64,000 nucleotides of DNA. Source: Clostridia bacterium. GTDB taxonomy: Bacteria; Bacillota; Clostridia; Oscillospirales; CAG-272. A program made the translations under genes and the position numbers. The notes under the pieces are model-generated. The model was not told where the DNA came from, made no database searches, and saw only the letters and a program-made list of their open reading frames with translations. Location: the NCBI GenBank assembly GCA_017482055.1, contig JAFUOH010000017.1, forward strand, positions 1 through 64,000, in the 5' to 3' direction. Of this stretch, positions 1 through 64,000 are shown piece by piece (position 1 is the first letter of the stretch; each line of letters opens with the position of its first letter).

Positions 1-2
1 CA

Positions 3-45
3 AATAAGCACGGTTATTGGGATAGAATAATCGTGCTTATTTTTT
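3..45. terminator. Rho-independent terminator at the end of the sigma factor gene
   Basis: A 16-bp stem (one mismatch) is formed by positions 3-18 and 26-41 with a 7-nt loop, followed on the plus strand by a T run at 40-45. The right arm overlaps the TAA stop of the minus-strand sigma factor gene. The better T tail is on the plus strand, so it may also end a gene lying left of the window. Confidence 0.75.
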
Positions 46-681
46 GTTTTTACAGAGCAAACGTGAAATATAATTCCACGGTTCGCCGCCTTTTCCCACC
101 ATTCCGTTCATAAAAAATGCAACATTCTCGGGGTTATAACTACGCTTACCAAATTCTCTTGCCATATCCATACCTTCTTTCAATATTTCTCTTGCACGGA
201 GAAGTCGAGACTTTACCGTGTTTGTGGAAAGCGAGAGCGATTCTGCAATCTCACGAACATTTTTGTTTTCTATGTAATAGGCAACGACAATGTTGCGATA
301 ATCGCTTTTGATGAACGCCAGCTCGCGCCGAAGCAGAGCAAATTGCTCTGTGTGTATCATTTCATCAAGTACATTCTCGTTCTCATCTTCTATCTCATAA
401 TCGCCGATATCGGAACCGGTTACCGACTCGTTGCGCTTATGCTTTGCCTTTGCCCATACGGAATAACGGTTGCGCGCTATCTGCCATACCCATGCTGAAA
501 AACTCGTTGGGATCGTGCCTTTGTTCAATGCTGTAATGATCTGAAGCGCAATATCTTGTGTCAGATCTTCAGCTTCAATATTGTTTCCCGTCTTTTTCAA
601 ACAAAAGTAAAACAGCTTCTCCATATAGTTTTCTGCAAATTCATTGATAAGCCTATCACACATTTCGCTCGTTTCTTGCAT
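37..681 (-). CDS. ECF-like sigma-70 family RNA polymerase sigma factor with C-terminal extension
   Basis: Directs RNA polymerase to an alternative promoter set. The 214-residue protein has a region 2 with the AEDLTQDI motif (about residues 37-44) and a region 4 helix-turn-helix ending in VREIAESLSLSTNTVKSRL. About 45 residues follow region 4 (REFGKRSYNPENVAFFMNG and onward), longer than a minimal ECF factor. ATG at 681 was chosen because AAAGGAGGCGAGAAA lies directly upstream; an in-frame ATG at 717 has no such site. No membrane anti-sigma gene is visible in the window; one could lie beyond position 1. The C-terminal tail may replace a separate anti-sigma, which is inference. Confidence 0.85.
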   Translation of the reverse strand: MQETSEMCDRLINEFAENYMEKLFYFCLKKTGNNIEAEDLTQDIALQIITALNKGTIPTSFSAWVWQIARNRYSVWAKAKHKRNESVTGSDIGDYEIEDENENVLDEMIHTEQFALLRRELAFIKSDYRNIVVAYYIENKNVREIAESLSLSTNTVKSRLLRAREILKEGMDMAREFGKRSYNPENVAFFMNGMVGKGGEPWNYISRLLCKNKK

Positions 682-762
682 TTTCTCGCCTCCTTTCTGA
701 AAAGCTTTGCTTTTCATTCATATAGTGTGGCATTTTTGAATTTGGGTGCATTGGTTTATAAA

Positions 763-793
763 ATTATATCATAAAATTGTGAATTGGTCTATA
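763..793 (-). promoter_or_regulatory. Probable promoter of the sigma factor gene with flanking direct repeats
   Basis: A minus-strand TATAAT lies at 763-768, with a weak -35 (TAGACC) 17 bp upstream. Two direct repeats ATTGGTYTATA (plus-strand reading), at 750-760 and 783-793, are 33 bp apart and bracket the -10 box, so they sit on the same helix face. Confidence 0.5.
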
Positions 794-798
794 ACAAA

Positions 799-830
799 CG
801 CCGTTTGCATCAATAACGACACAGACGGCG
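799..830 (-). terminator. Hairpin between the 33-residue ORF and the sigma factor gene
   Basis: CGCCGTTTG at 799-807 pairs with CAGACGGCG at 822-830 (8 of 9 bp). T-rich sequence follows on both strands (CTTTATATTTTT on plus, GTTTGTT on minus), so it could terminate transcription in either direction. Confidence 0.5.
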
Positions 831-860
831 CTTTATATTTTTATGAGCAAAAATTTTTAT

Positions 861-962
861 TTAACATCCCACGATCTCAAGAACACCCCGCGAAAATGTA
901 TCGACACCCCAAAATTTTTGGCGAGCTGATTGTCCGTCCTCATTTTTTTCGCCAAAAGTCAT
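861..962 (-). CDS. Possible 33-residue peptide of unknown function
   Basis: An ATG-to-TAA frame encoding 33 residues starting MTFGEKNEDGQSARQ and ending EIVGC. It is short, so the support is its signals: a very strong ribosome binding site (AAGGAGGATACATT) and a promoter with GTGACA, 17 bp and TATAAT directly upstream. A 9-bp inverted repeat (916-924 with 949-957) lies in its 5' half, so the transcript could instead be a structured leader. No relative is recognised. It precedes the sigma factor gene on the same strand, separated by a hairpin at 799-830. A truncated gene start is the other possibility. Confidence 0.4.
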   Translation of the reverse strand: MTFGEKNEDGQSARQKFWGVDTFSRGVLEIVGC

Positions 963-990
963 AATGTATCCTCCTTGCTTTTGTGATCTC

Positions 991-1019
991 ATTATAACAT
1001 TCGTACACGAAAATGTCAC
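991..1019 (-). promoter_or_regulatory. Promoter with internal palindrome for the 33-residue ORF
   Basis: On the minus strand GTGACA (1014-1019) is followed by a 17-bp spacer and TATAAT (991-996). The spacer contains TTCGTGTACGAA (1000-1011), two 5-bp inverted arms around GT, placed where a repressor would block polymerase. The promoter starts 5 bp after the end of the esterase gene. Confidence 0.65.
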
Positions 1020-1023
1020 GACA

Positions 1024-1962
1024 CTATCCGTCACATCCCTGTATAAACTGCTCTTGCATAAACTTGATTCTTGCCTCTATGGCTTTTTTTGTGGTCGGCG
1101 CATTTTGAACGATGTCAAAGCCGTGCATCGTGCCATAGGTTTCGTTCAGCACCACATCGATGCCTGCCTTACAGAGCTTTTTGGCGTAGAGAATACCATC
1201 ATCGTGAAGGCAATCGAATTCTGCCGTTTCGATATAGGCGGGCGGCAGTCCCTCAAAGCTTTCGGCTTCTACGGGAGAATAATATACGTAGCTCGGATCA
1301 TCTCCGGCAACCTTCGTCATAGGTCCGATACGATCCGACAACGAGGAATTCCACATAGGTGTATCCGTATATTTTTTGCAGGATTCACTGTTACCACGCG
1401 CGTCAAGATATGGATACGGCAGCATTTGAAACAGTATTTTAACGGGATGCTTTCGATCTTTCGCCATCATACACACCCCAACCGCAAGCGTTGATCCTGC
1501 ACTGTCACCACCGATACCGATGCGCGAGGTATCAATGTCCAATTCTCCCGCATTGTCATACACCCAACACATAGCCGCATAACAGTCCTCAAAGAATACC
1601 GGATGAGGGTGCTCGGGTGCAAGCCTGTAATTGACAAAAAAGACCTTGCACCCCACCTCTTTTGCATAGCGCATAGCATTTTTGTAATGATAACCTGCCG
1701 CAGGAAGCACAAAACCGCCGCCGTGGATATAGATAAGGCATGGCGCTTTCCCCTCAATGCTATTGGGGGATATGAGAAAGCACTCGATCTTCTCTCCGTC
1801 ATAGCTTGTGATCTCATGACGACTGACGCCGAGCCCCTTATCCTTGTAGATATATCCCGGCACTTTCATATGCGGTACAGCTATTGAGAGGAATTTCTCG
1901 CTGATGGGCGGCGTAAAATGTGAGAATGGGAAAAATTCTTTTTTAATCGGATATTTAGACAT
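1024..1962 (-). CDS. Alpha/beta hydrolase, HSL-type (GDXG) esterase/lipase
   Basis: Likely a cytoplasmic carboxylesterase acting on small acyl esters. The 312-residue protein has the oxyanion-hole HGGG motif of the hormone-sensitive-lipase class at residues 80-83, the nucleophile motif GDSAG at 152-156, an acid region around FDCLHDDG near 250 and the catalytic His in TMHGF near the C-terminus. No signal peptide is present. It is the last gene of the redox operon, 4 bp after the split-barrel flavoprotein, and has only a weak ribosome binding site, so it is probably translated by coupling. The substrate cannot be told from sequence. Confidence 0.88.
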   Translation of the reverse strand: MSKYPIKKEFFPFSHFTPPISEKFLSIAVPHMKVPGYIYKDKGLGVSRHEITSYDGEKIECFLISPNSIEGKAPCLIYIHGGGFVLPAAGYHYKNAMRYAKEVGCKVFFVNYRLAPEHPHPVFFEDCYAAMCWVYDNAGELDIDTSRIGIGGDSAGSTLAVGVCMMAKDRKHPVKILFQMLPYPYLDARGNSESCKKYTDTPMWNSSLSDRIGPMTKVAGDDPSYVYYSPVEAESFEGLPPAYIETAEFDCLHDDGILYAKKLCKAGIDVVLNETYGTMHGFDIVQNAPTTKKAIEARIKFMQEQFIQGCDG

Positions 1963-1966
1963 CAGT

Positions 1967-2335
1967 TTATTTCAGTTCCACGGTTCCGACTTTAACCTTA
2001 AACATAAGGAAATGCTCTATACCCGTCTGATCGAATATCTGCTTTACCACAGGACACTCATCAAGCATTCTCTGCTTCAGGGCGGCATCACCGCATTCCT
2101 CCGAGACACCCGTGATCCTGATCCATTCCATCGATCCGGGCTTCTGTGCTACGATTTGAATTTTCTCGTTTGCTCGCATCTGCTTGTGAACCATATTCAT
2201 ATCATTAGTGGAGAGATAAAGATCATCTCCAACCTCCATCACCGCGCCAAAGGGTCTGCCCGCCGGAGAATCGCCATTCATTGTTATAACAATAAACGAT
2301 CCGCACTCCTTCAAAAATTCGTATGCCTTACTCAT
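1967..2335 (-). CDS. Pyridoxamine 5'-phosphate oxidase-family split-barrel flavoprotein
   Basis: A 122-residue protein of the FMN-binding split-barrel superfamily, recognised from the pattern EFLKECGSFIVITMNGDSPAGR near the N-terminus, the LYLSTNDMNMVHKQM stretch and MEWIRITG. It probably reduces or binds a flavin-linked small molecule, but the family is functionally diverse and no pyridoxal role is implied. ATG at 2335 follows GGAGGAAATAACA; an in-frame ATG 15 bp upstream overlaps that site and is less likely. It lies 21 bp after the nitroreductase in the MarR-linked redox operon. Confidence 0.82.
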   Translation of the reverse strand: MSKAYEFLKECGSFIVITMNGDSPAGRPFGAVMEVGDDLYLSTNDMNMVHKQMRANEKIQIVAQKPGSMEWIRITGVSEECGDAALKQRMLDECPVVKQIFDQTGIEHFLMFKVKVGTVELK

Positions 2336-2356
2336 TGTTATTTCCTCCATATTATT

Positions 2357-3181
2357 TTAGTGTCGATCGATTCGGTAAGATGCGATATACAGAGTATCGT
2401 CATCGTGAGGAATCTTGGGATCCTCCCGTGAAAAACTCAGTTTCATACCAAGCTCCTGTGCGGCGAGGTCAAAATGGCACAGCGCGATACCCATATCGAT
2501 CCTTTGCATATCGAGTGTCTCTTGCCTCGTAAAGCCGCTGCTGCGTTTGAGATAAAAGTGGACGGCATCTTCCGCAACAATAACGCGCCAAGGCTGCTTG
2601 TTAACCGCAGACGGAGCCCATCTCACCATCCGTAGCGGATAGGCAAGCTCGCCCGCCTTTTCTTCGGTCAAAGGAAAGTCAAATGAGCCGTTAAAGAACA
2701 ACTCCTCAAACGGCAGTCTCTCGTCAGCCTTGATCGCTTTTCGCATCATGCTCTCGCGCAGAGACATCTTCTTCGCGGGATATCCGAGCGGACTTGCGCA
2801 AGGCATCATTTCGTCCTCTGAAAGCTCCATTGCCGCTTCATAGGCAGGGCGATTCATCGTACCGCCGAGCCACACTGTGCCGATACCGAGTGATTGTGCG
2901 TACAACACAAGCATTTCAAAGGAATAACCGAATGCTTCGCATGCCGACGGCACACATTTAATCTTACCGCCCACATATAGCTCCGTACCGACCACAACCG
3001 GGCATTTAAGTCCGTGCTCACCTGCGTCCATAAGCTTAAACTCGACGTTTATCCCATACGGATTTTCAATACTCTCCATAAAAGCGCACAGCTTTGCCTT
3101 ATGCTCAGCGGTGATCTCTCTGCCGTCATAAGCTCTCACGCTGCGTCTGTTTTTAACAAGGTCTTTAATATTTTCCATCAT
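2357..3181 (-). CDS. Nitroreductase-family FMN-dependent oxidoreductase
   Basis: A 274-residue flavoenzyme predicted to use NAD(P)H to reduce nitro groups, quinones or similar electrophiles. The N-terminus carries the family start KNRRSVRAYDGREIT, and WAPSAVNKQPWRVIVAEDA at about 190-208 matches the FMN-binding segment. The protein is longer than the usual ~200 residues: a first half-domain (1-150) and a second half (160-274) resemble the two-part architecture of the TM1586-type nitroreductases. It sits 8 bp after marR in the redox operon, consistent with induction by reactive electrophiles. ATG at 3181 lies just after the AGGAG embedded in the marR stop region. Confidence 0.85.
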   Translation of the reverse strand: MMENIKDLVKNRRSVRAYDGREITAEHKAKLCAFMESIENPYGINVEFKLMDAGEHGLKCPVVVGTELYVGGKIKCVPSACEAFGYSFEMLVLYAQSLGIGTVWLGGTMNRPAYEAAMELSEDEMMPCASPLGYPAKKMSLRESMMRKAIKADERLPFEELFFNGSFDFPLTEEKAGELAYPLRMVRWAPSAVNKQPWRVIVAEDAVHFYLKRSSGFTRQETLDMQRIDMGIALCHFDLAAQELGMKLSFSREDPKIPHDDDTLYIASYRIDRH

Positions 3182-3189
3182 ACTTATTA

Positions 3190-3627
3190 CTACTCCTGCA
3201 TACCCAATATCTTGTACAATAAGCCGTAAAGCCGGACCGCTTCGCTTGGTTCAAGTCCTACGCATCCGGCAACCTTTGCGGGAATCTCGCAAGCCTCGTC
3301 CTTAAGCCGCTCTCCGGTATCCGTAAGGAACACGTTCACCGAGCGCTCGTCGGTCGTGCTTCTTTTGCGAATGATATATCCTTTCGCTTCAAGGCTCTTT
3401 AAGACGGGTGTCATAGTACCGGAATCGAGAAAGAGCTTTTCCCCAAGAGCCTTGACGGTGATCTCCTTCTGCTCCCACATCACCATCATCGAGATATACT
3501 GCGTGTAGGTAAGGTCAAGTGCGTTAAGATACGGTCTGTACCTTTTCACGACCTCACGCGCGGCGGCGTACAAAGGAAAGCACAGCTGATTTTCAAGCTT
3601 AAGTACGTCGTATTTCGATTCGCTCAT
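3190..3627 (-). CDS. MarR-family transcriptional regulator
   Basis: A 145-residue winged-helix regulator. The fold is evident from LNALDLTYTQYISMMVMWEQ, the recognition region LGEKLFLDSGTMTPVLKSLEAKGYI and the wing RKRSTTDERSVNVFLTDTGE. This subgroup resembles OhrR/SarZ-like thiol sensors. A cysteine is present late in the protein (residue ~126, AGCVGL), but the N-terminal sensing Cys is at residue 16 (NQLCFPLY), matching the OhrR position. It overlaps flavodoxin by 4 bp and lies mid-operon, so it probably represses its own operon through the palindrome at 4591-4609. The inducer is unknown; an organic peroxide or electrophile is inferred from the neighbours. Confidence 0.88.
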   Translation of the reverse strand: MSESKYDVLKLENQLCFPLYAAAREVVKRYRPYLNALDLTYTQYISMMVMWEQKEITVKALGEKLFLDSGTMTPVLKSLEAKGYIIRKRSTTDERSVNVFLTDTGERLKDEACEIPAKVAGCVGLEPSEAVRLYGLLYKILGMQE

Positions 3628-4028
3628 AAATACCTCTTTGCAAACTCGGCAGCCTTCATGAGATCATCTTCATTCGGTCTGCCTTTATGAATTTTTCCGA
3701 ACTGTCCTCGACAGTGAAAATCCTCATCCGCAACGGCAACATTCAACATCTTTGCAACCTTCGTTACGGGCTTTTTCATCGACTTCATCATAGCCGACGT
3801 GCCAAAGCAGACGATCTTGCCAATATTATCCTTATTCTGAACGATAAAATCCTTTACTGCCTGATCTACGTCAAATGCGTAATAGGAGCACCCAAGAAAC
3901 AGAATATCCGCCTTTTCTTCAAGTGCGACTGACACGTCCTTGGCATCTTCGCAAACAGCCTGTGCTATAGCCTCTGCTAACTTTTTTGTGTTACCCGAAC
4001 GGGTGTAATAACGAACTGCAATTTTCAT
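3624..4028 (-). CDS. Flavodoxin
   Basis: A 134-residue small electron carrier. The FMN phosphate-binding loop is YYTRSGNTKKLAEAI near the N-terminus, and a second FMN loop LFLGCSYYAFDVD lies around residues 43-55. It overlaps marR by 4 bp (ATGA) and starts 1 bp after the peroxidase stop codon, so translation is coupled. Within this operon it could pass electrons to the peroxidase or nitroreductase, an inference from gene order. The late LNVAVADEDFHCRGQFGKIHKGRPNEDD segment is the typical C-terminal part of bacterial flavodoxin-family proteins of this size. Confidence 0.85.
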   Translation of the reverse strand: MKIAVRYYTRSGNTKKLAEAIAQAVCEDAKDVSVALEEKADILFLGCSYYAFDVDQAVKDFIVQNKDNIGKIVCFGTSAMMKSMKKPVTKVAKMLNVAVADEDFHCRGQFGKIHKGRPNEDDLMKAAEFAKRYL

Positions 4029-4029
4029 A

Positions 4030-4569
4030 TCACAAACACCCCTTGATCGCTTCTTTCAGTGTTTTCATATTCGTCGGCTCAAAGCGTGCAACGATCTCAC
4101 CGTTTCTGTCAATGAGGAACTTGGTGAAATTCCACTTGATGCTGCCGTTGTTTTTATAGTCCTTATCCATCTTTTTGACAACTCCCGAAAGGATCAGCGT
4201 CATAGGGGATTTCCCAAAACCGTCGAACTTGGTGTTTTCGGTCAGCCACTTATAAAGCGGAATGGCATTCTCACCGTTTACATCGATCTTCGCAAACTGC
4301 GGGAATGTGATGCCGAAACGCCCCGTACAGAATGTGTGGATCTCATCATCGCTTCCCGGCGCTTGTTCACCGAACTGATTGCATGGAAAATCGAGAATTT
4401 CCAAACCCTGTGCGGAAAATTCCTCATAGAGATTCTGAAGCTCATTGTACTGCGGCGTAAATCCGCATCCCGTTGCAGTATTAACGATCAAGAGAACCTT
4501 TCCCTTGTAATCCTCCAAAGACACCTCGCTGCCGTCCATTGCTTTTACTTTAAAATTATATGCGTTCAT
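4030..4569 (-). CDS. Glutathione peroxidase-family thiol peroxidase
   Basis: Reduces hydroperoxides; bacterial Cys-type members usually take electrons from thioredoxin rather than glutathione. The 179-residue protein has the peroxidatic Cys35 in NTATGCGFTPQY, the conserved Gln in CNQFGEQ near residue 70 and the Trp-Asn pair in WNFTKFLI near 145, which complete the catalytic tetrad. Selenocysteine is replaced by Cys. It is the first gene of the operon, directly downstream of a consensus promoter and palindromic operator, and is followed by flavodoxin, marR, nitroreductase, a split-barrel flavoprotein and an esterase. ATG at 4569 follows GGAGGGGCGCT. Confidence 0.92.
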   Translation of the reverse strand: MNAYNFKVKAMDGSEVSLEDYKGKVLLIVNTATGCGFTPQYNELQNLYEEFSAQGLEILDFPCNQFGEQAPGSDDEIHTFCTGRFGITFPQFAKIDVNGENAIPLYKWLTENTKFDGFGKSPMTLILSGVVKKMDKDYKNNGSIKWNFTKFLIDRNGEIVARFEPTNMKTLKEAIKGCL

Positions 4570-4590
4570 AGCGCCCCTCCAAAACAGAAT

Positions 4591-4644
4591 AACTCAATTC
4601 AGTTGAGTTCAATTTATTATACCATACTTATTGATTTATGTCAA
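4591..4644 (-). promoter_or_regulatory. Promoter and MarR-type operator of the redox operon
   Basis: On the minus strand TTGACA (4639-4644), a 17-bp spacer and TATAAT (4616-4621) form a perfect consensus promoter. AACTCAATTCAGTTGAGTT (4591-4609) has two perfect 7-bp arms around 5 bp and covers the likely transcription start, the expected place for repression by the MarR protein encoded in the operon. Confidence 0.85.
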
Positions 4645-4691
4645 TATCAAATACGGTATAAACGGAGCTGAGTCAAAAGCTTCTGAAAGAG

Positions 4692-4835
4692 TTACAATAC
4701 AATCACCTCCCGAATCGCATTGACCGCGAAAATTCGGGAGATATTTCTGACCACTTTTTCAAAGTTGATTTTACGAACACCGTCAGCTTCAATTTTATTT
4801 ATAGTGTTTGTAGAGATAGAATCTTTACCATGATG
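4692..4835 (-). pseudogene. Start-less open stretch, possible gene remnant
   Basis: A minus-strand frame open for 48 codons reads protein-like (GVRKINFEKVVRNISRIF ... REVIVL), but it has a stop immediately upstream and no plausible start codon before its last 20 codons. A 9-bp inverted repeat (4707-4715 with 4732-4740) lies inside. It may be the tail of a decayed gene, or chance. No family is recognised. Confidence 0.2.
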
Positions 4836-4878
4836 TTAAATATTAACAACCTTCATAGCGGTTGCTTGTTAATGTTTA

Positions 4879-5295
4879 TTATTTGTCGCTTGCCTCTTCA
4901 ACCTTCATTTCTTCTGACGGAATGTATTTCTTTACACCAAAAATAAAATAAAGAATATGAAACACCCATACGCAGAACAGGATATTACAAGGGATGAACA
5001 GCGCTTTCGTCAACATCATGGCAAACCCGAAGCCCATGAGCAGCGTTACAGTGATCATGATGCGTATTTTGGTTGACCATGTCATACCTCTTCCCGAAAC
5101 GTAGCTTTCGAGGTTTTTCTTATATAGCTTGGTGTTCACAAACCAAGTATGTAATTTTTCCGAGCTTCTGGCAAAGCTGAACGCCGCAAGAAGCAGAAAC
5201 GGAAATGCGGGAAGCATGGGAAGCACCGCGCCAACCGCACCAAGTCCAACGCCTATACAGCCAAGAATTATCCAAAGTATCCTTTTAATTTTCAT
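4879..5295 (-). CDS. YbaN-like (DUF454) inner-membrane protein
   Basis: A 138-residue membrane protein of the DUF454/YbaN family. The N-terminal double hydrophobic segment contains the family hallmark GLGAVGAVLPMLPAFPFLLLAA followed by FARSSEKLHTWF, and a second hydrophobic pair occupies residues 80-120. Function is unknown. ATG at 5295 is spaced correctly from AAAGGAG, whereas a TTG at 5301 is too close. It overlaps the preceding Cys-rich gene by 11 bp and is the last gene of the ABC exporter operon. YbaN-like genes are often found beside heme or ABC-export genes, so a supporting role is possible but unproven. Confidence 0.85.
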   Translation of the reverse strand: MKIKRILWIILGCIGVGLGAVGAVLPMLPAFPFLLLAAFSFARSSEKLHTWFVNTKLYKKNLESYVSGRGMTWSTKIRIMITVTLLMGFGFAMMLTKALFIPCNILFCVWVFHILYFIFGVKKYIPSEEMKVEEASDK

Positions 5296-5632
5296 TTTCA
5301 AGTCTCCTTTTTTCTTTTTTACTTTCGATAACGTGCCGAACTGCCATAATGGGATGACTGAAGATCATCCGAGGTCCCGAGAAACGCATGACCGCTCGGA
5401 TCCTTTCACGCATTTCAGGTTTGTAGCAATGTACGCGGCAGTTAGAGCAGAAGGTCTTGGTTTCCATAAAGGGACACTTATCGCTCCGCATCATAGCGTA
5501 TTCGGTCAGCGCCTCGCAATCGGGACAAAGGGTTTTCTTTGTCCCGTGCTTCTTTTGGCAATAGAGGCGGATCATCAAGGCGACCGTGCGCTTTTCACGC
5601 TCGCGCTTGGATTCATTTTTCTGTTTGCTCAT
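5285..5632 (-). CDS. Nitrous oxide-stimulated promoter family Cys-rich protein
   Basis: A 115-residue protein matching the family named after a nitrous-oxide-stimulated promoter, typified by two Cys clusters and the ending MRFSGPRMIFSHPIMAVRH. Here the clusters are LCPDCEAL and KCPFMETKTFCSNCRVHCY, about seven Cys in 45 residues, suggesting a metal or iron-sulfur site. No biochemical function is established for the family. ATG at 5632 follows GGGAGGAAAGAT; longer upstream reading in this frame is only overlap with the ABC transporter gene. It overlaps both neighbours (20 bp upstream, 11 bp downstream), so the four genes form one tight operon. Confidence 0.85.
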   Translation of the reverse strand: MSKQKNESKREREKRTVALMIRLYCQKKHGTKKTLCPDCEALTEYAMMRSDKCPFMETKTFCSNCRVHCYKPEMRERIRAVMRFSGPRMIFSHPIMAVRHVIESKKEKRRLENEN

Positions 5633-7304
5633 ACATCTTTCCTCCCACCACACGATAGATACGATCTGCGATCGCCATCGTGGACTCACGGTGGGATACG
5701 AGAATGATGCTTTTCTTGTTTTTCTGCTCTTTGAGTGCTTTGAGGATAATTCCCTCATTGATGCTGTCCACGTTGCTTGTCGGCTCATCAAGCAGTATCA
5801 GCTCGCTGCCGCGTAAGAATGCACGGGCAAGTCCGATACGCTGTTTTTCACCTGCGGAGAGGTTATCTCCAAGTGCGCCTACACGGGTTTTATAACCGTC
5901 GGGCAAGGTGAGGATAAAATCGTGAATAGATGCGAGCTTGCAAGCCGCCTCGATTTCGTCCTGAGATGCATCCGGCTTTGCGATCCTTAGGTTATCTTCA
6001 ATCGTTTCGTCGAACAGATAGGTAACTTGGCTGACCATTGTCACGTTATCGAGTAGGCTGTCACCGTCGAGGTTGTCAATGTCAACGCCGTTGTATTCGA
6101 TATTTCCTTTGCTCTTTTGCCAGAATCGGAGAAGCAATTTGAGGAATGTGGACTTGCCGCATCCCGATTCACCGACGATACCGATGATCTCCCCCTTTTC
6201 GGCGTGCATACAAATGTCGGTCAACACCTCGGTTTCTCCGTCGTAGGAGAAGGAGAGGTTGGATACTTTCAAATCGTTATATTCGATCTTTTGGCCGTTC
6301 TCCACGGGCTTTACCGCAGGCTCTTCCGAAAGAAGATTCAGCACTCTGTCACCCGAAGCGAATGTTTGCGTGAGATTTCCGGGCAGAGCCGAAATGGCAA
6401 TCACGGGGCCGAAGGAGCCGAACACGGCAACCACGCCGATGACCATTCTGCCGACCGAGAGCATATCCCCTGCCACAAGAGCGATACCGACCGAAAGCGT
6501 TGCAATAATAAACAGAGATACGCAAAGCTCAGTCGCGGCGCTCGCCTTTGTAATATCGTGCTTCATTGCCTTGGTTTCACGGAGCAGAATCTCCGAACGG
6601 TCATTGACCTCCTTTTCGCGCTCCTTACCTGCATTGTTGAGGACGATATCCTTGATACCCTTGATGCTGTCAAGAAAGTATGCGTTAAAGCCTGCAAACT
6701 CGGCGCGGTATTTTACACCAGAAGCTTTGAGTTTGGACGAGGATGTGATCGGCACAATGATACCGATGGTAATAAATCCGAGAAGCGCGACGAGGGCGAG
6801 ATACCAGCTTGAAACAAAGCCTACGAACAGGAATACGCAAGTCGATACAATAACTGCAATGCAGATGGGCGAAATGGTGTGCGCGTAGAACACCTCGAGC
6901 GTTTCAATATCCGAGGTGATCATAGCTATGATCGAGCCTTTTTGCTTACTTTCAAGCTTTGCCGGGCAAAGTGTACGAAGCGCGCCGAAAATCTTATCAC
7001 GGAGTACCGCAAGCAGACGGAATGCGATATAGTGGTTTGAGTACTGTTCTAAATAACGGAGCAGACCGCGAAGCACACCGCAACCGATGGCAAGACCGAT
7101 AATGAGTCCGTAGGAAAGTGCAATCGTTTCACCAAGCGCCTTGGCAACGCCGACAGCGCCCATCAACGTAACGCCCATTGCGCAAATAAATCCGACCGAG
7201 CCGTTGATTACAGCAAGGATCATAATATAGGCAAGACTGCCGAGAAGGAGGATAAGGTTCGCCATGATCTTGGCGCCGCTTCTGCGAAGTTTTTGCTTTT
7301 TCAT
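5613..7304 (-). CDS. ABC transporter, fused permease/ATPase, CydC-like half-exporter
   Basis: Half of a type-IV ABC exporter, 563 residues. An N-terminal six-helix membrane domain (to about residue 310) precedes a nucleotide-binding domain with Walker A GESGCGKST, signature LSAGEKQR, Walker B LILLDEPT and an H-loop in VSHRES. Its overall sequence resembles CydC of the cysteine/glutathione (or heme) exporter CydDC. It begins 3 bp after the partner gene, so the two probably form a heterodimer. No cytochrome bd genes are present nearby, so the assembly role of E. coli CydDC should not be assumed; small thiol, peptide or drug export are alternatives. Confidence 0.88.
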   Translation of the reverse strand: MKKQKLRRSGAKIMANLILLLGSLAYIMILAVINGSVGFICAMGVTLMGAVGVAKALGETIALSYGLIIGLAIGCGVLRGLLRYLEQYSNHYIAFRLLAVLRDKIFGALRTLCPAKLESKQKGSIIAMITSDIETLEVFYAHTISPICIAVIVSTCVFLFVGFVSSWYLALVALLGFITIGIIVPITSSSKLKASGVKYRAEFAGFNAYFLDSIKGIKDIVLNNAGKEREKEVNDRSEILLRETKAMKHDITKASAATELCVSLFIIATLSVGIALVAGDMLSVGRMVIGVVAVFGSFGPVIAISALPGNLTQTFASGDRVLNLLSEEPAVKPVENGQKIEYNDLKVSNLSFSYDGETEVLTDICMHAEKGEIIGIVGESGCGKSTFLKLLLRFWQKSKGNIEYNGVDIDNLDGDSLLDNVTMVSQVTYLFDETIEDNLRIAKPDASQDEIEAACKLASIHDFILTLPDGYKTRVGALGDNLSAGEKQRIGLARAFLRGSELILLDEPTSNVDSINEGIILKALKEQKNKKSIILVSHRESTMAIADRIYRVVGGKMYEQTEK

Positions 7305-7307
7305 AGC

Positions 7308-9077
7308 TTACACCTCCTGCACTTCGCAAGAAGTGCTATAGCTTTCTTCAAGATTTTTCTGTGTGGTATAGAGCTTTGCATAACCGCCGCCCTTTGCCAT
7401 CAGCTCGTCGTGGGTTCCGCTTTCCATAAGCTCACCCGATTCCATGTAATAAATGAGGTCGGAAGGAACAACGTTGGCAAGGCGGTGAGAGATTACGACA
7501 ACTGCCTTTTCTCTTGACAGAGCCTTGATATTTGCCATAATGATGGCTTCGCTCTCAATATCGATATTGCTCGTGGCTTCGTCAAATACGTAAATGTCCT
7601 TGTTTGCCACAAGGTTGACCGCAAGAGCGAGTCTTTGCTTCTGACCACCCGAAATATTGGCGGCATCCTCGGTGATCACCTTGTCAAGACCGCTCGTTCC
7701 GGCGTCAGCTTCGCTGCCGCGGATGAAGTCAAGAAGGTTGACCTTTTCAAGCGCCGCATAGATTTCCTCGTCGGTCACGTTTTTGTTGGCGAGCATAAAG
7801 TTTGCTCTGACCGTTTCATTGAAAATATAGGTGTTGTAGCTGACAACTGCGAGGTGCGAATAATAAGACTCACGAGAAAGGCTTTCAAGCGCTTTGCCAC
7901 CTACCGTTACAATACCCGATTGGGGTCTGAATGCCCCAAACAGCATATTGACCACGGTAGATTTACCGCATCCCGATTCACCCACGATGGAGGTCATGCC
8001 TTGCTTCGGGAAGGTCATAGTCACATTTTTCAGCACATCGCGCTTGCCGTCATAAGAGAAGGTCACGTTATCCACCTTGATTTCCGTATCTTCTACCGTG
8101 TCCACTCCCCAAACGGTATCGGGCTGTTCGAGAAGCGAAAGTATCTTTTTGCCTGCACTCGCGCCGTTCATGGCAACATGAAACGCCGAGCCAAATGCGC
8201 GAAGCGGAAGGAAAAAGTCCACCGCCACGAGAATGAGGAACAACGCCGCCACGGGAGATAAGCCCCAATTCGTCACGGCGATGATAGCCATCGCAATTCC
8301 GAGTCCTGCACCGCCGTATGCCACCAAGTCCATAATGGTGGTGCTTGCCAGCTGCATGACGAGGACTTTCATCGTGATCTTGCGGAAATCCTCGCTTGTT
8401 TCGTTCATCTTGTTATGCTGTGCTTCATCGGCTTTGAATATTTTGAGTTCCTTTAAGCCCTGAACGCTGTCAAGGAAGGAGTCGCCCATAGAGGTGTACT
8501 TGCCCCAATACTTTGCAAAGATCTTTTTTGCGTATTTCGATACAGCGATAATGGATACGGGGATCAGCGGTACACAGCAAAGGAGAACGACTGCCACGCG
8601 CCATTCGATGCCGACCGTAATGCCGAACAGAATGAAGGGCGCGAGCATTGCATAGAAGAACTGCGGAATGTAGGAGGAATAGTAGAGATCAAGTTGCTCT
8701 ACACCCTCCATCGACACCTGCGTCAGCCCTGCCATACTCATACCGTCGGTAGATCGAACGCCGAGTTTTAGGATCTTGTTATATACTCGTGCGCGTAGGT
8801 CTTTCTTTGCCTTTCTGCCGAGAGTGTCTTTGAGATCCCCGACAATTCGGGTTGTCGTGTATCTTACCGCGATTCCGACCACCGCGCACACGGCAGGCCA
8901 CAGGAAGATGACAGCACCGCCGCTGTATTCGTCGTAATGGATGGCGAGCTTTATCGCCCAACAGATCGAGGCGGTAATACCAACGTTTGCGAACAAACCA
9001 AGCACCATCAATGCGACGGTGAAAAATATGTATTTCTTATTGTCCCCGAGTAATCGGAGCAGATTTTTATCAATCAT
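7308..9077 (-). CDS. ABC transporter, fused permease/ATPase, CydD-like half-exporter
   Basis: The first and larger half-transporter (589 residues) of a heterodimeric exporter. A transmembrane domain with six predicted helices is followed by an ATPase domain with Walker A GESGCGKST, signature ISGGQKQR, Walker B IYVFDEAT and the H-loop ISHRLA. The signature and Walker B Glu are intact here, and the partner also retains a Glu after its Walker B Asp, so neither site looks obviously degenerate. ATG at 9077 is preceded by GGAGGTAAGCC. It is the promoter-proximal gene of a four-gene operon under a promoter with two GTTAGCA-type palindromes. Confidence 0.88.
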   Translation of the reverse strand: MIDKNLLRLLGDNKKYIFFTVALMVLGLFANVGITASICWAIKLAIHYDEYSGGAVIFLWPAVCAVVGIAVRYTTTRIVGDLKDTLGRKAKKDLRARVYNKILKLGVRSTDGMSMAGLTQVSMEGVEQLDLYYSSYIPQFFYAMLAPFILFGITVGIEWRVAVVLLCCVPLIPVSIIAVSKYAKKIFAKYWGKYTSMGDSFLDSVQGLKELKIFKADEAQHNKMNETSEDFRKITMKVLVMQLASTTIMDLVAYGGAGLGIAMAIIAVTNWGLSPVAALFLILVAVDFFLPLRAFGSAFHVAMNGASAGKKILSLLEQPDTVWGVDTVEDTEIKVDNVTFSYDGKRDVLKNVTMTFPKQGMTSIVGESGCGKSTVVNMLFGAFRPQSGIVTVGGKALESLSRESYYSHLAVVSYNTYIFNETVRANFMLANKNVTDEEIYAALEKVNLLDFIRGSEADAGTSGLDKVITEDAANISGGQKQRLALAVNLVANKDIYVFDEATSNIDIESEAIIMANIKALSREKAVVVISHRLANVVPSDLIYYMESGELMESGTHDELMAKGGGYAKLYTTQKNLEESYSTSCEVQEV

Positions 9078-9096
9078 GGCTTACCTCCAAGAAGCA

Positions 9097-9112
9097 GTTA
9101 GCATCGTCTAAC
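9097..9112 (-). promoter_or_regulatory. Second GTTAG/CTAAC operator copy
   Basis: GTTAGCATCGTCTAAC, an imperfect copy of the palindrome at 9147-9162, exactly 50 bp further into the transcript, between the main operator and the start codon. Both copies are followed by a similar stretch ending in GTATT, making a ~25-bp direct repeat. Confidence 0.65.
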
Positions 9113-9146
9113 CGACGTATTCAAGAAAGCAGATGCCACCAAGCGG

Positions 9147-9197
9147 GTTAGCATCTGCTAACTGATGTATTATATCACAAAAAAATAGAATTGTCAA
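9147..9197 (-). promoter_or_regulatory. Promoter and primary operator of the ABC exporter operon
   Basis: TTGACA (9192-9197), 17 bp and TATAAT (9169-9174) on the minus strand form a perfect promoter with an extended -10 (TGTGA). Six bp further lies GTTAGCA-TC-TGCTAAC (9147-9162), a perfect 7+7 palindrome over the start site. Its form suits a TetR-type repressor, but no such gene lies in the window. Confidence 0.82.
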
Positions 9198-9240
9198 TTG
9201 GGTGAACAAAAAACAACAAAAAATGTTCTCACGCCTTCAG

Positions 9241-9798
9241 TTATTTCAACTTTGTTCCATCCGAGAACGCCTGACCGACACGCTCGCCAAGATTCCAATA
9301 CGCGTGTGTCACTCCATCATAGCAAATTGGGTCAAGAAGCTTCGCATCTATCCTGCCGTCCGCATCAATGATGCTTTCATCAGCTGAGATATTGACAATC
9401 TCGCCGATGCAAATGCCGTCCTCATTAAATTTAAGCAATTTGCACTCCGCCGTCATCGGCAGTTCGGCAATGATCGGCGCATTGACATACTCGCTCTTGA
9501 CGGCATTAAATCCTGCTTTTGCAAATTTGTCCGGCACGTCATTGGCTGAAACAATGCCGACATAATCGCAAGGCACGACAGTCTTAGTCGTTGCAAAGCT
9601 AACGGTAAACGCTCCGTTTTTCTTAATATTTTGTGTAGTCTTGTGATCGTCGGCAAGGCAGACCATTATCTGATTTGTATCGTAGATGCCGCCCCAGGCA
9701 GCATTCATCGCATTTGGAGTGCCGTTTTCGTCGTATGTGCCCACGATCAATACAGGCATGGGGTACAACCATGTTTTGGGTCCGAAATTTTTACGCAT
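9241..9798 (-). CDS. Flavin reductase-family FMN-binding protein
   Basis: A 185-residue split-barrel flavin reductase domain protein. Features seen are the start GPKTWLYPMPVLIVGTYDENG, TPNAMNAAWGG at about 30-40 and SFATTKTVVPCDYVGIVSAND in the middle, typical of anaerobe flavoredoxin-like members. It may carry FMN and act as an electron carrier or flavin reductase. The start ATG at 9798 follows GAAAGGGGATTTATT; upstream in-frame codons lack a binding site. It is convergent to nothing nearby and lies 68 bp downstream of the thpR stop on the same strand, so it may be an independent unit or the operon tail. Confidence 0.85.
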   Translation of the reverse strand: MRKNFGPKTWLYPMPVLIVGTYDENGTPNAMNAAWGGIYDTNQIMVCLADDHKTTQNIKKNGAFTVSFATTKTVVPCDYVGIVSANDVPDKFAKAGFNAVKSEYVNAPIIAELPMTAECKLLKFNEDGICIGEIVNISADESIIDADGRIDAKLLDPICYDGVTHAYWNLGERVGQAFSDGTKLK

Positions 9799-9865
9799 AA
9801 TAAATCCCCTTTCAAATTTGCAGTTATTCCACATTTGATTTTCAGCTTCTATATTTAAAGATATA

Positions 9866-10381
9866 TTATTGTGTCTCAAATTGAGCCTTCACGGTATGCA
9901 GCGCCGTATACACATGCTTGCCGCCGATCGGCTCCGATTTGAACAGCGTGATCCGCGACACCACGGTCTTTATGTGTGCATCAAGCTCGGCTTTGCCGAA
10001 AAATCTCCGCGCAAGCGTAACATGCGGACGAAAATCACGCGCTTCAAGACAAAAGCCCTTATCCCGCAGTGCCGCACACAGCTCGGACTGCGTCCCGGTA
10101 AGCTCAGGTGTACGATATACGGACAGGCACAAAAGCCCGTCACCTAACTTTTCTTCCCCATGCATCTCAATTTTCATAGGCGCAAACCGCAGCGTTTCCA
10201 TAGCGTTTATAACGTCCTGCGCCCGCTCATCCGATACCTCTCCGAGAAACGCCAGTGTCAAGTGCAGATTTTCATCCCGCGAATAGTCTGCCTTATGATA
10301 TACAGCACGGTGTGCTTCCCTCAGTGCGGCAAGCTTTTGGTTGACGGCAGGCTCGAAATTCACAGCAATAAATAAGCGCAT
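9866..10381 (-). CDS. thpR: RNA 2',3'-cyclic phosphodiesterase (2H phosphoesterase)
   Basis: Hydrolyses 2',3'-cyclic phosphodiester ends of RNA. The 171-residue protein has the two HxTx motifs of the 2H family: HLTLAFLG at about residue 40 and HVTLARRF at about residue 120, with the N-terminal MRLFIAVNF start typical of ThpR/LigT. The ribosome binding site GGAGGTTAGTT overlaps the stop codon of the FliB-like gene, so the two are translationally coupled. The family is housekeeping-like with diffuse physiological role; sequence gives no more specific substrate. Confidence 0.9.
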   Translation of the reverse strand: MRLFIAVNFEPAVNQKLAALREAHRAVYHKADYSRDENLHLTLAFLGEVSDERAQDVINAMETLRFAPMKIEMHGEEKLGDGLLCLSVYRTPELTGTQSELCAALRDKGFCLEARDFRPHVTLARRFFGKAELDAHIKTVVSRITLFKSEPIGGKHVYTALHTVKAQFETQ

Positions 10382-10383
10382 AA

Positions 10384-11259
10384 CTAACCTCCGAGCACCT
10401 CACGGCACAGCTTCGCAAGTCCGCAGCAGTCTGAGAGAAAATCATATATTCTATCAAGATTGTCGGTGTCGTATTCAACCTCTTTTGAAAAATCCTTTGC
10501 CGCTGTGACAAGGTCGCCGCCCATCGCCGCTATCATAACAAGCGATGCGGCGGTAAATTTTATACACAGAGTCTCGCCAAGCTCGAAATAATAGCGAAAT
10601 AAAAAATACGCCGCCAGCTTTATATAGCGCTTGTCCGTCACGGAAACGGGAGCATCCGAAAAGCCCCCCGCAAAGCTCGGATCAAGCGCCTCAAGCAAGG
10701 TGTACAGCCGACGAAGCTTCGGATAAAGCTCCGCATCGGGCTCGTCATCGATCAGCCGCGCCAAGCGCTCGCCGAGCGTACCGCCACCGCTTGTTATATG
10801 GCGAATGAGCATGAGCTGACGTGCCACCGTTTCCTCTTCCACGGCGCTCATACGCTCTCCGTCATCCTCATAAACAAATTCGCAGGACTCAGTCAGCCAC
10901 AGCCGTGCCGCTTCCGGGCAGCACAGTCCCACACCGACCTCCGTCACACCATCGCTTCCCGAATAAAACCGCGGATGCTCACGGCAGATATCGCACAATG
11001 CGCCCTCACCGAGCCTTAGGATAAGCTCGCAGAGATTGTCGCCCCGCAGAAACGGGCACCGTTCCCCTTCCCGACACAGCTGAACGCTGTCCTCGCACCT
11101 CAATTTTGAGCGAACATATTCTCCGTTTTCTCCCGTAAGCGTACTGTAATATTCGGCGGTATCCTCATCCACGTCTATCTCCCATCCCGCACAGCAGGTA
11201 TCGGGGCAGTCGGAGGCGATGCATCGGAAGCTATCGAAAAATTTCGGTTTGATAATCAT
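10384..11259 (-). CDS. FliB-like Cys-rich protein (flagellin lysine-N-methylase family)
   Basis: A 291-residue protein of the family annotated as flagellin lysine-N-methylase. The N-terminus has Cys13, Cys18, Cys22 and Cys23 (FRCIASDCPDTCCAGWEID), followed by a second set in CREGERCPFL, NLCEL and LCDICREHPRF around residues 60-95. Such clusters bind iron-sulfur or zinc. No flagellin or flagellar gene is present in the window, and family members occur in non-motile gut Clostridia, so methylation of flagellin is doubtful here. It overlaps the upstream membrane-protein gene by 4 bp (ATGA) and precedes thpR by 2 bp. Confidence 0.8.
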   Translation of the reverse strand: MIIKPKFFDSFRCIASDCPDTCCAGWEIDVDEDTAEYYSTLTGENGEYVRSKLRCEDSVQLCREGERCPFLRGDNLCELILRLGEGALCDICREHPRFYSGSDGVTEVGVGLCCPEAARLWLTESCEFVYEDDGERMSAVEEETVARQLMLIRHITSGGGTLGERLARLIDDEPDAELYPKLRRLYTLLEALDPSFAGGFSDAPVSVTDKRYIKLAAYFLFRYYFELGETLCIKFTAASLVMIAAMGGDLVTAAKDFSKEVEYDTDNLDRIYDFLSDCCGLAKLCREVLGG

Positions 11260-12494
11260 CTGAATACGAATCCTCTCTCCCGAAGCAGCTTTGCAAGCTC
11301 ACTGTAACGGGTAAAGTAACGAAGCTCCCGTTTGCCTGACGGCTTTGTGCAGACACCGAGGCAGAACACATACGGCTTACCGTCATATGTAAAGCGCAGA
11401 TACCGCTCGCCTGCAGACTGAGTCGGCGGTGTCATGGACTTGCTTCCGATACTGTCGAATTTATAGCGCTTGTTGTCTACTATTAAATGAGTTTCCGTAA
11501 TCTCCAGCTTTGCAAATACACCGCGTATCTTTGAACTGCGGTAAAACAGCATGATAGCGATCACCACCGCCGACACCGCCATAGTGCCGAGTGCGGCAAG
11601 CAGTATATCCATACCGTTAAGTGCATATCCGAATCCGAGATACCACAGGAGGAACACAAACACAGCCGCCGCCATGATAATAAGCGACGTCAGCACATTC
11701 GAGCGTTCGGCACGCTCGACAATATCGCGCTTCGGATATCGGAATTCGATCTTCCCCAGCTCCGGTGCCGTCACCTTTGACTTCGGTGCCTCTTCACGCA
11801 GCTCGATAGGCTCGCTCTTATAGTCGATGCGCAGCACGGATTCGTCGATCTTCGATATTTCGGGCAGTTGATTGTAATCCGCGGGTATCCCCTTCGAATA
11901 GATCTCGTCCGCATCATCATCCGAATACGGGGCTTCGATCTCGATCTTGACCGCCGGCATCTCCGTTTTGAGCTCCGCGTACTTTACTTCGGGCTCGGGT
12001 GCCTTTACAGTCTCGGGCGATGTCATATCTGACTTATCTTCTTTCAGGATAGTTTCCGACTTATATTCACCCGCGGCGTTTCTGCGCAGATAATATGCAG
12101 TCTGCCGCTTTTGAATATCATTTGAGATTTCATTAAGCGTTTTCTTATCAAAGCCGCCGAATTTAAGCGTTTCGGTGCGATGGGAGCGTCTATCCTCCGC
12201 ACAAATCCCCGCTTGACTGTCGGAGCTGAAGTAGTAGGTCTCAAAGCCAAGTGTGCGGGATTTTCCCTTATGCTTATACACGATTCCGTCAGCACGCACC
12301 GTAACCGTGGGCGAGCACATAACCTCATATACAATGACGCCGAACACCACAGGGTTGAACAGCGCAACCGCCATCGTAAAATTTCCTGTTGTCACTATTG
12401 AAAAAAAGCACAGAATAAACATGAAAAGCATAAAGCCCTTCACGGCACTTACAATATGCGCACCCAAGGATTTTTTATAAATCTTGCTTTCCAA
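11256..12494 (-). CDS. Membrane protein with two copies of a TM-hairpin plus PH-like domain unit
   Basis: A 412-residue protein of unrecognised family. Two hydrophobic hairpins (about residues 12-60 and 285-335) are each followed by a beta-rich domain. The first reads VRADGIVYKHKGKSRTLGFETYYF and the second LIVDNKRYKFDSIGSKSMT, which looks like a duplication of a membrane-anchored PH-like (YcxB/YdbS-type) unit. A charged Pro/Glu-rich linker of ~130 residues separates them. I chose TTG at 12494, which has GGGAGG at 8 bp; a GTG at 12503 overlaps that site. It is first in an operon with the FliB-like gene and thpR. Function unknown. Confidence 0.65.
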   Translation of the reverse strand: MESKIYKKSLGAHIVSAVKGFMLFMFILCFFSIVTTGNFTMAVALFNPVVFGVIVYEVMCSPTVTVRADGIVYKHKGKSRTLGFETYYFSSDSQAGICAEDRRSHRTETLKFGGFDKKTLNEISNDIQKRQTAYYLRRNAAGEYKSETILKEDKSDMTSPETVKAPEPEVKYAELKTEMPAVKIEIEAPYSDDDADEIYSKGIPADYNQLPEISKIDESVLRIDYKSEPIELREEAPKSKVTAPELGKIEFRYPKRDIVERAERSNVLTSLIIMAAAVFVFLLWYLGFGYALNGMDILLAALGTMAVSAVVIAIMLFYRSSKIRGVFAKLEITETHLIVDNKRYKFDSIGSKSMTPPTQSAGERYLRFTYDGKPYVFCLGVCTKPSGKRELRYFTRYSELAKLLRERGFVFR

Positions 12495-12618
12495 AATCGG
12501 CACCTCCCGTAAATATGATCCTATACCGTTATTATACTATATATTCGCTCAAAAATCAAGTCGAACTTTGATATCACAGCGCTTTACTAAATTATTTGGT
12601 TAATTTTTTATGAATAAT

Positions 12619-12647
12619 TTGAATTTCCGACTATTTTGTGATACAAT
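12619..12647 (+). promoter_or_regulatory. Promoter of cdaA-cdaR
   Basis: TTGAAT (12619-12624), 17-bp spacer and TACAAT (12642-12647) with the extended -10 TGTGA. The preceding bases TTTTGTGATACAAT match three other promoters in this window. The leader to the ATG is about 65 nt. Confidence 0.75.
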
Positions 12648-12719
12648 ATATATAGGGGATGTGTGCGCATTCGATTACGGCATTCCCGCAAGTTTCAACT
12701 GTGAAGGAATCGGGGCTTT

Positions 12720-13601
12720 ATGGAATATATCAGAACGTCTTTTTCGTATATGTGGAACATAATCTCGGCAGGATCCTTTATCGATATCATTGATATTGCG
12801 ATCGTGGCGTTTGTGTTTTATTATGTCTATAAATTCGTGCGTGAACGGCGCGCAGGCAAGCTGGCGGTGGGTATACTTATCCTGCTGCTCGTACTGCTTC
12901 TCAGCGAGATACTCGAGATGCACGCCCTCGGATTCATATTGACAAACATCTTCCAGGTAGGAATAATCGCGCTTATCATCCTGTTCCAGCCCGAGCTTCG
13001 ATCTGCACTTGAAAAGGTGGGCGCAGAGCCGCTTCGCGGACTCCGCAACATCAGCGAAAACAAGGCGGGAACAGATGTGCAGACCACCGCTATGATCGGC
13101 GAGATCACCCAGGCGGTCTGCGACATGTCGCTTGATAAGACAGGCGCACTGATCGTCATCGAGCGCAGCACAAAGCTCGGCGATATTATAAAAAGCGGAA
13201 CAGTAGTCAACGCTAATGTTAACTCCTTCCTCATAAGAAACATATTTTTCAACAAAGCACCGCTCCACGACGGCGCCATGATAATAAAGGACGGACGTAT
13301 TTTCTCGGCAGGCTGTTTTCTGCCGCTGTCCACCAACGATGATATCATCAAGGATCTCGGAACACGTCATCGCGCCGCTATCGGAATGAGCGAAAACAGC
13401 GATGCGGTGATTATAGTCGTATCCGAGGAAACGGGCTCGATATCCATAGCGTTTGAAGGTCAATTGAAGCGCAATTACAGCTACAACACATTAAAAACAG
13501 AGCTTTGTCACCTGCTCCTCCCCGAGGATGAAACGGCAAAGCAGCAGAAAAAGGCAGTACTGCCTCTCTTCGGCAAGAAGGACGACAAGTCGGACAAATA
13601 A
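12720..13601 (+). CDS. cdaA: Diadenylate cyclase CdaA (membrane-bound c-di-AMP synthase)
   Basis: Condenses two ATP to cyclic di-AMP, which controls potassium and osmolyte balance and cell-wall homeostasis. The 293-residue protein has three N-terminal membrane helices (about 20-90) then a DAC (DisA_N) domain with catalytic DGA at 184-186 and GTRHRAA at 214-220. The C-terminal ~40 residues are charged. The next gene, 23 bp downstream, is its usual regulator cdaR. The usual third partner glmM is missing. KtrAB, a classical c-di-AMP target, is encoded 12 kb away. Confidence 0.96.
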   Translation: MEYIRTSFSYMWNIISAGSFIDIIDIAIVAFVFYYVYKFVRERRAGKLAVGILILLLVLLLSEILEMHALGFILTNIFQVGIIALIILFQPELRSALEKVGAEPLRGLRNISENKAGTDVQTTAMIGEITQAVCDMSLDKTGALIVIERSTKLGDIIKSGTVVNANVNSFLIRNIFFNKAPLHDGAMIIKDGRIFSAGCFLPLSTNDDIIKDLGTRHRAAIGMSENSDAVIIVVSEETGSISIAFEGQLKRNYSYNTLKTELCHLLLPEDETAKQQKKAVLPLFGKKDDKSDK

Positions 13602-13624
13602 TCATACTGAAAGGGCATATCTCG

Positions 13625-14914
13625 ATGCGCAAAGAAACAAATAAAGCGCCCGCACAAAGCGAATATGAGCAGCATGTTGCCGAATCGGGCGGCGATTATC
13701 AGGTCAGTACAAGTAAATATCAGAATGCGGTCGCAAAGGTACTGTGCGTTCTGGCGGCGATAATTCTGTGGTTCTATGTTGTCGGCACAAACACAGCTAT
13801 CGAGGAAAAGGTGTTCTCGGGTGTACCGGTGGCGATCGAAAATCTTGAGGTCATCGAATCCGAGCTTGGAATGTCGGTCATCAGCGGTTACGATTACACC
13901 GTGGATCTCACCTTGCAGGGCGCAAAATCCGAGCTTGACCGACTCTCCGTCGAGGATATCACGGTGTACGTTGATGTTGGAAGCATCACGGCATCGGGTG
14001 AACAGGCACTTGAAGTCAAGACCTCGCTTCCGAGCGGTATATCCGTTGTAAAACAGTCAGCGAGCCTTATCAGGGTATATATCGACAAGAGCATTTCCAT
14101 AAGCGTTCCGCTCCGAGTGGAGCCGCACTATTCCATCGAATCTGCGTATGAGCTCGGAATACCCGTACCGAGCGTTGAAACTGTCAACGTAACAGGTCCC
14201 GCAGCAGAGCTCGACAAGGTAGCATACGCACTTTTGTCCCTTGATCTCGGACGTATAAACAAATCCATAACGGCGACAGGCAAGCCCATCCTTGTTGACG
14301 AAACGGGTGCTGAGATAGAGAGCGCATATGTTAAGCTGCAGACAGGCGAAGTTTCGGTTCAGGTTCCGGTATACACCTACAAGGATGTTTATCTCGCCGC
14401 TGAATATAAGCATGGCTTCTATAATGCCTCAAACGTCGCTGTAAAATTCTCCCCCGAGTCTGTGCGTCTTAAAGGCGATCCCGACGTGCTTGCAGAAATA
14501 GACAGTGTCGCTATCCTTATTGACGAAAAGAAAGTGATCGACGACGGTGTGCTCAACGCCAATATTCCCGAGCTTGAAAACATCGAGAATGTCAGCGGTA
14601 TCACAACCGTCAGTGTGTCCATCGTCCATAAGAACACAGACACCCGTACGATGACCGTTGACAATCTGGTGGTGCTGAATCCCGATGACCTCGACTACAT
14701 GCTCGAATCCTCGACAGTGGACGTAACCTTCCGCGGCACCAAGCAGCGTTTATCGCTTCTTAACCAGAATAATGTCACCGCCACCCTTGATCTCGGTAAC
14801 ATAGTGGATGTCCCCGGACTTCAGATGGTACCGCTTACGATAACCATAACAAATGCGCTTTCAAGCAACGTATACGAGATCGGTACCTATGAGATGGGTG
14901 TTCTTATCGAGTAG
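13625..14914 (+). CDS. cdaR: YbbR-domain protein CdaR, regulator of CdaA
   Basis: A 429-residue membrane-anchored protein. A single N-terminal helix (about 42-60, VLCVLAAIILWFYVVGT) precedes four YbbR-type beta domains outside the membrane, each with the pattern VTFRGTKQRLSLL / VNVTGPAAELDKV. CdaR modulates CdaA activity in Bacilli through a direct membrane contact. It follows cdaA in the same operon and is closed by a strong terminator, so the operon here is only cdaA-cdaR. Confidence 0.93.
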   Translation: MRKETNKAPAQSEYEQHVAESGGDYQVSTSKYQNAVAKVLCVLAAIILWFYVVGTNTAIEEKVFSGVPVAIENLEVIESELGMSVISGYDYTVDLTLQGAKSELDRLSVEDITVYVDVGSITASGEQALEVKTSLPSGISVVKQSASLIRVYIDKSISISVPLRVEPHYSIESAYELGIPVPSVETVNVTGPAAELDKVAYALLSLDLGRINKSITATGKPILVDETGAEIESAYVKLQTGEVSVQVPVYTYKDVYLAAEYKHGFYNASNVAVKFSPESVRLKGDPDVLAEIDSVAILIDEKKVIDDGVLNANIPELENIENVSGITTVSVSIVHKNTDTRTMTVDNLVVLNPDDLDYMLESSTVDVTFRGTKQRLSLLNQNNVTATLDLGNIVDVPGLQMVPLTITITNALSSNVYEIGTYEMGVLIE

Positions 14915-14921
14915 CGCTTCA

Positions 14922-14958
14922 AACGGGCTGTAGTACATAGTGCAACAGCCCGTTTTTT
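14922..14958 (+). terminator. Rho-independent terminator after cdaR
   Basis: AACGGGCTGT (14922-14931) pairs perfectly with ACAGCCCGTT (14945-14954), followed by a T6 run at 14953-14958. A second short GC hairpin (GCGGAGGCTCCGCC) follows directly. Confidence 0.92.
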
Positions 14959-15045
14959 GGGCGGAGGCTCCGCCGCATCATCCTGTTGAACGATCGAATG
15001 ATAGGTTATCATCCAATTTGATATATCGAATATTTGGAGAACAAT

Positions 15046-16719
15046 ATGAAACAGCAGATCATTGTCAAAAACATAAAGCTCCCGCTTACCGCCTGCGTGG
15101 AGGAGGCGTATGCGGCGGCAAAACACAGGCTGGCGCTCACAGACAGCGAATATATTTCCGCCGCGCTCCATAAGCGCTCCATTGATGCACGCAGACGCAG
15201 TGATGTACCGATGTTTGTCTATTCAGTCACGGTCGAATGCGATATCGGCAGCAAAAAGGCGGCAAAGCTCACAAAAACCGCGGATACGGAAATAGTACAT
15301 CGCGAGCCGTTAACACCCAAATACGGCACACGACCGCTCACATCTCGTCCGCTCGTAGTAGGCTTCGGACCCGCAGGTATGTTCGCGGCGCTCATGCTTG
15401 CCGAGCACGGCTACAGACCACTTGTCATTGAGCGCGGCGGCGATATAAAATCACGCAGTGCGGCAGTGAATGAGTTCATACGCACGGGACGGCTCAACAC
15501 CTCCACCAACATCCAGTTCGGTGCGGGCGGCGCGGGAACCTTCTCCGACGGCAAGCTGGTCACTCGCATAAACGATCCGCGCTGTACCTATGTGCTGGAA
15601 CGCTTTGTAGAGTTCGGCGCTCCGGAAGAAATACTGTGGCTGGCAAAGCCTCATGTGGGCACCGATCGACTGCTGTCGGTGGTCGAAGGTATGGCAGAGC
15701 GCATCCGAGCGCTTGGCGGCGAGATCAGATTTGACACACAGCTCACCGATCTCACGCTTGAAAACGGACAAGTCACCTCAGCTGAGCTCACCTCGCACAA
15801 TGTACGCGATCACACACAGTGCAGTGCGGTGATTCTCGCCGTGGGTCACAGTGCCCGTGACACTTATGATATGTTAGCGGCTCGCGGATTTGTACTTATT
15901 CCCAAGCCCTTTTCCGTGGGTGTTCGCGCCGAGCACCTGCAGTGCGATATCGACGCGGCGTTATACGGTGACGCGGCAGGTCTGACAGATAAAAACGGCA
16001 GGCGCATCCTTCCGCCCGGCGAATATTCGCTGTCGTGGCGTGAGCCTCAGAGCGGACTTCGCTCCGACACCGCACGCGGCGTGTACAGCTTCTGTATGTG
16101 TCCCGGCGGCGAAGTCATGGCATCCGCAAGCGAGGAAGGCGGAGTTGTCACCAACGGCATGAGCCGTTACGCCCGTAACGGCGTGAATGCCAATGCCGCC
16201 ATAGCAGTGTCTGTATTCCCCGAGGATGTGGGCGGCACATGGCAGGATGGCGTAGTTTTCCAGCGCAGACTTGAACGTGCGGCATATAATGCCGCCGACA
16301 CGGGTGAGCATGACTACCGCGCTCCGGTGGAAACACTCGGCGATTTTCTTGACGGCAAGACCTCTCATTTCACCGAGCCGAGCCGCGTCAAACCAACCTA
16401 TCGTAACGGCGTTTACACCCTGTGTGACCTTTCGTCGATACTGCCGGGATTTGTCACTGATATGCTAAGAAAGGGCTTTGGTAATTTCGGAAGAAAAATC
16501 AAAGGCTTCGATGCCCGTGATACAGTGCTGACGGGCGTTGAGACCCGCACCTCGTCACCCGTGCGCATCCCGCGCGGTGAGGAGCTGACCGCCTCTGCGG
16601 CGAACAATCTCTACCCCTGCGGTGAGGGTGCAGGCTACGCCGGCGGCATCACCAGTGCCGCAGTTGACGGCATCAACACGGCAATGAGACTCATGAGTTT
16701 ATGGGCACCGCTTGAATAA
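15046..16719 (+). CDS. FAD-dependent dehydrogenase (COG2509-type)
   Basis: A 557-residue uncharacterised flavoprotein. An N-terminal ~90-residue domain with many basic residues precedes a Rossmann FAD site GFGPAGMFAALMLAEHGY at about 106-123 with the ribose-binding Glu in VIERG. Further FAD contacts are in NTSTNIQFGAGGAGTFSDG and the C-terminal PCGEGAGYAGGITSAAVDG. It belongs to the widely conserved cytosolic family of Firmicutes and others with no established substrate. ATG at 15046 has GGAG at the right distance; an upstream TTG at 15034 does not. The gene lies 25 bp before the PHP-domain gene. Confidence 0.87.
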   Translation: MKQQIIVKNIKLPLTACVEEAYAAAKHRLALTDSEYISAALHKRSIDARRRSDVPMFVYSVTVECDIGSKKAAKLTKTADTEIVHREPLTPKYGTRPLTSRPLVVGFGPAGMFAALMLAEHGYRPLVIERGGDIKSRSAAVNEFIRTGRLNTSTNIQFGAGGAGTFSDGKLVTRINDPRCTYVLERFVEFGAPEEILWLAKPHVGTDRLLSVVEGMAERIRALGGEIRFDTQLTDLTLENGQVTSAELTSHNVRDHTQCSAVILAVGHSARDTYDMLAARGFVLIPKPFSVGVRAEHLQCDIDAALYGDAAGLTDKNGRRILPPGEYSLSWREPQSGLRSDTARGVYSFCMCPGGEVMASASEEGGVVTNGMSRYARNGVNANAAIAVSVFPEDVGGTWQDGVVFQRRLERAAYNAADTGEHDYRAPVETLGDFLDGKTSHFTEPSRVKPTYRNGVYTLCDLSSILPGFVTDMLRKGFGNFGRKIKGFDARDTVLTGVETRTSSPVRIPRGEELTASAANNLYPCGEGAGYAGGITSAAVDGINTAMRLMSLWAPLE

Positions 16720-16744
16720 ACATTGATGGAGGTATAAAAACGAT

Positions 16745-18586
16745 ATGCACAAAATAGAAAACCGTCTGCGCTTTACAGGCGAGGCGGAAGCAACAGTATA
16801 TTTTTGCACTGACGGCACGGCGGCTATCACCTATACTTCCGACAGAGCACTTACATACCGTCTTGCCGATGCATGGAACAGTGAGATATCTGTCGGATGT
16901 GCCGAGCATGCAGAGCTTCCATTGCCGCAGAGCGGTAATTACAGATTGACATTTTCGGCGGATATGGGCGGTACCGCAGTGATCACGCTTCACTGCGAGG
17001 ATAATGTGCTGCCCTACATTATGCCCGGTGTGGGCGTGCTGTGGGAACACGGCGGTATTTTCCCGATGCTGCTCGACAGAGATCAGCCGCATACATTATG
17101 GCTTCTGTCGGCAGACGACGACAGTACCGACACTTCAGCGGTCATCAAGGGCATCGACTACGGCGAGGATGTCTCCATAACAGTGAAAGGCGAGCTCTTC
17201 ACCGCCGATTGGTATCCAAAAATGACACGACCATGGTTCTGGCATTCGGCAGAACTGCCGAATGTTGCTTTGATGCGTATTGATCTGCCGCCATGCAAAT
17301 CCGACGTACGTTTCACCGCCTACAATCGAGTCGTGACAGCGCTTGAGGAGCCAAAGCATAAATTCACCTTCGGAGCGCTGATCCCACGAGTTACCGACGC
17401 CCAAGGCAATGCCATAGATGCACGGGTTGAGGTGTTTGTGGGAAACGAGCGTGTCGCGCTGTCCGACCGATTTGCGCATGAGGACACGCCGATACATCTG
17501 CCTCTCGGGCGCTATAAACTGCGTGCGTCACACGGCATATTTTGGAGCGAAGCCGAGGTGACGGCAGATGTCACCTTGGATACTACCGAAGTCACATTTA
17601 CCCTTAATGAAACGGTAAAGCTTCCAAATGGTTGGTTGCTCGGTGAGCTTCATACGCACTCATCTCTTGAAGATGCAACGCTGTTTCCGAAGCATGTCAT
17701 GCGTGCGGCTCGTGCCTGCGGACGAAATTTCTGCTTTATGACCGATAAGGACGTAGGCTTACTTGATAAATTCGGACTGCACGAATGCGACCTTGACGGA
17801 AACTTTCTTGCTTTTCCCGGGCAGGAGATCATGTGTCATGAGCTCCACACGAATGTACTGAACCCGTCCCACAGAATACACAATCCCGAAGCGGAGGATC
17901 TTGGCGCGGTTAACCGCGATATCGAAGTTAAAACAGAGAAATGGCTCTGCGAATACCGCAAGATGAAAAAAGAACGCCCCTGTCTTATCATGCACAACCA
18001 CCCCGAACACCGCACCGAGGTAATGAAGCGCGGGAAACCCTACTTCCGCTCATGGTGGGTATCGGATATGTTCGGCGATGACTATCATCTCGTGGAAAAC
18101 TGCGGCTACACGGGCTGGTTTGACCGTCTGAACCGCGGACGCAGGATTTACGCCGCCTGGACCGGTGACGGACATGACTGTACGCTGATGTATCCGGGTA
18201 AGGAAGGTGTTTGCGTATATACAGGAGGCGAGCTTTCGGCGGAAGCGGTGATAAGCGCTCTTGAATCGGGACGCTTCTTCTCCTGCCGCGCTCCCGGAGC
18301 GTTTATTGATATCAGCCGTGCCGAAGCTAATGGTATCAGAGTCATCGCCAAGTCGCCGATTGAAATTGAATTTATTGAGATAATAGCCGACGGACAAGTG
18401 AGCACTGAGATACCCGGCAACAGAAAAAGAGAGATCGACATAATATGCGAACTCCCTGCGAATACACATTGGTGCTTGGCACGCTTAAAGCTCTGCGGCG
18501 GCGATTGGAACGCGACACTGCACAGCTTCACCCCATTTATGGAAGCAGGCTTTGCGGCATTCACCAATCCGCTGTTCCTTTGGTGA
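16745..18586 (+). CDS. CehA/McbA-type PHP-domain metallohydrolase
   Basis: A 613-residue protein whose C-terminal half is a PHP-type metal-dependent hydrolase: LGELHTHSSLEDA gives metal ligands His303 and His305, MTDKDVG follows at about 332, and MHNHPEH near 417 adds further ligands. The N-terminal ~290 residues are beta-rich and resemble carbohydrate- or Ig-like modules. There is no signal peptide, so it is cytoplasmic. CehA/McbA relatives cleave carbamates or phosphoesters; the substrate here is unknown. Ribosome binding site GGAGG lies 12 bp before the ATG. A terminator stands ~150 bp downstream. Confidence 0.82.
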   Translation: MHKIENRLRFTGEAEATVYFCTDGTAAITYTSDRALTYRLADAWNSEISVGCAEHAELPLPQSGNYRLTFSADMGGTAVITLHCEDNVLPYIMPGVGVLWEHGGIFPMLLDRDQPHTLWLLSADDDSTDTSAVIKGIDYGEDVSITVKGELFTADWYPKMTRPWFWHSAELPNVALMRIDLPPCKSDVRFTAYNRVVTALEEPKHKFTFGALIPRVTDAQGNAIDARVEVFVGNERVALSDRFAHEDTPIHLPLGRYKLRASHGIFWSEAEVTADVTLDTTEVTFTLNETVKLPNGWLLGELHTHSSLEDATLFPKHVMRAARACGRNFCFMTDKDVGLLDKFGLHECDLDGNFLAFPGQEIMCHELHTNVLNPSHRIHNPEAEDLGAVNRDIEVKTEKWLCEYRKMKKERPCLIMHNHPEHRTEVMKRGKPYFRSWWVSDMFGDDYHLVENCGYTGWFDRLNRGRRIYAAWTGDGHDCTLMYPGKEGVCVYTGGELSAEAVISALESGRFFSCRAPGAFIDISRAEANGIRVIAKSPIEIEFIEIIADGQVSTEIPGNRKREIDIICELPANTHWCLARLKLCGGDWNATLHSFTPFMEAGFAAFTNPLFLW

Positions 18587-18738
18587 AATAAAAGCGGGGA
18601 ATTTTTTCTCAAACTGCGAATCACGGTAAAACTTCTGCCGTCCCCCGTGAAGATCGGCGAAACACCGCTTATTTATGCAGTGTATCGGAAGATACGGCAA
18701 CTCTGTTTTACCGCATCACCCTGCAAAAGCATAATATC

Positions 18739-18785
18739 AAAAACCGCTCGAAAACCGAGGATTCGGGAGCATTCGAGCGGTTTTT
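18739..18785 (+). terminator. Rho-independent terminator downstream of the PHP-domain gene
   Basis: AAAAACCGCTCGAA (18739-18752) pairs perfectly with TTCGAGCGGTTTTT (18772-18785), giving a 14-bp stem and T5 tail. The 150 bp between the gene end and this hairpin contain no further open gene that I can support. Confidence 0.9.
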
Positions 18786-18867
18786 CGCTTTTTTGCGGAC
18801 AAATTTCCGAAAAATTCGGGCTTAACATAAAAAAATCGCGGATATTTCAAGAATTTTGCAAAAACTA

Positions 18868-18896
18868 TTGACTTTTTATATCATCTCTGCTACAAT
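18868..18896 (+). promoter_or_regulatory. Promoter of potABCD
   Basis: TTGACT (18868-18873), 17-bp spacer, TACAAT (18891-18896). Transcription should start near 18903, giving an untranslated leader of roughly 185 nt. Confidence 0.82.
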
Positions 18897-18902
18897 ATTG
18901 CT

Positions 18903-19087
18903 GTCACCATTATTATCGTGTGACAAACGGAGTGTACACGCACCCAATCGTGTGTGCGCCTGCGATTTGTTTTGCCATCTCTTTCCGGTCGTCCGATGCC
19001 GCATGTCGGAGTATTGGTTCGGGGTGTTTTTTTTCGTAAGGCGTGAAAAAATATATTCATCACAGAAGGAGCTATCGAAACAAGAAG
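18903..19087 (+). promoter_or_regulatory. Long structured leader of potABCD with possible attenuator
   Basis: The leader can fold in two ways. CACGCAC (18937-18943) pairs with GTGTGTG (18950-18956) in a local hairpin. Alternatively CACCCAAT (18941-18948) pairs with the segment ATTGG..GGTG (19013-19026), closing a branched fold that ends exactly at a T8 run (19027-19034), as in a terminator. The two pairings share bases. No known riboswitch class is recognised. Confidence 0.4.
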
Positions 19088-20194
19088 ATGAACAAAAACA
19101 AAATCATTGAACTGAAAAACATCACAATGGAATACGACGGTGAACAGATACTGAAAGGTATCAACCTCGATATCCATGACAAGGAATTCGTCACTCTGCT
19201 GGGTCCCTCAGGCTGCGGCAAGACGACCACACTTCGTATCGTCGGAGGCTTCATAACGCCCGATTCGGGAGACGTGTTTTTCGGCGGCAAGCGCGTCAAC
19301 GATGTACCGCCTTATAAACGCCCCGTCAATACGGTTTTTCAGAAATACGCTCTATTTCCCCATCTGAACGTTTACGAAAATGTCGCGTTCGGTCTGCGCC
19401 TCAAAAAAGTATCCGAGCCCGAAATATCCCGCCGTGTGGGCGAGATGCTGGAGCTTGTAGATCTTAAAGGCTACGACAAACGCGGTGTGAATCAGCTCTC
19501 GGGCGGTCAGCAGCAGCGTATTGCCATCGCTCGCGCGCTTATCAATAACCCCAAGGTGCTGCTCCTCGATGAGCCCCTCGGCGCGCTTGACTTAAAGCTG
19601 CGCAAGGAAATGCAGATCGAGCTTAAAAAGATACAGCAGCGCATGGAGATCACCTTTATTTATGTTACACACGACCAGGAGGAGGCGCTTACCATGAGCG
19701 ACACCGTGGTCGTTATGAAGGACGGTACCATCCAACAGATCGGTACGCCCCAGGATATCTACAACGAGCCCGTAAACTCCTTTGTCGCCGACTTTATCGG
19801 CGAGTCCAACATCCTTCCGGGCATTATGCACCGCGACCGACTGGTCGAATTCGCAGGAAACAACTTTGAATGCGTTGACGGCGGCTTTGACCCCATGGAA
19901 CCCGTGGATGTTGTTATCCGTCCCGAAGATATTAAGCTCACCCCCGCATCGGACGATGCACTTAACGGTGTCGTCGAAAACGTTACCTTCAAGGGCGTAC
20001 ACTACGAGATCATTGTAAAGGCGTATTCCGACACATGGATGATACACTCCACTAAAGCCCCGAATGTGGGCGAGGTGGTCGGTATCACGCTTACTCCCGA
20101 GGATATCCACATCATGAAGAAGAGCGAGGTCAAGAAGGTCAACTACTTCAAGTCCGATCTCACGGAGGGCAGCGACATTGAGCAAAAAATCTAA
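19088..20194 (+). CDS. potA: Spermidine/putrescine ABC transporter ATP-binding protein
   Basis: Energises polyamine import. The 368-residue protein has Walker [10 protein letters not shown], the Q-loop [18 protein letters not shown], signature LSGGQQQR, Walker [13 protein letters not shown] and the H-loop VTHDQEEA, then a C-terminal TOBE-type regulatory domain from about residue 240. ATG at 19088 is used although AAGGAG is 16 bp away; an in-frame GTG at 19043 lacks a good site. It is first in a tightly overlapping potABCD operon (potB overlaps by 17 bp). Confidence 0.94.
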
Positions 20195-21134
20195 ATACGC
20201 TGCTGTCCCATACCTTGTATGGATGGTAATATTTATCCTTGTGCCGCTCATTCTGATCGGTGTGTTCGCGTTCACCACTACCGTACAGGTGGACTCCGAG
20301 GGCAATGTGCTCACCACCGAGGAATACGACACATATGTGGCAGACCTTATCGCCGAGTACGATGAGATCGGCGAGGATTACGACATAAACGAGCTGCTTG
20401 AAAACGATGATATCACCGAAAAAACCGTGTTCACGTTGGCTCACATTTTGGAGGTCAGCAAATATTCCTCCGTGCTCATCAATTCTGCGTGGCTTGCACT
20501 GATCGCCACCGCGATCTGTCTTGTCATCGCATATCCACTTGCCTATATGATCTCGCGCATGCGCGAATCTCGTCAGAAGCTGGCGCTTATGCTCGTTATG
20601 CTTCCCATGTGGATGAACTTCCTGCTTCGCACCTACGCATGGATGACCCTGCTTGAAAAGAACGGACTTATCAACAAGCTGTTCGGGCTCATCGGTCTCG
20701 GTCCCTTTGAAATGATCAACACCCAAGGGGCGGTAGTGCTCGGCATGATCTACAACTACCTGCCCTTTATGATCCTCCCGCTCTATTCCGTCATGACCAA
20801 GATCGACAGCCGCACTATTGAGGCTGCGCAGGACCTTGGCGCAAACGGCATTCAGGTGCTGGGACGCGTCATTATCCCGCTGTCCATGCCCGGCGTGGCA
20901 ACGGGTATCACACAGGTATTCGTTCCGTCCATCTCCACCTTTATTATCTCCAGAATGCTGGGCGGCGGCACCAATATGCTTATCGGTGACCTTATCGACC
21001 TGCAGTTCCTGGGCAACGCCTACAACCCGAGCCTGGGTGCGGCGATATCGCTCGTGCTGATGGTATTCATCATCCTCTGCATGTCGATCACCAATCAGCT
21101 CGACAATGAGGACATGGAAGGGGTGCTGATGTGA
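20178..21134 (+). CDS. potB: Spermidine/putrescine ABC transporter permease PotB
   Basis: Inner-membrane permease subunit, 318 residues, with about six helices and the EAA loop [25 protein letters not shown] (read in two parts, residues 214-238) that contacts PotA. The start is TTG at 20178, spaced 9 bp from GGAGG inside potA. An extra acidic stretch of about 60 residues ([19 protein letters not shown] onward, [12 protein letters not shown]) lies between the first and second helices on the outer face and is longer than in E. coli PotB. It overlaps potC by 4 bp. Confidence 0.93.
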
Positions 21135-21931
21135 GAAAGATTACTTCGAAGCTGTATATCGCACTGGTATTCCTATTCCTCTACGCGCCTATCTTCGTGC
21201 TCATCGCATACTCCTTCAACGAGTCGAAGAGCCGTACCGTATGGACAGGCTTCACCTTTGACTGGTATGTTAAGCTGTTCAATAATGAGGTCATCTTAAA
21301 GAGCCTCGCCAACACCCTTATCATCGCGCTTATCGCAGCGGTAGTCTCCACTATTCTCGGAACTCTCGCGGCTATCGGTATCTACAACATGAAAAAGTGG
21401 CTGCGCACCGCAATAGTCAACATTACTTATATTCCGATCATGAATTCCGAGATGGTTACGGGTGTTTCGCTGATGCTGCTTTTCGTGGCGCTGAACATCG
21501 ACCTCGGCTATTTCACCCTGATCCTGGCACACATCACCTTCTGCGTGCCGTATGTTATCCTAAATGTGCTTCCGAAGCTGCGTCAGATGAACCACAATCT
21601 TTATGATGCGGCTCTGGACCTTGGCTGTAATCCCATACAGGCATTCAGACATGTTATCGTGCCCGAGATCATGCCGGGTATCGTAACAGGCTTTCTGATG
21701 TCGCTGACCTATTCCATCGACGATTTCATCATAAGCTACTTCACAACAGGTGCAAACTCTCAGACCCTGCCCATCACCATCTACTCGATGACTCGCCGCA
21801 AGGTATCCCCCGAGGTTAACGCACTGTCTGCTATCATCTTCGTTGTAGTGCTGCTCATACTGCTTATTATGAACTTCAAGGACATCCGTGACTCTGCGCC
21901 TAAGAAGCGCAGAAAAGGAGGTGCGGCATGA
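21131..21931 (+). CDS. potC: Spermidine/putrescine ABC transporter permease PotC
   Basis: Second permease subunit, 266 residues, with the typical start LYIALVFLFLYAPIFVLIAYSFNES and the EAA-like loop DAALDLGCNPIQAFRHVIVP. It pairs with PotB to form the channel. The start is GTG at 21131, inside an ATGTGA overlap with the potB stop, so translation is coupled; it likewise overlaps potD by 4 bp. The C-terminus is highly basic (KKRRKGG), consistent with the positive-inside rule. Confidence 0.94.
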   Translation: MRKITSKLYIALVFLFLYAPIFVLIAYSFNESKSRTVWTGFTFDWYVKLFNNEVILKSLANTLIIALIAAVVSTILGTLAAIGIYNMKKWLRTAIVNITYIPIMNSEMVTGVSLMLLFVALNIDLGYFTLILAHITFCVPYVILNVLPKLRQMNHNLYDAALDLGCNPIQAFRHVIVPEIMPGIVTGFLMSLTYSIDDFIISYFTTGANSQTLPITIYSMTRRKVSPEVNALSAIIFVVVLLILLIMNFKDIRDSAPKKRRKGGAA

Positions 21932-23160
21932 AAAAGCTCAGTCTCTTTTTAGCCGCCGCACTCCTGACGGCTGCAGTTTCCCCTATAGGAGTCAGCGCAT
22001 CCGACACGGAGGAGCTCACCTATTCAGACAGTGTCGATTGGGATAAGTTCCGCGGTCAGAACATTACGATAAATGTCTACAACTGGGGCGAATACATCTC
22101 CGTGGACGACGGCACCGAAGGCGCATTCGACACCAATCGAGCATTCGAGGAGCTGACGGGTATTGACGTCAACTATACCAACTTCGCCTCCAACGAAGAG
22201 CTGTATGCGAAGCTAAAAAACGGAGGCTCGTCCTACGACATCATCATCCCCTCCGACTACATGATCGCGAGAATGATAAACGAGAACATGCTTGAGAAGC
22301 TGGATTATTCAAACATCCCCAACTTCGAGCTACTTATCTCCGACGACTTTAAGGGAATGGACTACGACCCGAACGACGAATATTCGGTACCCTACATGTG
22401 GGGTATGGTGGGTCTTATTTACAACACTACGCTGGTCGATCCGGAGGACGATGTTTACAGCTGGAATATCCTGTGGAACGAAAAGTACGCAGGCGACATT
22501 CTAATGTTCTCCAACTCCCGTGATGCGTTCATGATCGCCGAAAAGTATCTCGGCTACTCCATGAACACCACCGACGAGCAGGAGCTACGTCATGCGGCGA
22601 GCGCTCTCACAGATCAAAAGCTGCTCGTACAGGCGTATGTTATGGATGAGATCTTTGATAAGATGATCGGCGGCGAGGCGGCGCTTGCGCCTTACTACGC
22701 GGGTGACGCGCTAACCATGATCGCCGACAATCCCGAGCTTGCATACGCAGTTCCGAGGGAGGGCACCAATCTGTTCGTGGATGCCATGTGTATCCCCAAA
22801 GGCGCTAAAAACAAGGAGGCTGCGGAGTTGTACATCAACTTCATGTGCGAGACCCTTGTGGCGCTTCGCAACTGCGAGTACATCGGTTATTCCACCCCGC
22901 AGAAATACGTGCTCGATTATCTTGATCCCGAGCTTGCAAACGATCCCATCGCTTATCCCGATGAAGCAACGCTTGCAAACACCGAAGCTTTCATCGCACT
23001 GCCGAACGCGACCACTCAGCTTATTGACGAGCTGTGGACATCCATCCTTACCGCGTCTGAAGCGGAGCCGTGGACTATCCCCGTCTTTCTGCTCGCCTGC
23101 CTCGGTTTATCCATCGGCATAAACGTTTACAGGCAAGTAAAAAAGAAACGCAATGTGTGA
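21928..23160 (+). CDS. potD: Polyamine-binding protein PotD with C-terminal membrane anchor
   Basis: Extracellular substrate receptor, 410 residues. A signal peptide (MKKLSLFLAAALLTAAVSP) leads into a periplasmic-binding-protein type 2 fold with INVYNWGEYISVDDG and YDIIIPSDYMIARM, as in PotD/PotF. There is no lipobox Cys. Instead residues ~383-402 (IPVFLLACLGLSIGINVY) form a hydrophobic helix followed by KKKRNV, predicting a C-terminal membrane anchor rather than a lipid anchor. ATG at 21928 follows AAAGGAGGTGCGGC and overlaps potC. Confidence 0.93.
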   Translation: MKKLSLFLAAALLTAAVSPIGVSASDTEELTYSDSVDWDKFRGQNITINVYNWGEYISVDDGTEGAFDTNRAFEELTGIDVNYTNFASNEELYAKLKNGGSSYDIIIPSDYMIARMINENMLEKLDYSNIPNFELLISDDFKGMDYDPNDEYSVPYMWGMVGLIYNTTLVDPEDDVYSWNILWNEKYAGDILMFSNSRDAFMIAEKYLGYSMNTTDEQELRHAASALTDQKLLVQAYVMDEIFDKMIGGEAALAPYYAGDALTMIADNPELAYAVPREGTNLFVDAMCIPKGAKNKEAAELYINFMCETLVALRNCEYIGYSTPQKYVLDYLDPELANDPIAYPDEATLANTEAFIALPNATTQLIDELWTSILTASEAEPWTIPVFLLACLGLSIGINVYRQVKKKRNV

Positions 23161-23185
23161 ATAAACGCTGATTAATAGCCATAGT

Positions 23186-23258
23186 AGGGACCGGCGTCCC
23201 GACGGTCTGTCAGGTGCGATAACCGCACCCGATACGAACTGTCGGGACGCCGGTCCCT
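23186..23258. repeat. Large GC-rich palindrome downstream of potD
   Basis: An 18-bp perfect inverted repeat (arms 23186-23203 and 23241-23258, AGGGACCGGCGTCCCGAC and its complement) encloses a second hairpin GGTGCG/CGCACC (23213-23218 with 23224-23229). No T run follows, so it is not a standard terminator. It resembles REP-type intergenic palindromes. Confidence 0.8.
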
Positions 23259-23343
23259 CCATAATCGGCACATTGCCTCATTGATTTCGCCGCAAATCGG
23301 GAAATTATTGTCTTATTATATAAGTTTTATAGCTTATTTTGCA

Positions 23344-23372
23344 TTGAATTATATTACCGCATATATTATAAT
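23344..23372 (+). promoter_or_regulatory. Promoter of the Gfo/Idh/MocA gene
   Basis: TTGAAT (23344-23349), 17-bp spacer, TATAAT (23367-23372) in an AT-rich stretch about 50 bp before the start codon. Confidence 0.72.
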
Positions 23373-23420
23373 AATTTAAGCGGATATTTTAAACACATTT
23401 TTGAAAGGAGCAATATATAC

Positions 23421-24653
23421 ATGGAAAAAGTCAGAGTTGGCTGGGTAGGTCTCGGAGCCAGGGGCCTCGGGCTTTTAAAAATGGTGCTCAATAATATGCC
23501 CGATGTGGACATTGTGGGAGTCTGCGACCTTTATGAGGACAGAACCGAGTGTGGACGTGCGGCAGTTGAAGAACAGCGTGGTTATTCGCCGGTCACGACA
23601 GACGATTACCGCAGACTGCTTGAACGAGACGATATTGACGCCATCATCACCCCGTCGGCATGGGAGGCGCACACGGACATCTGTATTGACTCCATGCTTG
23701 CAGGCAAGCGTGTTGCTGTGGAGGTTGGTGGTGCTTACTCCATCGAGCAGTGCTGGGAGCTGGTACGCACCTACGAACGCACGGGCGTTCACTGCATGAT
23801 GCTTGAAAACTGCTGCTACGGCAAGGAGGAAATGACCATTCTCAATATGGTCAAGAAGGGGCTTTTCGGCGAGCTCGTCCACTGCGAGGGCGGCTACCGT
23901 CATGACCTTCGCGACGAGATCGCACTCGGTAACATCAACCGCCACTACAGACTCCGTAACTACAAGAACCGCAACGGTGAGCTTTACCCCACCCACGAGC
24001 TCGGTCCTCTCGCCAAGTATCTTAACATCAATCGCGGCAACCGCATGACCATGCTCACCTCCATGTCCTCCAAAGCTGTAGGCGTACATGACTGGATAAT
24101 GCGCAACAAGGGCGAGAATTTCGAAAATGCCGACCATCGCTTCACTCAGGGCGACGTCGTCACCACCTCCATCAAGTGCGCGCATGGCGAGACCATCGTG
24201 CTTACCCACGATACCACGCTGCCCCGCGGTTACTCACGCGGCAATGTTGTCCAGGGGACACGCGGAATATGGAGCGAGGACAGGCACGGCATACTCCTTG
24301 ACGGTATGGGCGAGGGCAATTCCTGGGCGCACAAATTCACACCCATAGAGGAGTTTTACGGCGAGCATATGCATCCGCTGTGGAAGAACTATGAGGTAGT
24401 CGGCGGACACGGAGGCATGGACTATCTTGTCATGCGCGCGTTCATCGAATCGGTGAAGAACGACACCGAGCCTCCGATCGACGTATACGACACCGCGGCT
24501 TGGATGAGCATCACAGTACTCTCGGAAAACTCCATCGCCTGCGGTTCCATGCCCGTAGCGATCCCCGATTTCACCAACGGCAAGTGGACGCATAGGAAAC
24601 CTCATGTACGCTCAAGATACTGCCTTGACGAGGTATGCGAGGATCTGTTCTGA
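23421..24653 (+). CDS. Gfo/Idh/MocA-family oxidoreductase
   Basis: An NAD(P)-dependent sugar or inositol-type dehydrogenase, or a GH109-like NAD-using glycosidase, 410 residues. The N-terminal Rossmann motif is VGWVGLGARGLGLLKM, followed by the adenine-ribose Asp in VGVCDLYEDR. The family EKP-like region is replaced by VAVEVGGAY near residue 97. The second domain contains GGYRHDLRDEIALGN and HELGPLAKYLNINRG, resembling GH109 members. No signal peptide was seen. The gene stands alone between its own promoter and a terminator. Substrate is unknown. Confidence 0.85.
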   Translation: MEKVRVGWVGLGARGLGLLKMVLNNMPDVDIVGVCDLYEDRTECGRAAVEEQRGYSPVTTDDYRRLLERDDIDAIITPSAWEAHTDICIDSMLAGKRVAVEVGGAYSIEQCWELVRTYERTGVHCMMLENCCYGKEEMTILNMVKKGLFGELVHCEGGYRHDLRDEIALGNINRHYRLRNYKNRNGELYPTHELGPLAKYLNINRGNRMTMLTSMSSKAVGVHDWIMRNKGENFENADHRFTQGDVVTTSIKCAHGETIVLTHDTTLPRGYSRGNVVQGTRGIWSEDRHGILLDGMGEGNSWAHKFTPIEEFYGEHMHPLWKNYEVVGGHGGMDYLVMRAFIESVKNDTEPPIDVYDTAAWMSITVLSENSIACGSMPVAIPDFTNGKWTHRKPHVRSRYCLDEVCEDLF

Positions 24654-24668
24654 TATCTCAAGCATAAC

Positions 24669-24694
24669 AAAAGGGACTGTCTGCAGTCCCTTTT
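24669..24694. terminator. Bidirectional terminator between the Gfo/Idh/MocA gene and ktrA
   Basis: AAAAGGGACT (24669-24678) pairs perfectly with AGTCCCTTTT (24685-24694) around a 6-nt loop. The A/T ends give a U tract in both directions, serving the two convergent genes. Confidence 0.88.
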
Positions 24695-24700
24695 GCATTC

Positions 24701-25363
24701 TTATTTCGTGATCTTGTCGATCGCCTTATTCTCTCCGAGAAGCGCTACGGTCTCATTACCGATGAACGGCTTTGACGGGTCAGGGGAGATGTTCATGCTG
24801 CCCGACTCGAGGTCGCTTACCGCGAGAACGGTTACACCGTATCTGCGGCGCACATCAAGCTCGATCAGAGTCTTACCCACCCAACGCTCGGGTACAGCTA
24901 CCTCTACGATGGAATGGCTTTCGGAAAATTCGATGTATTCCAGCACATTGTTGCGGTCAAGGATGTTGACCAGCTTTTCACCCATATCACGTTCGGGGAA
25001 AACCACCATGTCCGCGCCAATCTTTTCAAGTACACGACCATGCTGTTCACTGCCCGCACGCGCTACCACCTGCTTAACGCCAAGTTCTTTTAAAAGAATG
25101 GTCGTCAGAATACTGTCATTGATGTTCTCGGCGGTCGCGACCACCGCGCAGTCATAGTCCTCGACTCCCGCGGCATGAAGCACCGCCTCATTTGTGGGAT
25201 CTCCCACCACTGCATTGGTGACAGTATCACTCATTACATTCACAATATCATCGTCAATATCAATGACAAGCACCTGATGATCGGTCTTAGCAAGGTTTAC
25301 GGCGAGTGTCTGTCCGAAACGACCGAGCCCAATAATACAAAAGCTGCGTTTTCTGTTTTTCAT
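24701..25363 (-). CDS. ktrA: Potassium uptake regulatory subunit KtrA (TrkA/RCK family)
   Basis: Cytosolic gating ring of the Ktr potassium channel, 220 residues. The RCK_N domain starts with the nucleotide-binding GLGRFGQTLAVNLAKTDHQV and the acidic VIDIDDD; RCK_C begins around residue 140 (HSIVEVAVPERWVGKTLIELDVRRRYGV). RCK_C domains of KtrA bind c-di-AMP in Staphylococcus and Bacillus, relevant because cdaA is in the window. It lies 22 bp after ktrB in the same operon and starts at an ATG preceded by AAAGGAAACAGGT. Confidence 0.94.
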   Translation of the reverse strand: MKNRKRSFCIIGLGRFGQTLAVNLAKTDHQVLVIDIDDDIVNVMSDTVTNAVVGDPTNEAVLHAAGVEDYDCAVVATAENINDSILTTILLKELGVKQVVARAGSEQHGRVLEKIGADMVVFPERDMGEKLVNILDRNNVLEYIEFSESHSIVEVAVPERWVGKTLIELDVRRRYGVTVLAVSDLESGSMNISPDPSKPFIGNETVALLGENKAIDKITK

Positions 25364-25385
25364 ACCTGTTTCCTTTCTCGGAGGG

Positions 25386-26795
25386 TCATCCGATCATCAT
25401 ATTTAATTCCGGATAGCTGATACAGCTGTTTTTCTGCGCACTGCGGAGCATTATCGAGTAGGTAATGGTCAGAATACCCACTCGTCCGAAGAACATCAGC
25501 GTAATTATGGCGAAATGTGCCGCCGCCGAAAGTGTAGGCGTCAGCGACAGCGACAGTCCAACCGTCGCGATGCCCGAAAACGCCTCGTACAGCGCATCTA
25601 TCACACCAACGCCCGTATTTGTCAGCGTAATTATAAGTGTCGCTGCGAATACGGCTAAAAGATCAATGCCAATAACGGTCAGCGCGCGGCTGATAGTCTC
25701 ATGGGTTATCTTGCGCTTCATCACCACAAGTTCACGGTCGCCGCGAGAGAATGCAAGCACCGCAAGAAGCAGTACACCGAATGTCCCGACCTTAATACCG
25801 CCTGCGGTTGAACCGCTTGCACCGCCCACAAACATAAGCAGCATTGATATGAGCTTCGATGATTCGGTCATAGCAGCGTTGTTTATCATATCAACGCCTG
25901 CGGTACGGGTAGTGACAGCTTGGAACAAGCACTGAAATACCTTATCACCCACCGACATATTTCCGATGGTTGCGGGATTATTCCACTCGCACAGCATAAG
26001 AAGCAGGGTGCCGCCGACGATCAGTCCCGCGGTAATGGCAAGCACAAATTTCGAGTATACCGAAAATTGCTTGCGCTCCTTTATAAAGTTTACAAGATCA
26101 TCCCACACAATAAAACCGATACCGCCGATTATGATAAGCAGCATCACTGTGATGCCGATAATATAATTGTCCGAAAGACTCGTAAGACTTGAAAAATTTC
26201 CGCCGTAGCCGTTTGTGCCGTCAAGAACGTCAAAGCCGGCGTTGCAGAAAAATGAGATCGCATGGAATATACCGTAATATATCCCCTTTGCCCATCCAAA
26301 CAGGGGCACGAACTGCGTTGCAAGTATTACCGCGCCGACGCCCTCGACAGCGAAGGTGCCGATAACTATCCTGCGTACAAGCTGTACAGTGCCACCAACA
26401 CCCGTAAGTCCCAGAGACTGTGCCACAAGCAGGCGTTCTCTTGGCGTGATATGCCGCTTTATAAATATTGACATCATTACAGCCATTGTCATAAAACCGA
26501 GACCGCCGATCTGTATAAGGCAGATTATCACTATCTGTCCGAAAAGGCTCCAGTGTGTGCCCGTGTCCTCAACGATAAGTCCCGTTACGCATGTGGCACT
26601 CGTGGCAGTAAAAAGCGCGTTTTTAGGTGAGGTGAAGCTGCCGTCCGCCGACGATATTGGCAGAGTAAGCAGCAATGTTCCGATAAGTATGAGCGCGATA
26701 AAGCCGAAAAGGATAACCTGTGTCGGAGAGAGTCTGCGCTTGATATTCAGCTTTTTCTTAACGCGCCGAAGATGATTTCTTGATGCGTTTTTCAT
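25386..26795 (-). CDS. ktrB: Potassium transporter KtrB (Trk/Ktr membrane subunit)
   Basis: Sodium-dependent potassium channel subunit, 469 residues, with four M1-P-M2 repeats. Selectivity-filter segments are visible as TSATCVTGL (about residue 70), FCNAGFDVL, TRTAGVDMI and FSGIATVGLSL. KtrA forms the gating ring below it. The gene begins 40 bp after the Nudix-GNAT fusion gene with its own AAAGGAATGATGTA site, so it may be read through from the GNAT promoter or have an unseen promoter of its own. Confidence 0.94.
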   Translation of the reverse strand: MKNASRNHLRRVKKKLNIKRRLSPTQVILFGFIALILIGTLLLTLPISSADGSFTSPKNALFTATSATCVTGLIVEDTGTHWSLFGQIVIICLIQIGGLGFMTMAVMMSIFIKRHITPRERLLVAQSLGLTGVGGTVQLVRRIVIGTFAVEGVGAVILATQFVPLFGWAKGIYYGIFHAISFFCNAGFDVLDGTNGYGGNFSSLTSLSDNYIIGITVMLLIIIGGIGFIVWDDLVNFIKERKQFSVYSKFVLAITAGLIVGGTLLLMLCEWNNPATIGNMSVGDKVFQCLFQAVTTRTAGVDMINNAAMTESSKLISMLLMFVGGASGSTAGGIKVGTFGVLLLAVLAFSRGDRELVVMKRKITHETISRALTVIGIDLLAVFAATLIITLTNTGVGVIDALYEAFSGIATVGLSLSLTPTLSAAAHFAIITLMFFGRVGILTITYSIMLRSAQKNSCISYPELNMMIG

Positions 26796-26834
26796 TACAT
26801 CATTCCTTTACGGTGTTTTTGTCTATGCGGTCGT

Positions 26835-27788
26835 TTATCCGACAAGCGATCTTCTATAGCGCAGACGCATGCCGTGATCGGTCATTTCACGAACACCGTC
26901 CGGCTTAAAGCCCTGTGCTTTTGCGATGCCGCAAAGCTCATCATCCGCGGCAGGTATCCAAACCACGGCATAGCTGCAGCCTATTGACTTTAAAAAGTCC
27001 ACAGCGCAGTCGGTCATATGCGTACCGATACCGCATCTTCTGTGGCTCGGAAGCACCGTCAGAGCTTTGATGTCGCCTCCGTCATAGCCCTCTTCATGTC
27101 CGCCCGCGCGCGACAGGAGCCGTATCTCACACACGCCGATAGGACGTATGCCGTCATACGCTATCAGCACGTGATGTCCCGCTTTTTCGATAGTTGTGCG
27201 GAGCAAATGCTCGGTGGTACGCATGCTGAAGTCCTGCTCCAATTTTATGATCTCATCGGTATCCTCATCTCCCGTACTCACAAATTCGGGGCGGTAGATC
27301 TCACATATATCGGCAACATCTATATACTGCGCACGTCTTATGGAGATATCCTTACCCATTCCGCCGCACAGCTCGTGCGGAAGCGAGATCACCGACAGCT
27401 TCGCCTGTATCAGAGGGAATGTAAGCTCGGTGGGCACCGTATCAAACAGCCGCACCTCTCCTATCTCGGACTCGGGCAGATCACCGAACGAGGCGATCTC
27501 CGCAACAAACAGCACGCCGTAAAGCATACTGCCGTTATCATTCACGGAATACGCACATACAGGCACGATACGGTATTGCGTAGCGCCCGTTTCCTCGTAA
27601 AGCTCCCGCTTCGCACAGTCAAGCACCGACTCGCTTCCCTCCCTGTGACCGCCGGGCATCTCCCAGGTATTAAAGCCCCGTCTGCGCACAAACACAAGCT
27701 TATTTTTATGCCGTGCGGCAACAAGGGATATGGTTATCTTTTCATCCACCGCCTTGTGAAGCGGCATGGTTTTTACAATAAGGCTCAT
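26835..27788 (-). CDS. Nudix hydrolase fused to a GNAT acetyltransferase
   Basis: A two-domain protein of 317 residues. Residues 1-~150 form a Nudix domain with a complete Nudix box from residue 47 (GHREGSESVLDCAKRELYEETG). Residues ~155-317 form a GNAT domain with the acetyl-CoA loop LPSHRRCGIGTHMTDCAVDFL. The pair could link nucleotide-sugar or dinucleotide cleavage to N-acetylation, but no substrate is evident. It overlaps the upstream GNAT gene by 4 bp (ATGA), so the two are co-translated. The fusion is uninterrupted by any frameshift. Confidence 0.88.
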   Translation of the reverse strand: MSLIVKTMPLHKAVDEKITISLVAARHKNKLVFVRRRGFNTWEMPGGHREGSESVLDCAKRELYEETGATQYRIVPVCAYSVNDNGSMLYGVLFVAEIASFGDLPESEIGEVRLFDTVPTELTFPLIQAKLSVISLPHELCGGMGKDISIRRAQYIDVADICEIYRPEFVSTGDEDTDEIIKLEQDFSMRTTEHLLRTTIEKAGHHVLIAYDGIRPIGVCEIRLLSRAGGHEEGYDGGDIKALTVLPSHRRCGIGTHMTDCAVDFLKSIGCSYAVVWIPAADDELCGIAKAQGFKPDGVREMTDHGMRLRYRRSLVG

Positions 27789-28282
27789 GGATTAAGTTCC
27801 TTTCGGTAATAGAGAACAGGGATGTTATCATCGGGCTCCCACGTCACATACTCGGTAAAGCCCCAATGAAAATATATGGAAATATTGCGCACCTTGTCGG
27901 CTTCAACACCTATTGTCAACGCGGACAGGCGCAGTGTGCGTGCATGCGCCTCGATACGATGCACCAGCTTTGAAATGTGGCCGTCTCCGCGGTATTCGCG
28001 GTCGATGCGCAGTGCATTTATATTGCCGACGCTTATACTGTCTGCAAGTGTGAGTCTGCCGCCGACGGCACCGCATTCGGGAGAAATCAAAAGTGTGCCC
28101 TGTCCTACAGGCTCACCGTCCGCAGTAACAACAAATGTAACAGCGCGTCCGGTCCTGTTGTAATTTATGTATTCCTCGCGCCAGCGTACCCAGCGCTCGT
28201 CACCCTCGTTTGCGGCAATATCCTTTTCCCAGATACGCTCAAGCTCTGCGGGAGTTGCTTTGTGATAAGAAAATTCGGGCAT
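27785..28282 (-). CDS. GNAT-family N-acetyltransferase
   Basis: A 165-residue single-domain acetyltransferase. The acetyl-CoA-binding segment is RIDREYRGDGHISKLVHRIEAHA in the middle (Arg/Gly loop EYRGDGHISK), followed by LTIGVEADKVRNISIYFHWGF, a classical GNAT beta5 region. ATG at 28282 is preceded by AAAGGAGAGCAT; an earlier in-frame ATG at 28330 lies upstream of that site and is not favoured. First gene of an operon with the Nudix-GNAT fusion. Confidence 0.87.
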   Translation of the reverse strand: MPEFSYHKATPAELERIWEKDIAANEGDERWVRWREEYINYNRTGRAVTFVVTADGEPVGQGTLLISPECGAVGGRLTLADSISVGNINALRIDREYRGDGHISKLVHRIEAHARTLRLSALTIGVEADKVRNISIYFHWGFTEYVTWEPDDNIPVLYYRKELNP

Positions 28283-28349
28283 ATGCTCTCCTTTGACAAG
28301 ATTGTTAAAAAACCTTCGAAACAATGGCATATACGAATAGCCACATTAT

Positions 28350-28378
28350 ATTATACCGCAAAAGAACGGTACTGTCAA
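28350..28378 (-). promoter_or_regulatory. Promoter of the GNAT / Nudix-GNAT operon
   Basis: Minus strand TTGACA (28373-28378), 17 bp, TATAAT (28350-28355). The start is ~65 bp before the GNAT ATG. Confidence 0.85.
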
Positions 28379-28568
28379 GGTACACGGCAACATTTTAAGG
28401 CATAGTGATGTTAGATCCGCTTGAATTTGTCAGGATACGGTTATAAAGGGGAAATCCGGCGGATGTTTTATGCTCCAAAGCCACATGCTGTAAAATTTGT
28501 ACAATCAACTGAGAAAAAAACTTAAATAAATTTTCAAAAATGTTCTTTTATTTTAGTTGATTATATGA

Positions 28569-28579
28569 TATAATATAAT
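28569..28579 (+). promoter_or_regulatory. -10 region for the ATPase / 2-oxoacid oxidoreductase operon
   Basis: Overlapping TATAATATAAT at 28569-28579. No good -35 is seen. The first ATG follows within about 12 bp, so either the transcript is nearly leaderless or translation starts at the ATG at 28649. The rest of 28283-28568 shows nothing else beyond the divergent promoter. Confidence 0.5.
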
Positions 28580-28591
28580 AAGTGCTTTAAA

Positions 28592-29332
28592 ATGCACGAA
28601 AAATGTCAAACCATGAAGCCGCGGCTTCAAAAACACGCAAACATAAATATGCTTGAAACATTAAGAAACCTGAAAAACCTCATAGTTGTCTGCGGACACT
28701 TCGGTGCGGGTAAAACAAACTTCGCGGTCAATCTGGCACGAGAAAAGGCGGAGGCGGGCAACAAGGTCACGCTTATCGACCTCGACATCGTCAATCCGTA
28801 TTTTCGCGCGGCGGATAATGTCGCTGAGCTTACGACGCTGGGTGTCAAATGCGTTGTTCCGGATTTTGCCAACACCAACGTGGACATTCCCTCTCTGCCG
28901 CCCACAGTCATGGGTGCGCTTGAAGCATATGAGCGCGAGCCCGATAGAGTGACCATCCTCGACGTCGGCGGAGACAACGGTGCGGTAGCACTCGGTATGT
29001 ACAAACGATTTTTTAAGGAAAACGGATACGATCTTTTGTATGTGATCAACATGTACCGCCCGCTTACCGAGGATATTGAGGGCGCGGAAATGATCCTGCG
29101 CGAGATCGAATGGTCGGGGCGTATACACGCCACGGGTATCGTCAACAACTCAAATCTCGGTGTCGAGACCGCCGCCGCCGATATCACCGACACGGATTCG
29201 TGGGCGCGTGAGTTTGCAAAAAAATGCGGACTCCCCCTTGTCTGCACCTGCGCCGATGTATCGCTTGCAGGTAAGCTCGACAGCATCCCCGATGTGTTTT
29301 ACATCAAAAACGCCACAAAGCAGATATTCTAA
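28592..29332 (+). CDS. P-loop ATPase (MinD/CobQ-like) linked to 2-oxoacid:ferredoxin oxidoreductase
   Basis: A 246-residue nucleotide-binding protein. The deviant Walker A is VCGHFGAGKTNFAVNLA, followed by LIDLDIVNPYFRAAD (Walker A' Asp) and ILDVGGDNGAV (Walker B). This pattern fits the SIMIBI class (MinD, CobB, ArsA relatives). The start is uncertain: ATG 28592 or ATG 28649, neither with a clear ribosome binding site. It is 33 bp upstream of the ferredoxin-subunit gene on the same strand, so a maturation or regulatory role for the oxidoreductase is possible, which is inference from position only. Confidence 0.8.
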   Translation: MHEKCQTMKPRLQKHANINMLETLRNLKNLIVVCGHFGAGKTNFAVNLAREKAEAGNKVTLIDLDIVNPYFRAADNVAELTTLGVKCVVPDFANTNVDIPSLPPTVMGALEAYEREPDRVTILDVGGDNGAVALGMYKRFFKENGYDLLYVINMYRPLTEDIEGAEMILREIEWSGRIHATGIVNNSNLGVETAAADITDTDSWAREFAKKCGLPLVCTCADVSLAGKLDSIPDVFYIKNATKQIF

Positions 29333-29364
29333 TAAGAAACAATAAACCAAACGGAGGAAATACC

Positions 29365-29577
29365 ATGAACAAAGTGACATTCAACGAAGATCTTTGCAAG
29401 GGCTGCGGACTCTGCGTTCTCGCATGTCCGAAGAAGATCATTTCGCTTGCAGGCGATAAGCTCAATAAAAAGGGCTATCATCCCGCAGGTGTTACCGATC
29501 AGGAAAAGTGCATCGCATGCGCGATGTGCGCAACTATGTGTCCCGATGTAGTTATCAAAGTCGAAAAAGACGTATAA
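29365..29577 (+). CDS. korD: 2-oxoacid:ferredoxin oxidoreductase, 4Fe-4S ferredoxin (delta) subunit
   Basis: A 70-residue electron carrier with two 4Fe-4S binding motifs: CKGCGLCVLACPKK and CIACAMCATMCPDV. It takes electrons from the thiamine-containing subunit and passes them to free ferredoxin. First structural subunit of a four-gene set (delta, alpha, beta, gamma) with short gaps (16-18 bp). ATG at 29365 follows GGAGGAAATACC. The symbol depends on the enzyme's substrate, which could be 2-oxoglutarate (kor) or branched-chain 2-oxoacids (vor). Confidence 0.92.
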   Translation: MNKVTFNEDLCKGCGLCVLACPKKIISLAGDKLNKKGYHPAGVTDQEKCIACAMCATMCPDVVIKVEKDV

Positions 29578-29593
29578 GTTAAGGAGAATACAA

Positions 29594-30655
29594 ATGGCTA
29601 AGAAAGTACTTATGAAAGGTAACGAAGCTATCGCGGAAGCGGCTATCAAGTCGGGATGTCTGCATTTCTTCGGTTACCCCATCACTCCCCAGACGGAAAT
29701 TTCCGAATACATGGCAAAGCGCATGCCTAAGGTTGGCGGTCTCTGCCTCCAGGCGGAATCAGAGGTCTCCGCTATCAACATGATAATGGGTGCGGCAGCT
29801 TCGGGCTCCCGCTGTCTTACCTCCTCGTCCTCTCCCGGAATCTCATTAAAGAGCGAGGGCATTTCCTACCTCGTCGGCTGCGACCTTCCCTGCGTTATCG
29901 TAAACGTACAGCGCGGCGGTCCCGGCCTTGGCGGTATCCAGCCCTCTCAGCAGGACTACTATCAGGCGACCAAGGCTAACGGTCATGGCGACGAGCACAT
30001 TCTCGTACTCGCTCCCTCCTCGGTACAGGAGATGGCACAGCTCACAAGCGAAGCCTTCGACCTCGCCGACATCTACAGAATGCCCGCAATGATCCTCGCA
30101 GACGGTGCGCTGGGTCAGATGATGGAACCCGTTGACTTCGAGCTCGGCACTAAGCGTGAGATCCCCGAAAAGACCTGGGCGTGCAACGGTACCGAGGGTA
30201 AGCGCAAGAAGAATATTATCAATTCCCTTCTCATCGATCCGGACGAGCTCGAAACCTCGGTGGTCAACCGCTTCAAGCGCTACGATGAGATCGCAGAAAA
30301 GGAAGTCAAGTACGAGGAATACAAGTGCGATGACGCAGATATCGTTATCGTTGCATACGGTATCACCTCTCGTATCTGCAAGACCGCTATCGCTGCGGCT
30401 CGCGCCAAGGGTATCAAGGTCGGTCTGTTCCGTCCAATCACTCTTTGGCCATATCCCAAAAAGCAGCTCGGTGCACTGGCGGACAAGGCTAAGCACTTCC
30501 TCGTATGCGAGCTCAATATGGGTCAGATGGTAGACGATGTAAAGGTCGCTACCGAATGTAAGAAGCCCGTTTCCTTCTTCGGACGCACGGGCGGCGTTAT
30601 TCCTTCCCCCGACGAGGTTCTCGCGCAGATCGAGAAGCTCGCCGCTGCACTGTAA
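29594..30655 (+). CDS. korA: 2-oxoacid:ferredoxin oxidoreductase alpha subunit (VorB/KorA-like)
   Basis: A 353-residue subunit with the pyrimidine-binding domain of thiamine-dependent ferredoxin oxidoreductases. Recognisable stretches are FGYPITPQTEISEYM, LQAESEVSAINMIMGAAASG and NVQRGGPGLGGIQPSQQDYY, typical of the 3-methyl-2-oxobutanoate (VorB) and 2-oxoglutarate (KorA) subgroup. The enzyme oxidatively decarboxylates a 2-oxoacid to its acyl-CoA with ferredoxin reduction, or runs in reverse for biosynthesis. Gut anaerobes use such enzymes in amino-acid metabolism. Substrate cannot be settled from sequence. Confidence 0.92.
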   Translation: MAKKVLMKGNEAIAEAAIKSGCLHFFGYPITPQTEISEYMAKRMPKVGGLCLQAESEVSAINMIMGAAASGSRCLTSSSSPGISLKSEGISYLVGCDLPCVIVNVQRGGPGLGGIQPSQQDYYQATKANGHGDEHILVLAPSSVQEMAQLTSEAFDLADIYRMPAMILADGALGQMMEPVDFELGTKREIPEKTWACNGTEGKRKKNIINSLLIDPDELETSVVNRFKRYDEIAEKEVKYEEYKCDDADIVIVAYGITSRICKTAIAAARAKGIKVGLFRPITLWPYPKKQLGALADKAKHFLVCELNMGQMVDDVKVATECKKPVSFFGRTGGVIPSPDEVLAQIEKLAAAL

Positions 30656-30673
30656 GATCGGAGGTTCACACAA

Positions 30674-31450
30674 ATGGTAGTTTTTGATAAACCAAAATCC
30701 CTCTCGCCCGTGCCATTCCACTACTGCCCGGGCTGTACACATGGCATCGTACACAGACTGGTTGCCGAGGTTCTCGACGAGCTTGACCTCTGCGGTAAGG
30801 CTGTCGGTATCGCACCTGTCGGCTGCTCCGTATTCGCATACAATTATTTCGAGTGCGACATGATCGAAGCCGCACACGGACGTGCTCCCGCCGTTGCGAC
30901 GGGCGTTAAGCGTACCCACCCCGACAACATTGTTTTTACATATCAGGGCGACGGCGACCTCGCCGCTATCGGTACCGCTGAGACTGTTCATGTCGGCGCA
31001 CGCGGTGAGAATATCACCATCATCTTTATCAACAACTGTATCTATGGTATGACAGGCGGTCAGATGGCGCCTACCACCATGCCGGGGCAGGTCACCACCA
31101 CATCCCCCTACGGACGCGACCGCCGTATTCAGGGTTCGCCCATCCGTGTCTGCGAAATGCTCTCCACGCTCGACGGCGTTGCATATGCAGAGCGTGTTGC
31201 TGTGAACACTGTTCCCAACATCAAGAAGGCAAAAGCAGCTATCAAGAAGGCATTCCAAAACCAGGTAGACAAGAAAGGTCTCTCTATCGTCGAGGTTCTC
31301 TCCACCTGTCCCACCAACTGGGGCATGACTCCCGAGCAGGCGCTTGAATGGGTCAAGACCGATATGATCCCCTTCTATCCGCTGGGCGTTTACAAGGATG
31401 CTGATGTTAAAGATCTTAACCCCACTTCCACTAAGGAGGTAACCGAATAA
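30674..31450 (+). CDS. korB: 2-oxoacid:ferredoxin oxidoreductase beta subunit (thiamine diphosphate-binding)
   Basis: A 258-residue subunit carrying the thiamine diphosphate motif: GDGDLAAIGTAETVHVGARG followed by the NN of FINNCIYGMTGGQM, which binds Mg and the diphosphate. HYCPGCTHGIVHRLVAEVLDE at the N-terminus provides the conserved Cys pair of the short-type enzymes. It overlaps the gamma subunit gene by a single base (TAATG), so translation is coupled. Confidence 0.93.
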   Translation: MVVFDKPKSLSPVPFHYCPGCTHGIVHRLVAEVLDELDLCGKAVGIAPVGCSVFAYNYFECDMIEAAHGRAPAVATGVKRTHPDNIVFTYQGDGDLAAIGTAETVHVGARGENITIIFINNCIYGMTGGQMAPTTMPGQVTTTSPYGRDRRIQGSPIRVCEMLSTLDGVAYAERVAVNTVPNIKKAKAAIKKAFQNQVDKKGLSIVEVLSTCPTNWGMTPEQALEWVKTDMIPFYPLGVYKDADVKDLNPTSTKEVTE

Positions 31451-31986
31451 TGACTACAAATATTCTGCTTGCGGGCTTCGGCGGACAGGGCATCCTTTTC
31501 GCAGGCAAGGCTATCGCAAAAATGGCAATGGATTCCGAGCTTCAGGTATCCTGGCTCCCTTCCTACGGTCCCGAAATGCGCGGCGGTGCGGCTAACTGCT
31601 CAGTTATCGTATCGGACGAGGAGATCGGTTCTCCCCTGGTTGTAACTCCCGACCTGCTCATCGCGCTGAATCTCCCTTCCTTTGAGAAGTTTGAACCGAA
31701 TGTAAAAGCAGGCGGCAAGCTGGTCTACGACTCTTCCCTTATCGACAAAACTTCAAGCAGATCCGATATTGAGGTCTACGGCATCCCCGCAACTGCTATG
31801 GCATCCGATGCGGGACTTACCGGTATGGCAAATGTTATCGTACTCGGCTATCTTCTGAAGATTACAGGTCTTTTTGAGTACGACGCGTTCCTTGAACATA
31901 TGGTAGCGGGCATTCCCGCTGCTAAGGCAGCGCTTATCGAAAAGAATAAGAAAGCGCTTGAGATGGGCTACAATTACGCGAAATAA
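31450..31986 (+). CDS. korC: 2-oxoacid:ferredoxin oxidoreductase gamma subunit
   Basis: A 178-residue subunit with the CoA-linked gamma domain; the start [20 protein letters not shown] and [19 protein letters not shown] are diagnostic of the family. It completes the delta-alpha-beta-gamma enzyme. The stop is followed within 14 bp by the palindromic element at 32000-32128, which probably acts as the transcript end. Confidence 0.93.
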
Positions 31987-31999
31987 GCGATGTATTGAC

Positions 32000-32128
32000 A
32001 AAGATGCTGTCGCATTTAGCACATGTTCTGCATAAACATTCACAAAACATTGGGGCGACCACCGGTCGCCCCAACAAGTTTATTGTGAGTATTTATGTGA
32101 TACATGCACTAAAAGCGACAGCATCTTT
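32000..32128. repeat. MITE-like palindromic element, copy 1
   Basis: About 129 bp. Outer arms (AAAGATGCTGTCGC at 32000 and its complement ending at 32128) continue as an imperfect ~43-bp inverted repeat around a central hairpin GGGGCGACC/GGTCGCCCC (32052-32072). It lies between convergent genes and has T runs at both ends. Copy 2 is at 62283-62411. Confidence 0.88.
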
Positions 32129-32153
32129 TGCTTTTAATATAGTTAATTACCGC

Positions 32154-34430
32154 TTATCTCCGATACCACCATGCTACGATAATACCCACAATCAGTACAA
32201 GCGCGCATACACCAAGCATGATCCAGGTTGAAGCCGTGTTTGCAGGCAGCCCTTGTGTCTGCCCCGACATGTTGCCGAGATCTGGCACCTGCATATTGTT
32301 TTGCACTTCACCACGCCCGTTAAATCCGCCCTGATTTTCACTCTGTGACATGTCTCCGCGCTGAGGGAAGGTATTCTGCCTATCACTCTGTGCGGTATCC
32401 GTCGAATCGGTATTATCGCTCACCTCGGCTGTATCTGCCGGCACCACTGTTTCGTTAGGGATCATTGCCGCGGGATCGAAATTTTCGGGTATTCCCGACG
32501 GAATCGAACCACCTTCGGGCATTCCCGGGGGCACATTGCCGCCTTGCATATTATCACCCTGCATACCGCCAAAGCCCATGTCACCGCTCGGCATACCTCT
32601 GCCGTCAGTCTGAGTGTCGGCGGTTGGTATAAAGGAGGTCTGTGTAGTACCCGCACCACTCTCCGCGGTATCGGGCATACTGCTTTCACCGCCGCGATTC
32701 GGACGCGTCATACCGCCGTTGGAATTTCCGCGGTCCTCACCGAACATATTTCCGCCTCTGCCGCCGCCAATGCCATTATTCATGGTGCCCATGTCGGATA
32801 TATTCAATCCGGTCGTATCAACAAGAGTGCTGCTGTCTGCAGATTGCCCCTCGGAGGTAGAAGGAATGGAACCGTCAAGCTGTCCCGAAACACTCTCGGC
32901 ACGCTTCAGGCAAAATTCCTTTATCGCCGCCGCGCCCGTTTCAAACTCCTCAAAAGTGCAGAATTTTGACGGATCCTTTTCTACATAAGGCTTGATAAGC
33001 TCATATGTCTCGTCAATTACGCTTTCAAGATAGCCGTTTTCAAAGAATTGATTAATGAATTCTTCAAAATACGTGTGATACAGCTCGGTGTAAGCCTCAT
33101 CATTAAATATCCACGCCACCATCGGACGGTCGGACATATCTCCGGACACGGGAGAATCAATGGGATCATTCACCGCGCTCGATGCGTTACTGCCCTGAAA
33201 TGTGCCATAGGCAAGGTTATAGTCCCAAGGCAGCATTGACATTTTGCCATCCTCTTCATATAGGTAATAGTTGTGGATCATTGTTCCCGTGTAGCTGTCA
33301 CCATTGACCACGAAATTGTGTACTACAAAGTAGCGAATGACATTTTCGACATCCACGGCGCTCTCGATATTTTCGCCTTCGGAAAGAATCTTAAGCGAAT
33401 TTATAAGCCGCGCGGCATCTGCTTCGGTGTAATCGGTCTTGGCGCTGCTGAAAATGTTTGAGTAGCTGTCGGGATCGTCGTCGATATACTGAAGCTTAAC
33501 GTCACTGCTGCCCATTCCGCCGCCGAATCCCCCCATTCCGCCACGGTTGCCGCCCATATTGCCGATAAATTCCTCAATCTCAGCCATATCGACAGACGAT
33601 GGGTCAAAATTCTCGGGCATAGCGAAGCCGCCCTCGGTATTATTACCGTCGCCGGGCATCGCTGCAGACGGGTCAAAGTCATCCGGCATAGTGAAGCCGC
33701 CACGTGATGGTACGGTGATCTCCTCAGCAGTATCTCCCGTCTCATTTCCATTAAAATCGAACTCAAAATCGCTCATGGAAAAGTCTCTGCCGTTGCCACG
33801 ACCGCCTCCGAAGGACATACTGTCGGGCTTATACAGCTCTCCATGGTCACTGCCGTAGTTGCGCTGAAGGAAGGAATCCTCCACAGCTTCGACTGCGAGA
33901 TACAATCCCCAATCCTCGCCGTTTACCGTAATGTAAGCAAAGCTGCACAGCGGAGCCGCCGCACCGAACTCGTACATCATACGGTATACGAGGTAATCCT
34001 TCATAAAGGTGTTGTCCTGTATTATGTTATTAAGGCTCAGCTTGTCAAGCCCGTGATAGCTTTTGGTGCTGTCATACTGATCAAACTCGATCTTGAAGCT
34101 GTATCGGTCGCTGTTCATACTCGATACATTTGAAAGCGAGGTGTTGCCCTTAGCGCGTATACCGATATTTTTATACACTTCTCCGTCGATCACCGCGCTG
34201 CACACGGAATATTCCTCATTCTCGCAGGTCTCGATAAAGCTGTCCCAATCATCCATTACGATGTCTATGGTGTGTACGCGTGATGCGTCAAACAGCCTGT
34301 TCTCATAGCCGATCACACGAGCCGCCGCTTCAATACCGAGTGCCGCACCGTTCATGAACAGCACTGTCACGATAAGTGTCAGCGCTATAGCAGCGAAGCA
34401 GAGCTTATCTATATGCTTATGTGTTGACAT
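32154..34430 (-). CDS. CotH-family kinase, membrane-anchored, with low-complexity linker
   Basis: A 758-residue secreted protein. An N-terminal hydrophobic segment (about 11-33) and a C-terminal helix (STWIMLGVCALVLIVGIIVAW, in parts) bracket an extracellular region. The CotH kinase domain spans roughly residues 50-500, with the features RAKGNTSLSNVSSMNSDRYS, LNNIIQDNTFMKDYLVYRM and the catalytic-type MLPWDYNLAYGTF. Inserts rich in Gly, Asn, Met and Pro include repeats such as MPDDFDPSAAMPGD and MPENFDPSSVDM. CotH kinases phosphorylate protein substrates in spore coats of Bacillus. Third gene of the VTC operon. ATG at 34430 follows GAGGT; a GTG at 34436 is less well placed. Confidence 0.9.
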   Translation of the reverse strand: MSTHKHIDKLCFAAIALTLIVTVLFMNGAALGIEAAARVIGYENRLFDASRVHTIDIVMDDWDSFIETCENEEYSVCSAVIDGEVYKNIGIRAKGNTSLSNVSSMNSDRYSFKIEFDQYDSTKSYHGLDKLSLNNIIQDNTFMKDYLVYRMMYEFGAAAPLCSFAYITVNGEDWGLYLAVEAVEDSFLQRNYGSDHGELYKPDSMSFGGGRGNGRDFSMSDFEFDFNGNETGDTAEEITVPSRGGFTMPDDFDPSAAMPGDGNNTEGGFAMPENFDPSSVDMAEIEEFIGNMGGNRGGMGGFGGGMGSSDVKLQYIDDDPDSYSNIFSSAKTDYTEADAARLINSLKILSEGENIESAVDVENVIRYFVVHNFVVNGDSYTGTMIHNYYLYEEDGKMSMLPWDYNLAYGTFQGSNASSAVNDPIDSPVSGDMSDRPMVAWIFNDEAYTELYHTYFEEFINQFFENGYLESVIDETYELIKPYVEKDPSKFCTFEEFETGAAAIKEFCLKRAESVSGQLDGSIPSTSEGQSADSSTLVDTTGLNISDMGTMNNGIGGGRGGNMFGEDRGNSNGGMTRPNRGGESSMPDTAESGAGTTQTSFIPTADTQTDGRGMPSGDMGFGGMQGDNMQGGNVPPGMPEGGSIPSGIPENFDPAAMIPNETVVPADTAEVSDNTDSTDTAQSDRQNTFPQRGDMSQSENQGGFNGRGEVQNNMQVPDLGNMSGQTQGLPANTASTWIMLGVCALVLIVGIIVAWWYRR

Positions 34431-34440
34431 TGGCACAACC

Positions 34441-35112
34441 TCAGTTCATGTAGTCGCCGTTGTAGCTGACAAGTACCGCGCTCTCAACGCCTTTCATCTC
34501 GGCAAGCTCATTTATAAAGTCGGTGTTGTCATCCTTCAGACGAATCTCCATATTAAGCTCAATCATGCCCTTCTGTGCGCTCTTGGTCTTTGTAACGGCG
34601 CGCAGTGTGTTCTTGATAAGATATTCCTTAGCCGCAGTCTCGCTTGCGTGGTCGGCACAGCGAATGACTACGATGTAGGGATTTACATGGGACTTTTTAT
34701 TAACAAATACAAGCAGGATAACGCCGATGACCACACTGCCGATCACTGCAAGCGGTATCATACCTGCCGCCAGTACAATTCCCGCTGCAATGGACCAGAA
34801 CAGGAACGCAATATCAAGCGGTTCCTTTATAGCGGTACGGAAACGCACGATGGACAGCGCACCGACCATACCCAGAGAAAGCACTACATTGCTGGTAACC
34901 GCCAAAATAACGACCGTGGTGATCATGGTAAGCGCCACTAAAGTAACTCCGAAGCTCGACGAGTACATAACACCGGTGTATGTCTTTTTGTATACAAGGA
35001 AAATAAACAGTCCGATGCCAAATGCCAACACAATGGCAAGCAGCATATCAAGCAAGGTAACACTTGAGATGTTCTCAAGGAAGGATGATTTGAAAATATC
35101 GTTAAAATTCAT
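34441..35112 (-). CDS. DUF4956-family membrane protein
   Basis: A 223-residue protein with four N-terminal membrane helices (about 22-150, including VALTMITTVVILAVTSNVVLSLGMVGALSIVRFRTAIKEP, read in parts) and a soluble C-terminal domain of ~80 residues. The SIVRFRTAIKEPLD motif after helix 3 is the family hallmark. No function is established. Members recurrently neighbour VTC and CotH genes, as here, so a channel or scaffold role in polyphosphate handling is a reasonable guess. It lies 24 bp after the VTC gene and 10 bp before cotH. Confidence 0.88.
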   Translation of the reverse strand: MNFNDIFKSSFLENISSVTLLDMLLAIVLAFGIGLFIFLVYKKTYTGVMYSSSFGVTLVALTMITTVVILAVTSNVVLSLGMVGALSIVRFRTAIKEPLDIAFLFWSIAAGIVLAAGMIPLAVIGSVVIGVILLVFVNKKSHVNPYIVVIRCADHASETAAKEYLIKNTLRAVTKTKSAQKGMIELNMEIRLKDDNTDFINELAEMKGVESAVLVSYNGDYMN

Positions 35113-35135
35113 TGTTTTGCTCCTTTATATAAATA

Positions 35136-35807
35136 TTAATCGTATTCACGGCATGCGGCATATTTTGAAAACGCGCCCGCACGGCGATCTTCAAGCCCCA
35201 CCGCATCTCTTATGATCGACGGGAGGTATTCGTCCCATTTTACCTCTAAGATGATGGGCGAGCCCTTCACAGGGACTGTCGGCAGATCGGGGGCAAGCAA
35301 ATCTACAGATGATAGTCCGGTTCTGATATCATAATCGAGAGTCACGCGGACATTTCCGGGGGCATATACAAACGGCTCTCGTGTGTAGTCCACGATCGTT
35401 CGCGCACGGAGTCCCTGAGTCCGCATTTTTGCATACAGCTCCCGCACCAACGGATGACTGTGTGAATACATAAAGTCTATGTCTCCCGCAGCGATCATGC
35501 GCGCTTCATCGGCACTTATCTGCGCGGACTGCTTGTTGCCAAGACCATTCTGCTTGCTCTTTTTTTCAAGATGTATCAAAGACGTGTCATCATTGTAATA
35601 CCGAATGCGGAATTTTTCGCGGCTGTTGACGCCGTCAAGCTTTTCCCTGAGCGCACGGTCGGTAGGCGTATCAAAATACAGACTGCGTATCTTATATTTT
35701 CCGTCTATGGCGTGTGGGTCAAGTTGTCCCACAGCACGCATCCGCGAACGTATCGTGAGCATATCCGCAAAGCTTATCTCATGCTTGTGCTCATGGCGAA
35801 AATCCAA
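35136..35807 (-). CDS. Polyphosphate polymerase domain (VTC-type) protein
   Basis: A 223-residue protein of the VTC catalytic domain class, a triphosphate-tunnel fold that makes inorganic polyphosphate from ATP in eukaryotic VTC4. The key basic and acidic residues of the tunnel are seen in HEHKHEIS, KIRSLYFDTPTDRALREKLDG, KFRIRYYND, HLEKKSK and ILEVKWDEYLPSII. The start is TTG at 35807, 10 bp from AAAGGAG; no better codon exists. First gene of the VTC-DUF4956-CotH operon, controlled by the promoter at 35867-35900. Confidence 0.88.
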   Translation of the reverse strand: MDFRHEHKHEISFADMLTIRSRMRAVGQLDPHAIDGKYKIRSLYFDTPTDRALREKLDGVNSREKFRIRYYNDDTSLIHLEKKSKQNGLGNKQSAQISADEARMIAAGDIDFMYSHSHPLVRELYAKMRTQGLRARTIVDYTREPFVYAPGNVRVTLDYDIRTGLSSVDLLAPDLPTVPVKGSPIILEVKWDEYLPSIIRDAVGLEDRRAGAFSKYAACREYD

Positions 35808-35866
35808 CTTCTACTTACTCCTTTCATAATTTTTTACGAGCGCTTTACGCTCGCATCACATGCGAT

Positions 35867-35900
35867 ATTGTACCATTTGTTACTGAAAAGGCGCTGAAAA
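35867..35900 (-). promoter_or_regulatory. Promoter of the VTC-DUF4956-CotH operon with twin TTTTCAG boxes
   Basis: Read on the minus strand: TTTTCAG (35894-35900), CGCC, TTTTCAG (35883-35889), then 10 bp and TACAAT (35867-35872). There is no separate -35, as expected for an activator-dependent promoter. The same arrangement occurs on the plus strand at 35951-35984. Confidence 0.75.
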
Positions 35901-35950
35901 ACCTCCCGAAATATTGTAAAGAAACTGTTAATGCAAAAAACTTCACAGTT

Positions 35951-35984
35951 TTTTCAGCCTGTTTTCAGAAATACATTGTACAAT
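35951..35984 (+). promoter_or_regulatory. Promoter of the two-component system with twin TTTTCAG boxes
   Basis: TTTTCAG (35951-35957), CCTG, TTTTCAG (35962-35968), then 10 bp and TACAAT (35979-35984). The 11-bp repeat period and lack of a -35 fit an OmpR-family response regulator activating its own gene. A weaker extra half-site TTCACAG precedes it at 35942. Confidence 0.75.
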
Positions 35985-36024
35985 ATAAGTGTAACACATA
36001 TTGATATTTTAAGAAGGTATATAT

Positions 36025-36702
36025 ATGCGCATACTTATCATTGAGGACGAAAAACTGCTGGCTGAATCGCTTAAAACGCTGCTTGAATCCAAAGGCTTTG
36101 AGGTTGAACTCGCGCTTGACGGCGAGATGGGAAAGGAATACGCCGAGCTTGGCATATACGATCTTTTGATACTTGATGTCATGATGCCGAAGCTCGACGG
36201 ATATCAGGTAGCTCGTCAAGTAAGAGCAGAACGTATAACCACGCCCATACTTATGCTCACTGCGAAATCAGATGTAGAGGATAAGATCATGGGACTCAAC
36301 GCGGGCGCGGACTACTATCTCACCAAGCCTTTTGATTCCCGCGAGCTGCTTGCCTGCATAAACGCTCTCCTGCGCCGTCAAGGCGATCAGATAAATGAGC
36401 TGTGTCTTGGCAACACTACTCTCGATCTTGACACCTGCACTCTGATATGCGGCGCAAAAAACGTGCGGCTGTCTGCAAAGGAGTTTGACATGATGCGATT
36501 TTTGCTTGGCGCAAAAAAGCGCATAGTTTCAAAGGAGACGATCCTCGCAAGGGTATGGGGTTACGATTCAAATGCGGTAGAAAATCATGTGGAGGTCTAC
36601 ATTGGCTTTCTTCGCAAAAAGCTGCAGAGCATAGGCTCAAACATAACCATTGAAGCCATAAGACGGCTCGGTTATCATCTTGAGGTGAAGGACGAATGTT
36701 AA
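36025..36702 (+). CDS. OmpR-family response regulator
   Basis: A 225-residue regulator. The receiver domain has the acidic pair at residues 8-9 (IIEDEK), the phosphorylated Asp51 in LILDVMMPKLDGY, Thr/Ser switch in MLTAKSD and Lys in TKPFDSREL. The C-terminal winged helix ends with KETILARVWGYDSNAVENHVEVYIGFLRKKL (in parts) and IRRLGYHLEVK. It overlaps the kinase gene by 7 bp. Direct repeats in its own promoter and in that of the divergent VTC operon are its likely binding sites. Confidence 0.94.
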   Translation: MRILIIEDEKLLAESLKTLLESKGFEVELALDGEMGKEYAELGIYDLLILDVMMPKLDGYQVARQVRAERITTPILMLTAKSDVEDKIMGLNAGADYYLTKPFDSRELLACINALLRRQGDQINELCLGNTTLDLDTCTLICGAKNVRLSAKEFDMMRFLLGAKKRIVSKETILARVWGYDSNAVENHVEVYIGFLRKKLQSIGSNITIEAIRRLGYHLEVKDEC

Positions 36703-37913
36703 AAAAGCTGCGTTTCAGGTTCATATGTATTACGATGACCATAGTCACCGTAATGCTTGCTGTCATACTCGGTATGATAGTGGGTTTCACCAAAAATAAT
36801 TTAAGGGAACAGAGCATCAGCATGATGCAGGCGGTATCAAACTCCCCCATGAGGCCGATTATGGCAGACAAAGGACGTGATCGTGCGCCCTTTGTAAATC
36901 TTCCATACTTTACGGTGGAAAAACTGCCAAACGGGGAGTTGATGGCAAGCGGAAGCGATGAATATCATGATCTTACAGACAATGAATATCTCACTGAGCT
37001 TATGAGCACCGTCAGTGCCTCGGACGAGCAGATCGGGACCATAAAAAAATATGCGCTGCGCTACAGCAAGGTCTCTAACCCAATCTCCGAGCGAGTAGTA
37101 TTTACCGATATATCAAGCGAGCTCGCGGCAGTAAGCTCACTGACGCGTACCTGTGTTTTCATAGGCATCTTGGCGTTTGCCGTGTTCCTTCTACTCACAC
37201 TGCTGCTTGTCAGATGGGTGACCCGTCCCGTTGAGACTGCATGGAAGCAGCAGCGGCAGTTTGTGGCGGATGCTTCACATGAGTTGAAAACGCCGTTGAC
37301 GGTTATCATGACAAATGCAGAGCTGCTTTCCGAGAACAGCTCAAGTGAAGCCGTGCGCACACGCTCCGCTTACAGTATTCTTGAAATGTCAAAGCGCATG
37401 CGAGGACTGACGGAAGAGCTGTTGGAGCTTGCAAGAATCGACAATGGCACAGCAAAAATGGTATTTGAGTCGGTAAACCTGTCGGACATTGTCGAAAATG
37501 CCATTCTGCCGTTTGAAGCCATGTTTTTTGAACGATCGCTGACCCTTGACACAGCCATAGAAAAGGATATATATGTAAACGGCAGCGGCTCACATCTGCG
37601 GCAGGTCATCGACATTCTGCTCGATAACGCTCAAAAATATGCCCACTCCGGCGGTAAAGTAAAAGTGATACTGTCACGTTCGGGACATTTCGCCTGTACG
37701 CTCAGCGTATCAAACACCGGTGACGAGATACCAAAGGATGAGCTCCGTGATATATTCAAGCGCTTCTACCGCGCCGACAAATCCCGCACCGACGGTCACA
37801 GCTACGGTCTCGGTCTATCCATCGCAGAAGGCATCGTTCGCGAGCACAGAGGAAAGATCTGGGTGGAAAGCCGCGATGGGATAAACAAGTTTTCGGTTTA
37901 TCTTCCTCTATAA
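36696..37913 (+). CDS. Sensor histidine kinase
   Basis: A 405-residue membrane kinase. Helices at about 10-31 and 152-173 enclose an extracellular sensing domain of ~120 residues with no recognised fold. The HisKA domain has the phospho-acceptor His195 in FVADASHELKTPLT, and the ATPase domain carries the N box DILLDNAQKYAHSG, the G1 box VSNTGDEIP, the F box IFKRFYRADKSRT and G2 SYGLGLSIAEGIV. Partner of the response regulator just upstream (overlapping). No HAMP domain is obvious. Signal unknown. Confidence 0.93.
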   Translation: MLKKLRFRFICITMTIVTVMLAVILGMIVGFTKNNLREQSISMMQAVSNSPMRPIMADKGRDRAPFVNLPYFTVEKLPNGELMASGSDEYHDLTDNEYLTELMSTVSASDEQIGTIKKYALRYSKVSNPISERVVFTDISSELAAVSSLTRTCVFIGILAFAVFLLLTLLLVRWVTRPVETAWKQQRQFVADASHELKTPLTVIMTNAELLSENSSSEAVRTRSAYSILEMSKRMRGLTEELLELARIDNGTAKMVFESVNLSDIVENAILPFEAMFFERSLTLDTAIEKDIYVNGSGSHLRQVIDILLDNAQKYAHSGGKVKVILSRSGHFACTLSVSNTGDEIPKDELRDIFKRFYRADKSRTDGHSYGLGLSIAEGIVREHRGKIWVESRDGINKFSVYLPL

Positions 37914-37921
37914 ACAAAACG

Positions 37922-37953
37922 AGACCGCCCATACCGATCGGTACGGACGGTCT
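37922..37953. terminator. Bidirectional terminator between the kinase and DUF1540 genes
   Basis: AGACCGCCCATACC (37922-37935) pairs with GGTACGGACGGTCT (37940-37953), 12 of 14 bp, with T-rich tails on both sides. It serves two convergent genes. Confidence 0.8.
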
Positions 37954-37958
37954 TACTT

Positions 37959-38153
37959 TTAGTGGCAGGTGCCGTTTTCGCAGCCGGACTTCTTAACGAA
38001 GGATTCGCAGTCAACGCACTGGCAAACGGTAGGGTTTGCTTCATGGGTGGCAATGCGTACCTTATTGAGCGTGCAGTAATTTTCGTTGCCGCAGTGATAC
38101 TCGCACTGCTTTACGGAACATTCGATGGAGGGATTGGGAGACTTGTTTTCCAT
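37959..38153 (-). CDS. DUF1540 small Cys-rich protein
   Basis: A 64-residue protein with eight or nine cysteines (SIECSVKQCEYHCGNENYC, VCQCVDCESF, SGCENGTCH), matching the DUF1540 pattern of a metal-binding mini-domain common in spore-forming Clostridia. Function is unknown. GGATGG stands 9 bp upstream of the ATG at 38153. Confidence 0.87.
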   Translation of the reverse strand: MENKSPNPSIECSVKQCEYHCGNENYCTLNKVRIATHEANPTVCQCVDCESFVKKSGCENGTCH

Positions 38154-38177
38154 TATAAAATACCATCCTAACTTGAT

Positions 38178-38215
38178 AATATGGAGGTCGGTGTCATAAC
38201 CGACTTCGATATTAT
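38178..38215. repeat. Inverted repeat upstream of the DUF1540 gene
   Basis: ATAATATGGAGGTCGGT and ACCGACTTCGATATTAT pair in an extended, interrupted stem around GTCATA. No long T run follows. It lies between the DUF1540 start and the end of the ROK-type gene and may act as that gene's transcript end or as an operator. Confidence 0.5.
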
Positions 38216-38240
38216 TCTGTACCGCTTCAAAGTCGTTTAA

Positions 38241-39146
38241 TCAGGTATTTTTTGACAATTTCGAGAGTATGCACCGTTCTCTTAAAAGAGCCGCCACACC
38301 GTCAAGGGCGCTTCGACAGATACCAAGCGGCTCGGTAATGATCTGCGGCATCATTTCCGCATCTAAGCCTGACATGGCAAGCCGTGCGTGTAATTCTTCC
38401 GATATAACGTCACAATCATCCTCATGCTCACAAGATACATGTACCGTCTCGGGATCAATGACTGCACATAAATTCGAAAGAAGCGATATAAGCGACTCGC
38501 GGGAATCTGCTGCCCGCGCGAAATCGCCCGCCTTGCCGTGAGCACCGCTGTACAGTCTGCCGCTAAACGTAACGGCACCGTCAACGCTTCCATCGGAGCC
38601 AAGGCGTACCAACAGCGCCACACCGCTCGTATCGAGTCTTGCGGAATTAGCGGCGGCATATGCACGGCTTTCTTCAATGATCAGCTCGGGAGCGTGCCCG
38701 AGCGCCTCCGTAAAACCTTTTGCATATTCGGCAGCATCATTGCCCGCCGTCACGCATCCGATCCCAAGCAGCTCACCACCGAAGGCTTCAATAAAATGAG
38801 CGAATCCCGATAGTGCCAGTGATGTGATCTCTGTCTCTTCGGTCTCGTATTCGCTTCGTATATTCAGCGCAAGATCACATACACGCACGCGGCGCTTGAC
38901 CCCGGTCAGATCATACAACAGCATACCGCAGTTATCAGTAAGCGAGCATATACCGCTTTTACGTCCCACCGAGCCGCGGGACTGCTTGTGCTCGGTAAGT
39001 ATGCCGCAGGAGCAAAGCAGCTCCACTGCCTTGCCTACCGTCACCTGACTGAAGCCCGTCATACTCGAAAGCTGTGCACGGCTTATCTCTCCACACCGCG
39101 CCACTGTTTCAAACACCGCCATTACACTGCTTTGCTCGTTTTGCAT
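38241..39146 (-). CDS. ROK-type transcriptional regulator
   Basis: A 301-residue protein with an N-terminal winged helix (ISRAQLSSMTGFSQVTVGKAVELL, in parts, residues 20-45) and a ROK/hexokinase-like C-terminal half (MLLYDLTGVKRRVRVCDLAL; LGIGCVTAG; VALLVRLGSDGSVDGAVTFSGRLYSGAHGKAGDF). The ROK zinc motif (GHxxxxxxxxxCxCGxxGC) is not evident, so it may be a divergent member. ROK repressors usually sense sugars. ATG at 39146 is preceded by GGGAGGAGCATC. Its target is unknown; the fab operon starts 250 bp away, divergently. Confidence 0.78.
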   Translation of the reverse strand: MQNEQSSVMAVFETVARCGEISRAQLSSMTGFSQVTVGKAVELLCSCGILTEHKQSRGSVGRKSGICSLTDNCGMLLYDLTGVKRRVRVCDLALNIRSEYETEETEITSLALSGFAHFIEAFGGELLGIGCVTAGNDAAEYAKGFTEALGHAPELIIEESRAYAAANSARLDTSGVALLVRLGSDGSVDGAVTFSGRLYSGAHGKAGDFARAADSRESLISLLSNLCAVIDPETVHVSCEHEDDCDVISEELHARLAMSGLDAEMMPQIITEPLGICRSALDGVAALLRERCILSKLSKNT

Positions 39147-39302
39147 GATGCTCCTCCCGACAAAGAAAAATTTTGATATTAAAATTATACATGAATTTTC
39201 GATTTTTGTCAATATCCCTGTCGAATGAAGGCTTGTGCAGCCGATTTATGTGTTTCAATTTGGGTTTGGCTATAAATTATTTACAATCCGTCAATAGTCA
39301 GT

Positions 39303-39338
39303 ATCAAATTTGATGGTAAAATATTTAACTGATAAAGT
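39303..39338 (+). promoter_or_regulatory. Promoter and palindrome upstream of the fab operon
   Basis: A perfect 12-bp palindrome ATCAAATTTGAT (39303-39314) overlaps the putative -35 TTGATG (39310-39315); 17 bp later TAAAGT (39333-39338) could be the -10. The palindrome is a plausible operator for a MarR- or FabT-like regulator, but it does not match a FapR box. Confidence 0.5.
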
Positions 39339-39399
39339 GTTCAGCATAGTGTGTGCCGAAATGACATAAAACGACATTACGAAAGGAAATTGCTTCATA

Positions 39400-40413
39400 A
39401 TGAATTCAAGTACACGCCGCGCGCGTATAATTTCTACGGGCTCATATATCCCGGAGCGGGTGCTTTCAAATGACGATCTTTCACGTATGGTGGAAACAGA
39501 CGACGAATGGATCCGCGAGCGCACAGGTATCGGTGAACGCCGTATAAACACCTCAATGAAGAATCATGAGATGGCTGTGATCGCCGCAAAACGAGCTTTG
39601 GAAGCAAGCGGGCTTTCCCCTCTCGATATTGATCTTGTGATCGCTTCAACCGTTACCAATGATAACTACACCCCCGCTCTTGCCTGCCATGTACAGGCGG
39701 GTGTCGGCGCCAAAAACGCCTTCGCTTTTGATATAAACGCCGGCTGTTCGGGCTTTGTATATGCTCTTGACACCGCATCGGCGTTCATCTCGGCGAGCCG
39801 TCCCGGAACAAGACAGGTGAACAATGTGCTCATCGTTTGCTCCGAAGTATTGTCGCGAATTACAGATTATACCGATCGAACCTCCTGTGTATTGTTCGGT
39901 GATGGTGCAGGTGCGGCGGTTGTATGCGCCGACAGTGAACACGGACTTCTTTCATCTTATATTAAGACCGACGGCACAGGCGCCGACAGCATCACGGCTC
40001 CCGCATTGACTTCCGTTATAGCGAATGATGACGGTACCATCGAAAACAACCCCGACAAAATCACCGAGGGTCTGAAAATGAACGGCAGAAAGGTTTTCAC
40101 ATTCGCTGTCAAAGCAATTCCCGAAGCGCTCTCAGAAGCACTCAAGGCAGCAGATGTTACTGCAGATGAGCTTAAATACGTAATAATGCACCAGGCAAAT
40201 ATACGAATAATCAATTCCGCGGTCGAGCGCCTCGGTATTGATCCCGAAAAAGCCCCCGTCAATATTGAGCGATACGGAAACACCTCAAGCGCCAGCGTTC
40301 CGATACTCCTTGATGAGCTCAATCGCGCAGGAAAATTACAGCGCGGTGACAAGCTCGCCATTGAGGGCTTCGGTTCGGGACTGACCTACGGTGCCGCAAT
40401 AATCGAGTGGTAA
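39400..40413 (+). CDS. fabH: 3-oxoacyl-ACP synthase III (FabH)
   Basis: Initiates fatty-acid synthesis by condensing acetyl-CoA (or branched acyl-CoA) with malonyl-ACP. The 337-residue enzyme has the Cys116 nucleophile in DINAGCSGFVYAL, His in MHQANIRIINS and Asn in YGNTSSASVP, completing the Cys-His-Asn triad. First gene of a nine-gene operon. Its ribosome binding site GAAAGGAAATTG is somewhat distant (about 11 bp) from ATG 39400. Branched-chain preference is common in Firmicutes but cannot be read from sequence. Confidence 0.95.
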   Translation: MNSSTRRARIISTGSYIPERVLSNDDLSRMVETDDEWIRERTGIGERRINTSMKNHEMAVIAAKRALEASGLSPLDIDLVIASTVTNDNYTPALACHVQAGVGAKNAFAFDINAGCSGFVYALDTASAFISASRPGTRQVNNVLIVCSEVLSRITDYTDRTSCVLFGDGAGAAVVCADSEHGLLSSYIKTDGTGADSITAPALTSVIANDDGTIENNPDKITEGLKMNGRKVFTFAVKAIPEALSEALKAADVTADELKYVIMHQANIRIINSAVERLGIDPEKAPVNIERYGNTSSASVPILLDELNRAGKLQRGDKLAIEGFGSGLTYGAAIIEW

Positions 40414-40427
40414 CAAGGAGATAAAAA

Positions 40428-41174
40428 ATGTCAAATAAAACTGTAATCGTCACCGGTGCCGCAAAGGGCATCGGTCTGGCGATAGCCTGCGGTTTTGCCG
40501 CAAGGGGCTATAATATAGCCCTGAATTATCGTTCCGATAACGGCACACAGTGTGCTGCGCTTGAAGCCTGCCGCGCTGCCGCCAAGGACGGTGCCGAGGT
40601 TGAGCTGTTCCGCGCCGACGTGTCAAAAGCGGATGAGTGCAAAGCCATGGTCGAAGCTGTAATTGCACGCTTCGGAGGTATATGGGCACTTGTCAACAAT
40701 GCGGGCATCACCCGCGACGGTCTGCTCATGCGCATGAGCGAAGAACAGTTTGACGAGGTCATTGCATGTAACTTAAAATCTGTCTATAATATGTCAAAGG
40801 CGGTCACGCCCGTTATGACAAAGGCGCGCGCAGGACGCATCATCAGTATCACAAGCGTGGTAGGTATCTACGGCAACGCAGGTCAGACCAACTATGCCGC
40901 ATCCAAGGCAGCGATCATCGGATTCACGAAATCTCTTGCCAAGGAGATCGGCAGCCGCGGCATCACCGTCAACTGTATTGCTCCCGGCTTTATCGAGACC
41001 GACATGACCGATGCGCTGGGTGAAGATGCAAAAAAGGCACTGTACGACCGCATCGCTCTTCGCCGTATAGGCAAGCCCGAGGATATTGCAAACGCCGCGG
41101 CATTCCTTGCAAGCGAGGATGCCTCCTACATCACTGCGCAGACCCTCTCGGTCGACGGCGCGATAAGTCTTTAA
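40428..41174 (+). CDS. fabG: 3-oxoacyl-ACP reductase (FabG)
   Basis: NADPH-dependent reductase of the elongation cycle, 248 residues, classical SDR fold. The cofactor motif is TGAAKGIGLAIA at residues 9-20, NNAG appears around residue 90, and the active-site Ser-Tyr-Lys are in SITSVVGIYGNAGQTNYAASK. The C-terminus ends in VDGAISL as usual. It begins 14 bp after fabH with AAGGAG. Confidence 0.95.
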   Translation: MSNKTVIVTGAAKGIGLAIACGFAARGYNIALNYRSDNGTQCAALEACRAAAKDGAEVELFRADVSKADECKAMVEAVIARFGGIWALVNNAGITRDGLLMRMSEEQFDEVIACNLKSVYNMSKAVTPVMTKARAGRIISITSVVGIYGNAGQTNYAASKAAIIGFTKSLAKEIGSRGITVNCIAPGFIETDMTDALGEDAKKALYDRIALRRIGKPEDIANAAAFLASEDASYITAQTLSVDGAISL

Positions 41175-41241
41175 TAATATAGCGTATTATTGGGTCGAGC
41201 ATCGCTCGTCCGAATATCATAAAACGAAAGGATACAAACCA

Positions 41242-42477
41242 ATGCGAGTTGTTATTACAGGTATGGGTGCCATCACCCCCGCGGGAAAGACTCCCGACGA
41301 GCTTTTTGAGCGCGCACTTTCGGGCGTGACCACTGTTTCCGAGATCACAGCCTTTGATACATCCGATTATAAATGCCACTTTGCCTGCGAGGTGAAGGAT
41401 TTCGATCCCACCTCTTATGGTATTGATGCCAAGGCAGCACGCCGCATGGATCGCTATTGTCAGTTTGCAATGGCAGCCGCCACCGACGCATATGACATAT
41501 CGGGACTCGAACGCGATAAGCTTGACATCACACGCTGCGGTGTCATTTTCGGAAGCGGTATCGGAGGACTCGGCACCCTTGAAGAAGAGCATACCAAGCT
41601 GATGGAAAAAGGCCCCGGCAGAGTTTCCCCCGTATTCATCCCCATGATGATTTCAAACATTGCCTGCGGAAATATTGCGATGAAATATGGCTTCAAGGGC
41701 ACCTGCTACGCTACAGTTACTGCGTGCGCGTCCAGTGCAACCGCTATAGGCGAGGCATTCCGTCACATCAAGGACGGATACGCCGATGTAGTCATCGCGG
41801 GCGGCTCTGAGGCAACAATAACCAAGCTGGCAGTTGCAGGTTTTTCCAACATGACCGCACTCACTCACGGCGAGACTCCCGACACCTGCTCCCTGCCCTT
41901 CGATAAGAGAAGAAGCGGCTTTACAATGGGCGAAGGCGGCGCGGCACTGGTGCTTGAAGCTTATGATCACGCAGTCGCTCGCGGTGCGAAGATCTACGGT
42001 GAGATCATCGGATACGGTACCACAAGCGACGCATATCATATCACCGCCCCCGATCCCGAAGCATCGGGCGCGACCCTCGCAATGAGCGGGGCTATCAAAG
42101 AGGGCGGCATCACTCCCGAAATGGTAGATTACATCAACGCGCACGGTACAGGTACGGCACACAACGACTCCTCCGAGACTCTTGCTGTCAAGAAAACTCT
42201 GGGTGAAGCGGCATACAAGGTCGCAATTTCCTCCACCAAGGGTGTTACAGGCCACCTTTTAGGTGCGGCAGGTGCAACCGAGGCGATCATCACAGCCATG
42301 GCGCTTGATCGCGGCATAATACCGCCTACAGCCAACCTGCGCGAGCCCGATCCTGAGCTTGATCTTGACTATACTCCCCTTGAACCGAAAAAGCGCAACA
42401 TCAAATACGCGCTGTCCAACTCCCTCGGATTTGGCGGCACAAATGTCTCACTGCTCTTTAAGAAATTCGAGGCGTAA
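41242..42477 (+). CDS. fabF: 3-oxoacyl-ACP synthase II (FabF)
   Basis: Elongating condensing enzyme, 411 residues, with the nucleophile Cys162 in VTACASSATAIGEAF and the two His ligands in NAHGTGTAHND and STKGVTGHLLGAAG. It is 67 bp downstream of fabG and co-directional with its own AAAGGA site. Together with fabH and fabG it covers initiation, condensation and reduction. Confidence 0.95.
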   Translation: MRVVITGMGAITPAGKTPDELFERALSGVTTVSEITAFDTSDYKCHFACEVKDFDPTSYGIDAKAARRMDRYCQFAMAAATDAYDISGLERDKLDITRCGVIFGSGIGGLGTLEEEHTKLMEKGPGRVSPVFIPMMISNIACGNIAMKYGFKGTCYATVTACASSATAIGEAFRHIKDGYADVVIAGGSEATITKLAVAGFSNMTALTHGETPDTCSLPFDKRRSGFTMGEGGAALVLEAYDHAVARGAKIYGEIIGYGTTSDAYHITAPDPEASGATLAMSGAIKEGGITPEMVDYINAHGTGTAHNDSSETLAVKKTLGEAAYKVAISSTKGVTGHLLGAAGATEAIITAMALDRGIIPPTANLREPDPELDLDYTPLEPKKRNIKYALSNSLGFGGTNVSLLFKKFEA

Positions 42478-42493
42478 GAAAGGAAAGCAAGCC

Positions 42494-42976
42494 ATGTTTA
42501 ACAATGTAAACGAAATAGAAGCACTTATCTGCCGCCTTATGGATAAGCTTGATGCAAGCAAGACCGACAGCCTGGAGCTTGAGGTTGCAGATGTTAAAAT
42601 AAAGCTTGGCAAGCACACTCCGCCCCCCTGTGAGCCACATCACGGCGCGCCCTCACCACAGCCCGCTATGATGCCTGCGGTGCCTGTAAGCGCTCCCGCT
42701 GCTCCGCAGATCGCCCCGGAAGCGGCTTCTGCGTCTGCGCCTGCCGCAACGGTCAACGCGCCGTTGCTCGGTGTAGCTTATGCCGCATCCTCTCCGGAAG
42801 CCGAGCCCTTTATTAAAGTGGGCGATAAGGTTAAAAAGGGAGATATCATCTGCATAATCGAAGCCATGAAGGTCATGAACGAGATCGAATCCGATAAGGA
42901 CGGCGAGGTCACCGAAATACTGTTCGAAAACGGAAAAATGGTTGAATTCGGTCAGCCGTTGATTTCCGTAAAGTGA
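42494..42976 (+). CDS. accB: Biotin carboxyl carrier protein of acetyl-CoA carboxylase
   Basis: Carries carboxybiotin between AccC and AccDA. The 160-residue protein has an N-terminal helix region, an Ala/Pro-rich linker (about 43-90) and a biotinyl domain with the modified Lys126 in EAMKVMNEI. Start ATG at 42494 follows AAAGGAAAGCAAGCC; longer reading upstream only overlaps fabF. FabZ follows 7 bp later. Confidence 0.93.
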   Translation: MFNNVNEIEALICRLMDKLDASKTDSLELEVADVKIKLGKHTPPPCEPHHGAPSPQPAMMPAVPVSAPAAPQIAPEAASASAPAATVNAPLLGVAYAASSPEAEPFIKVGDKVKKGDIICIIEAMKVMNEIESDKDGEVTEILFENGKMVEFGQPLISVK

Positions 42977-42983
42977 GGCTGTA

Positions 42984-43409
42984 ATGATACTTGATAAAGA
43001 CGGGATCAAAGCTATCCTTCCCCACCGCGAGCCGTTTTTGCTCATCGACGAGGTAACCGAGCTTATTGACGGCAAGTCCGCCACTGCAAAATGGACTCTC
43101 ACGGGCAACGAATATTTCTTTAAAGGTCACTTCCCGGACACGCCCGTACTTCCGGGCGTACTGATGCTTGAATCCATCGCACAGTGCGGCGCAGTCGTAA
43201 TACTGGGACTTCCCGAAAACCGCGGCAAGATTGCATTCTTCGCCGGGGCGGACAATGTAAAATTCAAGCGCAAGGTAGTTCCCGGCGACACGTTGGAGCT
43301 TCACTGTGAGCTGATAAAATCCCGCTTCGGCATGGCGATCGCTCAGGGTACCGCCACGGTAAACGGCGAGCTTGCATGCTCGGCGGAAATAAAGTGCATG
43401 GTTCAGTGA
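42984..43409 (+). CDS. fabZ: 3-hydroxyacyl-ACP dehydratase (FabZ)
   Basis: Hot-dog-fold dehydratase, 141 residues. The catalytic His lies in FKGHFPDTPVLPGVLMLESIAQ (in parts), followed by the conserved Glu in MLESIAQ. It removes water in each elongation cycle. Located between accB and accC, an order widespread in Clostridia. Confidence 0.95.
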   Translation: MILDKDGIKAILPHREPFLLIDEVTELIDGKSATAKWTLTGNEYFFKGHFPDTPVLPGVLMLESIAQCGAVVILGLPENRGKIAFFAGADNVKFKRKVVPGDTLELHCELIKSRFGMAIAQGTATVNGELACSAEIKCMVQ

Positions 43410-43419
43410 GGGAACTGAT

Positions 43420-44778
43420 ATGTTCAGAAAAATATTGATCGCCAACCGCGGTGAGATCGCTGTCCGCGTGATACGCGCCTGCCGTGACATGGGCATTATC
43501 AGTGTTGCAGTCTATTCCGAGGCTGACCGCGAGTCACTGCATACGCTTATCGCGGACGAAGCCGTCTGCATCGGTGGGGCATATTCACGTGACAGCTATC
43601 TAAACATGAACGCTATCATCACCGCCGCCAAGCTGACAGGCTCGGAGGCTATACACCCCGGATACGGATTCCTGTCCGAAAACAGCCGTTTCGCACGGCT
43701 CTGCGAGGAAAACGGTATTGAGTTCATCGGTCCCTCGGCTCACTCCATCGAGCTTGTGGGCGACAAAGCAGAGGCTCGCCGTACCGTTGCGGCGGCAGGA
43801 GTGCCGATAGTCCCCGGAAGCAAGGGCATCGTCACCGATATCACAGCCGCCGAGGAGATCGCCGAAAAAATCGGTTATCCCGTAATGATCAAAGCCGCAA
43901 ACGGCGGCGGAGGTAAGGGTATCCGCATGGTAAGCGATAAAACCGAGCTCTCACGCGCTTTTGATGCGGCAAGGAGCGAAGCCGCCGCCAATTTCGGCGA
44001 CGACGGCGTTTACATCGAAAAATTCATCCGCGACCCGCATCACATTGAGTTCCAAATACTTGCAGACAAGCACGGTAACGCCATTCATTTAATGGAACGT
44101 GACTGTTCAATGCAGCGCCGTCACCAAAAGGTGCTTGAGGAGACCCCCTCGGCATTTGTGACACCCGAGCTGAGGGAACGCATGGGCAAGGCATCCGTTG
44201 CAGCCGCGCTCGCCGCAGGCTACCATGGTGCCGGCACCGTGGAGTATCTTGTTGATGCCGACCGCAACTTCTATTTTATGGAGATGAATGCCCGCATACA
44301 GGTGGAGCATCCCGTGACCGAGGTACTGACAGGCGTTGACCTTGTACGTGCGCAAATAGACATCGCGGCAGGTAAAAAGCTGAAATTCGAGCAGCCCGAT
44401 ATAGTTCCCCGCGGTCACGTTATCGAGTGCCGCATCAACGCAGAGGATCCCGCGCGCGGATTCGCGCCCTGTCCCGGCAAGATAACCAGCCTGAATGTTC
44501 CCGGTGGACTTGGAGTGCGTGTGGATACTGCAGTATACCAGGGGTACACAGTACCGCCGTATTATGATTCCATGATTGCCAAGCTCATCGTAAACGGCAG
44601 TCACCGCGAGGAAGCGATAACGCGCATGCGTCGAGCGCTTGCCGAGTTTATCATCGACGGCATCGGGTCTAATATTGATTTTCAGTTGGCTCTGACCGAC
44701 TGCAAAGAATTCCGTTTGGGGAATTACACCAATTCATTTCTTGACGATACTGACATTACCAAGCTTACTCACGAATGA
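43420..44778 (+). CDS. accC: Biotin carboxylase subunit of acetyl-CoA carboxylase
   Basis: ATP-dependent carboxylation of biotin on AccB, 452 residues, the usual length. ATP-grasp signatures are GYPVMIKAANGGGGKGIRMV, RDCSMQRRHQKVLEE and FMEMNARIQVEHPVTE. Starts with IANRGEIAVRVIRACRDMGI. Preceded by GAGGGAACTGAT. Confidence 0.95.
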   Translation: MFRKILIANRGEIAVRVIRACRDMGIISVAVYSEADRESLHTLIADEAVCIGGAYSRDSYLNMNAIITAAKLTGSEAIHPGYGFLSENSRFARLCEENGIEFIGPSAHSIELVGDKAEARRTVAAAGVPIVPGSKGIVTDITAAEEIAEKIGYPVMIKAANGGGGKGIRMVSDKTELSRAFDAARSEAAANFGDDGVYIEKFIRDPHHIEFQILADKHGNAIHLMERDCSMQRRHQKVLEETPSAFVTPELRERMGKASVAAALAAGYHGAGTVEYLVDADRNFYFMEMNARIQVEHPVTEVLTGVDLVRAQIDIAAGKKLKFEQPDIVPRGHVIECRINAEDPARGFAPCPGKITSLNVPGGLGVRVDTAVYQGYTVPPYYDSMIAKLIVNGSHREEAITRMRRALAEFIIDGIGSNIDFQLALTDCKEFRLGNYTNSFLDDTDITKLTHE

Positions 44779-44789
44779 GGTGAAACACA

Positions 44790-45680
44790 TTGAGCGAACT
44801 GTTTAAGGACTTATTTAAAAAAGCACAATACATCACGATCCCAGATTCCATCAAAAACCTCCCCGACTCAAAAAAGAAGTCGAAGGAGGAGGTGTCAAGC
44901 GAACCAAAGATCGTCTGCACCAAGTGCAAAAAAGAGGTAGCGCCCGATAAATACGCGGTGGCGCTCAGAGTCTGTCCGCACTGCGGAGCTCATGCAAGGC
45001 TGAACGCTCGTGATCGAATCGCCATGACCGTAGATGAGGGCAGCTTCGAAGAGCTCTTCTCCGAGATCACCTCCGCCAATCCCCTTGAGTTTGAAGGATA
45101 CACCGAAAAGGTAGAAAAGCTGCGGTCGCAGACTCGCCTCAACGAGGCTGTGGTCACAGGGCGTGCCAGGATACACGGTGAGGCGTGTATGCTCGCTGTA
45201 ATGGACTCTACCTTTATGATGGCATCCATGGGCAGTGCGGTGGGCGAGAAGCTCACACGACTGTTTGAGGCGGCTACGGTGGAACGGCTTCCTGTAGTGA
45301 TCTTCACCGCTTCGGGAGGTGCGAGAATGCATGAGGGCACGCTTTCACTTATGCAGATGGCAAAGGTCAGCGCCGCCGTTGGACTCCACAGCGACGCGGG
45401 GTTGCTTTACATCACAGTCCTCTGCGACCCCACCACCGGCGGAGTTGTAGCGAGCTTCGCAATGCTCGGCGATGTTATTCTCTCCGAGCCGAAAGCCCTC
45501 ATAGGCTTTGCGGGACGACGCGTTATCGAGGGCACTATAGGCAAAAAGCTGCCCGAGGATTTCCAAAGCGCGGAATTTCAGCTTGAGCACGGTTTTGTGG
45601 ATGCGATAGTTCCACGTGCTGAGCTTCCCGAGAAGATAGCGCTTATAATTGGTTTATCGAAAGGCGGTGAGGCACGATGA
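44790..45680 (+). CDS. accD: Acetyl-CoA carboxylase carboxyltransferase beta subunit
   Basis: A 296-residue subunit that with AccA transfers the carboxyl to acetyl-CoA. An N-terminal zinc ribbon is formed by CTKCKKEV and CPHCGAHA, and the crotonase-type core includes FTASGGARMHEGTLSLMQMAK. The start is TTG at 44790, 7-8 bp from GAGGTG; no ATG fits. It overlaps accA by 4 bp (ATGA). Confidence 0.94.
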   Translation: MSELFKDLFKKAQYITIPDSIKNLPDSKKKSKEEVSSEPKIVCTKCKKEVAPDKYAVALRVCPHCGAHARLNARDRIAMTVDEGSFEELFSEITSANPLEFEGYTEKVEKLRSQTRLNEAVVTGRARIHGEACMLAVMDSTFMMASMGSAVGEKLTRLFEAATVERLPVVIFTASGGARMHEGTLSLMQMAKVSAAVGLHSDAGLLYITVLCDPTTGGVVASFAMLGDVILSEPKALIGFAGRRVIEGTIGKKLPEDFQSAEFQLEHGFVDAIVPRAELPEKIALIIGLSKGGEAR

Positions 45681-46495
45681 GTGAAAAGCAAACTGTTGAT
45701 GCGCTGACCAAATTCACCCTGTCGCGCCACAAAGATCGCCCGGGGGTACGCGATTATGTCTCCCACATCTTCACAGATGTGCTGGAGCTTCACGGTGACC
45801 GTTCCTTCGGTGACGATCCCGCCATGTATACCGCCATAGCCAGACTTGAAGGCATTCCTGTGACAGTTATCGGTCATGTCAAGGGGCACACAGTACAAGC
45901 TAATATCGCTTCAAACTTCGGAATGGCACATCCCGAGGGATATCGCAAGGCAATGCGCCAGATGAAGCAGGCGGAAAAGTTCGGACGTCCGATAATCACC
46001 TTTGTAGACACCCCCGGCGCGGACTGCGGCGTAGGTGCGGAGGAGCGCGGACAAGGTCTTGCAATCGCCGAAAATCTTCGTGACATGATGGGGCTGAGGG
46101 TGCCGATAATCAGCACTGTGATCGGTGAGGGCGGCTCAGGCGGCGCGCTGGGTATCGCCTGTGCGAATCGCGTTCTGATGCTTGAAAATGCGACCTACTC
46201 GGTCATATCTCCCAGAGGCTTTGCCAGCATACTGTGGAAGGATCCCACCCGCGAAAAAGAAGCAGCGCAGACACTGCGCATGACAGCGGATGATCTTTTG
46301 GCTCTCGGAATCATAGATGAGGTCATTCCCGAGCCCGAGGGCGGTGCACATCTCGACCATATTGCCGCCGCAGATGTGTTAAAAGTAAATATTTTGAAAA
46401 ATTTATCAGACCTACTTGAAAAAGACAAAGAAATGATATATAATGAGAGATACGAGAAGTTCCGAAAGATGGGACAGTACAAGATCATCGAGTAA
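45677..46495 (+). CDS. accA: Acetyl-CoA carboxylase carboxyltransferase alpha subunit
   Basis: A 272-residue partner of AccD. Family motifs include DRSFGDDPAM, GHVKGHTVQANIASNFGMA, PIITFVDTPGADCGVGAEERGQ and VIGEGGSGGALGIACANRV (read in parts). It lacks the long N-terminal extension of E. coli AccA, as is common in Firmicutes. Overlap with accD indicates 1:1 coupled synthesis. Confidence 0.94.
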   Translation: MSEKQTVDALTKFTLSRHKDRPGVRDYVSHIFTDVLELHGDRSFGDDPAMYTAIARLEGIPVTVIGHVKGHTVQANIASNFGMAHPEGYRKAMRQMKQAEKFGRPIITFVDTPGADCGVGAEERGQGLAIAENLRDMMGLRVPIISTVIGEGGSGGALGIACANRVLMLENATYSVISPRGFASILWKDPTREKEAAQTLRMTADDLLALGIIDEVIPEPEGGAHLDHIAAADVLKVNILKNLSDLLEKDKEMIYNERYEKFRKMGQYKIIE

Positions 46496-46571
46496 GAGGA
46501 CTCTGCGAACAAATCCGCGCGGCAAAAATACCCGTCGGATAAAAAATATTATTTAATGGAGGAATATACCC

Positions 46572-46796
46572 ATGTTTGAAAAAATCGTAAATATCGTTGT
46601 TGACCAGCTCGGTTGTGACGAAGCGCTCGTCACCGAGGACGCAAGCATTCTTGACGATCTCGGCGCGGACTCTCTGGACGTTGTTGAGATGCTGATGGCT
46701 ATCGAAGAAAACTTCGGCGTATCGGTACCCGACGAGGAGATCCCGAATCTTAAGACCGTTCGCGATATCATGAATTATATCGAAGCTAATATGTAA
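46572..46796 (+). CDS. acpP: Acyl carrier protein
   Basis: A 74-residue ACP with the phosphopantetheine Ser34 in GADSLDVVEML, acidic helix II and length typical of AcpP. It closes the fab/acc operon, 76 bp after accA with its own GGAGGAATATACCC site. ACP at the distal end is less common than near fabD/fabF. Confidence 0.95.
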   Translation: MFEKIVNIVVDQLGCDEALVTEDASILDDLGADSLDVVEMLMAIEENFGVSVPDEEIPNLKTVRDIMNYIEANM

Positions 46797-46814
46797 TTAT
46801 TTACACAAACAATA

Positions 46815-46844
46815 TGTGGCTGCCAACGGCAGCCACAATTTTTT
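46815..46844 (+). terminator. Rho-independent terminator of the fab/acc operon
   Basis: TGTGGCTGCC (46815-46824) pairs perfectly with GGCAGCCACA (46828-46837), 3-nt loop, followed by T6 at 46839-46844. Confidence 0.95.
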
Positions 46845-46853
46845 ATGCAACAA

Positions 46854-46889
46854 AAAATCTCCCCGAATCAAACGATTCGGGGAGATTTT
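46854..46889 (-). terminator. Terminator of the SLH repeat-protein gene
   Basis: AAAATCTCCCCGAATC and GATTCGGGGAGATTTT form a perfect 16-bp stem around AAAC, ending 2 bp from the minus-strand stop codon. The A/T ends make it bidirectional. Confidence 0.93.
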
Positions 46890-46891
46890 GC

Positions 46892-49861
46892 TTATTTCTC
46901 AAGGTTTGAGTAGTTCATGAGGATCTGTGCAAACTGTGCACGGTCAACATTACCCTTAGGCATGAGCTTACCGGTGGTGTTGTCACCGTTAAGGATACCG
47001 TTTTCGTTGCACCAGCTGAGAGCTTCAACTGCCCAGTAGGAGATCTCGCTCATGTCATTGAACTTACTGAGGTTAGCGCTGATGATGCCCTTGTAGCCGC
47101 CGCCATTGTACTGTACATAGCGATAGAAGATCGCCGCGAACTGTTCACGGGTGAGCGAAGAATTGGGCTCAAACGCGCCGGTAGTTGCGATATCATTGAG
47201 GATACCGTTAGCTGCTGCCCAACGGATAGCCTCGGTGTACCACTCGCCTGCGGGAACATCAGTATAAGGGATAGTCGCGTCGCTGAGAGGCTTGCCTGCG
47301 AGTCTCCAGAGAACGGTAACGATCATACCGCGGCTGGTTTCGGTACCGGGCTCAAAGGTAGTTGTACTTGTACCGTTCATAAGACCGTTGGAGATCACAT
47401 AGTCAACTGCTGCATGATACCAGCTGTTTGCGCTTACGTCAACATCGGTAAAGGGCTTAGCCGCACAAACATGGGCACCGGGAGTGGTATTAGCCTTGAA
47501 GGCAGCACTTACAGTGACCTTTTCGGCGGGCATTGTGAAGGAGTAGGTGCCGTTAGAATTCTTGGTAACGGAAACGGCAGTCTTGCTTGTACCCTTGGTT
47601 ACAGTAACGCTGTTTACATCATAGTTCTTTGCGGGAGTTACGGTAAGGGTGATCTTTTCACCGCTTGCAGACTTAGCCGCAGACGCCGCAACAGTACCGT
47701 TCTTTATAGCGCTGTCGATGGTAATGTCGTAGGTGGTCTTGGTAACCTTCTTGAAGGTTGCGTTAACTGTTACTCTGGTAGAGGGCATGGTGAAGGTGTA
47801 AGAGCCGTCCTTATTTTCGGTAACGGTGACCTTCACGCTGTTAGAGTCTCTTGTAACGGTAACGGTGTCTACCTCGTAGCCATCTGCGGGCTCAACAAAG
47901 ATATCGACCTTATCGCCGCTGTCAGCCTTGGTATCGGAGGTCTCAACAGTACCGTTCTTGATGCTGCTGTTCACCGAAACCTTATAAGCACCGGTGGAGC
48001 TGCCCTTCCTTACGAAGGTAACTTCAACGTCAACGTCGTAAGAAGGCATGGTGAAGTAATAATAGGTCTCTCCGTCGTCGTCCTCGTCCTCGGTTACCTT
48101 GACGGTAGTGGTGGACTTGCTTGTTCTGGTAACGGTTACATCGTCAACCACATAACCGCTGTCGGGATCGGGGTAAATGGTTATCGTCCTACCCTTGGTG
48201 GAGGTAGAACGGGAGATGTCAACAGTACCGTAGTCCTCGTCGTAGTCAAGGTTGATGTCGTACTTGGTAGAGGAAGAAGAACTTCCGCCCCTTACAAAAT
48301 CGACGTAAATATATACGCTGTCGCCGGGCATATAGAAGTAAATGTAATCGTCATCGGCATCACCGTAGATCGTAACATCGTCACCGGTCTTATCCTCGGT
48401 GATCTCGATGTCGTCTACCTTGTAGCCGTCATCGGGATACAGGTAAACCTTGACCTTGTCGCCCTTTTCAGCCTTGGAAGCCGCGGAAATGGAGCCGTAG
48501 TCCTCGTCACATCCGAGCTCGATAGCGTAGGATTTGCCGGAGGAGGAGGTGCCTTCTTCATCGAATTCGATGTCAACATAGACCTTTTCATCGGGCATCT
48601 TGAAATACCAGTAACCGTCGCTGTCTTCCTTAGCCGATGTAACCTTGTCGCCGTCGAAATCTCTTACAACAACAGTGTCGACCTCATAATCATCCTCGGG
48701 ATAGATATAGAACTTTACCTCGGTGTCTTCGGCTGCCTTGGAAGGACCGGTAACGGTGCCATAATCGTCGTCGAAGGAATAATCAATAGAGTACTTGGTG
48801 GCGGTAGAGGTATCCTCGCCGTCGAAGTCAACGTAAACCTCAACATCATCTGCGGGCATCGTGAAATAGTAGTATTTCGTACTCTCATCAACTTCAACAG
48901 AATCACCGTCACTGTCCTCAACGGTTATATCAATGGTGTAGTTGTCATCGTTGGGCTCAACGTAGATCCTTACCTTGTCGCCCTTTTCGGCGGAGGTGTA
49001 GTTAAGGCGTGCAAAACCATAGTCAGCCTCGTAATCGAGAGAAACACTATACTCCTTACCCGAAGAAGAACCGTCGTCATCGAAGGTTACCTCGATGGTA
49101 ACGTCATCATCCGGCATGTCGAAGTAGTAGTACTTGTAGCCACTTTCATCATAGTCCCAATCATAGCTAATCTCGTCATCATCACTGTTAAGGACCTCGA
49201 TATCATCGACCTCATGACCCGAATAGGTTACGATACGGAACCAAACCTCTTCGTCCTCTTCGGCAGAAGACTGAGATATGTACACGGCACCACAATCCTC
49301 GTCATACTTTGTATCAATGGAATAGCCATCCGCGGAGGAACTGGACGTAGACGCCTTTACATCCATGCAATCGTCGTATACATCAATATACTCACCATAT
49401 CTTCCATAATAGATCTCATAATCGTCCTGTGCGAGTTCAGCATAACCGCTGCTCTTGAGTGCTTCAAGCTCAAACGCAAGAATCGTGGTACCATTCTGAA
49501 TTTCTTCAACATCATCGCAAGAAAGCTCCAGAAGACCGTCATCCGCCTTGGAATCGTCGAGTTCGAAGCCGTACTCGGTTTCTGCCGAATCCGGTACATA
49601 TGCAAAACGGTTGTCATTAAATGTAATCTCGTCATAGAAGCTGTAAAAATCGAATTCATCAATAGATGTGCCATCGGGATATTCACCGAATACTGTAAGA
49701 CGAACCGTTACGGTATCGCCCTTTGCTATCTTGGTCTCATCGACCGTAAGCAGAAGTAAAAAGCTGTAGTCCTCGTAATCGTAATCCGCAGCAAATGCGG
49801 GAACTGCCATGGATACCACCATGGAAAGAACTAAAAATAAGGATAGTATGATTTTTTTCAT
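46892..49861 (-). CDS. SLH-domain surface protein with cohesin-like domain and acidic InlB-type repeats
   Basis: A 989-residue secreted protein. A signal peptide ends near AVPAFA. Residues ~32-170 look like a cohesin-type domain (TVDETKIAKGDTVTVRLTV; AFELEALKSSGYAELA). Seven repeats of ~80-95 residues follow (about 200-820), each closing with a pattern such as YYFTMPADDVEVYVDFDG, of the bacterial InlB-B-like repeat type. Repeats 1-5 are very rich in Asp/Glu/Ser, while 6 and 7 are Lys/Thr-rich. Three SLH domains (about 825-989, FTDVDVSANSWYHAAVDYV onward) anchor it to the wall. ATG 49861 or GTG 49864 are both possible starts. Confidence 0.88.
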   Translation of the reverse strand: MKKIILSLFLVLSMVVSMAVPAFAADYDYEDYSFLLLLTVDETKIAKGDTVTVRLTVFGEYPDGTSIDEFDFYSFYDEITFNDNRFAYVPDSAETEYGFELDDSKADDGLLELSCDDVEEIQNGTTILAFELEALKSSGYAELAQDDYEIYYGRYGEYIDVYDDCMDVKASTSSSSADGYSIDTKYDEDCGAVYISQSSAEEDEEVWFRIVTYSGHEVDDIEVLNSDDDEISYDWDYDESGYKYYYFDMPDDDVTIEVTFDDDGSSSGKEYSVSLDYEADYGFARLNYTSAEKGDKVRIYVEPNDDNYTIDITVEDSDGDSVEVDESTKYYYFTMPADDVEVYVDFDGEDTSTATKYSIDYSFDDDYGTVTGPSKAAEDTEVKFYIYPEDDYEVDTVVVRDFDGDKVTSAKEDSDGYWYFKMPDEKVYVDIEFDEEGTSSSGKSYAIELGCDEDYGSISAASKAEKGDKVKVYLYPDDGYKVDDIEITEDKTGDDVTIYGDADDDYIYFYMPGDSVYIYVDFVRGGSSSSSTKYDINLDYDEDYGTVDISRSTSTKGRTITIYPDPDSGYVVDDVTVTRTSKSTTTVKVTEDEDDDGETYYYFTMPSYDVDVEVTFVRKGSSTGAYKVSVNSSIKNGTVETSDTKADSGDKVDIFVEPADGYEVDTVTVTRDSNSVKVTVTENKDGSYTFTMPSTRVTVNATFKKVTKTTYDITIDSAIKNGTVAASAAKSASGEKITLTVTPAKNYDVNSVTVTKGTSKTAVSVTKNSNGTYSFTMPAEKVTVSAAFKANTTPGAHVCAAKPFTDVDVSANSWYHAAVDYVISNGLMNGTSTTTFEPGTETSRGMIVTVLWRLAGKPLSDATIPYTDVPAGEWYTEAIRWAAANGILNDIATTGAFEPNSSLTREQFAAIFYRYVQYNGGGYKGIISANLSKFNDMSEISYWAVEALSWCNENGILNGDNTTGKLMPKGNVDRAQFAQILMNYSNLEK

Positions 49862-49929
49862 CACGTTAAATTCCTTTCTGTATCCTTATGATTTTTTATA
49901 ATGATTCCATTATCATTATCCGTATCAAC

Positions 49930-49958
49930 ATTATACACTGTTATGCAGAAAAAGTCAA
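49930..49958 (-). promoter_or_regulatory. Promoter of the SLH repeat-protein gene
   Basis: Minus strand TTGACT (49953-49958), 17 bp, TATAAT (49930-49935); leader ~60 nt to the start codon. Confidence 0.82.
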
Positions 49959-50053
49959 TAGAAATATTTCTCTATAGATGTAAAAATTTTCGTAACAGAA
50001 TATAGCTTTTGTTAAATTTACACACAATTGCTTTATGAGACAAACTACCAAAG

Positions 50054-50092
50054 CACCCCTCCCTGCATATGTAAATAACGCAAGGAGGGGTG
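50054..50092 (-). terminator. Terminator of the symporter gene
   Basis: CACCCCTCCCTGC (50054-50066) pairs with GCAAGGAGGGGTG (50080-50092), one mismatch, followed on the minus strand by a weak T tail (CTTTGGTAGTTTG). Confidence 0.7.
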
Positions 50093-50112
50093 TTACTGCT
50101 TTAAAGCCGCAA

Positions 50113-51654
50113 TTATTTGTCCTCGTTTTCGCTGATGGCGATCTTCTTCTGCACGGTAACTTCCTTATCATAACAGGAGAATATCTCATCAACATCAACA
50201 TTCTTGGGCTTGGGTGTCACAAGGCTGACGATCGGCACCGCAATAAGTCCCAGCACCATAGCGACAGCACCTGCATTGATGGGCGATGCGATAAAGCCGA
50301 TGAACATATTCGATACGGTAAGTCCCACACCGATTGCGAAGCTGACCCATACCGATGCGGTAGTAATACGCTTCGAATACAGACCGTACATGAACGGTGC
50401 CAGGAATGCGCCCGCCAGTGCGCCCCACGAAATACCCATAAGCTGTGCGATAAACGTGCTTGCGGACTGATACTGGAAGATGGCAATGACCGCAGACAGC
50501 ACGATAAACACCGCGATAAAGATACGGATCGAAAGAAGCTGCTTCTTTTCATCCATTTTCTTTGAGATGTTGCCTTTAATAAGGTCAAGTGTGATGGTAG
50601 AGCTGGAGGTCAGCACCAGACTTGACAGCGTGGACATGGATGCAGAAAGCACAAGCACTATAACGATACCGATAAGTATATCGGACAAAGTTGACAGCAT
50701 ATTCGGGATAACCGAGTCGTATATTGGCGCACCCGCAGCATTGGTGTCGATGCCGAACAGTCTGCCGAAGCCGCCGAGGAAGTAACAGCCGCCCGATACG
50801 ACCACAGCGAAAATGGTGGATATGATAGTACCCTTACTGATCGCCTTTTCGGATTTAATGGCGTAGAACTTCTGCACCATCTGAGGAAGTCCCCATGTAC
50901 CGAGGGAGGTAAGTATAACAACACCTAAGAGATTAAGCGGGTCGGGTCCGAACATCGAAGCAAATGCACCCTGCATACCTTCGGGGACGGAGGGGTCGGT
51001 TACATTCGAGAGTTTGATGACCGCTTCGGTAAAACCGCCCTGCCCTGCAAGCACGGAGCCGATAACGGCAATAATGCCGACCAGCATGATAATACCCTGG
51101 ATAAAGTCATTGACCGCAGTTGCCATATATCCGCCGAGGATAACATACGCGCCTGTCAGCACCGCCATAACAATAACGCAGATCTCATAAGGGATGTCGA
51201 ATGCCATACCAAAAAGTCTCGACAGACCGTTATAAACGGATGCGGTATAAGGAATGAGGAAGATAAAAGTAATAAGCGCTGCCGCCAGCTTTAAGCCCTT
51301 AGAGCCGAAGCGCCTCTCAAAATACTCGGGCATGGTCTTGGCACCGAGATGATGAGTCATTACGCGGGTACGACGTCCGAGGACTACCCATGCAAGCAGA
51401 CTTCCGATAATGGCGTTGCCGATACCGATCCACGTAGCAGCCATGCCGTATTTCCAGCCGAACTGACCTGCATAACCGACGAATACCACTGCCGAGAAGT
51501 AGGATGTACCGTACGCGAACGCGGTGAGCCAGGGGCCGACCTCACGTCCGCCGAGAACAAAGCCGTTGACATCTGTTGCCTTTTTGCGGCAGTATACGCC
51601 GACAGCGACGGTGATCGCGAAGAAGATTACGATCATTAAGATTTTTGCAAACAT
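50113..51654 (-). CDS. Sodium:solute symporter (SSS family), T-box controlled
   Basis: A 513-residue secondary transporter with ~13 predicted helices. The family hallmarks are FVLGGREVGPWLTAFAYGTSYFSAVVFVGYAGQ (in parts), the TAVNDFIQGIIMLVGI segment and LSASMSTLSSLVLTSSS in helix 8, where the sodium-binding Ser/Thr cluster lies. The T-box leader upstream makes an amino acid the likely substrate, probably that of the specifier codon. ATG 51654 follows AAAGGAGC; reading further upstream runs through the leader and is not coding. Confidence 0.9.
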   Translation of the reverse strand: MFAKILMIVIFFAITVAVGVYCRKKATDVNGFVLGGREVGPWLTAFAYGTSYFSAVVFVGYAGQFGWKYGMAATWIGIGNAIIGSLLAWVVLGRRTRVMTHHLGAKTMPEYFERRFGSKGLKLAAALITFIFLIPYTASVYNGLSRLFGMAFDIPYEICVIVMAVLTGAYVILGGYMATAVNDFIQGIIMLVGIIAVIGSVLAGQGGFTEAVIKLSNVTDPSVPEGMQGAFASMFGPDPLNLLGVVILTSLGTWGLPQMVQKFYAIKSEKAISKGTIISTIFAVVVSGGCYFLGGFGRLFGIDTNAAGAPIYDSVIPNMLSTLSDILIGIVIVLVLSASMSTLSSLVLTSSSTITLDLIKGNISKKMDEKKQLLSIRIFIAVFIVLSAVIAIFQYQSASTFIAQLMGISWGALAGAFLAPFMYGLYSKRITTASVWVSFAIGVGLTVSNMFIGFIASPINAGAVAMVLGLIAVPIVSLVTPKPKNVDVDEIFSCYDKEVTVQKKIAISENEDK

Positions 51655-51658
51655 AGAA

Positions 51659-51689
51659 AATGCTCCTTTCGTTTGTCGGAAGGAGCATT
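51659..51689 (-). promoter_or_regulatory. Hairpin hiding the symporter ribosome binding site
   Basis: Minus strand AATGCTCCTT (51680-51689) and AAGGAGCATT (51659-51668) form a perfect 10-bp stem with an 11-nt loop. The right arm contains the AAGGAG that serves ATG 51654, so this stem would block translation. Confidence 0.75.
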
Positions 51690-51990
51690 CAAAAATAAAA
51701 CGCCCTTCCGCAGTTTTACTGCAGAGGACGAGATCTCCCGTGTTACCACCTCTGTTCGTCCCTGCCTCACAGCAGGAACCTTTGCAAGTACAGGCATTGC
51801 CGATACTTGCCGCATATAACGGTGCACACCGTCGCCGCCTACTGTTTTTTCGGGGCGCAGCTCTCGGAAAGTAATATTCGATATCCGTCAGACCGCGCCT
51901 CTCAGCATCCGGCAGCTCTCTGTGGTCTCGTAATACCGTCACGGCAGAGCCGTTTCCCGGTCACAGCTTTTGCATAACGCATAATTCAAC
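51690..51990 (-). promoter_or_regulatory. T-box riboswitch leader
   Basis: The transcript has the T-box hallmarks in order: stem I with the AG bulge and distal loop (CAGAGAGC, then GGATGCTGAGAGG, 51930-51890), a specifier region GAATATTAC (about 51871-51879), the T-box bulge UGGUAAC (51742-51748) inside AGAGG..CCTCT, and a competing terminator CCTCTGCAGT/ACTGCGGAAGG with a T-rich tail. By the spacing GAA-N-codon-A, the specifier is AUU (Ile, 51873-51875); UAU or UAC (Tyr) is an alternative. Confidence 0.88.
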
Positions 51991-52000
51991 ACGTTAATTG

Positions 52001-52029
52001 ATTATACCACGGATTTTCTCGTTTGTCAA
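52001..52029 (-). promoter_or_regulatory. Promoter of the T-box/symporter transcript
   Basis: Minus strand TTGACA (52024-52029), 17-bp spacer, TATAAT (52001-52006), a perfect consensus; transcription should start near 51994, just upstream of stem I. Confidence 0.9.
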
Positions 52030-52160
52030 TAGCTGTCGAAAATTTTCTGAAAGCGCACAGCCTTGATATACACATAAGTTGATAGCAGCTATTTGCACAA
52101 AATACGCATACTTTTTTCGTTCAAACGTCCCAAAAGCAACAATCAATTGTATATTTCATA

Positions 52161-52189
52161 TTGACATATGCATTTTGATTTGATATAAT
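52161..52189 (+). promoter_or_regulatory. Promoter of the SLH esterase gene
   Basis: TTGACA (52161-52166), 17 bp, TATAAT (52184-52189); divergent from the T-box promoter 130 bp away. ATG lies ~30 nt after the start site. Confidence 0.9.
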
Positions 52190-52225
52190 ATGACGTGAAA
52201 ATTATTTATTTGGGAGGATCACCCT

Positions 52226-54226
52226 ATGGCATACCCCAAACTCAAGCGTATACTGTCCGTAACGCTGTCCATTTTGATGCTGCTGCCCATACTTATTATA
52301 GCACCGACAAATACTGTCAGCGCAGCCCCATCAGCGATCGCCGCTTCGATGTCGAGCCTTGCGGAAGCATCCAAAATCTTAACTGTTTATAATACAGCCT
52401 ATGTTACCGGCGGCTTGGAGCACAGCTTTGGAGAAAACGTCGGCGTTTATGCCTTCGACGAAAAGGAAGGTGCGCTTTCACTCAAAAAAGCATCCTCCGA
52501 TTACATGGGCGGCTATTACCGTTTTCACATAATGTCGAAAAACGCCCCCATCACAAATCAAACGTGGATGGTAGTAAGCTATAAGACCAACGCCACCGAA
52601 AAGGCGACTATGACCTTTAAAAGCAATGGTAAAGACACCGCGGTGGTGACGCTTGCCTCCGATATTTCGGTCTCGAACGGCAAATATGTGCGCACAACGC
52701 CTGTAAATCTTAACGGTAAAGGCGTCAGCGACCTCTTTACCCGATTGAAAAACGGCACGCACAGCGCGCTTGCCGTTACACTCTCCGAGGATACCCCGGA
52801 CAGCGTTTATTTTTATATTAATGAGATCTGCTTCTTCGGATCAAAGGCAGCCGCCGAGGACTATGTAAAGAGCGGCAAGCTTCCCGATGACACTAATGAA
52901 TTTGACAGCACTCATAGACCGGGCAAGTACACCGAAGGGTTATATAATGATGGCAATGTTACCATCGGTACAAGCGTTTATCTGCCCGAGGATTACTCTC
53001 CCGAAAAAGAATATTCGCTGATTATAACCTTCCACGACCAGGGCGGCGGCGTCAATAAGACCGTTGCCAACAATGCAAAAGAGCTTTACGGCGATAATTA
53101 CATCGTATTCGCTCCCATCTGCCCCACAGGCTCCAAATGGACAGTAGACAAGCTTAAAAACGGAACGTATGTCTACGACAGCAACGATCCCTCAAAGGTA
53201 ATGACGGCTACCATAAGCTATGTTAAGGATGTGCTGCTTGAGACCTATAATATTGACAGATCGCGTATCTACGCGGTGGGTCAATCCCTCGGCGGAGGCG
53301 GCGTTTGGGATTTCATTACACGAGCCCCCGAGCTTGTCGCCGCGGCATTTCCCGTAGCAGGCTATTGTGATCCATCCCAGGCGGTAAACATTTCCGATGA
53401 TGTGGCTATATGGCTTGTTCATTCGAAGCAGGACAAATCCATAAGCGTTTCCGCCGCCCACGCCATGGCAGCGACACTCATGAACCTTGGAAAGACCAAC
53501 TTCAATTACACCGAGTACGATCTCTCCGATCCCGCACAGAAGGAGCTTTTCGAGGAATCCTGGGAAAGAAGCGCGAACTGGGAGCATTGGGCATGGGTTC
53601 CCGCCTTCAAGGATACGGAGATGCTCGACTGGCTGTTCTCCACGGAAAAACCATCAAAAACAATAAACAGGATCTCCAGATTCACCGACGTCAAGTCCTC
53701 GGATACTTACTACAAGGCGGTCAACTATGTGGCAGACGCGGGACTGTTCAAGGGCATTACAGACACCACCTTTGAGCCCGAGACCGCCATGACCCGCGCA
53801 ATGTTCGTGACCGTCCTCGGCAGACTTTCGGGCGTTGACGTCAGCAAGTACACTACCGTATCCTTTAAAGATGTGGTGGAAGGCTCATGGTACGCGCCCT
53901 ACGTTGAATGGGCGGCTGCAAACGGCATCGTCAGCGGTATCGGCGACGGTAAATACGGCGTAAATGACATCATCACAATAGAGCAGGCATGCACCATCCT
54001 GGCAAGATACGCCGAGAACAAAGCAGCGCCCCATAACACCGGACTCACCTTCTCCGCCTACAGCGATGCTCACACTGTAAGCGACTGGGCAAAGGACGGC
54101 ATGCAGTGGGCAATGTCCAACAGCATCTATATGGGTCAAGGCTCGGAGCTGACCCCCCAAAGTGACGCCTCCCGCGGACTCATCGCCACCATATTCTATT
54201 GCTATTCTCTGATTTTCGGAAAATAA
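52226..54226 (+). CDS. SLH-anchored esterase (PHB depolymerase/feruloyl esterase-like)
   Basis: A 666-residue surface enzyme. A signal peptide (to about residue 34), an N-terminal beta-rich domain of unknown type (50-210), an alpha/beta hydrolase (about 240-475) and three SLH domains (about 485-666) follow in order. The nucleophile is Ser354 in VGQSLGGGG; VWLVHSKQD-type Asp (IWLVHSKQDKSIS) and His in WEHWAW complete a plausible triad. The hydrolase resembles the CE1/PHB-depolymerase group, which acts on acetyl- or feruloyl-xylan. This suits plant-polysaccharide degradation at the cell surface, an inference. Confidence 0.85.
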   Translation: MAYPKLKRILSVTLSILMLLPILIIAPTNTVSAAPSAIAASMSSLAEASKILTVYNTAYVTGGLEHSFGENVGVYAFDEKEGALSLKKASSDYMGGYYRFHIMSKNAPITNQTWMVVSYKTNATEKATMTFKSNGKDTAVVTLASDISVSNGKYVRTTPVNLNGKGVSDLFTRLKNGTHSALAVTLSEDTPDSVYFYINEICFFGSKAAAEDYVKSGKLPDDTNEFDSTHRPGKYTEGLYNDGNVTIGTSVYLPEDYSPEKEYSLIITFHDQGGGVNKTVANNAKELYGDNYIVFAPICPTGSKWTVDKLKNGTYVYDSNDPSKVMTATISYVKDVLLETYNIDRSRIYAVGQSLGGGGVWDFITRAPELVAAAFPVAGYCDPSQAVNISDDVAIWLVHSKQDKSISVSAAHAMAATLMNLGKTNFNYTEYDLSDPAQKELFEESWERSANWEHWAWVPAFKDTEMLDWLFSTEKPSKTINRISRFTDVKSSDTYYKAVNYVADAGLFKGITDTTFEPETAMTRAMFVTVLGRLSGVDVSKYTTVSFKDVVEGSWYAPYVEWAAANGIVSGIGDGKYGVNDIITIEQACTILARYAENKAAPHNTGLTFSAYSDAHTVSDWAKDGMQWAMSNSIYMGQGSELTPQSDASRGLIATIFYCYSLIFGK

Positions 54227-54238
54227 TCCCGCAATATA

Positions 54239-54265
54239 AAACGGCTGCCGTCGGCAGCCGTTTTT
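54239..54265 (+). terminator. Terminator of the SLH esterase gene
   Basis: AACGGCTGCC and GGCAGCCGTT pair perfectly around GTC, with T5 at 54261-54265. It closely resembles the acpP terminator stem. Confidence 0.93.
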
Positions 54266-54289
54266 GTGTATGTTTTAAGCCGGAATTTC

Positions 54290-54862
54290 TTATTCCTCCG
54301 GTTTTGTTTCCAGCGCGATCTCATAGTCGCCGAGATGCTTTACCTTAAAGCCGTTCGCCTTGTATTCCTCATAGTCGAAGGCTTCAAGCTCGTCGATAGC
54401 AAGCTTGTGGAACTCGTAGAAGTTGTGCCACCACTCGTAGCCGCTGCCGAGCTCTGCGTTAAGATACGCGTCGGCAATGTCGCAGCCCATCTTGGGCGCT
54501 ACATAGAACGCACCCATAGCAAGCACATTTACGCCGTTGCCGGTGATAGCGCGAAGTGCTGCGGGAACACTCTCGACAACGCCTGCATGAACGTGGGGAC
54601 ACTTGGATGCTGCGATATGTATACCCATACCGGTGCCGCAGAACAGGAGCGCACGCTCAAATTCGCCCTCGGAGATCATCGAGCCGACTCTGAGTCCCAC
54701 GCGGTGGAACATAAGATCGGTATCGTTGTCCTCGGGGGAACGCACACCAACATCGGTGACCTCCCAACCCTTTGCCTTTAAGTGCTCAACTACCGCTTCT
54801 TTAAGCGGGAAGCCCGCGAAGTCCGCACCGACCAAAATTTGCTTGTTTTTTACGGTTTTCAT
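54290..54862 (-). CDS. RpiB/LacA/LacB-family sugar-phosphate isomerase
   Basis: Interconverts aldose and ketose phosphates. The 190-residue protein has the start ILVGADFAGFPLKEAVVEHL, the catalytic Cys75 in LLFCGTGMGIHIAA and the ring-opening/phosphate region around HAGVVESVPAALRAI. The usual length is ~145-150; a 40-residue C-terminal extension (YEWWHNFYEFHKLAIDELE onward) is present. This subgroup may act on sugar phosphates other than ribose 5-phosphate. Single gene with its own promoter; ATG 54862 preceded by GGAGGATATAACCT. Confidence 0.87.
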   Translation of the reverse strand: MKTVKNKQILVGADFAGFPLKEAVVEHLKAKGWEVTDVGVRSPEDNDTDLMFHRVGLRVGSMISEGEFERALLFCGTGMGIHIAASKCPHVHAGVVESVPAALRAITGNGVNVLAMGAFYVAPKMGCDIADAYLNAELGSGYEWWHNFYEFHKLAIDELEAFDYEEYKANGFKVKHLGDYEIALETKPEE

Positions 54863-54897
54863 AGGTTATATCCTCCGTGAAATTATTATTTATTTAC

Positions 54898-54926
54898 ATT
54901 GTATCACAAAGTTACACAAAAATCAA
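54898..54926 (-). promoter_or_regulatory. Promoter of the RpiB-like gene
   Basis: Minus strand TTGATT (54921-54926), 17 bp ending TTTGTGA, TACAAT (54898-54903). Confidence 0.78.
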
Positions 54927-55017
54927 GTACAGCGGAAAAATTCATACAAAAAAAGCCGTGCCATTTTCGTTACAGAAACTTTTTTCACATATGGCATGCA
55001 TTTGTTTAAAATAATAC

Positions 55018-55046
55018 TTGCAATGACCGGTATTTTGTGATATAAT
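55018..55046 (+). promoter_or_regulatory. Promoter of the XRE-cupin / acyl-CoA ligase operon
   Basis: TTGCAA (55018-55023), 17 bp ending TTTTGTGA, TATAAT (55041-55046); leader ~35 nt. Confidence 0.8.
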
Positions 55047-55085
55047 ATAATGAATAATTATGTTTTCTCGAAAGGAAGAACGAAT

Positions 55086-55646
55086 ATGATCCCTCAGGTT
55101 GAACAGATCGCCGCGCGAGTGCGTGAACTGCGCGATATTCTTGACATTGACGCGAACGTGATCGCCGAAAAGATCGGCGTTTCCCGCGAGACCTACGACG
55201 AATACGAAAACGCCAAGACCGACATCCCTGTCGGCAAGCTTTATCTTATCGCTTCCGAAATGGGTGTTGATCCCACCGTGCTGCTGCTCGGTGACGAGCC
55301 GCGTATGGTTGACTATACTCTTATACGCCAGGGCAACGGACTTGAAGTGGAACGCTATGCAGGCTACAAATTTACTTCCCTCGCATATAATTATATAGAC
55401 CGCGAAATGGAGCCTATGATCGTTACCCTCGACCCTACCGACGAGCATCATGAGCCTGTGACTCATGCAGGACAGGAATTCAACATGGTACTTGAAGGAA
55501 CCGTAGCCGTCACCCTCGGCGAGCATGAATATATTCTGCGTGCGGGAGATTCCATCTACTTCAATCCCGCTATCCCACACAGTCAGCGTGCTATCGGCAC
55601 AGTAGCAAAATTCCTCACCGTTATCAACGAAAATATGAAACACTGA
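55086..55646 (+). CDS. XRE-family regulator with C-terminal cupin
   Basis: A 186-residue regulator. The N-terminal helix-turn-helix is VRELRDILDIDANVIAEKIGVS followed by RETYDEYENAK, and the C-terminal cupin has HHEPVTHAGQEFNMVLEG and YFNPAIPHSQRAI, with His and Glu ligands for a metal. Such proteins often control neighbouring metabolic genes and bind the pathway ligand in the cupin. It is first in an operon with the acyl-CoA ligase (18 bp apart). ATG 55086 has AAAGGAAG upstream; an earlier ATG at 55050 does not. Confidence 0.88.
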   Translation: MIPQVEQIAARVRELRDILDIDANVIAEKIGVSRETYDEYENAKTDIPVGKLYLIASEMGVDPTVLLLGDEPRMVDYTLIRQGNGLEVERYAGYKFTSLAYNYIDREMEPMIVTLDPTDEHHEPVTHAGQEFNMVLEGTVAVTLGEHEYILRAGDSIYFNPAIPHSQRAIGTVAKFLTVINENMKH

Positions 55647-55664
55647 TTTTAAGGAAGTCGAAAA

Positions 55665-57350
55665 ATGAACTTTTTATCAAAATTTCTGCCTCGCATAGAC
55701 TTTGAGTCCTACGAGGATTTTAAGGAAAATTATAAATTCAACATACCCGAAAATTTTAATTTCGGCTATGATATCATCGACGAGTATGCACGTCTTGAGC
55801 CGTCGAAGCCCGCGCTTATCTGGCTCAACGATGACGGTGACGAAAAGCATTTCACCTTCGGTGATGTCAAGGAGCAGTCTGACCGCATCGCGAATGTACT
55901 TACATCCCTCGGTATCAAAAAAGGCGACCGCGTGATGCTTATTTTAAAGCAGCGCCCCGAGGTTTGGTTTACCCTCGTGGCACTGTGCAAAATGGGTGCC
56001 ACCTCCATCCCCGCATCCTTCCAGCTTACCGAAAAGGATATCATCTACCGTTGTGACGCTGCCGAGGTGCGCATGATAATCGCCGCTGAGGATGATGAGA
56101 TCATAAAGCACATACGAAACTCCCGCGAAAAGTGCGGCACTCTCCGCCATGTGGGACTTGTGGGAGACGGTATCGCAGAGCGTTACGGTGATGAATTTCT
56201 CGATATGAGAAAAATCACCGGCGAGGCATCCGACAAATGGGTACGTCCCACGGGCGCCAATGCCACCGAAAACATGGACACCATGCTCATGTACTTCACC
56301 TCGGGTACCACGGGCATGCCCAAGATGATCACCCACAACTTCCTCTACCCCATCGGTCACATCACCACCGCCCACTACTGGCAGAAGGTCGAGGATGAGG
56401 GCAGACATCTCACCGTTTCCGACTCCGGATGGGCAAAATTTGCTTGGGGCAAGATATACGGTCAGTGGATCTGCGGTGCAGTAAACGTTGCATACGACAC
56501 CGATAAGTTCGTACCCGCAAAGCTGCTTGCGGCGATCGACCACTTAAAGCTCACAACCTTCTGTGCACCGCCCACTATTTACCGCTTCCTTATAAAAGAA
56601 GATCTGTCGGGCTGTGACTGGTCCACACTCCACCACTGCGGCACCGCCGGTGAACCGCTTAACCCCGAGGTAGTCAAGCGATTTAAGGAAGCTACCGGAC
56701 ATACCATCTACGAGGGATTCGGTCAGACCGAATCCACGGTACTGCTCGCCAATTTCGGCTGGGATGAGATCAAGGTCGGCTCCACCGGCAAGCCATCGCC
56801 CATCTACGATATCGACATTGTTGACGAGAACGGAAACCACTGCGAGGACGGTATTGTTGGCTCCATCGTCATAAAGAACGCGGGAGAGCATCCCACGGGT
56901 CTGTTTATGGAATACTATCACGCGCCCGATGCTATGGAACGCTCCTGGAAGGACGGCGTTTACAACACAGGTGACATGGCATGGCGCGACTCCGACGGCT
57001 ACTACTGGTTCGAGGGCAGAAACGACGATGTTATCAAGTGCTCGGGCTACCGGATCGGTCCGTTTGAAGTCGAAAGCGCACTGCTCACCCATCCGTCGGT
57101 GCTGGAATGCGCGGTCACCGCAGTTCCCGACCCTGTGCGCGGTCAGGTCGTAAAGGCGACTGTCGTGCTTGCGAAGGGCTGGAAAGACAAAGCGGGTGAC
57201 GATTTAAAGAAAGAGCTTCAGAATCATGTCAAGGTCACCACTGCGCCCTATAAATATCCGCGCGTTGTGGAGTTCGTTGACGAGCTTCCAAAGACCACCA
57301 GCGGCAAAATACGTCGTGTGGAAATCCGTCAAAACGACGCGAATAAGTAA
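55665..57350 (+). CDS. AMP-dependent acyl-CoA synthetase (medium-chain MACS-like)
   Basis: Activates a carboxylic acid to its CoA thioester via an acyl-adenylate. The 561-residue enzyme has the P-loop MYFTSGTTGMPKM, GFGQTESTVLLANF, the TGD motif in YNTGDMAWRD and the C-terminal catalytic Lys in LPKTTSGKIRRVEI. The closest recognisable group is medium-chain/aromatic acyl-CoA ligases. In an operon with the XRE-cupin regulator, probably controlled by it. No signal peptide. Confidence 0.92.
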   Translation: MNFLSKFLPRIDFESYEDFKENYKFNIPENFNFGYDIIDEYARLEPSKPALIWLNDDGDEKHFTFGDVKEQSDRIANVLTSLGIKKGDRVMLILKQRPEVWFTLVALCKMGATSIPASFQLTEKDIIYRCDAAEVRMIIAAEDDEIIKHIRNSREKCGTLRHVGLVGDGIAERYGDEFLDMRKITGEASDKWVRPTGANATENMDTMLMYFTSGTTGMPKMITHNFLYPIGHITTAHYWQKVEDEGRHLTVSDSGWAKFAWGKIYGQWICGAVNVAYDTDKFVPAKLLAAIDHLKLTTFCAPPTIYRFLIKEDLSGCDWSTLHHCGTAGEPLNPEVVKRFKEATGHTIYEGFGQTESTVLLANFGWDEIKVGSTGKPSPIYDIDIVDENGNHCEDGIVGSIVIKNAGEHPTGLFMEYYHAPDAMERSWKDGVYNTGDMAWRDSDGYYWFEGRNDDVIKCSGYRIGPFEVESALLTHPSVLECAVTAVPDPVRGQVVKATVVLAKGWKDKAGDDLKKELQNHVKVTTAPYKYPRVVEFVDELPKTTSGKIRRVEIRQNDANK

Positions 57351-57368
57351 AACCAAGAGGACAAAACA

Positions 57369-58253
57369 ATGGAATTTGCAAAAAACGCCGCGCCGATACT
57401 GATTGTGCTCGGTCAGTCCAACGCTCACGCGCACGCCACACATCTTCCCGAGGACGAAATAATCACAACACCGCTTAAAAACGTTCACGGGCTCACCCGA
57501 GAATACAATCAGGCATACGGGCTTGACGATGTCACATGGACAGGATTTACAACAGGTGGTATGAATCTCGGTGAGACTCAGGATGACACATGCTGTCTTG
57601 CAAATGTGTTCGCAAAAAAATGGCAGGATGCCATTGACGACGGACATGATCTGCCCGATCTTTACGTGATACAGATATCCATAGGCGCACAGGGTATTGC
57701 ACAGTTCGAAACAAACGGGTGGAACATGTGGTGCCCCTTCCGCGAGCTTAAATTAAAGCCGGGAAAGCTCGGCGAATGTGATATTTCTTTGTATCCGCTC
57801 ACCACGGAGATACTTTCACTTGCGGTGATGAATCTTACGATGCAGGGTAAAAAGCCGCAGGTCATCGGACTCCATTGGAATCAGTGGGAAACCGAATGCC
57901 ACACAGGCTCCAAGGCGCTCAACGAGGCAAAGGCGAACTACGAAAATCTTTTCTGGGGACTCTTTACTGCTCTCGGAAGTGACAAGACGGGGCGCGGCAT
58001 ACCGTTTTATCTCTACCGTGCGCTGTCCGAAAACTATGAGCCGAGCCGCGTGGAAAGACTTAACGGTATTTTTGACGGCTTCAGAGAAAGCTTTGCCGAC
58101 TGCCGTATCATCGACCTTAAAGAGACCGAGCTTTACACAGATGAGCCGAAGCTGCATGGTATCTTTTTGCCCGATGGCGTACACTATACGCCCGAAGCAC
58201 ATCGGGCATTTGCAGACCGTCAGTGGCAGGATGTTTTTGCAGTGAACGAATAA
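57369..58253 (+). CDS. SGNH/SASA-type hydrolase (putative sialate O-acetylesterase relative)
   Basis: A 294-residue protein with the GQSN motif (VLGQSNAHAHA, residues 14-24) of the sialic acid-specific acetylesterase group, the block II-like SIGAQGIAQFE near residue 103 and the C-terminal Asp-x-x-His in LPDGVHYTPEAHRAF. It lacks a signal peptide and so acts in the cytoplasm. It is 18 bp after the acyl-CoA ligase, probably in the same operon. An O-acetylester is the likely bond; the actual substrate is unknown. Confidence 0.8.
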   Translation: MEFAKNAAPILIVLGQSNAHAHATHLPEDEIITTPLKNVHGLTREYNQAYGLDDVTWTGFTTGGMNLGETQDDTCCLANVFAKKWQDAIDDGHDLPDLYVIQISIGAQGIAQFETNGWNMWCPFRELKLKPGKLGECDISLYPLTTEILSLAVMNLTMQGKKPQVIGLHWNQWETECHTGSKALNEAKANYENLFWGLFTALGSDKTGRGIPFYLYRALSENYEPSRVERLNGIFDGFRESFADCRIIDLKETELYTDEPKLHGIFLPDGVHYTPEAHRAFADRQWQDVFAVNE

Positions 58254-58335
58254 GCAAAGCCGACTGCGGCGATAATGGATTTATAAAACGATAAAAAGCA
58301 ATCGAAGGGGGTCATGACCCGGAAGGTCAGCCAAT

Positions 58336-59514
58336 ATGGGAATAGATACTAAAATGACCCGTGCCTGGGCGGAGATCGATCTTGCCGCAATACGGCAGAA
58401 TTTCAATGCCGCCAAAGCACACGCCGCCATGTACGGCGCACAGGTGATCGCCGTCGTGAAGGCGGACGCATACGGTCACGGTGCAAAGAAAGTCGCCGCA
58501 GAGCTTGAAGCTCGGTGCGGCGCACAGTATTTTGCCGTCGCCACGCTTTCCGAAGCGCTGGAGCTCATAGATTCTGGCATAAAGTCGCATATTTTGCTGC
58601 TCAGTGAGGTACATCCGTCGCTTTACGATGAGCTTGTCCGCCATGAGAGCATTATTCCGAGCGTTTTCAATATCGAAAGCGCAAAAGCACTCTCCGAAGC
58701 CGCAAAAAAGCGCAGCACTGCAGTGGGCTGCTTCCTTATTCTCGACACAGGAATGTCGCGCATCGGTATCGAGTGTACCTCACCCGAAAAAATGCGCGCG
58801 GGTGTAGATCAGGCGGAGGTGATCGCGTCACTTGATAATTTGGAGATCATGGGAATATTCAGCCATTACGCCTGCGCGGACGAGGCAGACAAATCCTCGG
58901 CACTCCTGCAGACAGAGCGCTTTAATGAATTTATTTCTCGTCTTGCAGAGCGCGGTATCGAGCCGACTTTCAAGAGCATGTGCAACAGCGCGGCGCTGAC
59001 CGAAGCAGCGTTCACCGACAAATACGATCTTGTACGTGAGGGTATATGTCTGTACGGGCTCAATCCCTCAGATGAGACCGCGCGCGTCCTTAACCTAAAG
59101 CCTGCCATGGCACTTCGTGCACGCGTTACCGCCGTGAAAACAGTGGAAGCCGGTGTAGGCATCAGCTACGGTCACACATTCGTGACTGACCGCGAAACTC
59201 GTGTTGCCACCATCTCAGTGGGCTACGCGGACGGTTACCCTCGCCTGCTGTCAAATAAGGCGAGCGTGATCATTGATGACCGTCCCGCCCCGATACTTGG
59301 AAGAGTTTGCATGGATCAGCTCATGGTAGATGTAACAGATATCCCCTCAGCCAAAGCTGATTCCATCGCCACCCTTCTGGGTGCCGACGAACGCGTCCGC
59401 GCCGACAAGCTCGCCGCCATGATAGGCACCATTCCCTACGAGCTCATCTGCGGCATCTCCGTCCGCATTCCGAGAATCTACACCAACGCTTACGATAACA
59501 TCAATTCGGATTAA
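58336..59514 (+). CDS. alr: Alanine racemase
   Basis: Makes D-alanine for peptidoglycan. The 392-residue PLP enzyme has Lys42 in AVVKADAYGHGAKK and the second catalytic Tyr in GISYGHTFVTDRETR, with SVGYADGYPR and RVCMDQLMVDVT as further signatures. GGAAGG stands 9 bp before ATG 58336. A 12-bp palindrome GGGTCATGACCC (58309-58320) lies just upstream. It may be the fourth gene of the XRE-cupin transcript or independently read. Confidence 0.95.
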   Translation: MGIDTKMTRAWAEIDLAAIRQNFNAAKAHAAMYGAQVIAVVKADAYGHGAKKVAAELEARCGAQYFAVATLSEALELIDSGIKSHILLLSEVHPSLYDELVRHESIIPSVFNIESAKALSEAAKKRSTAVGCFLILDTGMSRIGIECTSPEKMRAGVDQAEVIASLDNLEIMGIFSHYACADEADKSSALLQTERFNEFISRLAERGIEPTFKSMCNSAALTEAAFTDKYDLVREGICLYGLNPSDETARVLNLKPAMALRARVTAVKTVEAGVGISYGHTFVTDRETRVATISVGYADGYPRLLSNKASVIIDDRPAPILGRVCMDQLMVDVTDIPSAKADSIATLLGADERVRADKLAAMIGTIPYELICGISVRIPRIYTNAYDNINSD

Positions 59515-59542
59515 GCCGATTCGGGCGAGAGTGTCCGGGGAG

Positions 59543-59558
59543 AGGTGCAGCGGCACCT
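59543..59558 (+). other. Hairpin downstream of alr
   Basis: AGGTGC (59543-59548) and GCACCT (59553-59558) pair around AGCG in a GC-rich stretch without a T run. 59515-59660 holds no gene that I can support. Confidence 0.4.
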
Positions 59559-59666
59559 GAGTGCAGCCCCATCCCCTGACCGCAGCGCCCTTACTTCTCG
59601 GGGAATCAATCATTCTAACAAAGCAATAGATTTTTCAGAAAAATTCAAATTTTTTCTCAAAACCTA

Positions 59667-59695
59667 TTGCATTTTAAAAAAAAATATGTTATACT
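59667..59695 (+). promoter_or_regulatory. Promoter of rpmE
   Basis: TTGCAT (59667-59672), 17 bp with a poly-A tract, TATACT (59690-59695). Confidence 0.82.
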
Positions 59696-59702
59696 ATGGT
59701 GT

Positions 59703-59759
59703 ATGATATTTGCGGCATGGCAAAATCCATGCAAATAATGACAAATGAGGTGTAAAAAC
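59703..59759 (+). promoter_or_regulatory. rpmE leader with hairpin
   Basis: GCATGG (59715-59720) and CCATGC (59727-59732) pair around a 6-nt loop, flanked by further weak pairing. Leaders of L31 genes can bind the protein for feedback control in several phyla; whether this is such an element needs a covariance comparison. Confidence 0.35.
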
Positions 59760-59963
59760 ATGAAGGAAGGAATCCATCCCGAATACAAGGAAGTTACAAT
59801 TAAGTGCGCTTGCGGCGAAACCGTTGTAACCCGTTCTACCAAAGGTGACATGAAGGTTGAAATTTGCTCTAAGTGCCATCCCTTCTACACCGGCAAGCAG
59901 AAGCTCGTCGATGCAGGCGGTCGTGTAGATAAGTTCAAGAAGCGTCTTGAACAGGCTAAATAA
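59760..59963 (+). CDS. rpmE: 50S ribosomal protein L31 (zinc-binding form)
   Basis: A 67-residue ribosomal protein. Zinc ligands Cys16, Cys18, Cys36 and Cys39 (KCACGET and [14 protein letters not shown]) are all present, so this is the C+ type. ATG 59760 follows GAGGTGTAAAAAC. Single-gene unit with its own promoter and terminator. Confidence 0.96.
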
Positions 59964-59979
59964 TTATTTTGCCTATCGG

Positions 59980-60018
59980 GGGTTTGAAGCGTCTTTTTTG
60001 AGGCTTCAAACCCTTTTT
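59980..60018 (+). terminator. Terminator of rpmE
   Basis: GGGTTTGAAGC (59980-59990) pairs perfectly with GCTTCAAACCC (60003-60013), followed by T5 at 60014-60018. Confidence 0.93.
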
Positions 60019-60101
60019 CTATCTGTTTGTGGGTGTGGATTGTTAGTTTATAGAAGAACACGCCATCCCCGCCCAAGACACAATAATGCGGAGGTACACC
60101 T

Positions 60102-61397
60102 ATGGAAGATTTTGAAAGAGCCGTGCTGGTTGCGGTGAATACAGATAAAATGAAGGATGGCGAGTGCGAGACCTCGCTTGCGGAGCTGGAACGGCTGCTC
60201 GATACCGCGGGCGGAAGCGTGTTTGCAAAGCTCGTACAGTCGCTGGATGCGCCTAACCATCGTACGTGTATCGGAAGCGGTAAGCTTGAGGAGCTTTCCG
60301 ATCTGTGTAAGAATAATGGTATAAAACTGGTTATTTTCGACCTTGAGCTTTCGCCGATGCAGATACGCAACATCGAGGACGGTATCGACTGCGATGTGCG
60401 CGTGCTCGACCGCTCCATGCTGATTCTTGATATATTCGCTCTTCATGCGTCCTCCCGCGAGGGTAAATTGCAGGTAGAGCTGGCTCAGCTCAAATATACC
60501 GCTCCCCGACTTGCGGGTAAGGGTATCGAGCTTTCCCGACTCGGCGGCGGAATCGGTACACGCGGTCCCGGTGAGTCGAAGCTCGAAACCGACCGCCGTC
60601 ACTTGAAGCGCCGCGAGGAGCAGCTGCTTGCCGAGCTTGAAGACCTGGACCGCGGTCGTGCCACACAGAGAAAAGCCCGTGAGCGCTCGGGCATTACAAA
60701 AGTTTCTATCGTGGGTTACACAAACGCGGGCAAATCTACGCTGTTAAACCGTCTCACGGACGCGGGGATACTCGCCGAAGACAAGCTGTTTGCCACCCTC
60801 GACCCAACCACACGTAAGTTTACACTTCCCTGCGGAGTCGAGATACTGCTCACCGACACCGTCGGTTTTATCCGCAACCTTCCACACCATCTTATCAAAG
60901 CGTTCAAATCCACCCTTGATGAAGCTGTATATTCGGACATCATCCTCATCCTCATAGATGCCTCAGATCCCGAAGCCATGAATCAGCTTGCGGTTACCGA
61001 AGGACTGCTTTCCGAGCTCGGCGCATCGGGCAAGCCTACGCTTTATGTCTACAATAAATGCGACCGCGCGGAATTGGGCTTCGGTCACCTTGCCATCGAC
61101 CCAAGTAAAAATTCCGTAGCGGTGTCCGCGCTGACAGGTGAAGGACTTGATGAGCTTATTTCCAAGCTTGAAGTCATGGTGCAGGACGGTAAGAGCGACG
61201 AGACTTTCATTATTCCCAATTCCGATGCAGGAATCGTCAACCGTCTTTATGCCTCGGCTGAGATAATTGACATCGACTACGGAAGCGAGGCGGTCACCGT
61301 ACGCGCAACCGTGGACGCAAAAACCAAGGGACAGTACGACCGTTACCGCGTGAAAAAAGAGGGAGAGCAAAATGGCGAAGAAGACGAAGAATATTGA
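60102..61397 (+). CDS. hflX: GTPase HflX
   Basis: Ribosome-associated GTPase that rescues stalled or hibernating ribosomes. The 431-residue protein has the HflX glycine-rich segment GGGIGTRGPGESKLETDRR (148-166), a P-loop GYTNAGKST at 205-213, the switch DTVGFIRNLPHHL and the G4 motif NKCD. A C-terminal extension of ~70 residues is normal for the family. GGAGG lies upstream of ATG 60102. It overlaps the YigZ-type gene by 26 bp. Confidence 0.95.
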   Translation: MEDFERAVLVAVNTDKMKDGECETSLAELERLLDTAGGSVFAKLVQSLDAPNHRTCIGSGKLEELSDLCKNNGIKLVIFDLELSPMQIRNIEDGIDCDVRVLDRSMLILDIFALHASSREGKLQVELAQLKYTAPRLAGKGIELSRLGGGIGTRGPGESKLETDRRHLKRREEQLLAELEDLDRGRATQRKARERSGITKVSIVGYTNAGKSTLLNRLTDAGILAEDKLFATLDPTTRKFTLPCGVEILLTDTVGFIRNLPHHLIKAFKSTLDEAVYSDIILILIDASDPEAMNQLAVTEGLLSELGASGKPTLYVYNKCDRAELGFGHLAIDPSKNSVAVSALTGEGLDELISKLEVMVQDGKSDETFIIPNSDAGIVNRLYASAEIIDIDYGSEAVTVRATVDAKTKGQYDRYRVKKEGEQNGEEDEEY

Positions 61398-62037
61398 TAT
61401 CCCTGCTCCGTCAGCTCCGAAAACGCACACCACCTTGGAGCGTGAAGCCTACGCCGAGTTCACAGAAAAAAAGTCGGTGTTCATCGGCTACGCTACCCCC
61501 GTTAAATGCGAGGAGGACGCGCTGGAGTTTATTAAAAAGATACGCCACAAGCACGGCGATGCCACCCACAATTGCTATGCCTATGAGTTAAACGGCGGCG
61601 GTATCGCCCGTTATTCCGACGACGGCGAGCCCCAGGGCACTGCGGGCGTGCCAATACTTGACGTTATCAAAAAAAGCGGCGCCACCGACTGCTGTGTGGT
61701 GGTAACCCGCTACTTCGGCGGTATTCTGCTCGGTGCCGGCGGACTTGTGCGCGCATATGCAAACGGAGCAAAAATAGCCCTCGAAGCGGCGCACATCGTC
61801 ACATACGAGAGCTATACGGAATTTCGCTTAGTCTGCGACTACGGCGCATACCAGAAGTTAAACTATGAATTTCCGAAATACGGTATCATCGTGGATGCCA
61901 GCGACTTCGGCGGCAGTGTTACCCTGAAGCTCGCCGTCAAAGCAGCGTTGTTCGCTGACTTTGAAAAGAAGCTCGCCGAAATGTTCGCGGGTAAGGTATG
62001 TACAGAAGTGCTCGGGGAGCGGTTTGATTTCAGATGA
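61372..62037 (+). CDS. YigZ/IMPACT-family protein
   Basis: A 221-residue protein of the UPF0029/IMPACT family. The central motifs are ATHNCYAYELNG, RYSDDGEPQGTAGVPIL and VTRYFGGILLGAGGLVRAY, and a C-terminal EF-G-like fold follows (VCDYGAYQKLNYEFP). Family members interact with the ribosome or with translation-stress pathways, but their biochemical role is not fixed. The gene starts inside hflX (26-bp overlap), which suggests linked function in translation. Confidence 0.9.
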   Translation: MAKKTKNIDIPAPSAPKTHTTLEREAYAEFTEKKSVFIGYATPVKCEEDALEFIKKIRHKHGDATHNCYAYELNGGGIARYSDDGEPQGTAGVPILDVIKKSGATDCCVVVTRYFGGILLGAGGLVRAYANGAKIALEAAHIVTYESYTEFRLVCDYGAYQKLNYEFPKYGIIVDASDFGGSVTLKLAVKAALFADFEKKLAEMFAGKVCTEVLGERFDFR

Positions 62038-62053
62038 GGGATAAAGAGTAAAC

Positions 62054-62081
62054 GGAGTACCCACATTTTTCAGGGTACTCC
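62054..62081 (+). terminator. Terminator of hflX-yigZ operon
   Basis: GGAGTACCC (62054-62062) pairs perfectly with GGGTACTCC (62073-62081), with a T-rich tail TTCTTATT. Confidence 0.85.
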
Positions 62082-62109
62082 TTCTTATTGCCGCAATACT
62101 ATAAATTTC

Positions 62110-62252
62110 GTCATCCGGCATATCGTCAACAACAGCATCAACAATCTCACAGTAAACCGCCCATTGAATCCATCATAAAAATCGTGGAGTTCTGCGGAGT
62201 TTCCGCAGATTATCTTCTCGGTCTCACCGACAATCCAAGGCAGAATTATTAG
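62110..62252 (+). pseudogene. Remnant of an XRE-type helix-turn-helix gene
   Basis: The last ~27 codons before TAG read KPPIESIIKIVEFCGVSADY then LLGLTDNP, the classic end of a phage-type XRE repressor. Just upstream, a different frame reads VNNSINNLTVN, matching the preceding helix, so a frameshift splits the gene; the N-terminal part is missing. Decayed and probably not expressed. Confidence 0.6.
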
Positions 62253-62282
62253 ACCAGCTTCCCTTCCTCGTTATTTTTAAAA

Positions 62283-62411
62283 AAATGTGCTGTTGTATTT
62301 AGCGTATGTTCTGCATAAACATTCACAAACGTAGGGGCGACCATTGGTCGCCCCTACAAGTTTATAGTGCTTATTTATGCGGTATATGCGCTAAGTTGCA
62401 ACAGCACCTTT
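62283..62411. repeat. MITE-like palindromic element, copy 2
   Basis: About 129 bp, with arms GTGCTGTTG (62287-62295) and CAACAGCAC, a central hairpin GGGGCGACC/GGTCGCCCC and inner sequence CTGCATAAACATTCACAAA shared with copy 1 (32000-32128). Arm substitutions against copy 1 are compensated on the opposite arm. It lies between the yigZ-type gene and pckG. Confidence 0.88.
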
Positions 62412-62415
62412 AATA

Positions 62416-64000
62416 TCAGCCAAGTCTTGCCTTGAGAGCGTTAAGCTCATCGTAAAGCTCAGCGGGAACGCGGTCGCCGATCTGCTTGTAGAACTCGTCG
62501 ATGCCTGCGATCTCTTCCTTCCAGAGATCAGCGTCAACGTCGAGCAGTCCGCGAACGGTCTCAACGTCGATGTCAAGACCCTCGATGTTAATGTCCTCAG
62601 CCTTCGGAACGTAACCGATGGGAGTCTCAACTGCATCAACTGCACCTGCACAGCGTGCAAGGATCCACATTACAACACGCATGTTGTCGCCGAAGCCGGG
62701 CCAAATGAAGTGACCTTCGTCGTCGGTTCTGAACCAGTTTACATTGAAGATCATGGGAGGATTGGAGATCTTCTTGCCCATTGCGAGCCAGTGTGCCCAG
62801 TAGTCACCCATATCGTAGCCGGTAAAGGGACGCATTGCCATGGGGTCACGTCTTACAACGCCGACTGCACCGGTAGCCGCTGCGGTGGTTTCGGAAGCCA
62901 TGATGGAGCCTACGAACACGCCGTGCTGCCAGCTTCTTGCCTGGTATACCAGAGGAGCGGTCTTGGCGCGTCTGCCGCCGAAGATAATAGCGGAGATCGG
63001 TACGCCTGCCGGATCGTTGAACTTGTCGGAGAGGCAGGGGCAGTTAGCCGCAGATGCGGTGAAGCGGGAGTTGGGATGTGCGCCGCAGGTGGACTTGTCG
63101 TTCTTGTCGTACTTGGTGCAGTCCCACTTGTTGCCCTTCCAGTCGATAGCGTTTGTGGGAGGATTCTTGTCGAGACCTTCCCACCAAACGGTGTTGTTGT
63201 CAAGGTTGTGAACAACATTTGTGAAGATAGTATCGCGCTTGGTAGTTGCAAGTGCGTTGGGGTTGGACTTGTCGTTGGTACCGGGAGCAACGCCGAAGAA
63301 GCCGTTCTCGGGGTTAACTGCCCAAAGTCTGCCGTCATCGCCTACACGGAGCCATGCGATATCGTCGCCGACACACCAAGCCTTGTAGCCCTTGTTCTTG
63401 TAGATCGCGGGGGGAATAAGCATCGCGAGGTTGGTCTTGCCGCATGCGGACGGGAATGCGCCGGTAACGTACTTGACCTCACCGTCGGGACCTTCGATGC
63501 CGAGGATGAGCATGTGCTCAGCCATCCAGCCCTCTTTGCGTCCGAGGTAGGAAGCGATACGCAGCGCGAAGCACTTCTTGCCGAGCAGTACGTTTCCGCC
63601 GTAACCGGAGTTAACAGACCAGATGGTATTGTCCTCGGGGAAGTGGACGATGTAGCGGTTCTCTTCATCGAGATCAGCCTTTGCATGGAGACCCTTAATA
63701 AAGCCTGCATCGTCGCCGAGAGCTTCAAGCACGGATACGCCAACACGGGTCATGATAGCCATGTTGAGTACTACGTAGATAGAGTCGGTAAGCTCAATGC
63801 CGTACTTTGCGAACGGAGAGCCTACAGCGGACATGGAGTAGGGGATAACGTACATGGTTCTGCCCTTCATAGATCCGGTGTAGAGCTTGGTGAGCTTTGC
63901 GTAGCATTCCTTGGGATCCATCCAGTTGTTGATGTTACCCGCATCCTCCTTTTTGGAGGTACAGATGAAGGTTCTGCCTTCAACGCGTGCAACGTCGTTT
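62416..64000 (-). CDS. pckG: Phosphoenolpyruvate carboxykinase (GTP), 5' end outside the window
   Basis: Converts oxaloacetate and GTP to PEP and CO2, or the reverse in anaerobes fixing CO2. About 527 codons are in the window; the start lies beyond 64000, and the frame continues through NDVARVEGRTFICTSKKEDAG at the edge. The GTP-type P-loop FPSACGKTNLAMLIPP, WCVGDDIAWLR, NPENGFFGVAPGTN and FIWPGFGDNMRVVMWIL are all visible. The minus-strand stop is 5 bp from the palindromic element. Confidence 0.96.
   Translation of the reverse strand, partial: NDVARVEGRTFICTSKKEDAGNINNWMDPKECYAKLTKLYTGSMKGRTMYVIPYSMSAVGSPFAKYGIELTDSIYVVLNMAIMTRVGVSVLEALGDDAGFIKGLHAKADLDEENRYIVHFPEDNTIWSVNSGYGGNVLLGKKCFALRIASYLGRKEGWMAEHMLILGIEGPDGEVKYVTGAFPSACGKTNLAMLIPPAIYKNKGYKAWCVGDDIAWLRVGDDGRLWAVNPENGFFGVAPGTNDKSNPNALATTKRDTIFTNVVHNLDNNTVWWEGLDKNPPTNAIDWKGNKWDCTKYDKNDKSTCGAHPNSRFTASAANCPCLSDKFNDPAGVPISAIIFGGRRAKTAPLVYQARSWQHGVFVGSIMASETTAAATGAVGVVRRDPMAMRPFTGYDMGDYWAHWLAMGKKISNPPMIFNVNWFRTDDEGHFIWPGFGDNMRVVMWILARCAGAVDAVETPIGYVPKAEDINIEGLDIDVETVRGLLDVDADLWKEEIAGIDEFYKQIGDRVPAELYDELNALKARLG

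Follow-up and report, generated by a model that had tools for sequence, protein, structure and literature searches.

What controls the bacterial gene clusters that bring together a VTC-domain protein, a DUF4956 membrane protein and a CotH kinase-like protein? In the open-access literature we found no paper explaining VTC-DUF4956-CotH clusters and none combining DUF4956, VTC and CotH; the available part of an open-access paper that combines the VTC domain with CotH concerns a gene list and VirR, not twin-box regulation. One such cluster lies in the window analysed here, a stretch of 64,000 nucleotides from a Clostridia bacterium, back to back with the genes of a two-component system. The region between them holds a conserved control signal that can be read from the sequence and that names a likely regulator for these clusters, thereby offering a direct route to the inducing condition.

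The locus and its twin-box promoters

On the minus strand, the VTC gene (35136..35807, TTG start; Pfam PF09359) is followed by the gene for the DUF4956 membrane protein (34441..35112, minus strand; PF16316; three hydrophobic segments) and by that for the CotH kinase-like protein (32154..34436, minus strand; PF08757), which has a hydrophobic segment at its N- and C-terminal end and Gly-rich linkers. Hydropathy reveals no hydrophobic segments in the VTC protein. A profile built from 13 VTC proteins matches the structures of yeast Vtc4 with an E-value of 4e-12, and the motifs RxR, ExK, YxR, EVK and SK, which we take to be the tunnel residues, form conserved columns over the 13 sequences when these are aligned to Vtc4. 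Its sequence thus suggests that the VTC protein is polyphosphate-polymerase-like. The available part of a study of Gram-positive Pel loci describes cotH-PPP-DUF4956(-DUF4832) as accessory genes, PPP being a poly-phosphate polymerase (PMC7112168). The same three genes are found here; unlike the Pel accessory trio, they adjoin a two-component system. A Pel locus in this genome was rejected because PelG was not found in the assembly, which is 54% complete.

The plus strand carries the genes for an OmpR-type response regulator with receiver and winged-helix domains (36025..36702; PF00072, PF00486) and the recognition helix HVEVYIGFLRKKL and, directly after it, for a histidine kinase (36696..37913, plus strand; PF00512, PF02518). 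Two hydrophobic segments of the kinase, at residues 10-28 and 154-172 by hydropathy, flank a loop of ~125 residues in which no Pfam domain was detected. No NCBIfam model reached its cut-off for the regulator (best 25 of 99 matches) or the kinase (best 25 of 76).

The sequence-only reading had described identical twin-box modules on both strands of the intergenic region. A search of the whole window with the 34-base pattern TTTTCAG-N4-TTTTCAG-N10-TACAAT returned precisely two back-to-back matches, both with 0 mismatches: one at 35867..35900 on the minus strand (read from 35900 to 35867), upstream of the VTC-DUF4956-CotH operon, and one at 35951..35984 on the plus strand, upstream of the regulator-kinase operon. 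The box, the 4-bp gap and the 10-bp distance to the -10 are therefore shared exactly as that reading had stated. The absence of a -35, which it had also noted, agrees with our scan of 35780-36050 for a sigma-70 -35/-10 pair, in which 0 were found (shuffle mean 1.5), and a sigma-70 promoter with a -35 was rejected on this ground. The repeat can equally be read as TTTCAG-N5-TTTCAG, with an 11-bp period and ending ten bases 5' of the -10. An RNA element was rejected as well, a search of 31900-38400 at the Rfam gathering cut-offs having given no match.

Both motifs sit in an AT-rich gap, ~50 bases from each other, which is what speaks for an origin by chance or by recent inverted duplication. However, only 0.01 matches to the 34-base pattern are expected in shuffles even allowing up to 3 mismatches. 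An alignment anchored at the motif shows identity at 20/20 motif positions and agreement at only 31/94 flanking positions, and the copies are therefore not a duplicated segment. Taken with the retention of the boxes in relatives, these figures led us to reject chance and segment duplication, which we regard as scarcely credible. The placement of the boxes in the assembly is near-exclusive, the two copies in 35867-35984 being the only exact TTTTCAG-N4-TTTTCAG pairs in all 1.56 Mb of it (54% complete). With up to 2 mismatches the pair occurs at 25 places versus 12 for the reversed control, so that in its loose form it is only mildly enriched by itself.

The predicted 54-base leader of the VTC mRNA folds with -13.1 kcal/mol and contains a small GC-rich hairpin (35835..35855, minus strand) 5' of an AAAGGAG ribosome site.

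The boxes in related genomes

VTC-DUF4956-CotH clusters are common to many rumen and gut Clostridia among the best 80 of 480 relatives, obtained by scanning named genomes with a DUF4956 alignment. Relative to the VTC gene, the regulator is divergent at 11 of these 80 loci and co-directional at 18, and the remaining 51 have no regulator match in the stretch fetched. Ten of the 11 divergent regulators are 67-81% identical to that of the window over the matched part and one is 44% identical; Ruminococcus flavefaciens accounts for two of these loci (L243, L248). A site was defined as a pair of 5-base words belonging to one of four types, repeated with a period of 11, deviating together from the type in no more than 1 base and accompanied by TANNNT at 9-11; the four types were defined after viewing the data. 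The counts for VTC promoters leave out L271 (a partial VTC match) and L219, L227 and L234 (unusable VTC upstream), and that for regulator promoters leaves out L215, whose regulator upstream was likewise unusable.

A search for the paired boxes at related loci had been proposed by the sequence-only reading, and within these best 80 of 480 relatives it found them at the VTC promoter in 11/11 divergent loci (reversed control 1/11) and at the regulator promoter in 9/10 (control 0). The single miss, L245, is the locus whose regulator is only 44% identical. At co-directional loci of the same 80, 13/18 VTC promoters and 8/18 regulator promoters have a site, with reversed controls of 0 for both, and at loci without a neighbouring regulator the figure for VTC promoters is 21/47 (reversed control 0). 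Of the 16 loci with sites at both promoters, 14 use one type of box for the two; the permutation mean is 6.2 and none of 20,000 permutations was as high, a result that is not a true probability since the loci are related.

We also approached the boxes from the side of the regulator, which has a match at E ≤1e-48 in 112/395 genomes of the family. The 119 upstream regions compared, the window's included, comprise the listed regulator matches minus two partial ones (G208, G175) plus five extra loci, three of which (L069, L070, L073) are absent from the match list; 118 are distinct, L154 and L155 being the same. In a test that presupposes no motif, 35/119 regions contain 7 bases repeated exactly and directly with a period of 11; no other period in the range 8-22 is seen in more than 5 of the 119. 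The pair TTTMAG-N5-TTTMAG with 0 mismatches faces the regulator in 25/119 regions, faces away in 14 and does both in 11 (reversed control 0). If up to 1 mismatch is tolerated there are 57 sites, and for 44 of these the best -10 has a spacing of 10. Conservation of the sites and their geometry together with the regulator is thus a property of its relatives.

In these 119 regions, for which the fetched lengths vary, 25 have a VTC gene divergent from the regulator and 23 a co-directional one; the other 71 show no VTC gene. Within the 25 VTC-divergent regions, a pair within 1 mismatch faces the regulator in 13, faces away in 12 and does both in 11, so that about half of the VTC-divergent regulators (12/25) are without a pair facing them. 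The sequence-only reading had proposed control of both operons by the neighbouring regulator; comparison across genomes nevertheless supports this well, through the paired boxes at 11/11 VTC and 9/10 regulator promoters of divergent loci and the 14/16 agreement in box type. Three loci (L068, L072, L073) have co-directional VTC-DUF4956(-CotH) operons close to that of the window and carry a CTAAG/TTAAG-type repeat at both the regulator and VTC promoters, in much the same geometry when compared by eye.

Recognition helices and the CiaR promoter type

The 21/47 VTC promoters that have a site and lack a neighbouring regulator (best 80 of 480 relatives) raise another explanation, in which an OmpR-type regulator encoded elsewhere binds the boxes and the neighbouring pair is a fellow target; if those sites are used, a regulator must act there at a distance. 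For the window this is quite unlikely in our view, since the type of box tracks the clade of the neighbouring regulator. Among 148 regulators, a set that holds two duplicate pairs (L154/L155 and L072/L220), 78 have a site (reversed control 1). When they are classed by recognition helix, leaving out five helices unread by the rule and one short upstream region, the window's own class (E-FL) has a site in 37/46 regulators, and TTCAG or TTAAG is found at 36/37 E-type sites. Regulators with an M-type helix have a site in 31/37, with TTCAA at 31/31. Those with a VW-type helix mostly do without one (50/59), a site being present in 9/59. On a tree of 142 receiver domains the three helix classes correspond to three clades with only 2 changes, so that the agreement of helix and box is a property of clades and not the product of many independent events; for this reason we make no claim of repeated independent co-evolution. 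All in all, the neighbouring response regulator very probably docks at these boxes.

A promoter of this design has been described in Streptococcus. According to the available part of a study of CiaR (PMC3091779), this regulator binds TTTAAG-N5-TTTAAG, the G of the hexamer is extremely important for activation, and a search for CiaR small-RNA promoters placed the -10 at a distance of ten. Here too an OmpR-type response regulator adjoins its own histidine kinase, and a hexamer-N5-hexamer repeat lies ten bases upstream of a -10. A further likeness is the site at the regulator's own operon, from which we predict autoregulation; the available part of a second study reports that CiaR influences its own operon, controls htrA and represses manLMN (PMC8317062). 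The likeness in the recognition helix is partial: by eye, HVEVYIGFLRKKL is identical at 8/13 positions to VVEVYVSK(V/I)RKKL of CiaR, whose hexamer is given as NTTAAG / WTTAAG (PMC3091779, available part). The window's boxes differ from the CiaR hexamer in reading TTTCAG, with C for A as the fourth base, and many relatives have TTTAAG in one or both halves. The putative targets differ as well, being VTC-DUF4956-CotH and VTC-DUF4956-Cthe_2159 operons.

A CiaRH-like system of Bacillus, BAS0540-BAS0541, has TTTAAG-N5-TTTAAG at its own gene and at other targets, with binding reported from gel shifts (PMC4938410, available part). The geometry of the repeat, 5' of the regulator's own gene and of other targets, is that found here. 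Twenty-three genes were predicted as targets of BAS0540-BAS0541, and in the available part of that paper VTC, DUF4956 and CotH are not among the targets described, in which it differs from the system in the window. Judged by sequence, the promoters are of the CiaR type, which does not establish that the regulator belongs to CiaRH proper; the CiaH sensor domain was reported from streptococci only (PMC3091779, available part). An open-access search for CiaR with Clostridium and Ruminococcus gave no CiaR-related title among the matches listed. The CiaR promoter type is now extended into Clostridia.

Repression of manLMN by CiaR (PMC8317062, available part) suggests an alternative in which the neighbouring regulator, once bound to the boxes, acts as a repressor at both promoters or at only one of them, where the other may be activated. 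We consider this improbable, if a little less so than binding by a distant regulator, because both sites lie 10 bases from a -10, no -35 was found, and the arrangement is that used in the search for CiaR promoters (PMC3091779, available part). The position of the sites is that of a class II activator, and it is from this position that we infer activation.

A third site and a proposed switch

We searched the window's own genome with TTTMAG-N5-TTTMAG-N10-TANNNT, allowing up to 1 mismatch, and obtained 3 sites, all of them exact (reversed control 0). The third lies on another contig (G000:C18:106235-106267; region L212:6736-10069), 5' of a second VTC-DUF4956 operon, which ends in a gene for a Cthe_2159-type carbohydrate-binding protein; in its second half the fourth base is A (TTTAAG). 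Because the assembly is 54% complete, further targets may be absent from this count. The third target elsewhere in the genome and the match to the published geometry of CiaR sites both go beyond the sequence-only reading.

These observations are consistent with the following model. It is established for the family that a histidine kinase phosphorylates its response regulator. Here, the kinase would sense an envelope signal and phosphorylate the regulator, a dimer of which would bind head to tail on each repeat, the boxes standing in for a -35. Bound in this way, the regulator would recruit RNA polymerase as a class II activator, raising expression of its own operon and of the VTC-DUF4956-CotH operon and, via the site on the other contig, that of the second VTC-DUF4956-Cthe_2159 operon. 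We hold it highly probable that the system is a CiaR-like switch that regulates itself and governs modules of VTC, DUF4956 and a surface protein, a reading in which binding, direction of control and signal are inferred. More broadly, and with only a slight leaning in its favour, we propose that gut Clostridia widely use a CiaR-like two-component system as a switch devoted to paired modules. In each module a VTC enzyme and a DUF4956 membrane protein would serve a surface protein, namely a CotH kinase in one operon and a Cthe_2159 carbohydrate-binding helix in the other, and the switch would link envelope sensing to the way surface proteins are modified or displayed.

The control signal also predicts co-regulated partners: Cthe_2159 modules, to which relatives add HtrA-like proteases and a MacB-like transporter. 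In 22 genomes, hand-picked in that the regulators of all of them already had the box within 1 mismatch, TTTMAG-N5-TTTMAG-N10-TANNNT has 43 exact matches (reversed control 0). By our reading of their positions, 32/43 adjoin such a regulator or precede a VTC operon, and the 11 others include two trypsin-like protease genes, three ABC/FtsX (MacB-like) transporter genes and one Cthe_2159 gene. The protease genes, one encoding Trypsin_2 and PDZ domains (G129, L323) and one Trypsin_2 (G344, L326), belong to 2/22 genomes and parallel HtrA as a target of CiaR; in the window's own 54%-complete genome, the search with up to 1 mismatch found no box 5' of an HtrA-type protease gene. A stricter search for the TTTTCAG pair across 395 genomes gave 17 matches in 13 genomes (control 2). 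Seven of the 17 adjoin a homologue of the regulator, and the other 10 have neighbours within about 1.5 kb without similarity to the five window proteins.

The three MacB-like genes preceded by the box, in G129, G019 and G171 (L324, L325, L328), are fused ABC/FtsX genes, one of which was scanned against Pfam. At a further locus (L322, G004:C8) the box stands 5' of genes for a 114-residue receiver-like protein, below the Pfam cut-off, and a kinase-like protein with a HATPase match and no HisKA match; VTC- and DUF4956-like genes come next. In the window itself, 39400-46495 holds an apparent fatty-acid synthesis cluster, with genes named by eye as fabH, fabG, fabF, accB, fabZ, accC, accD and accA.
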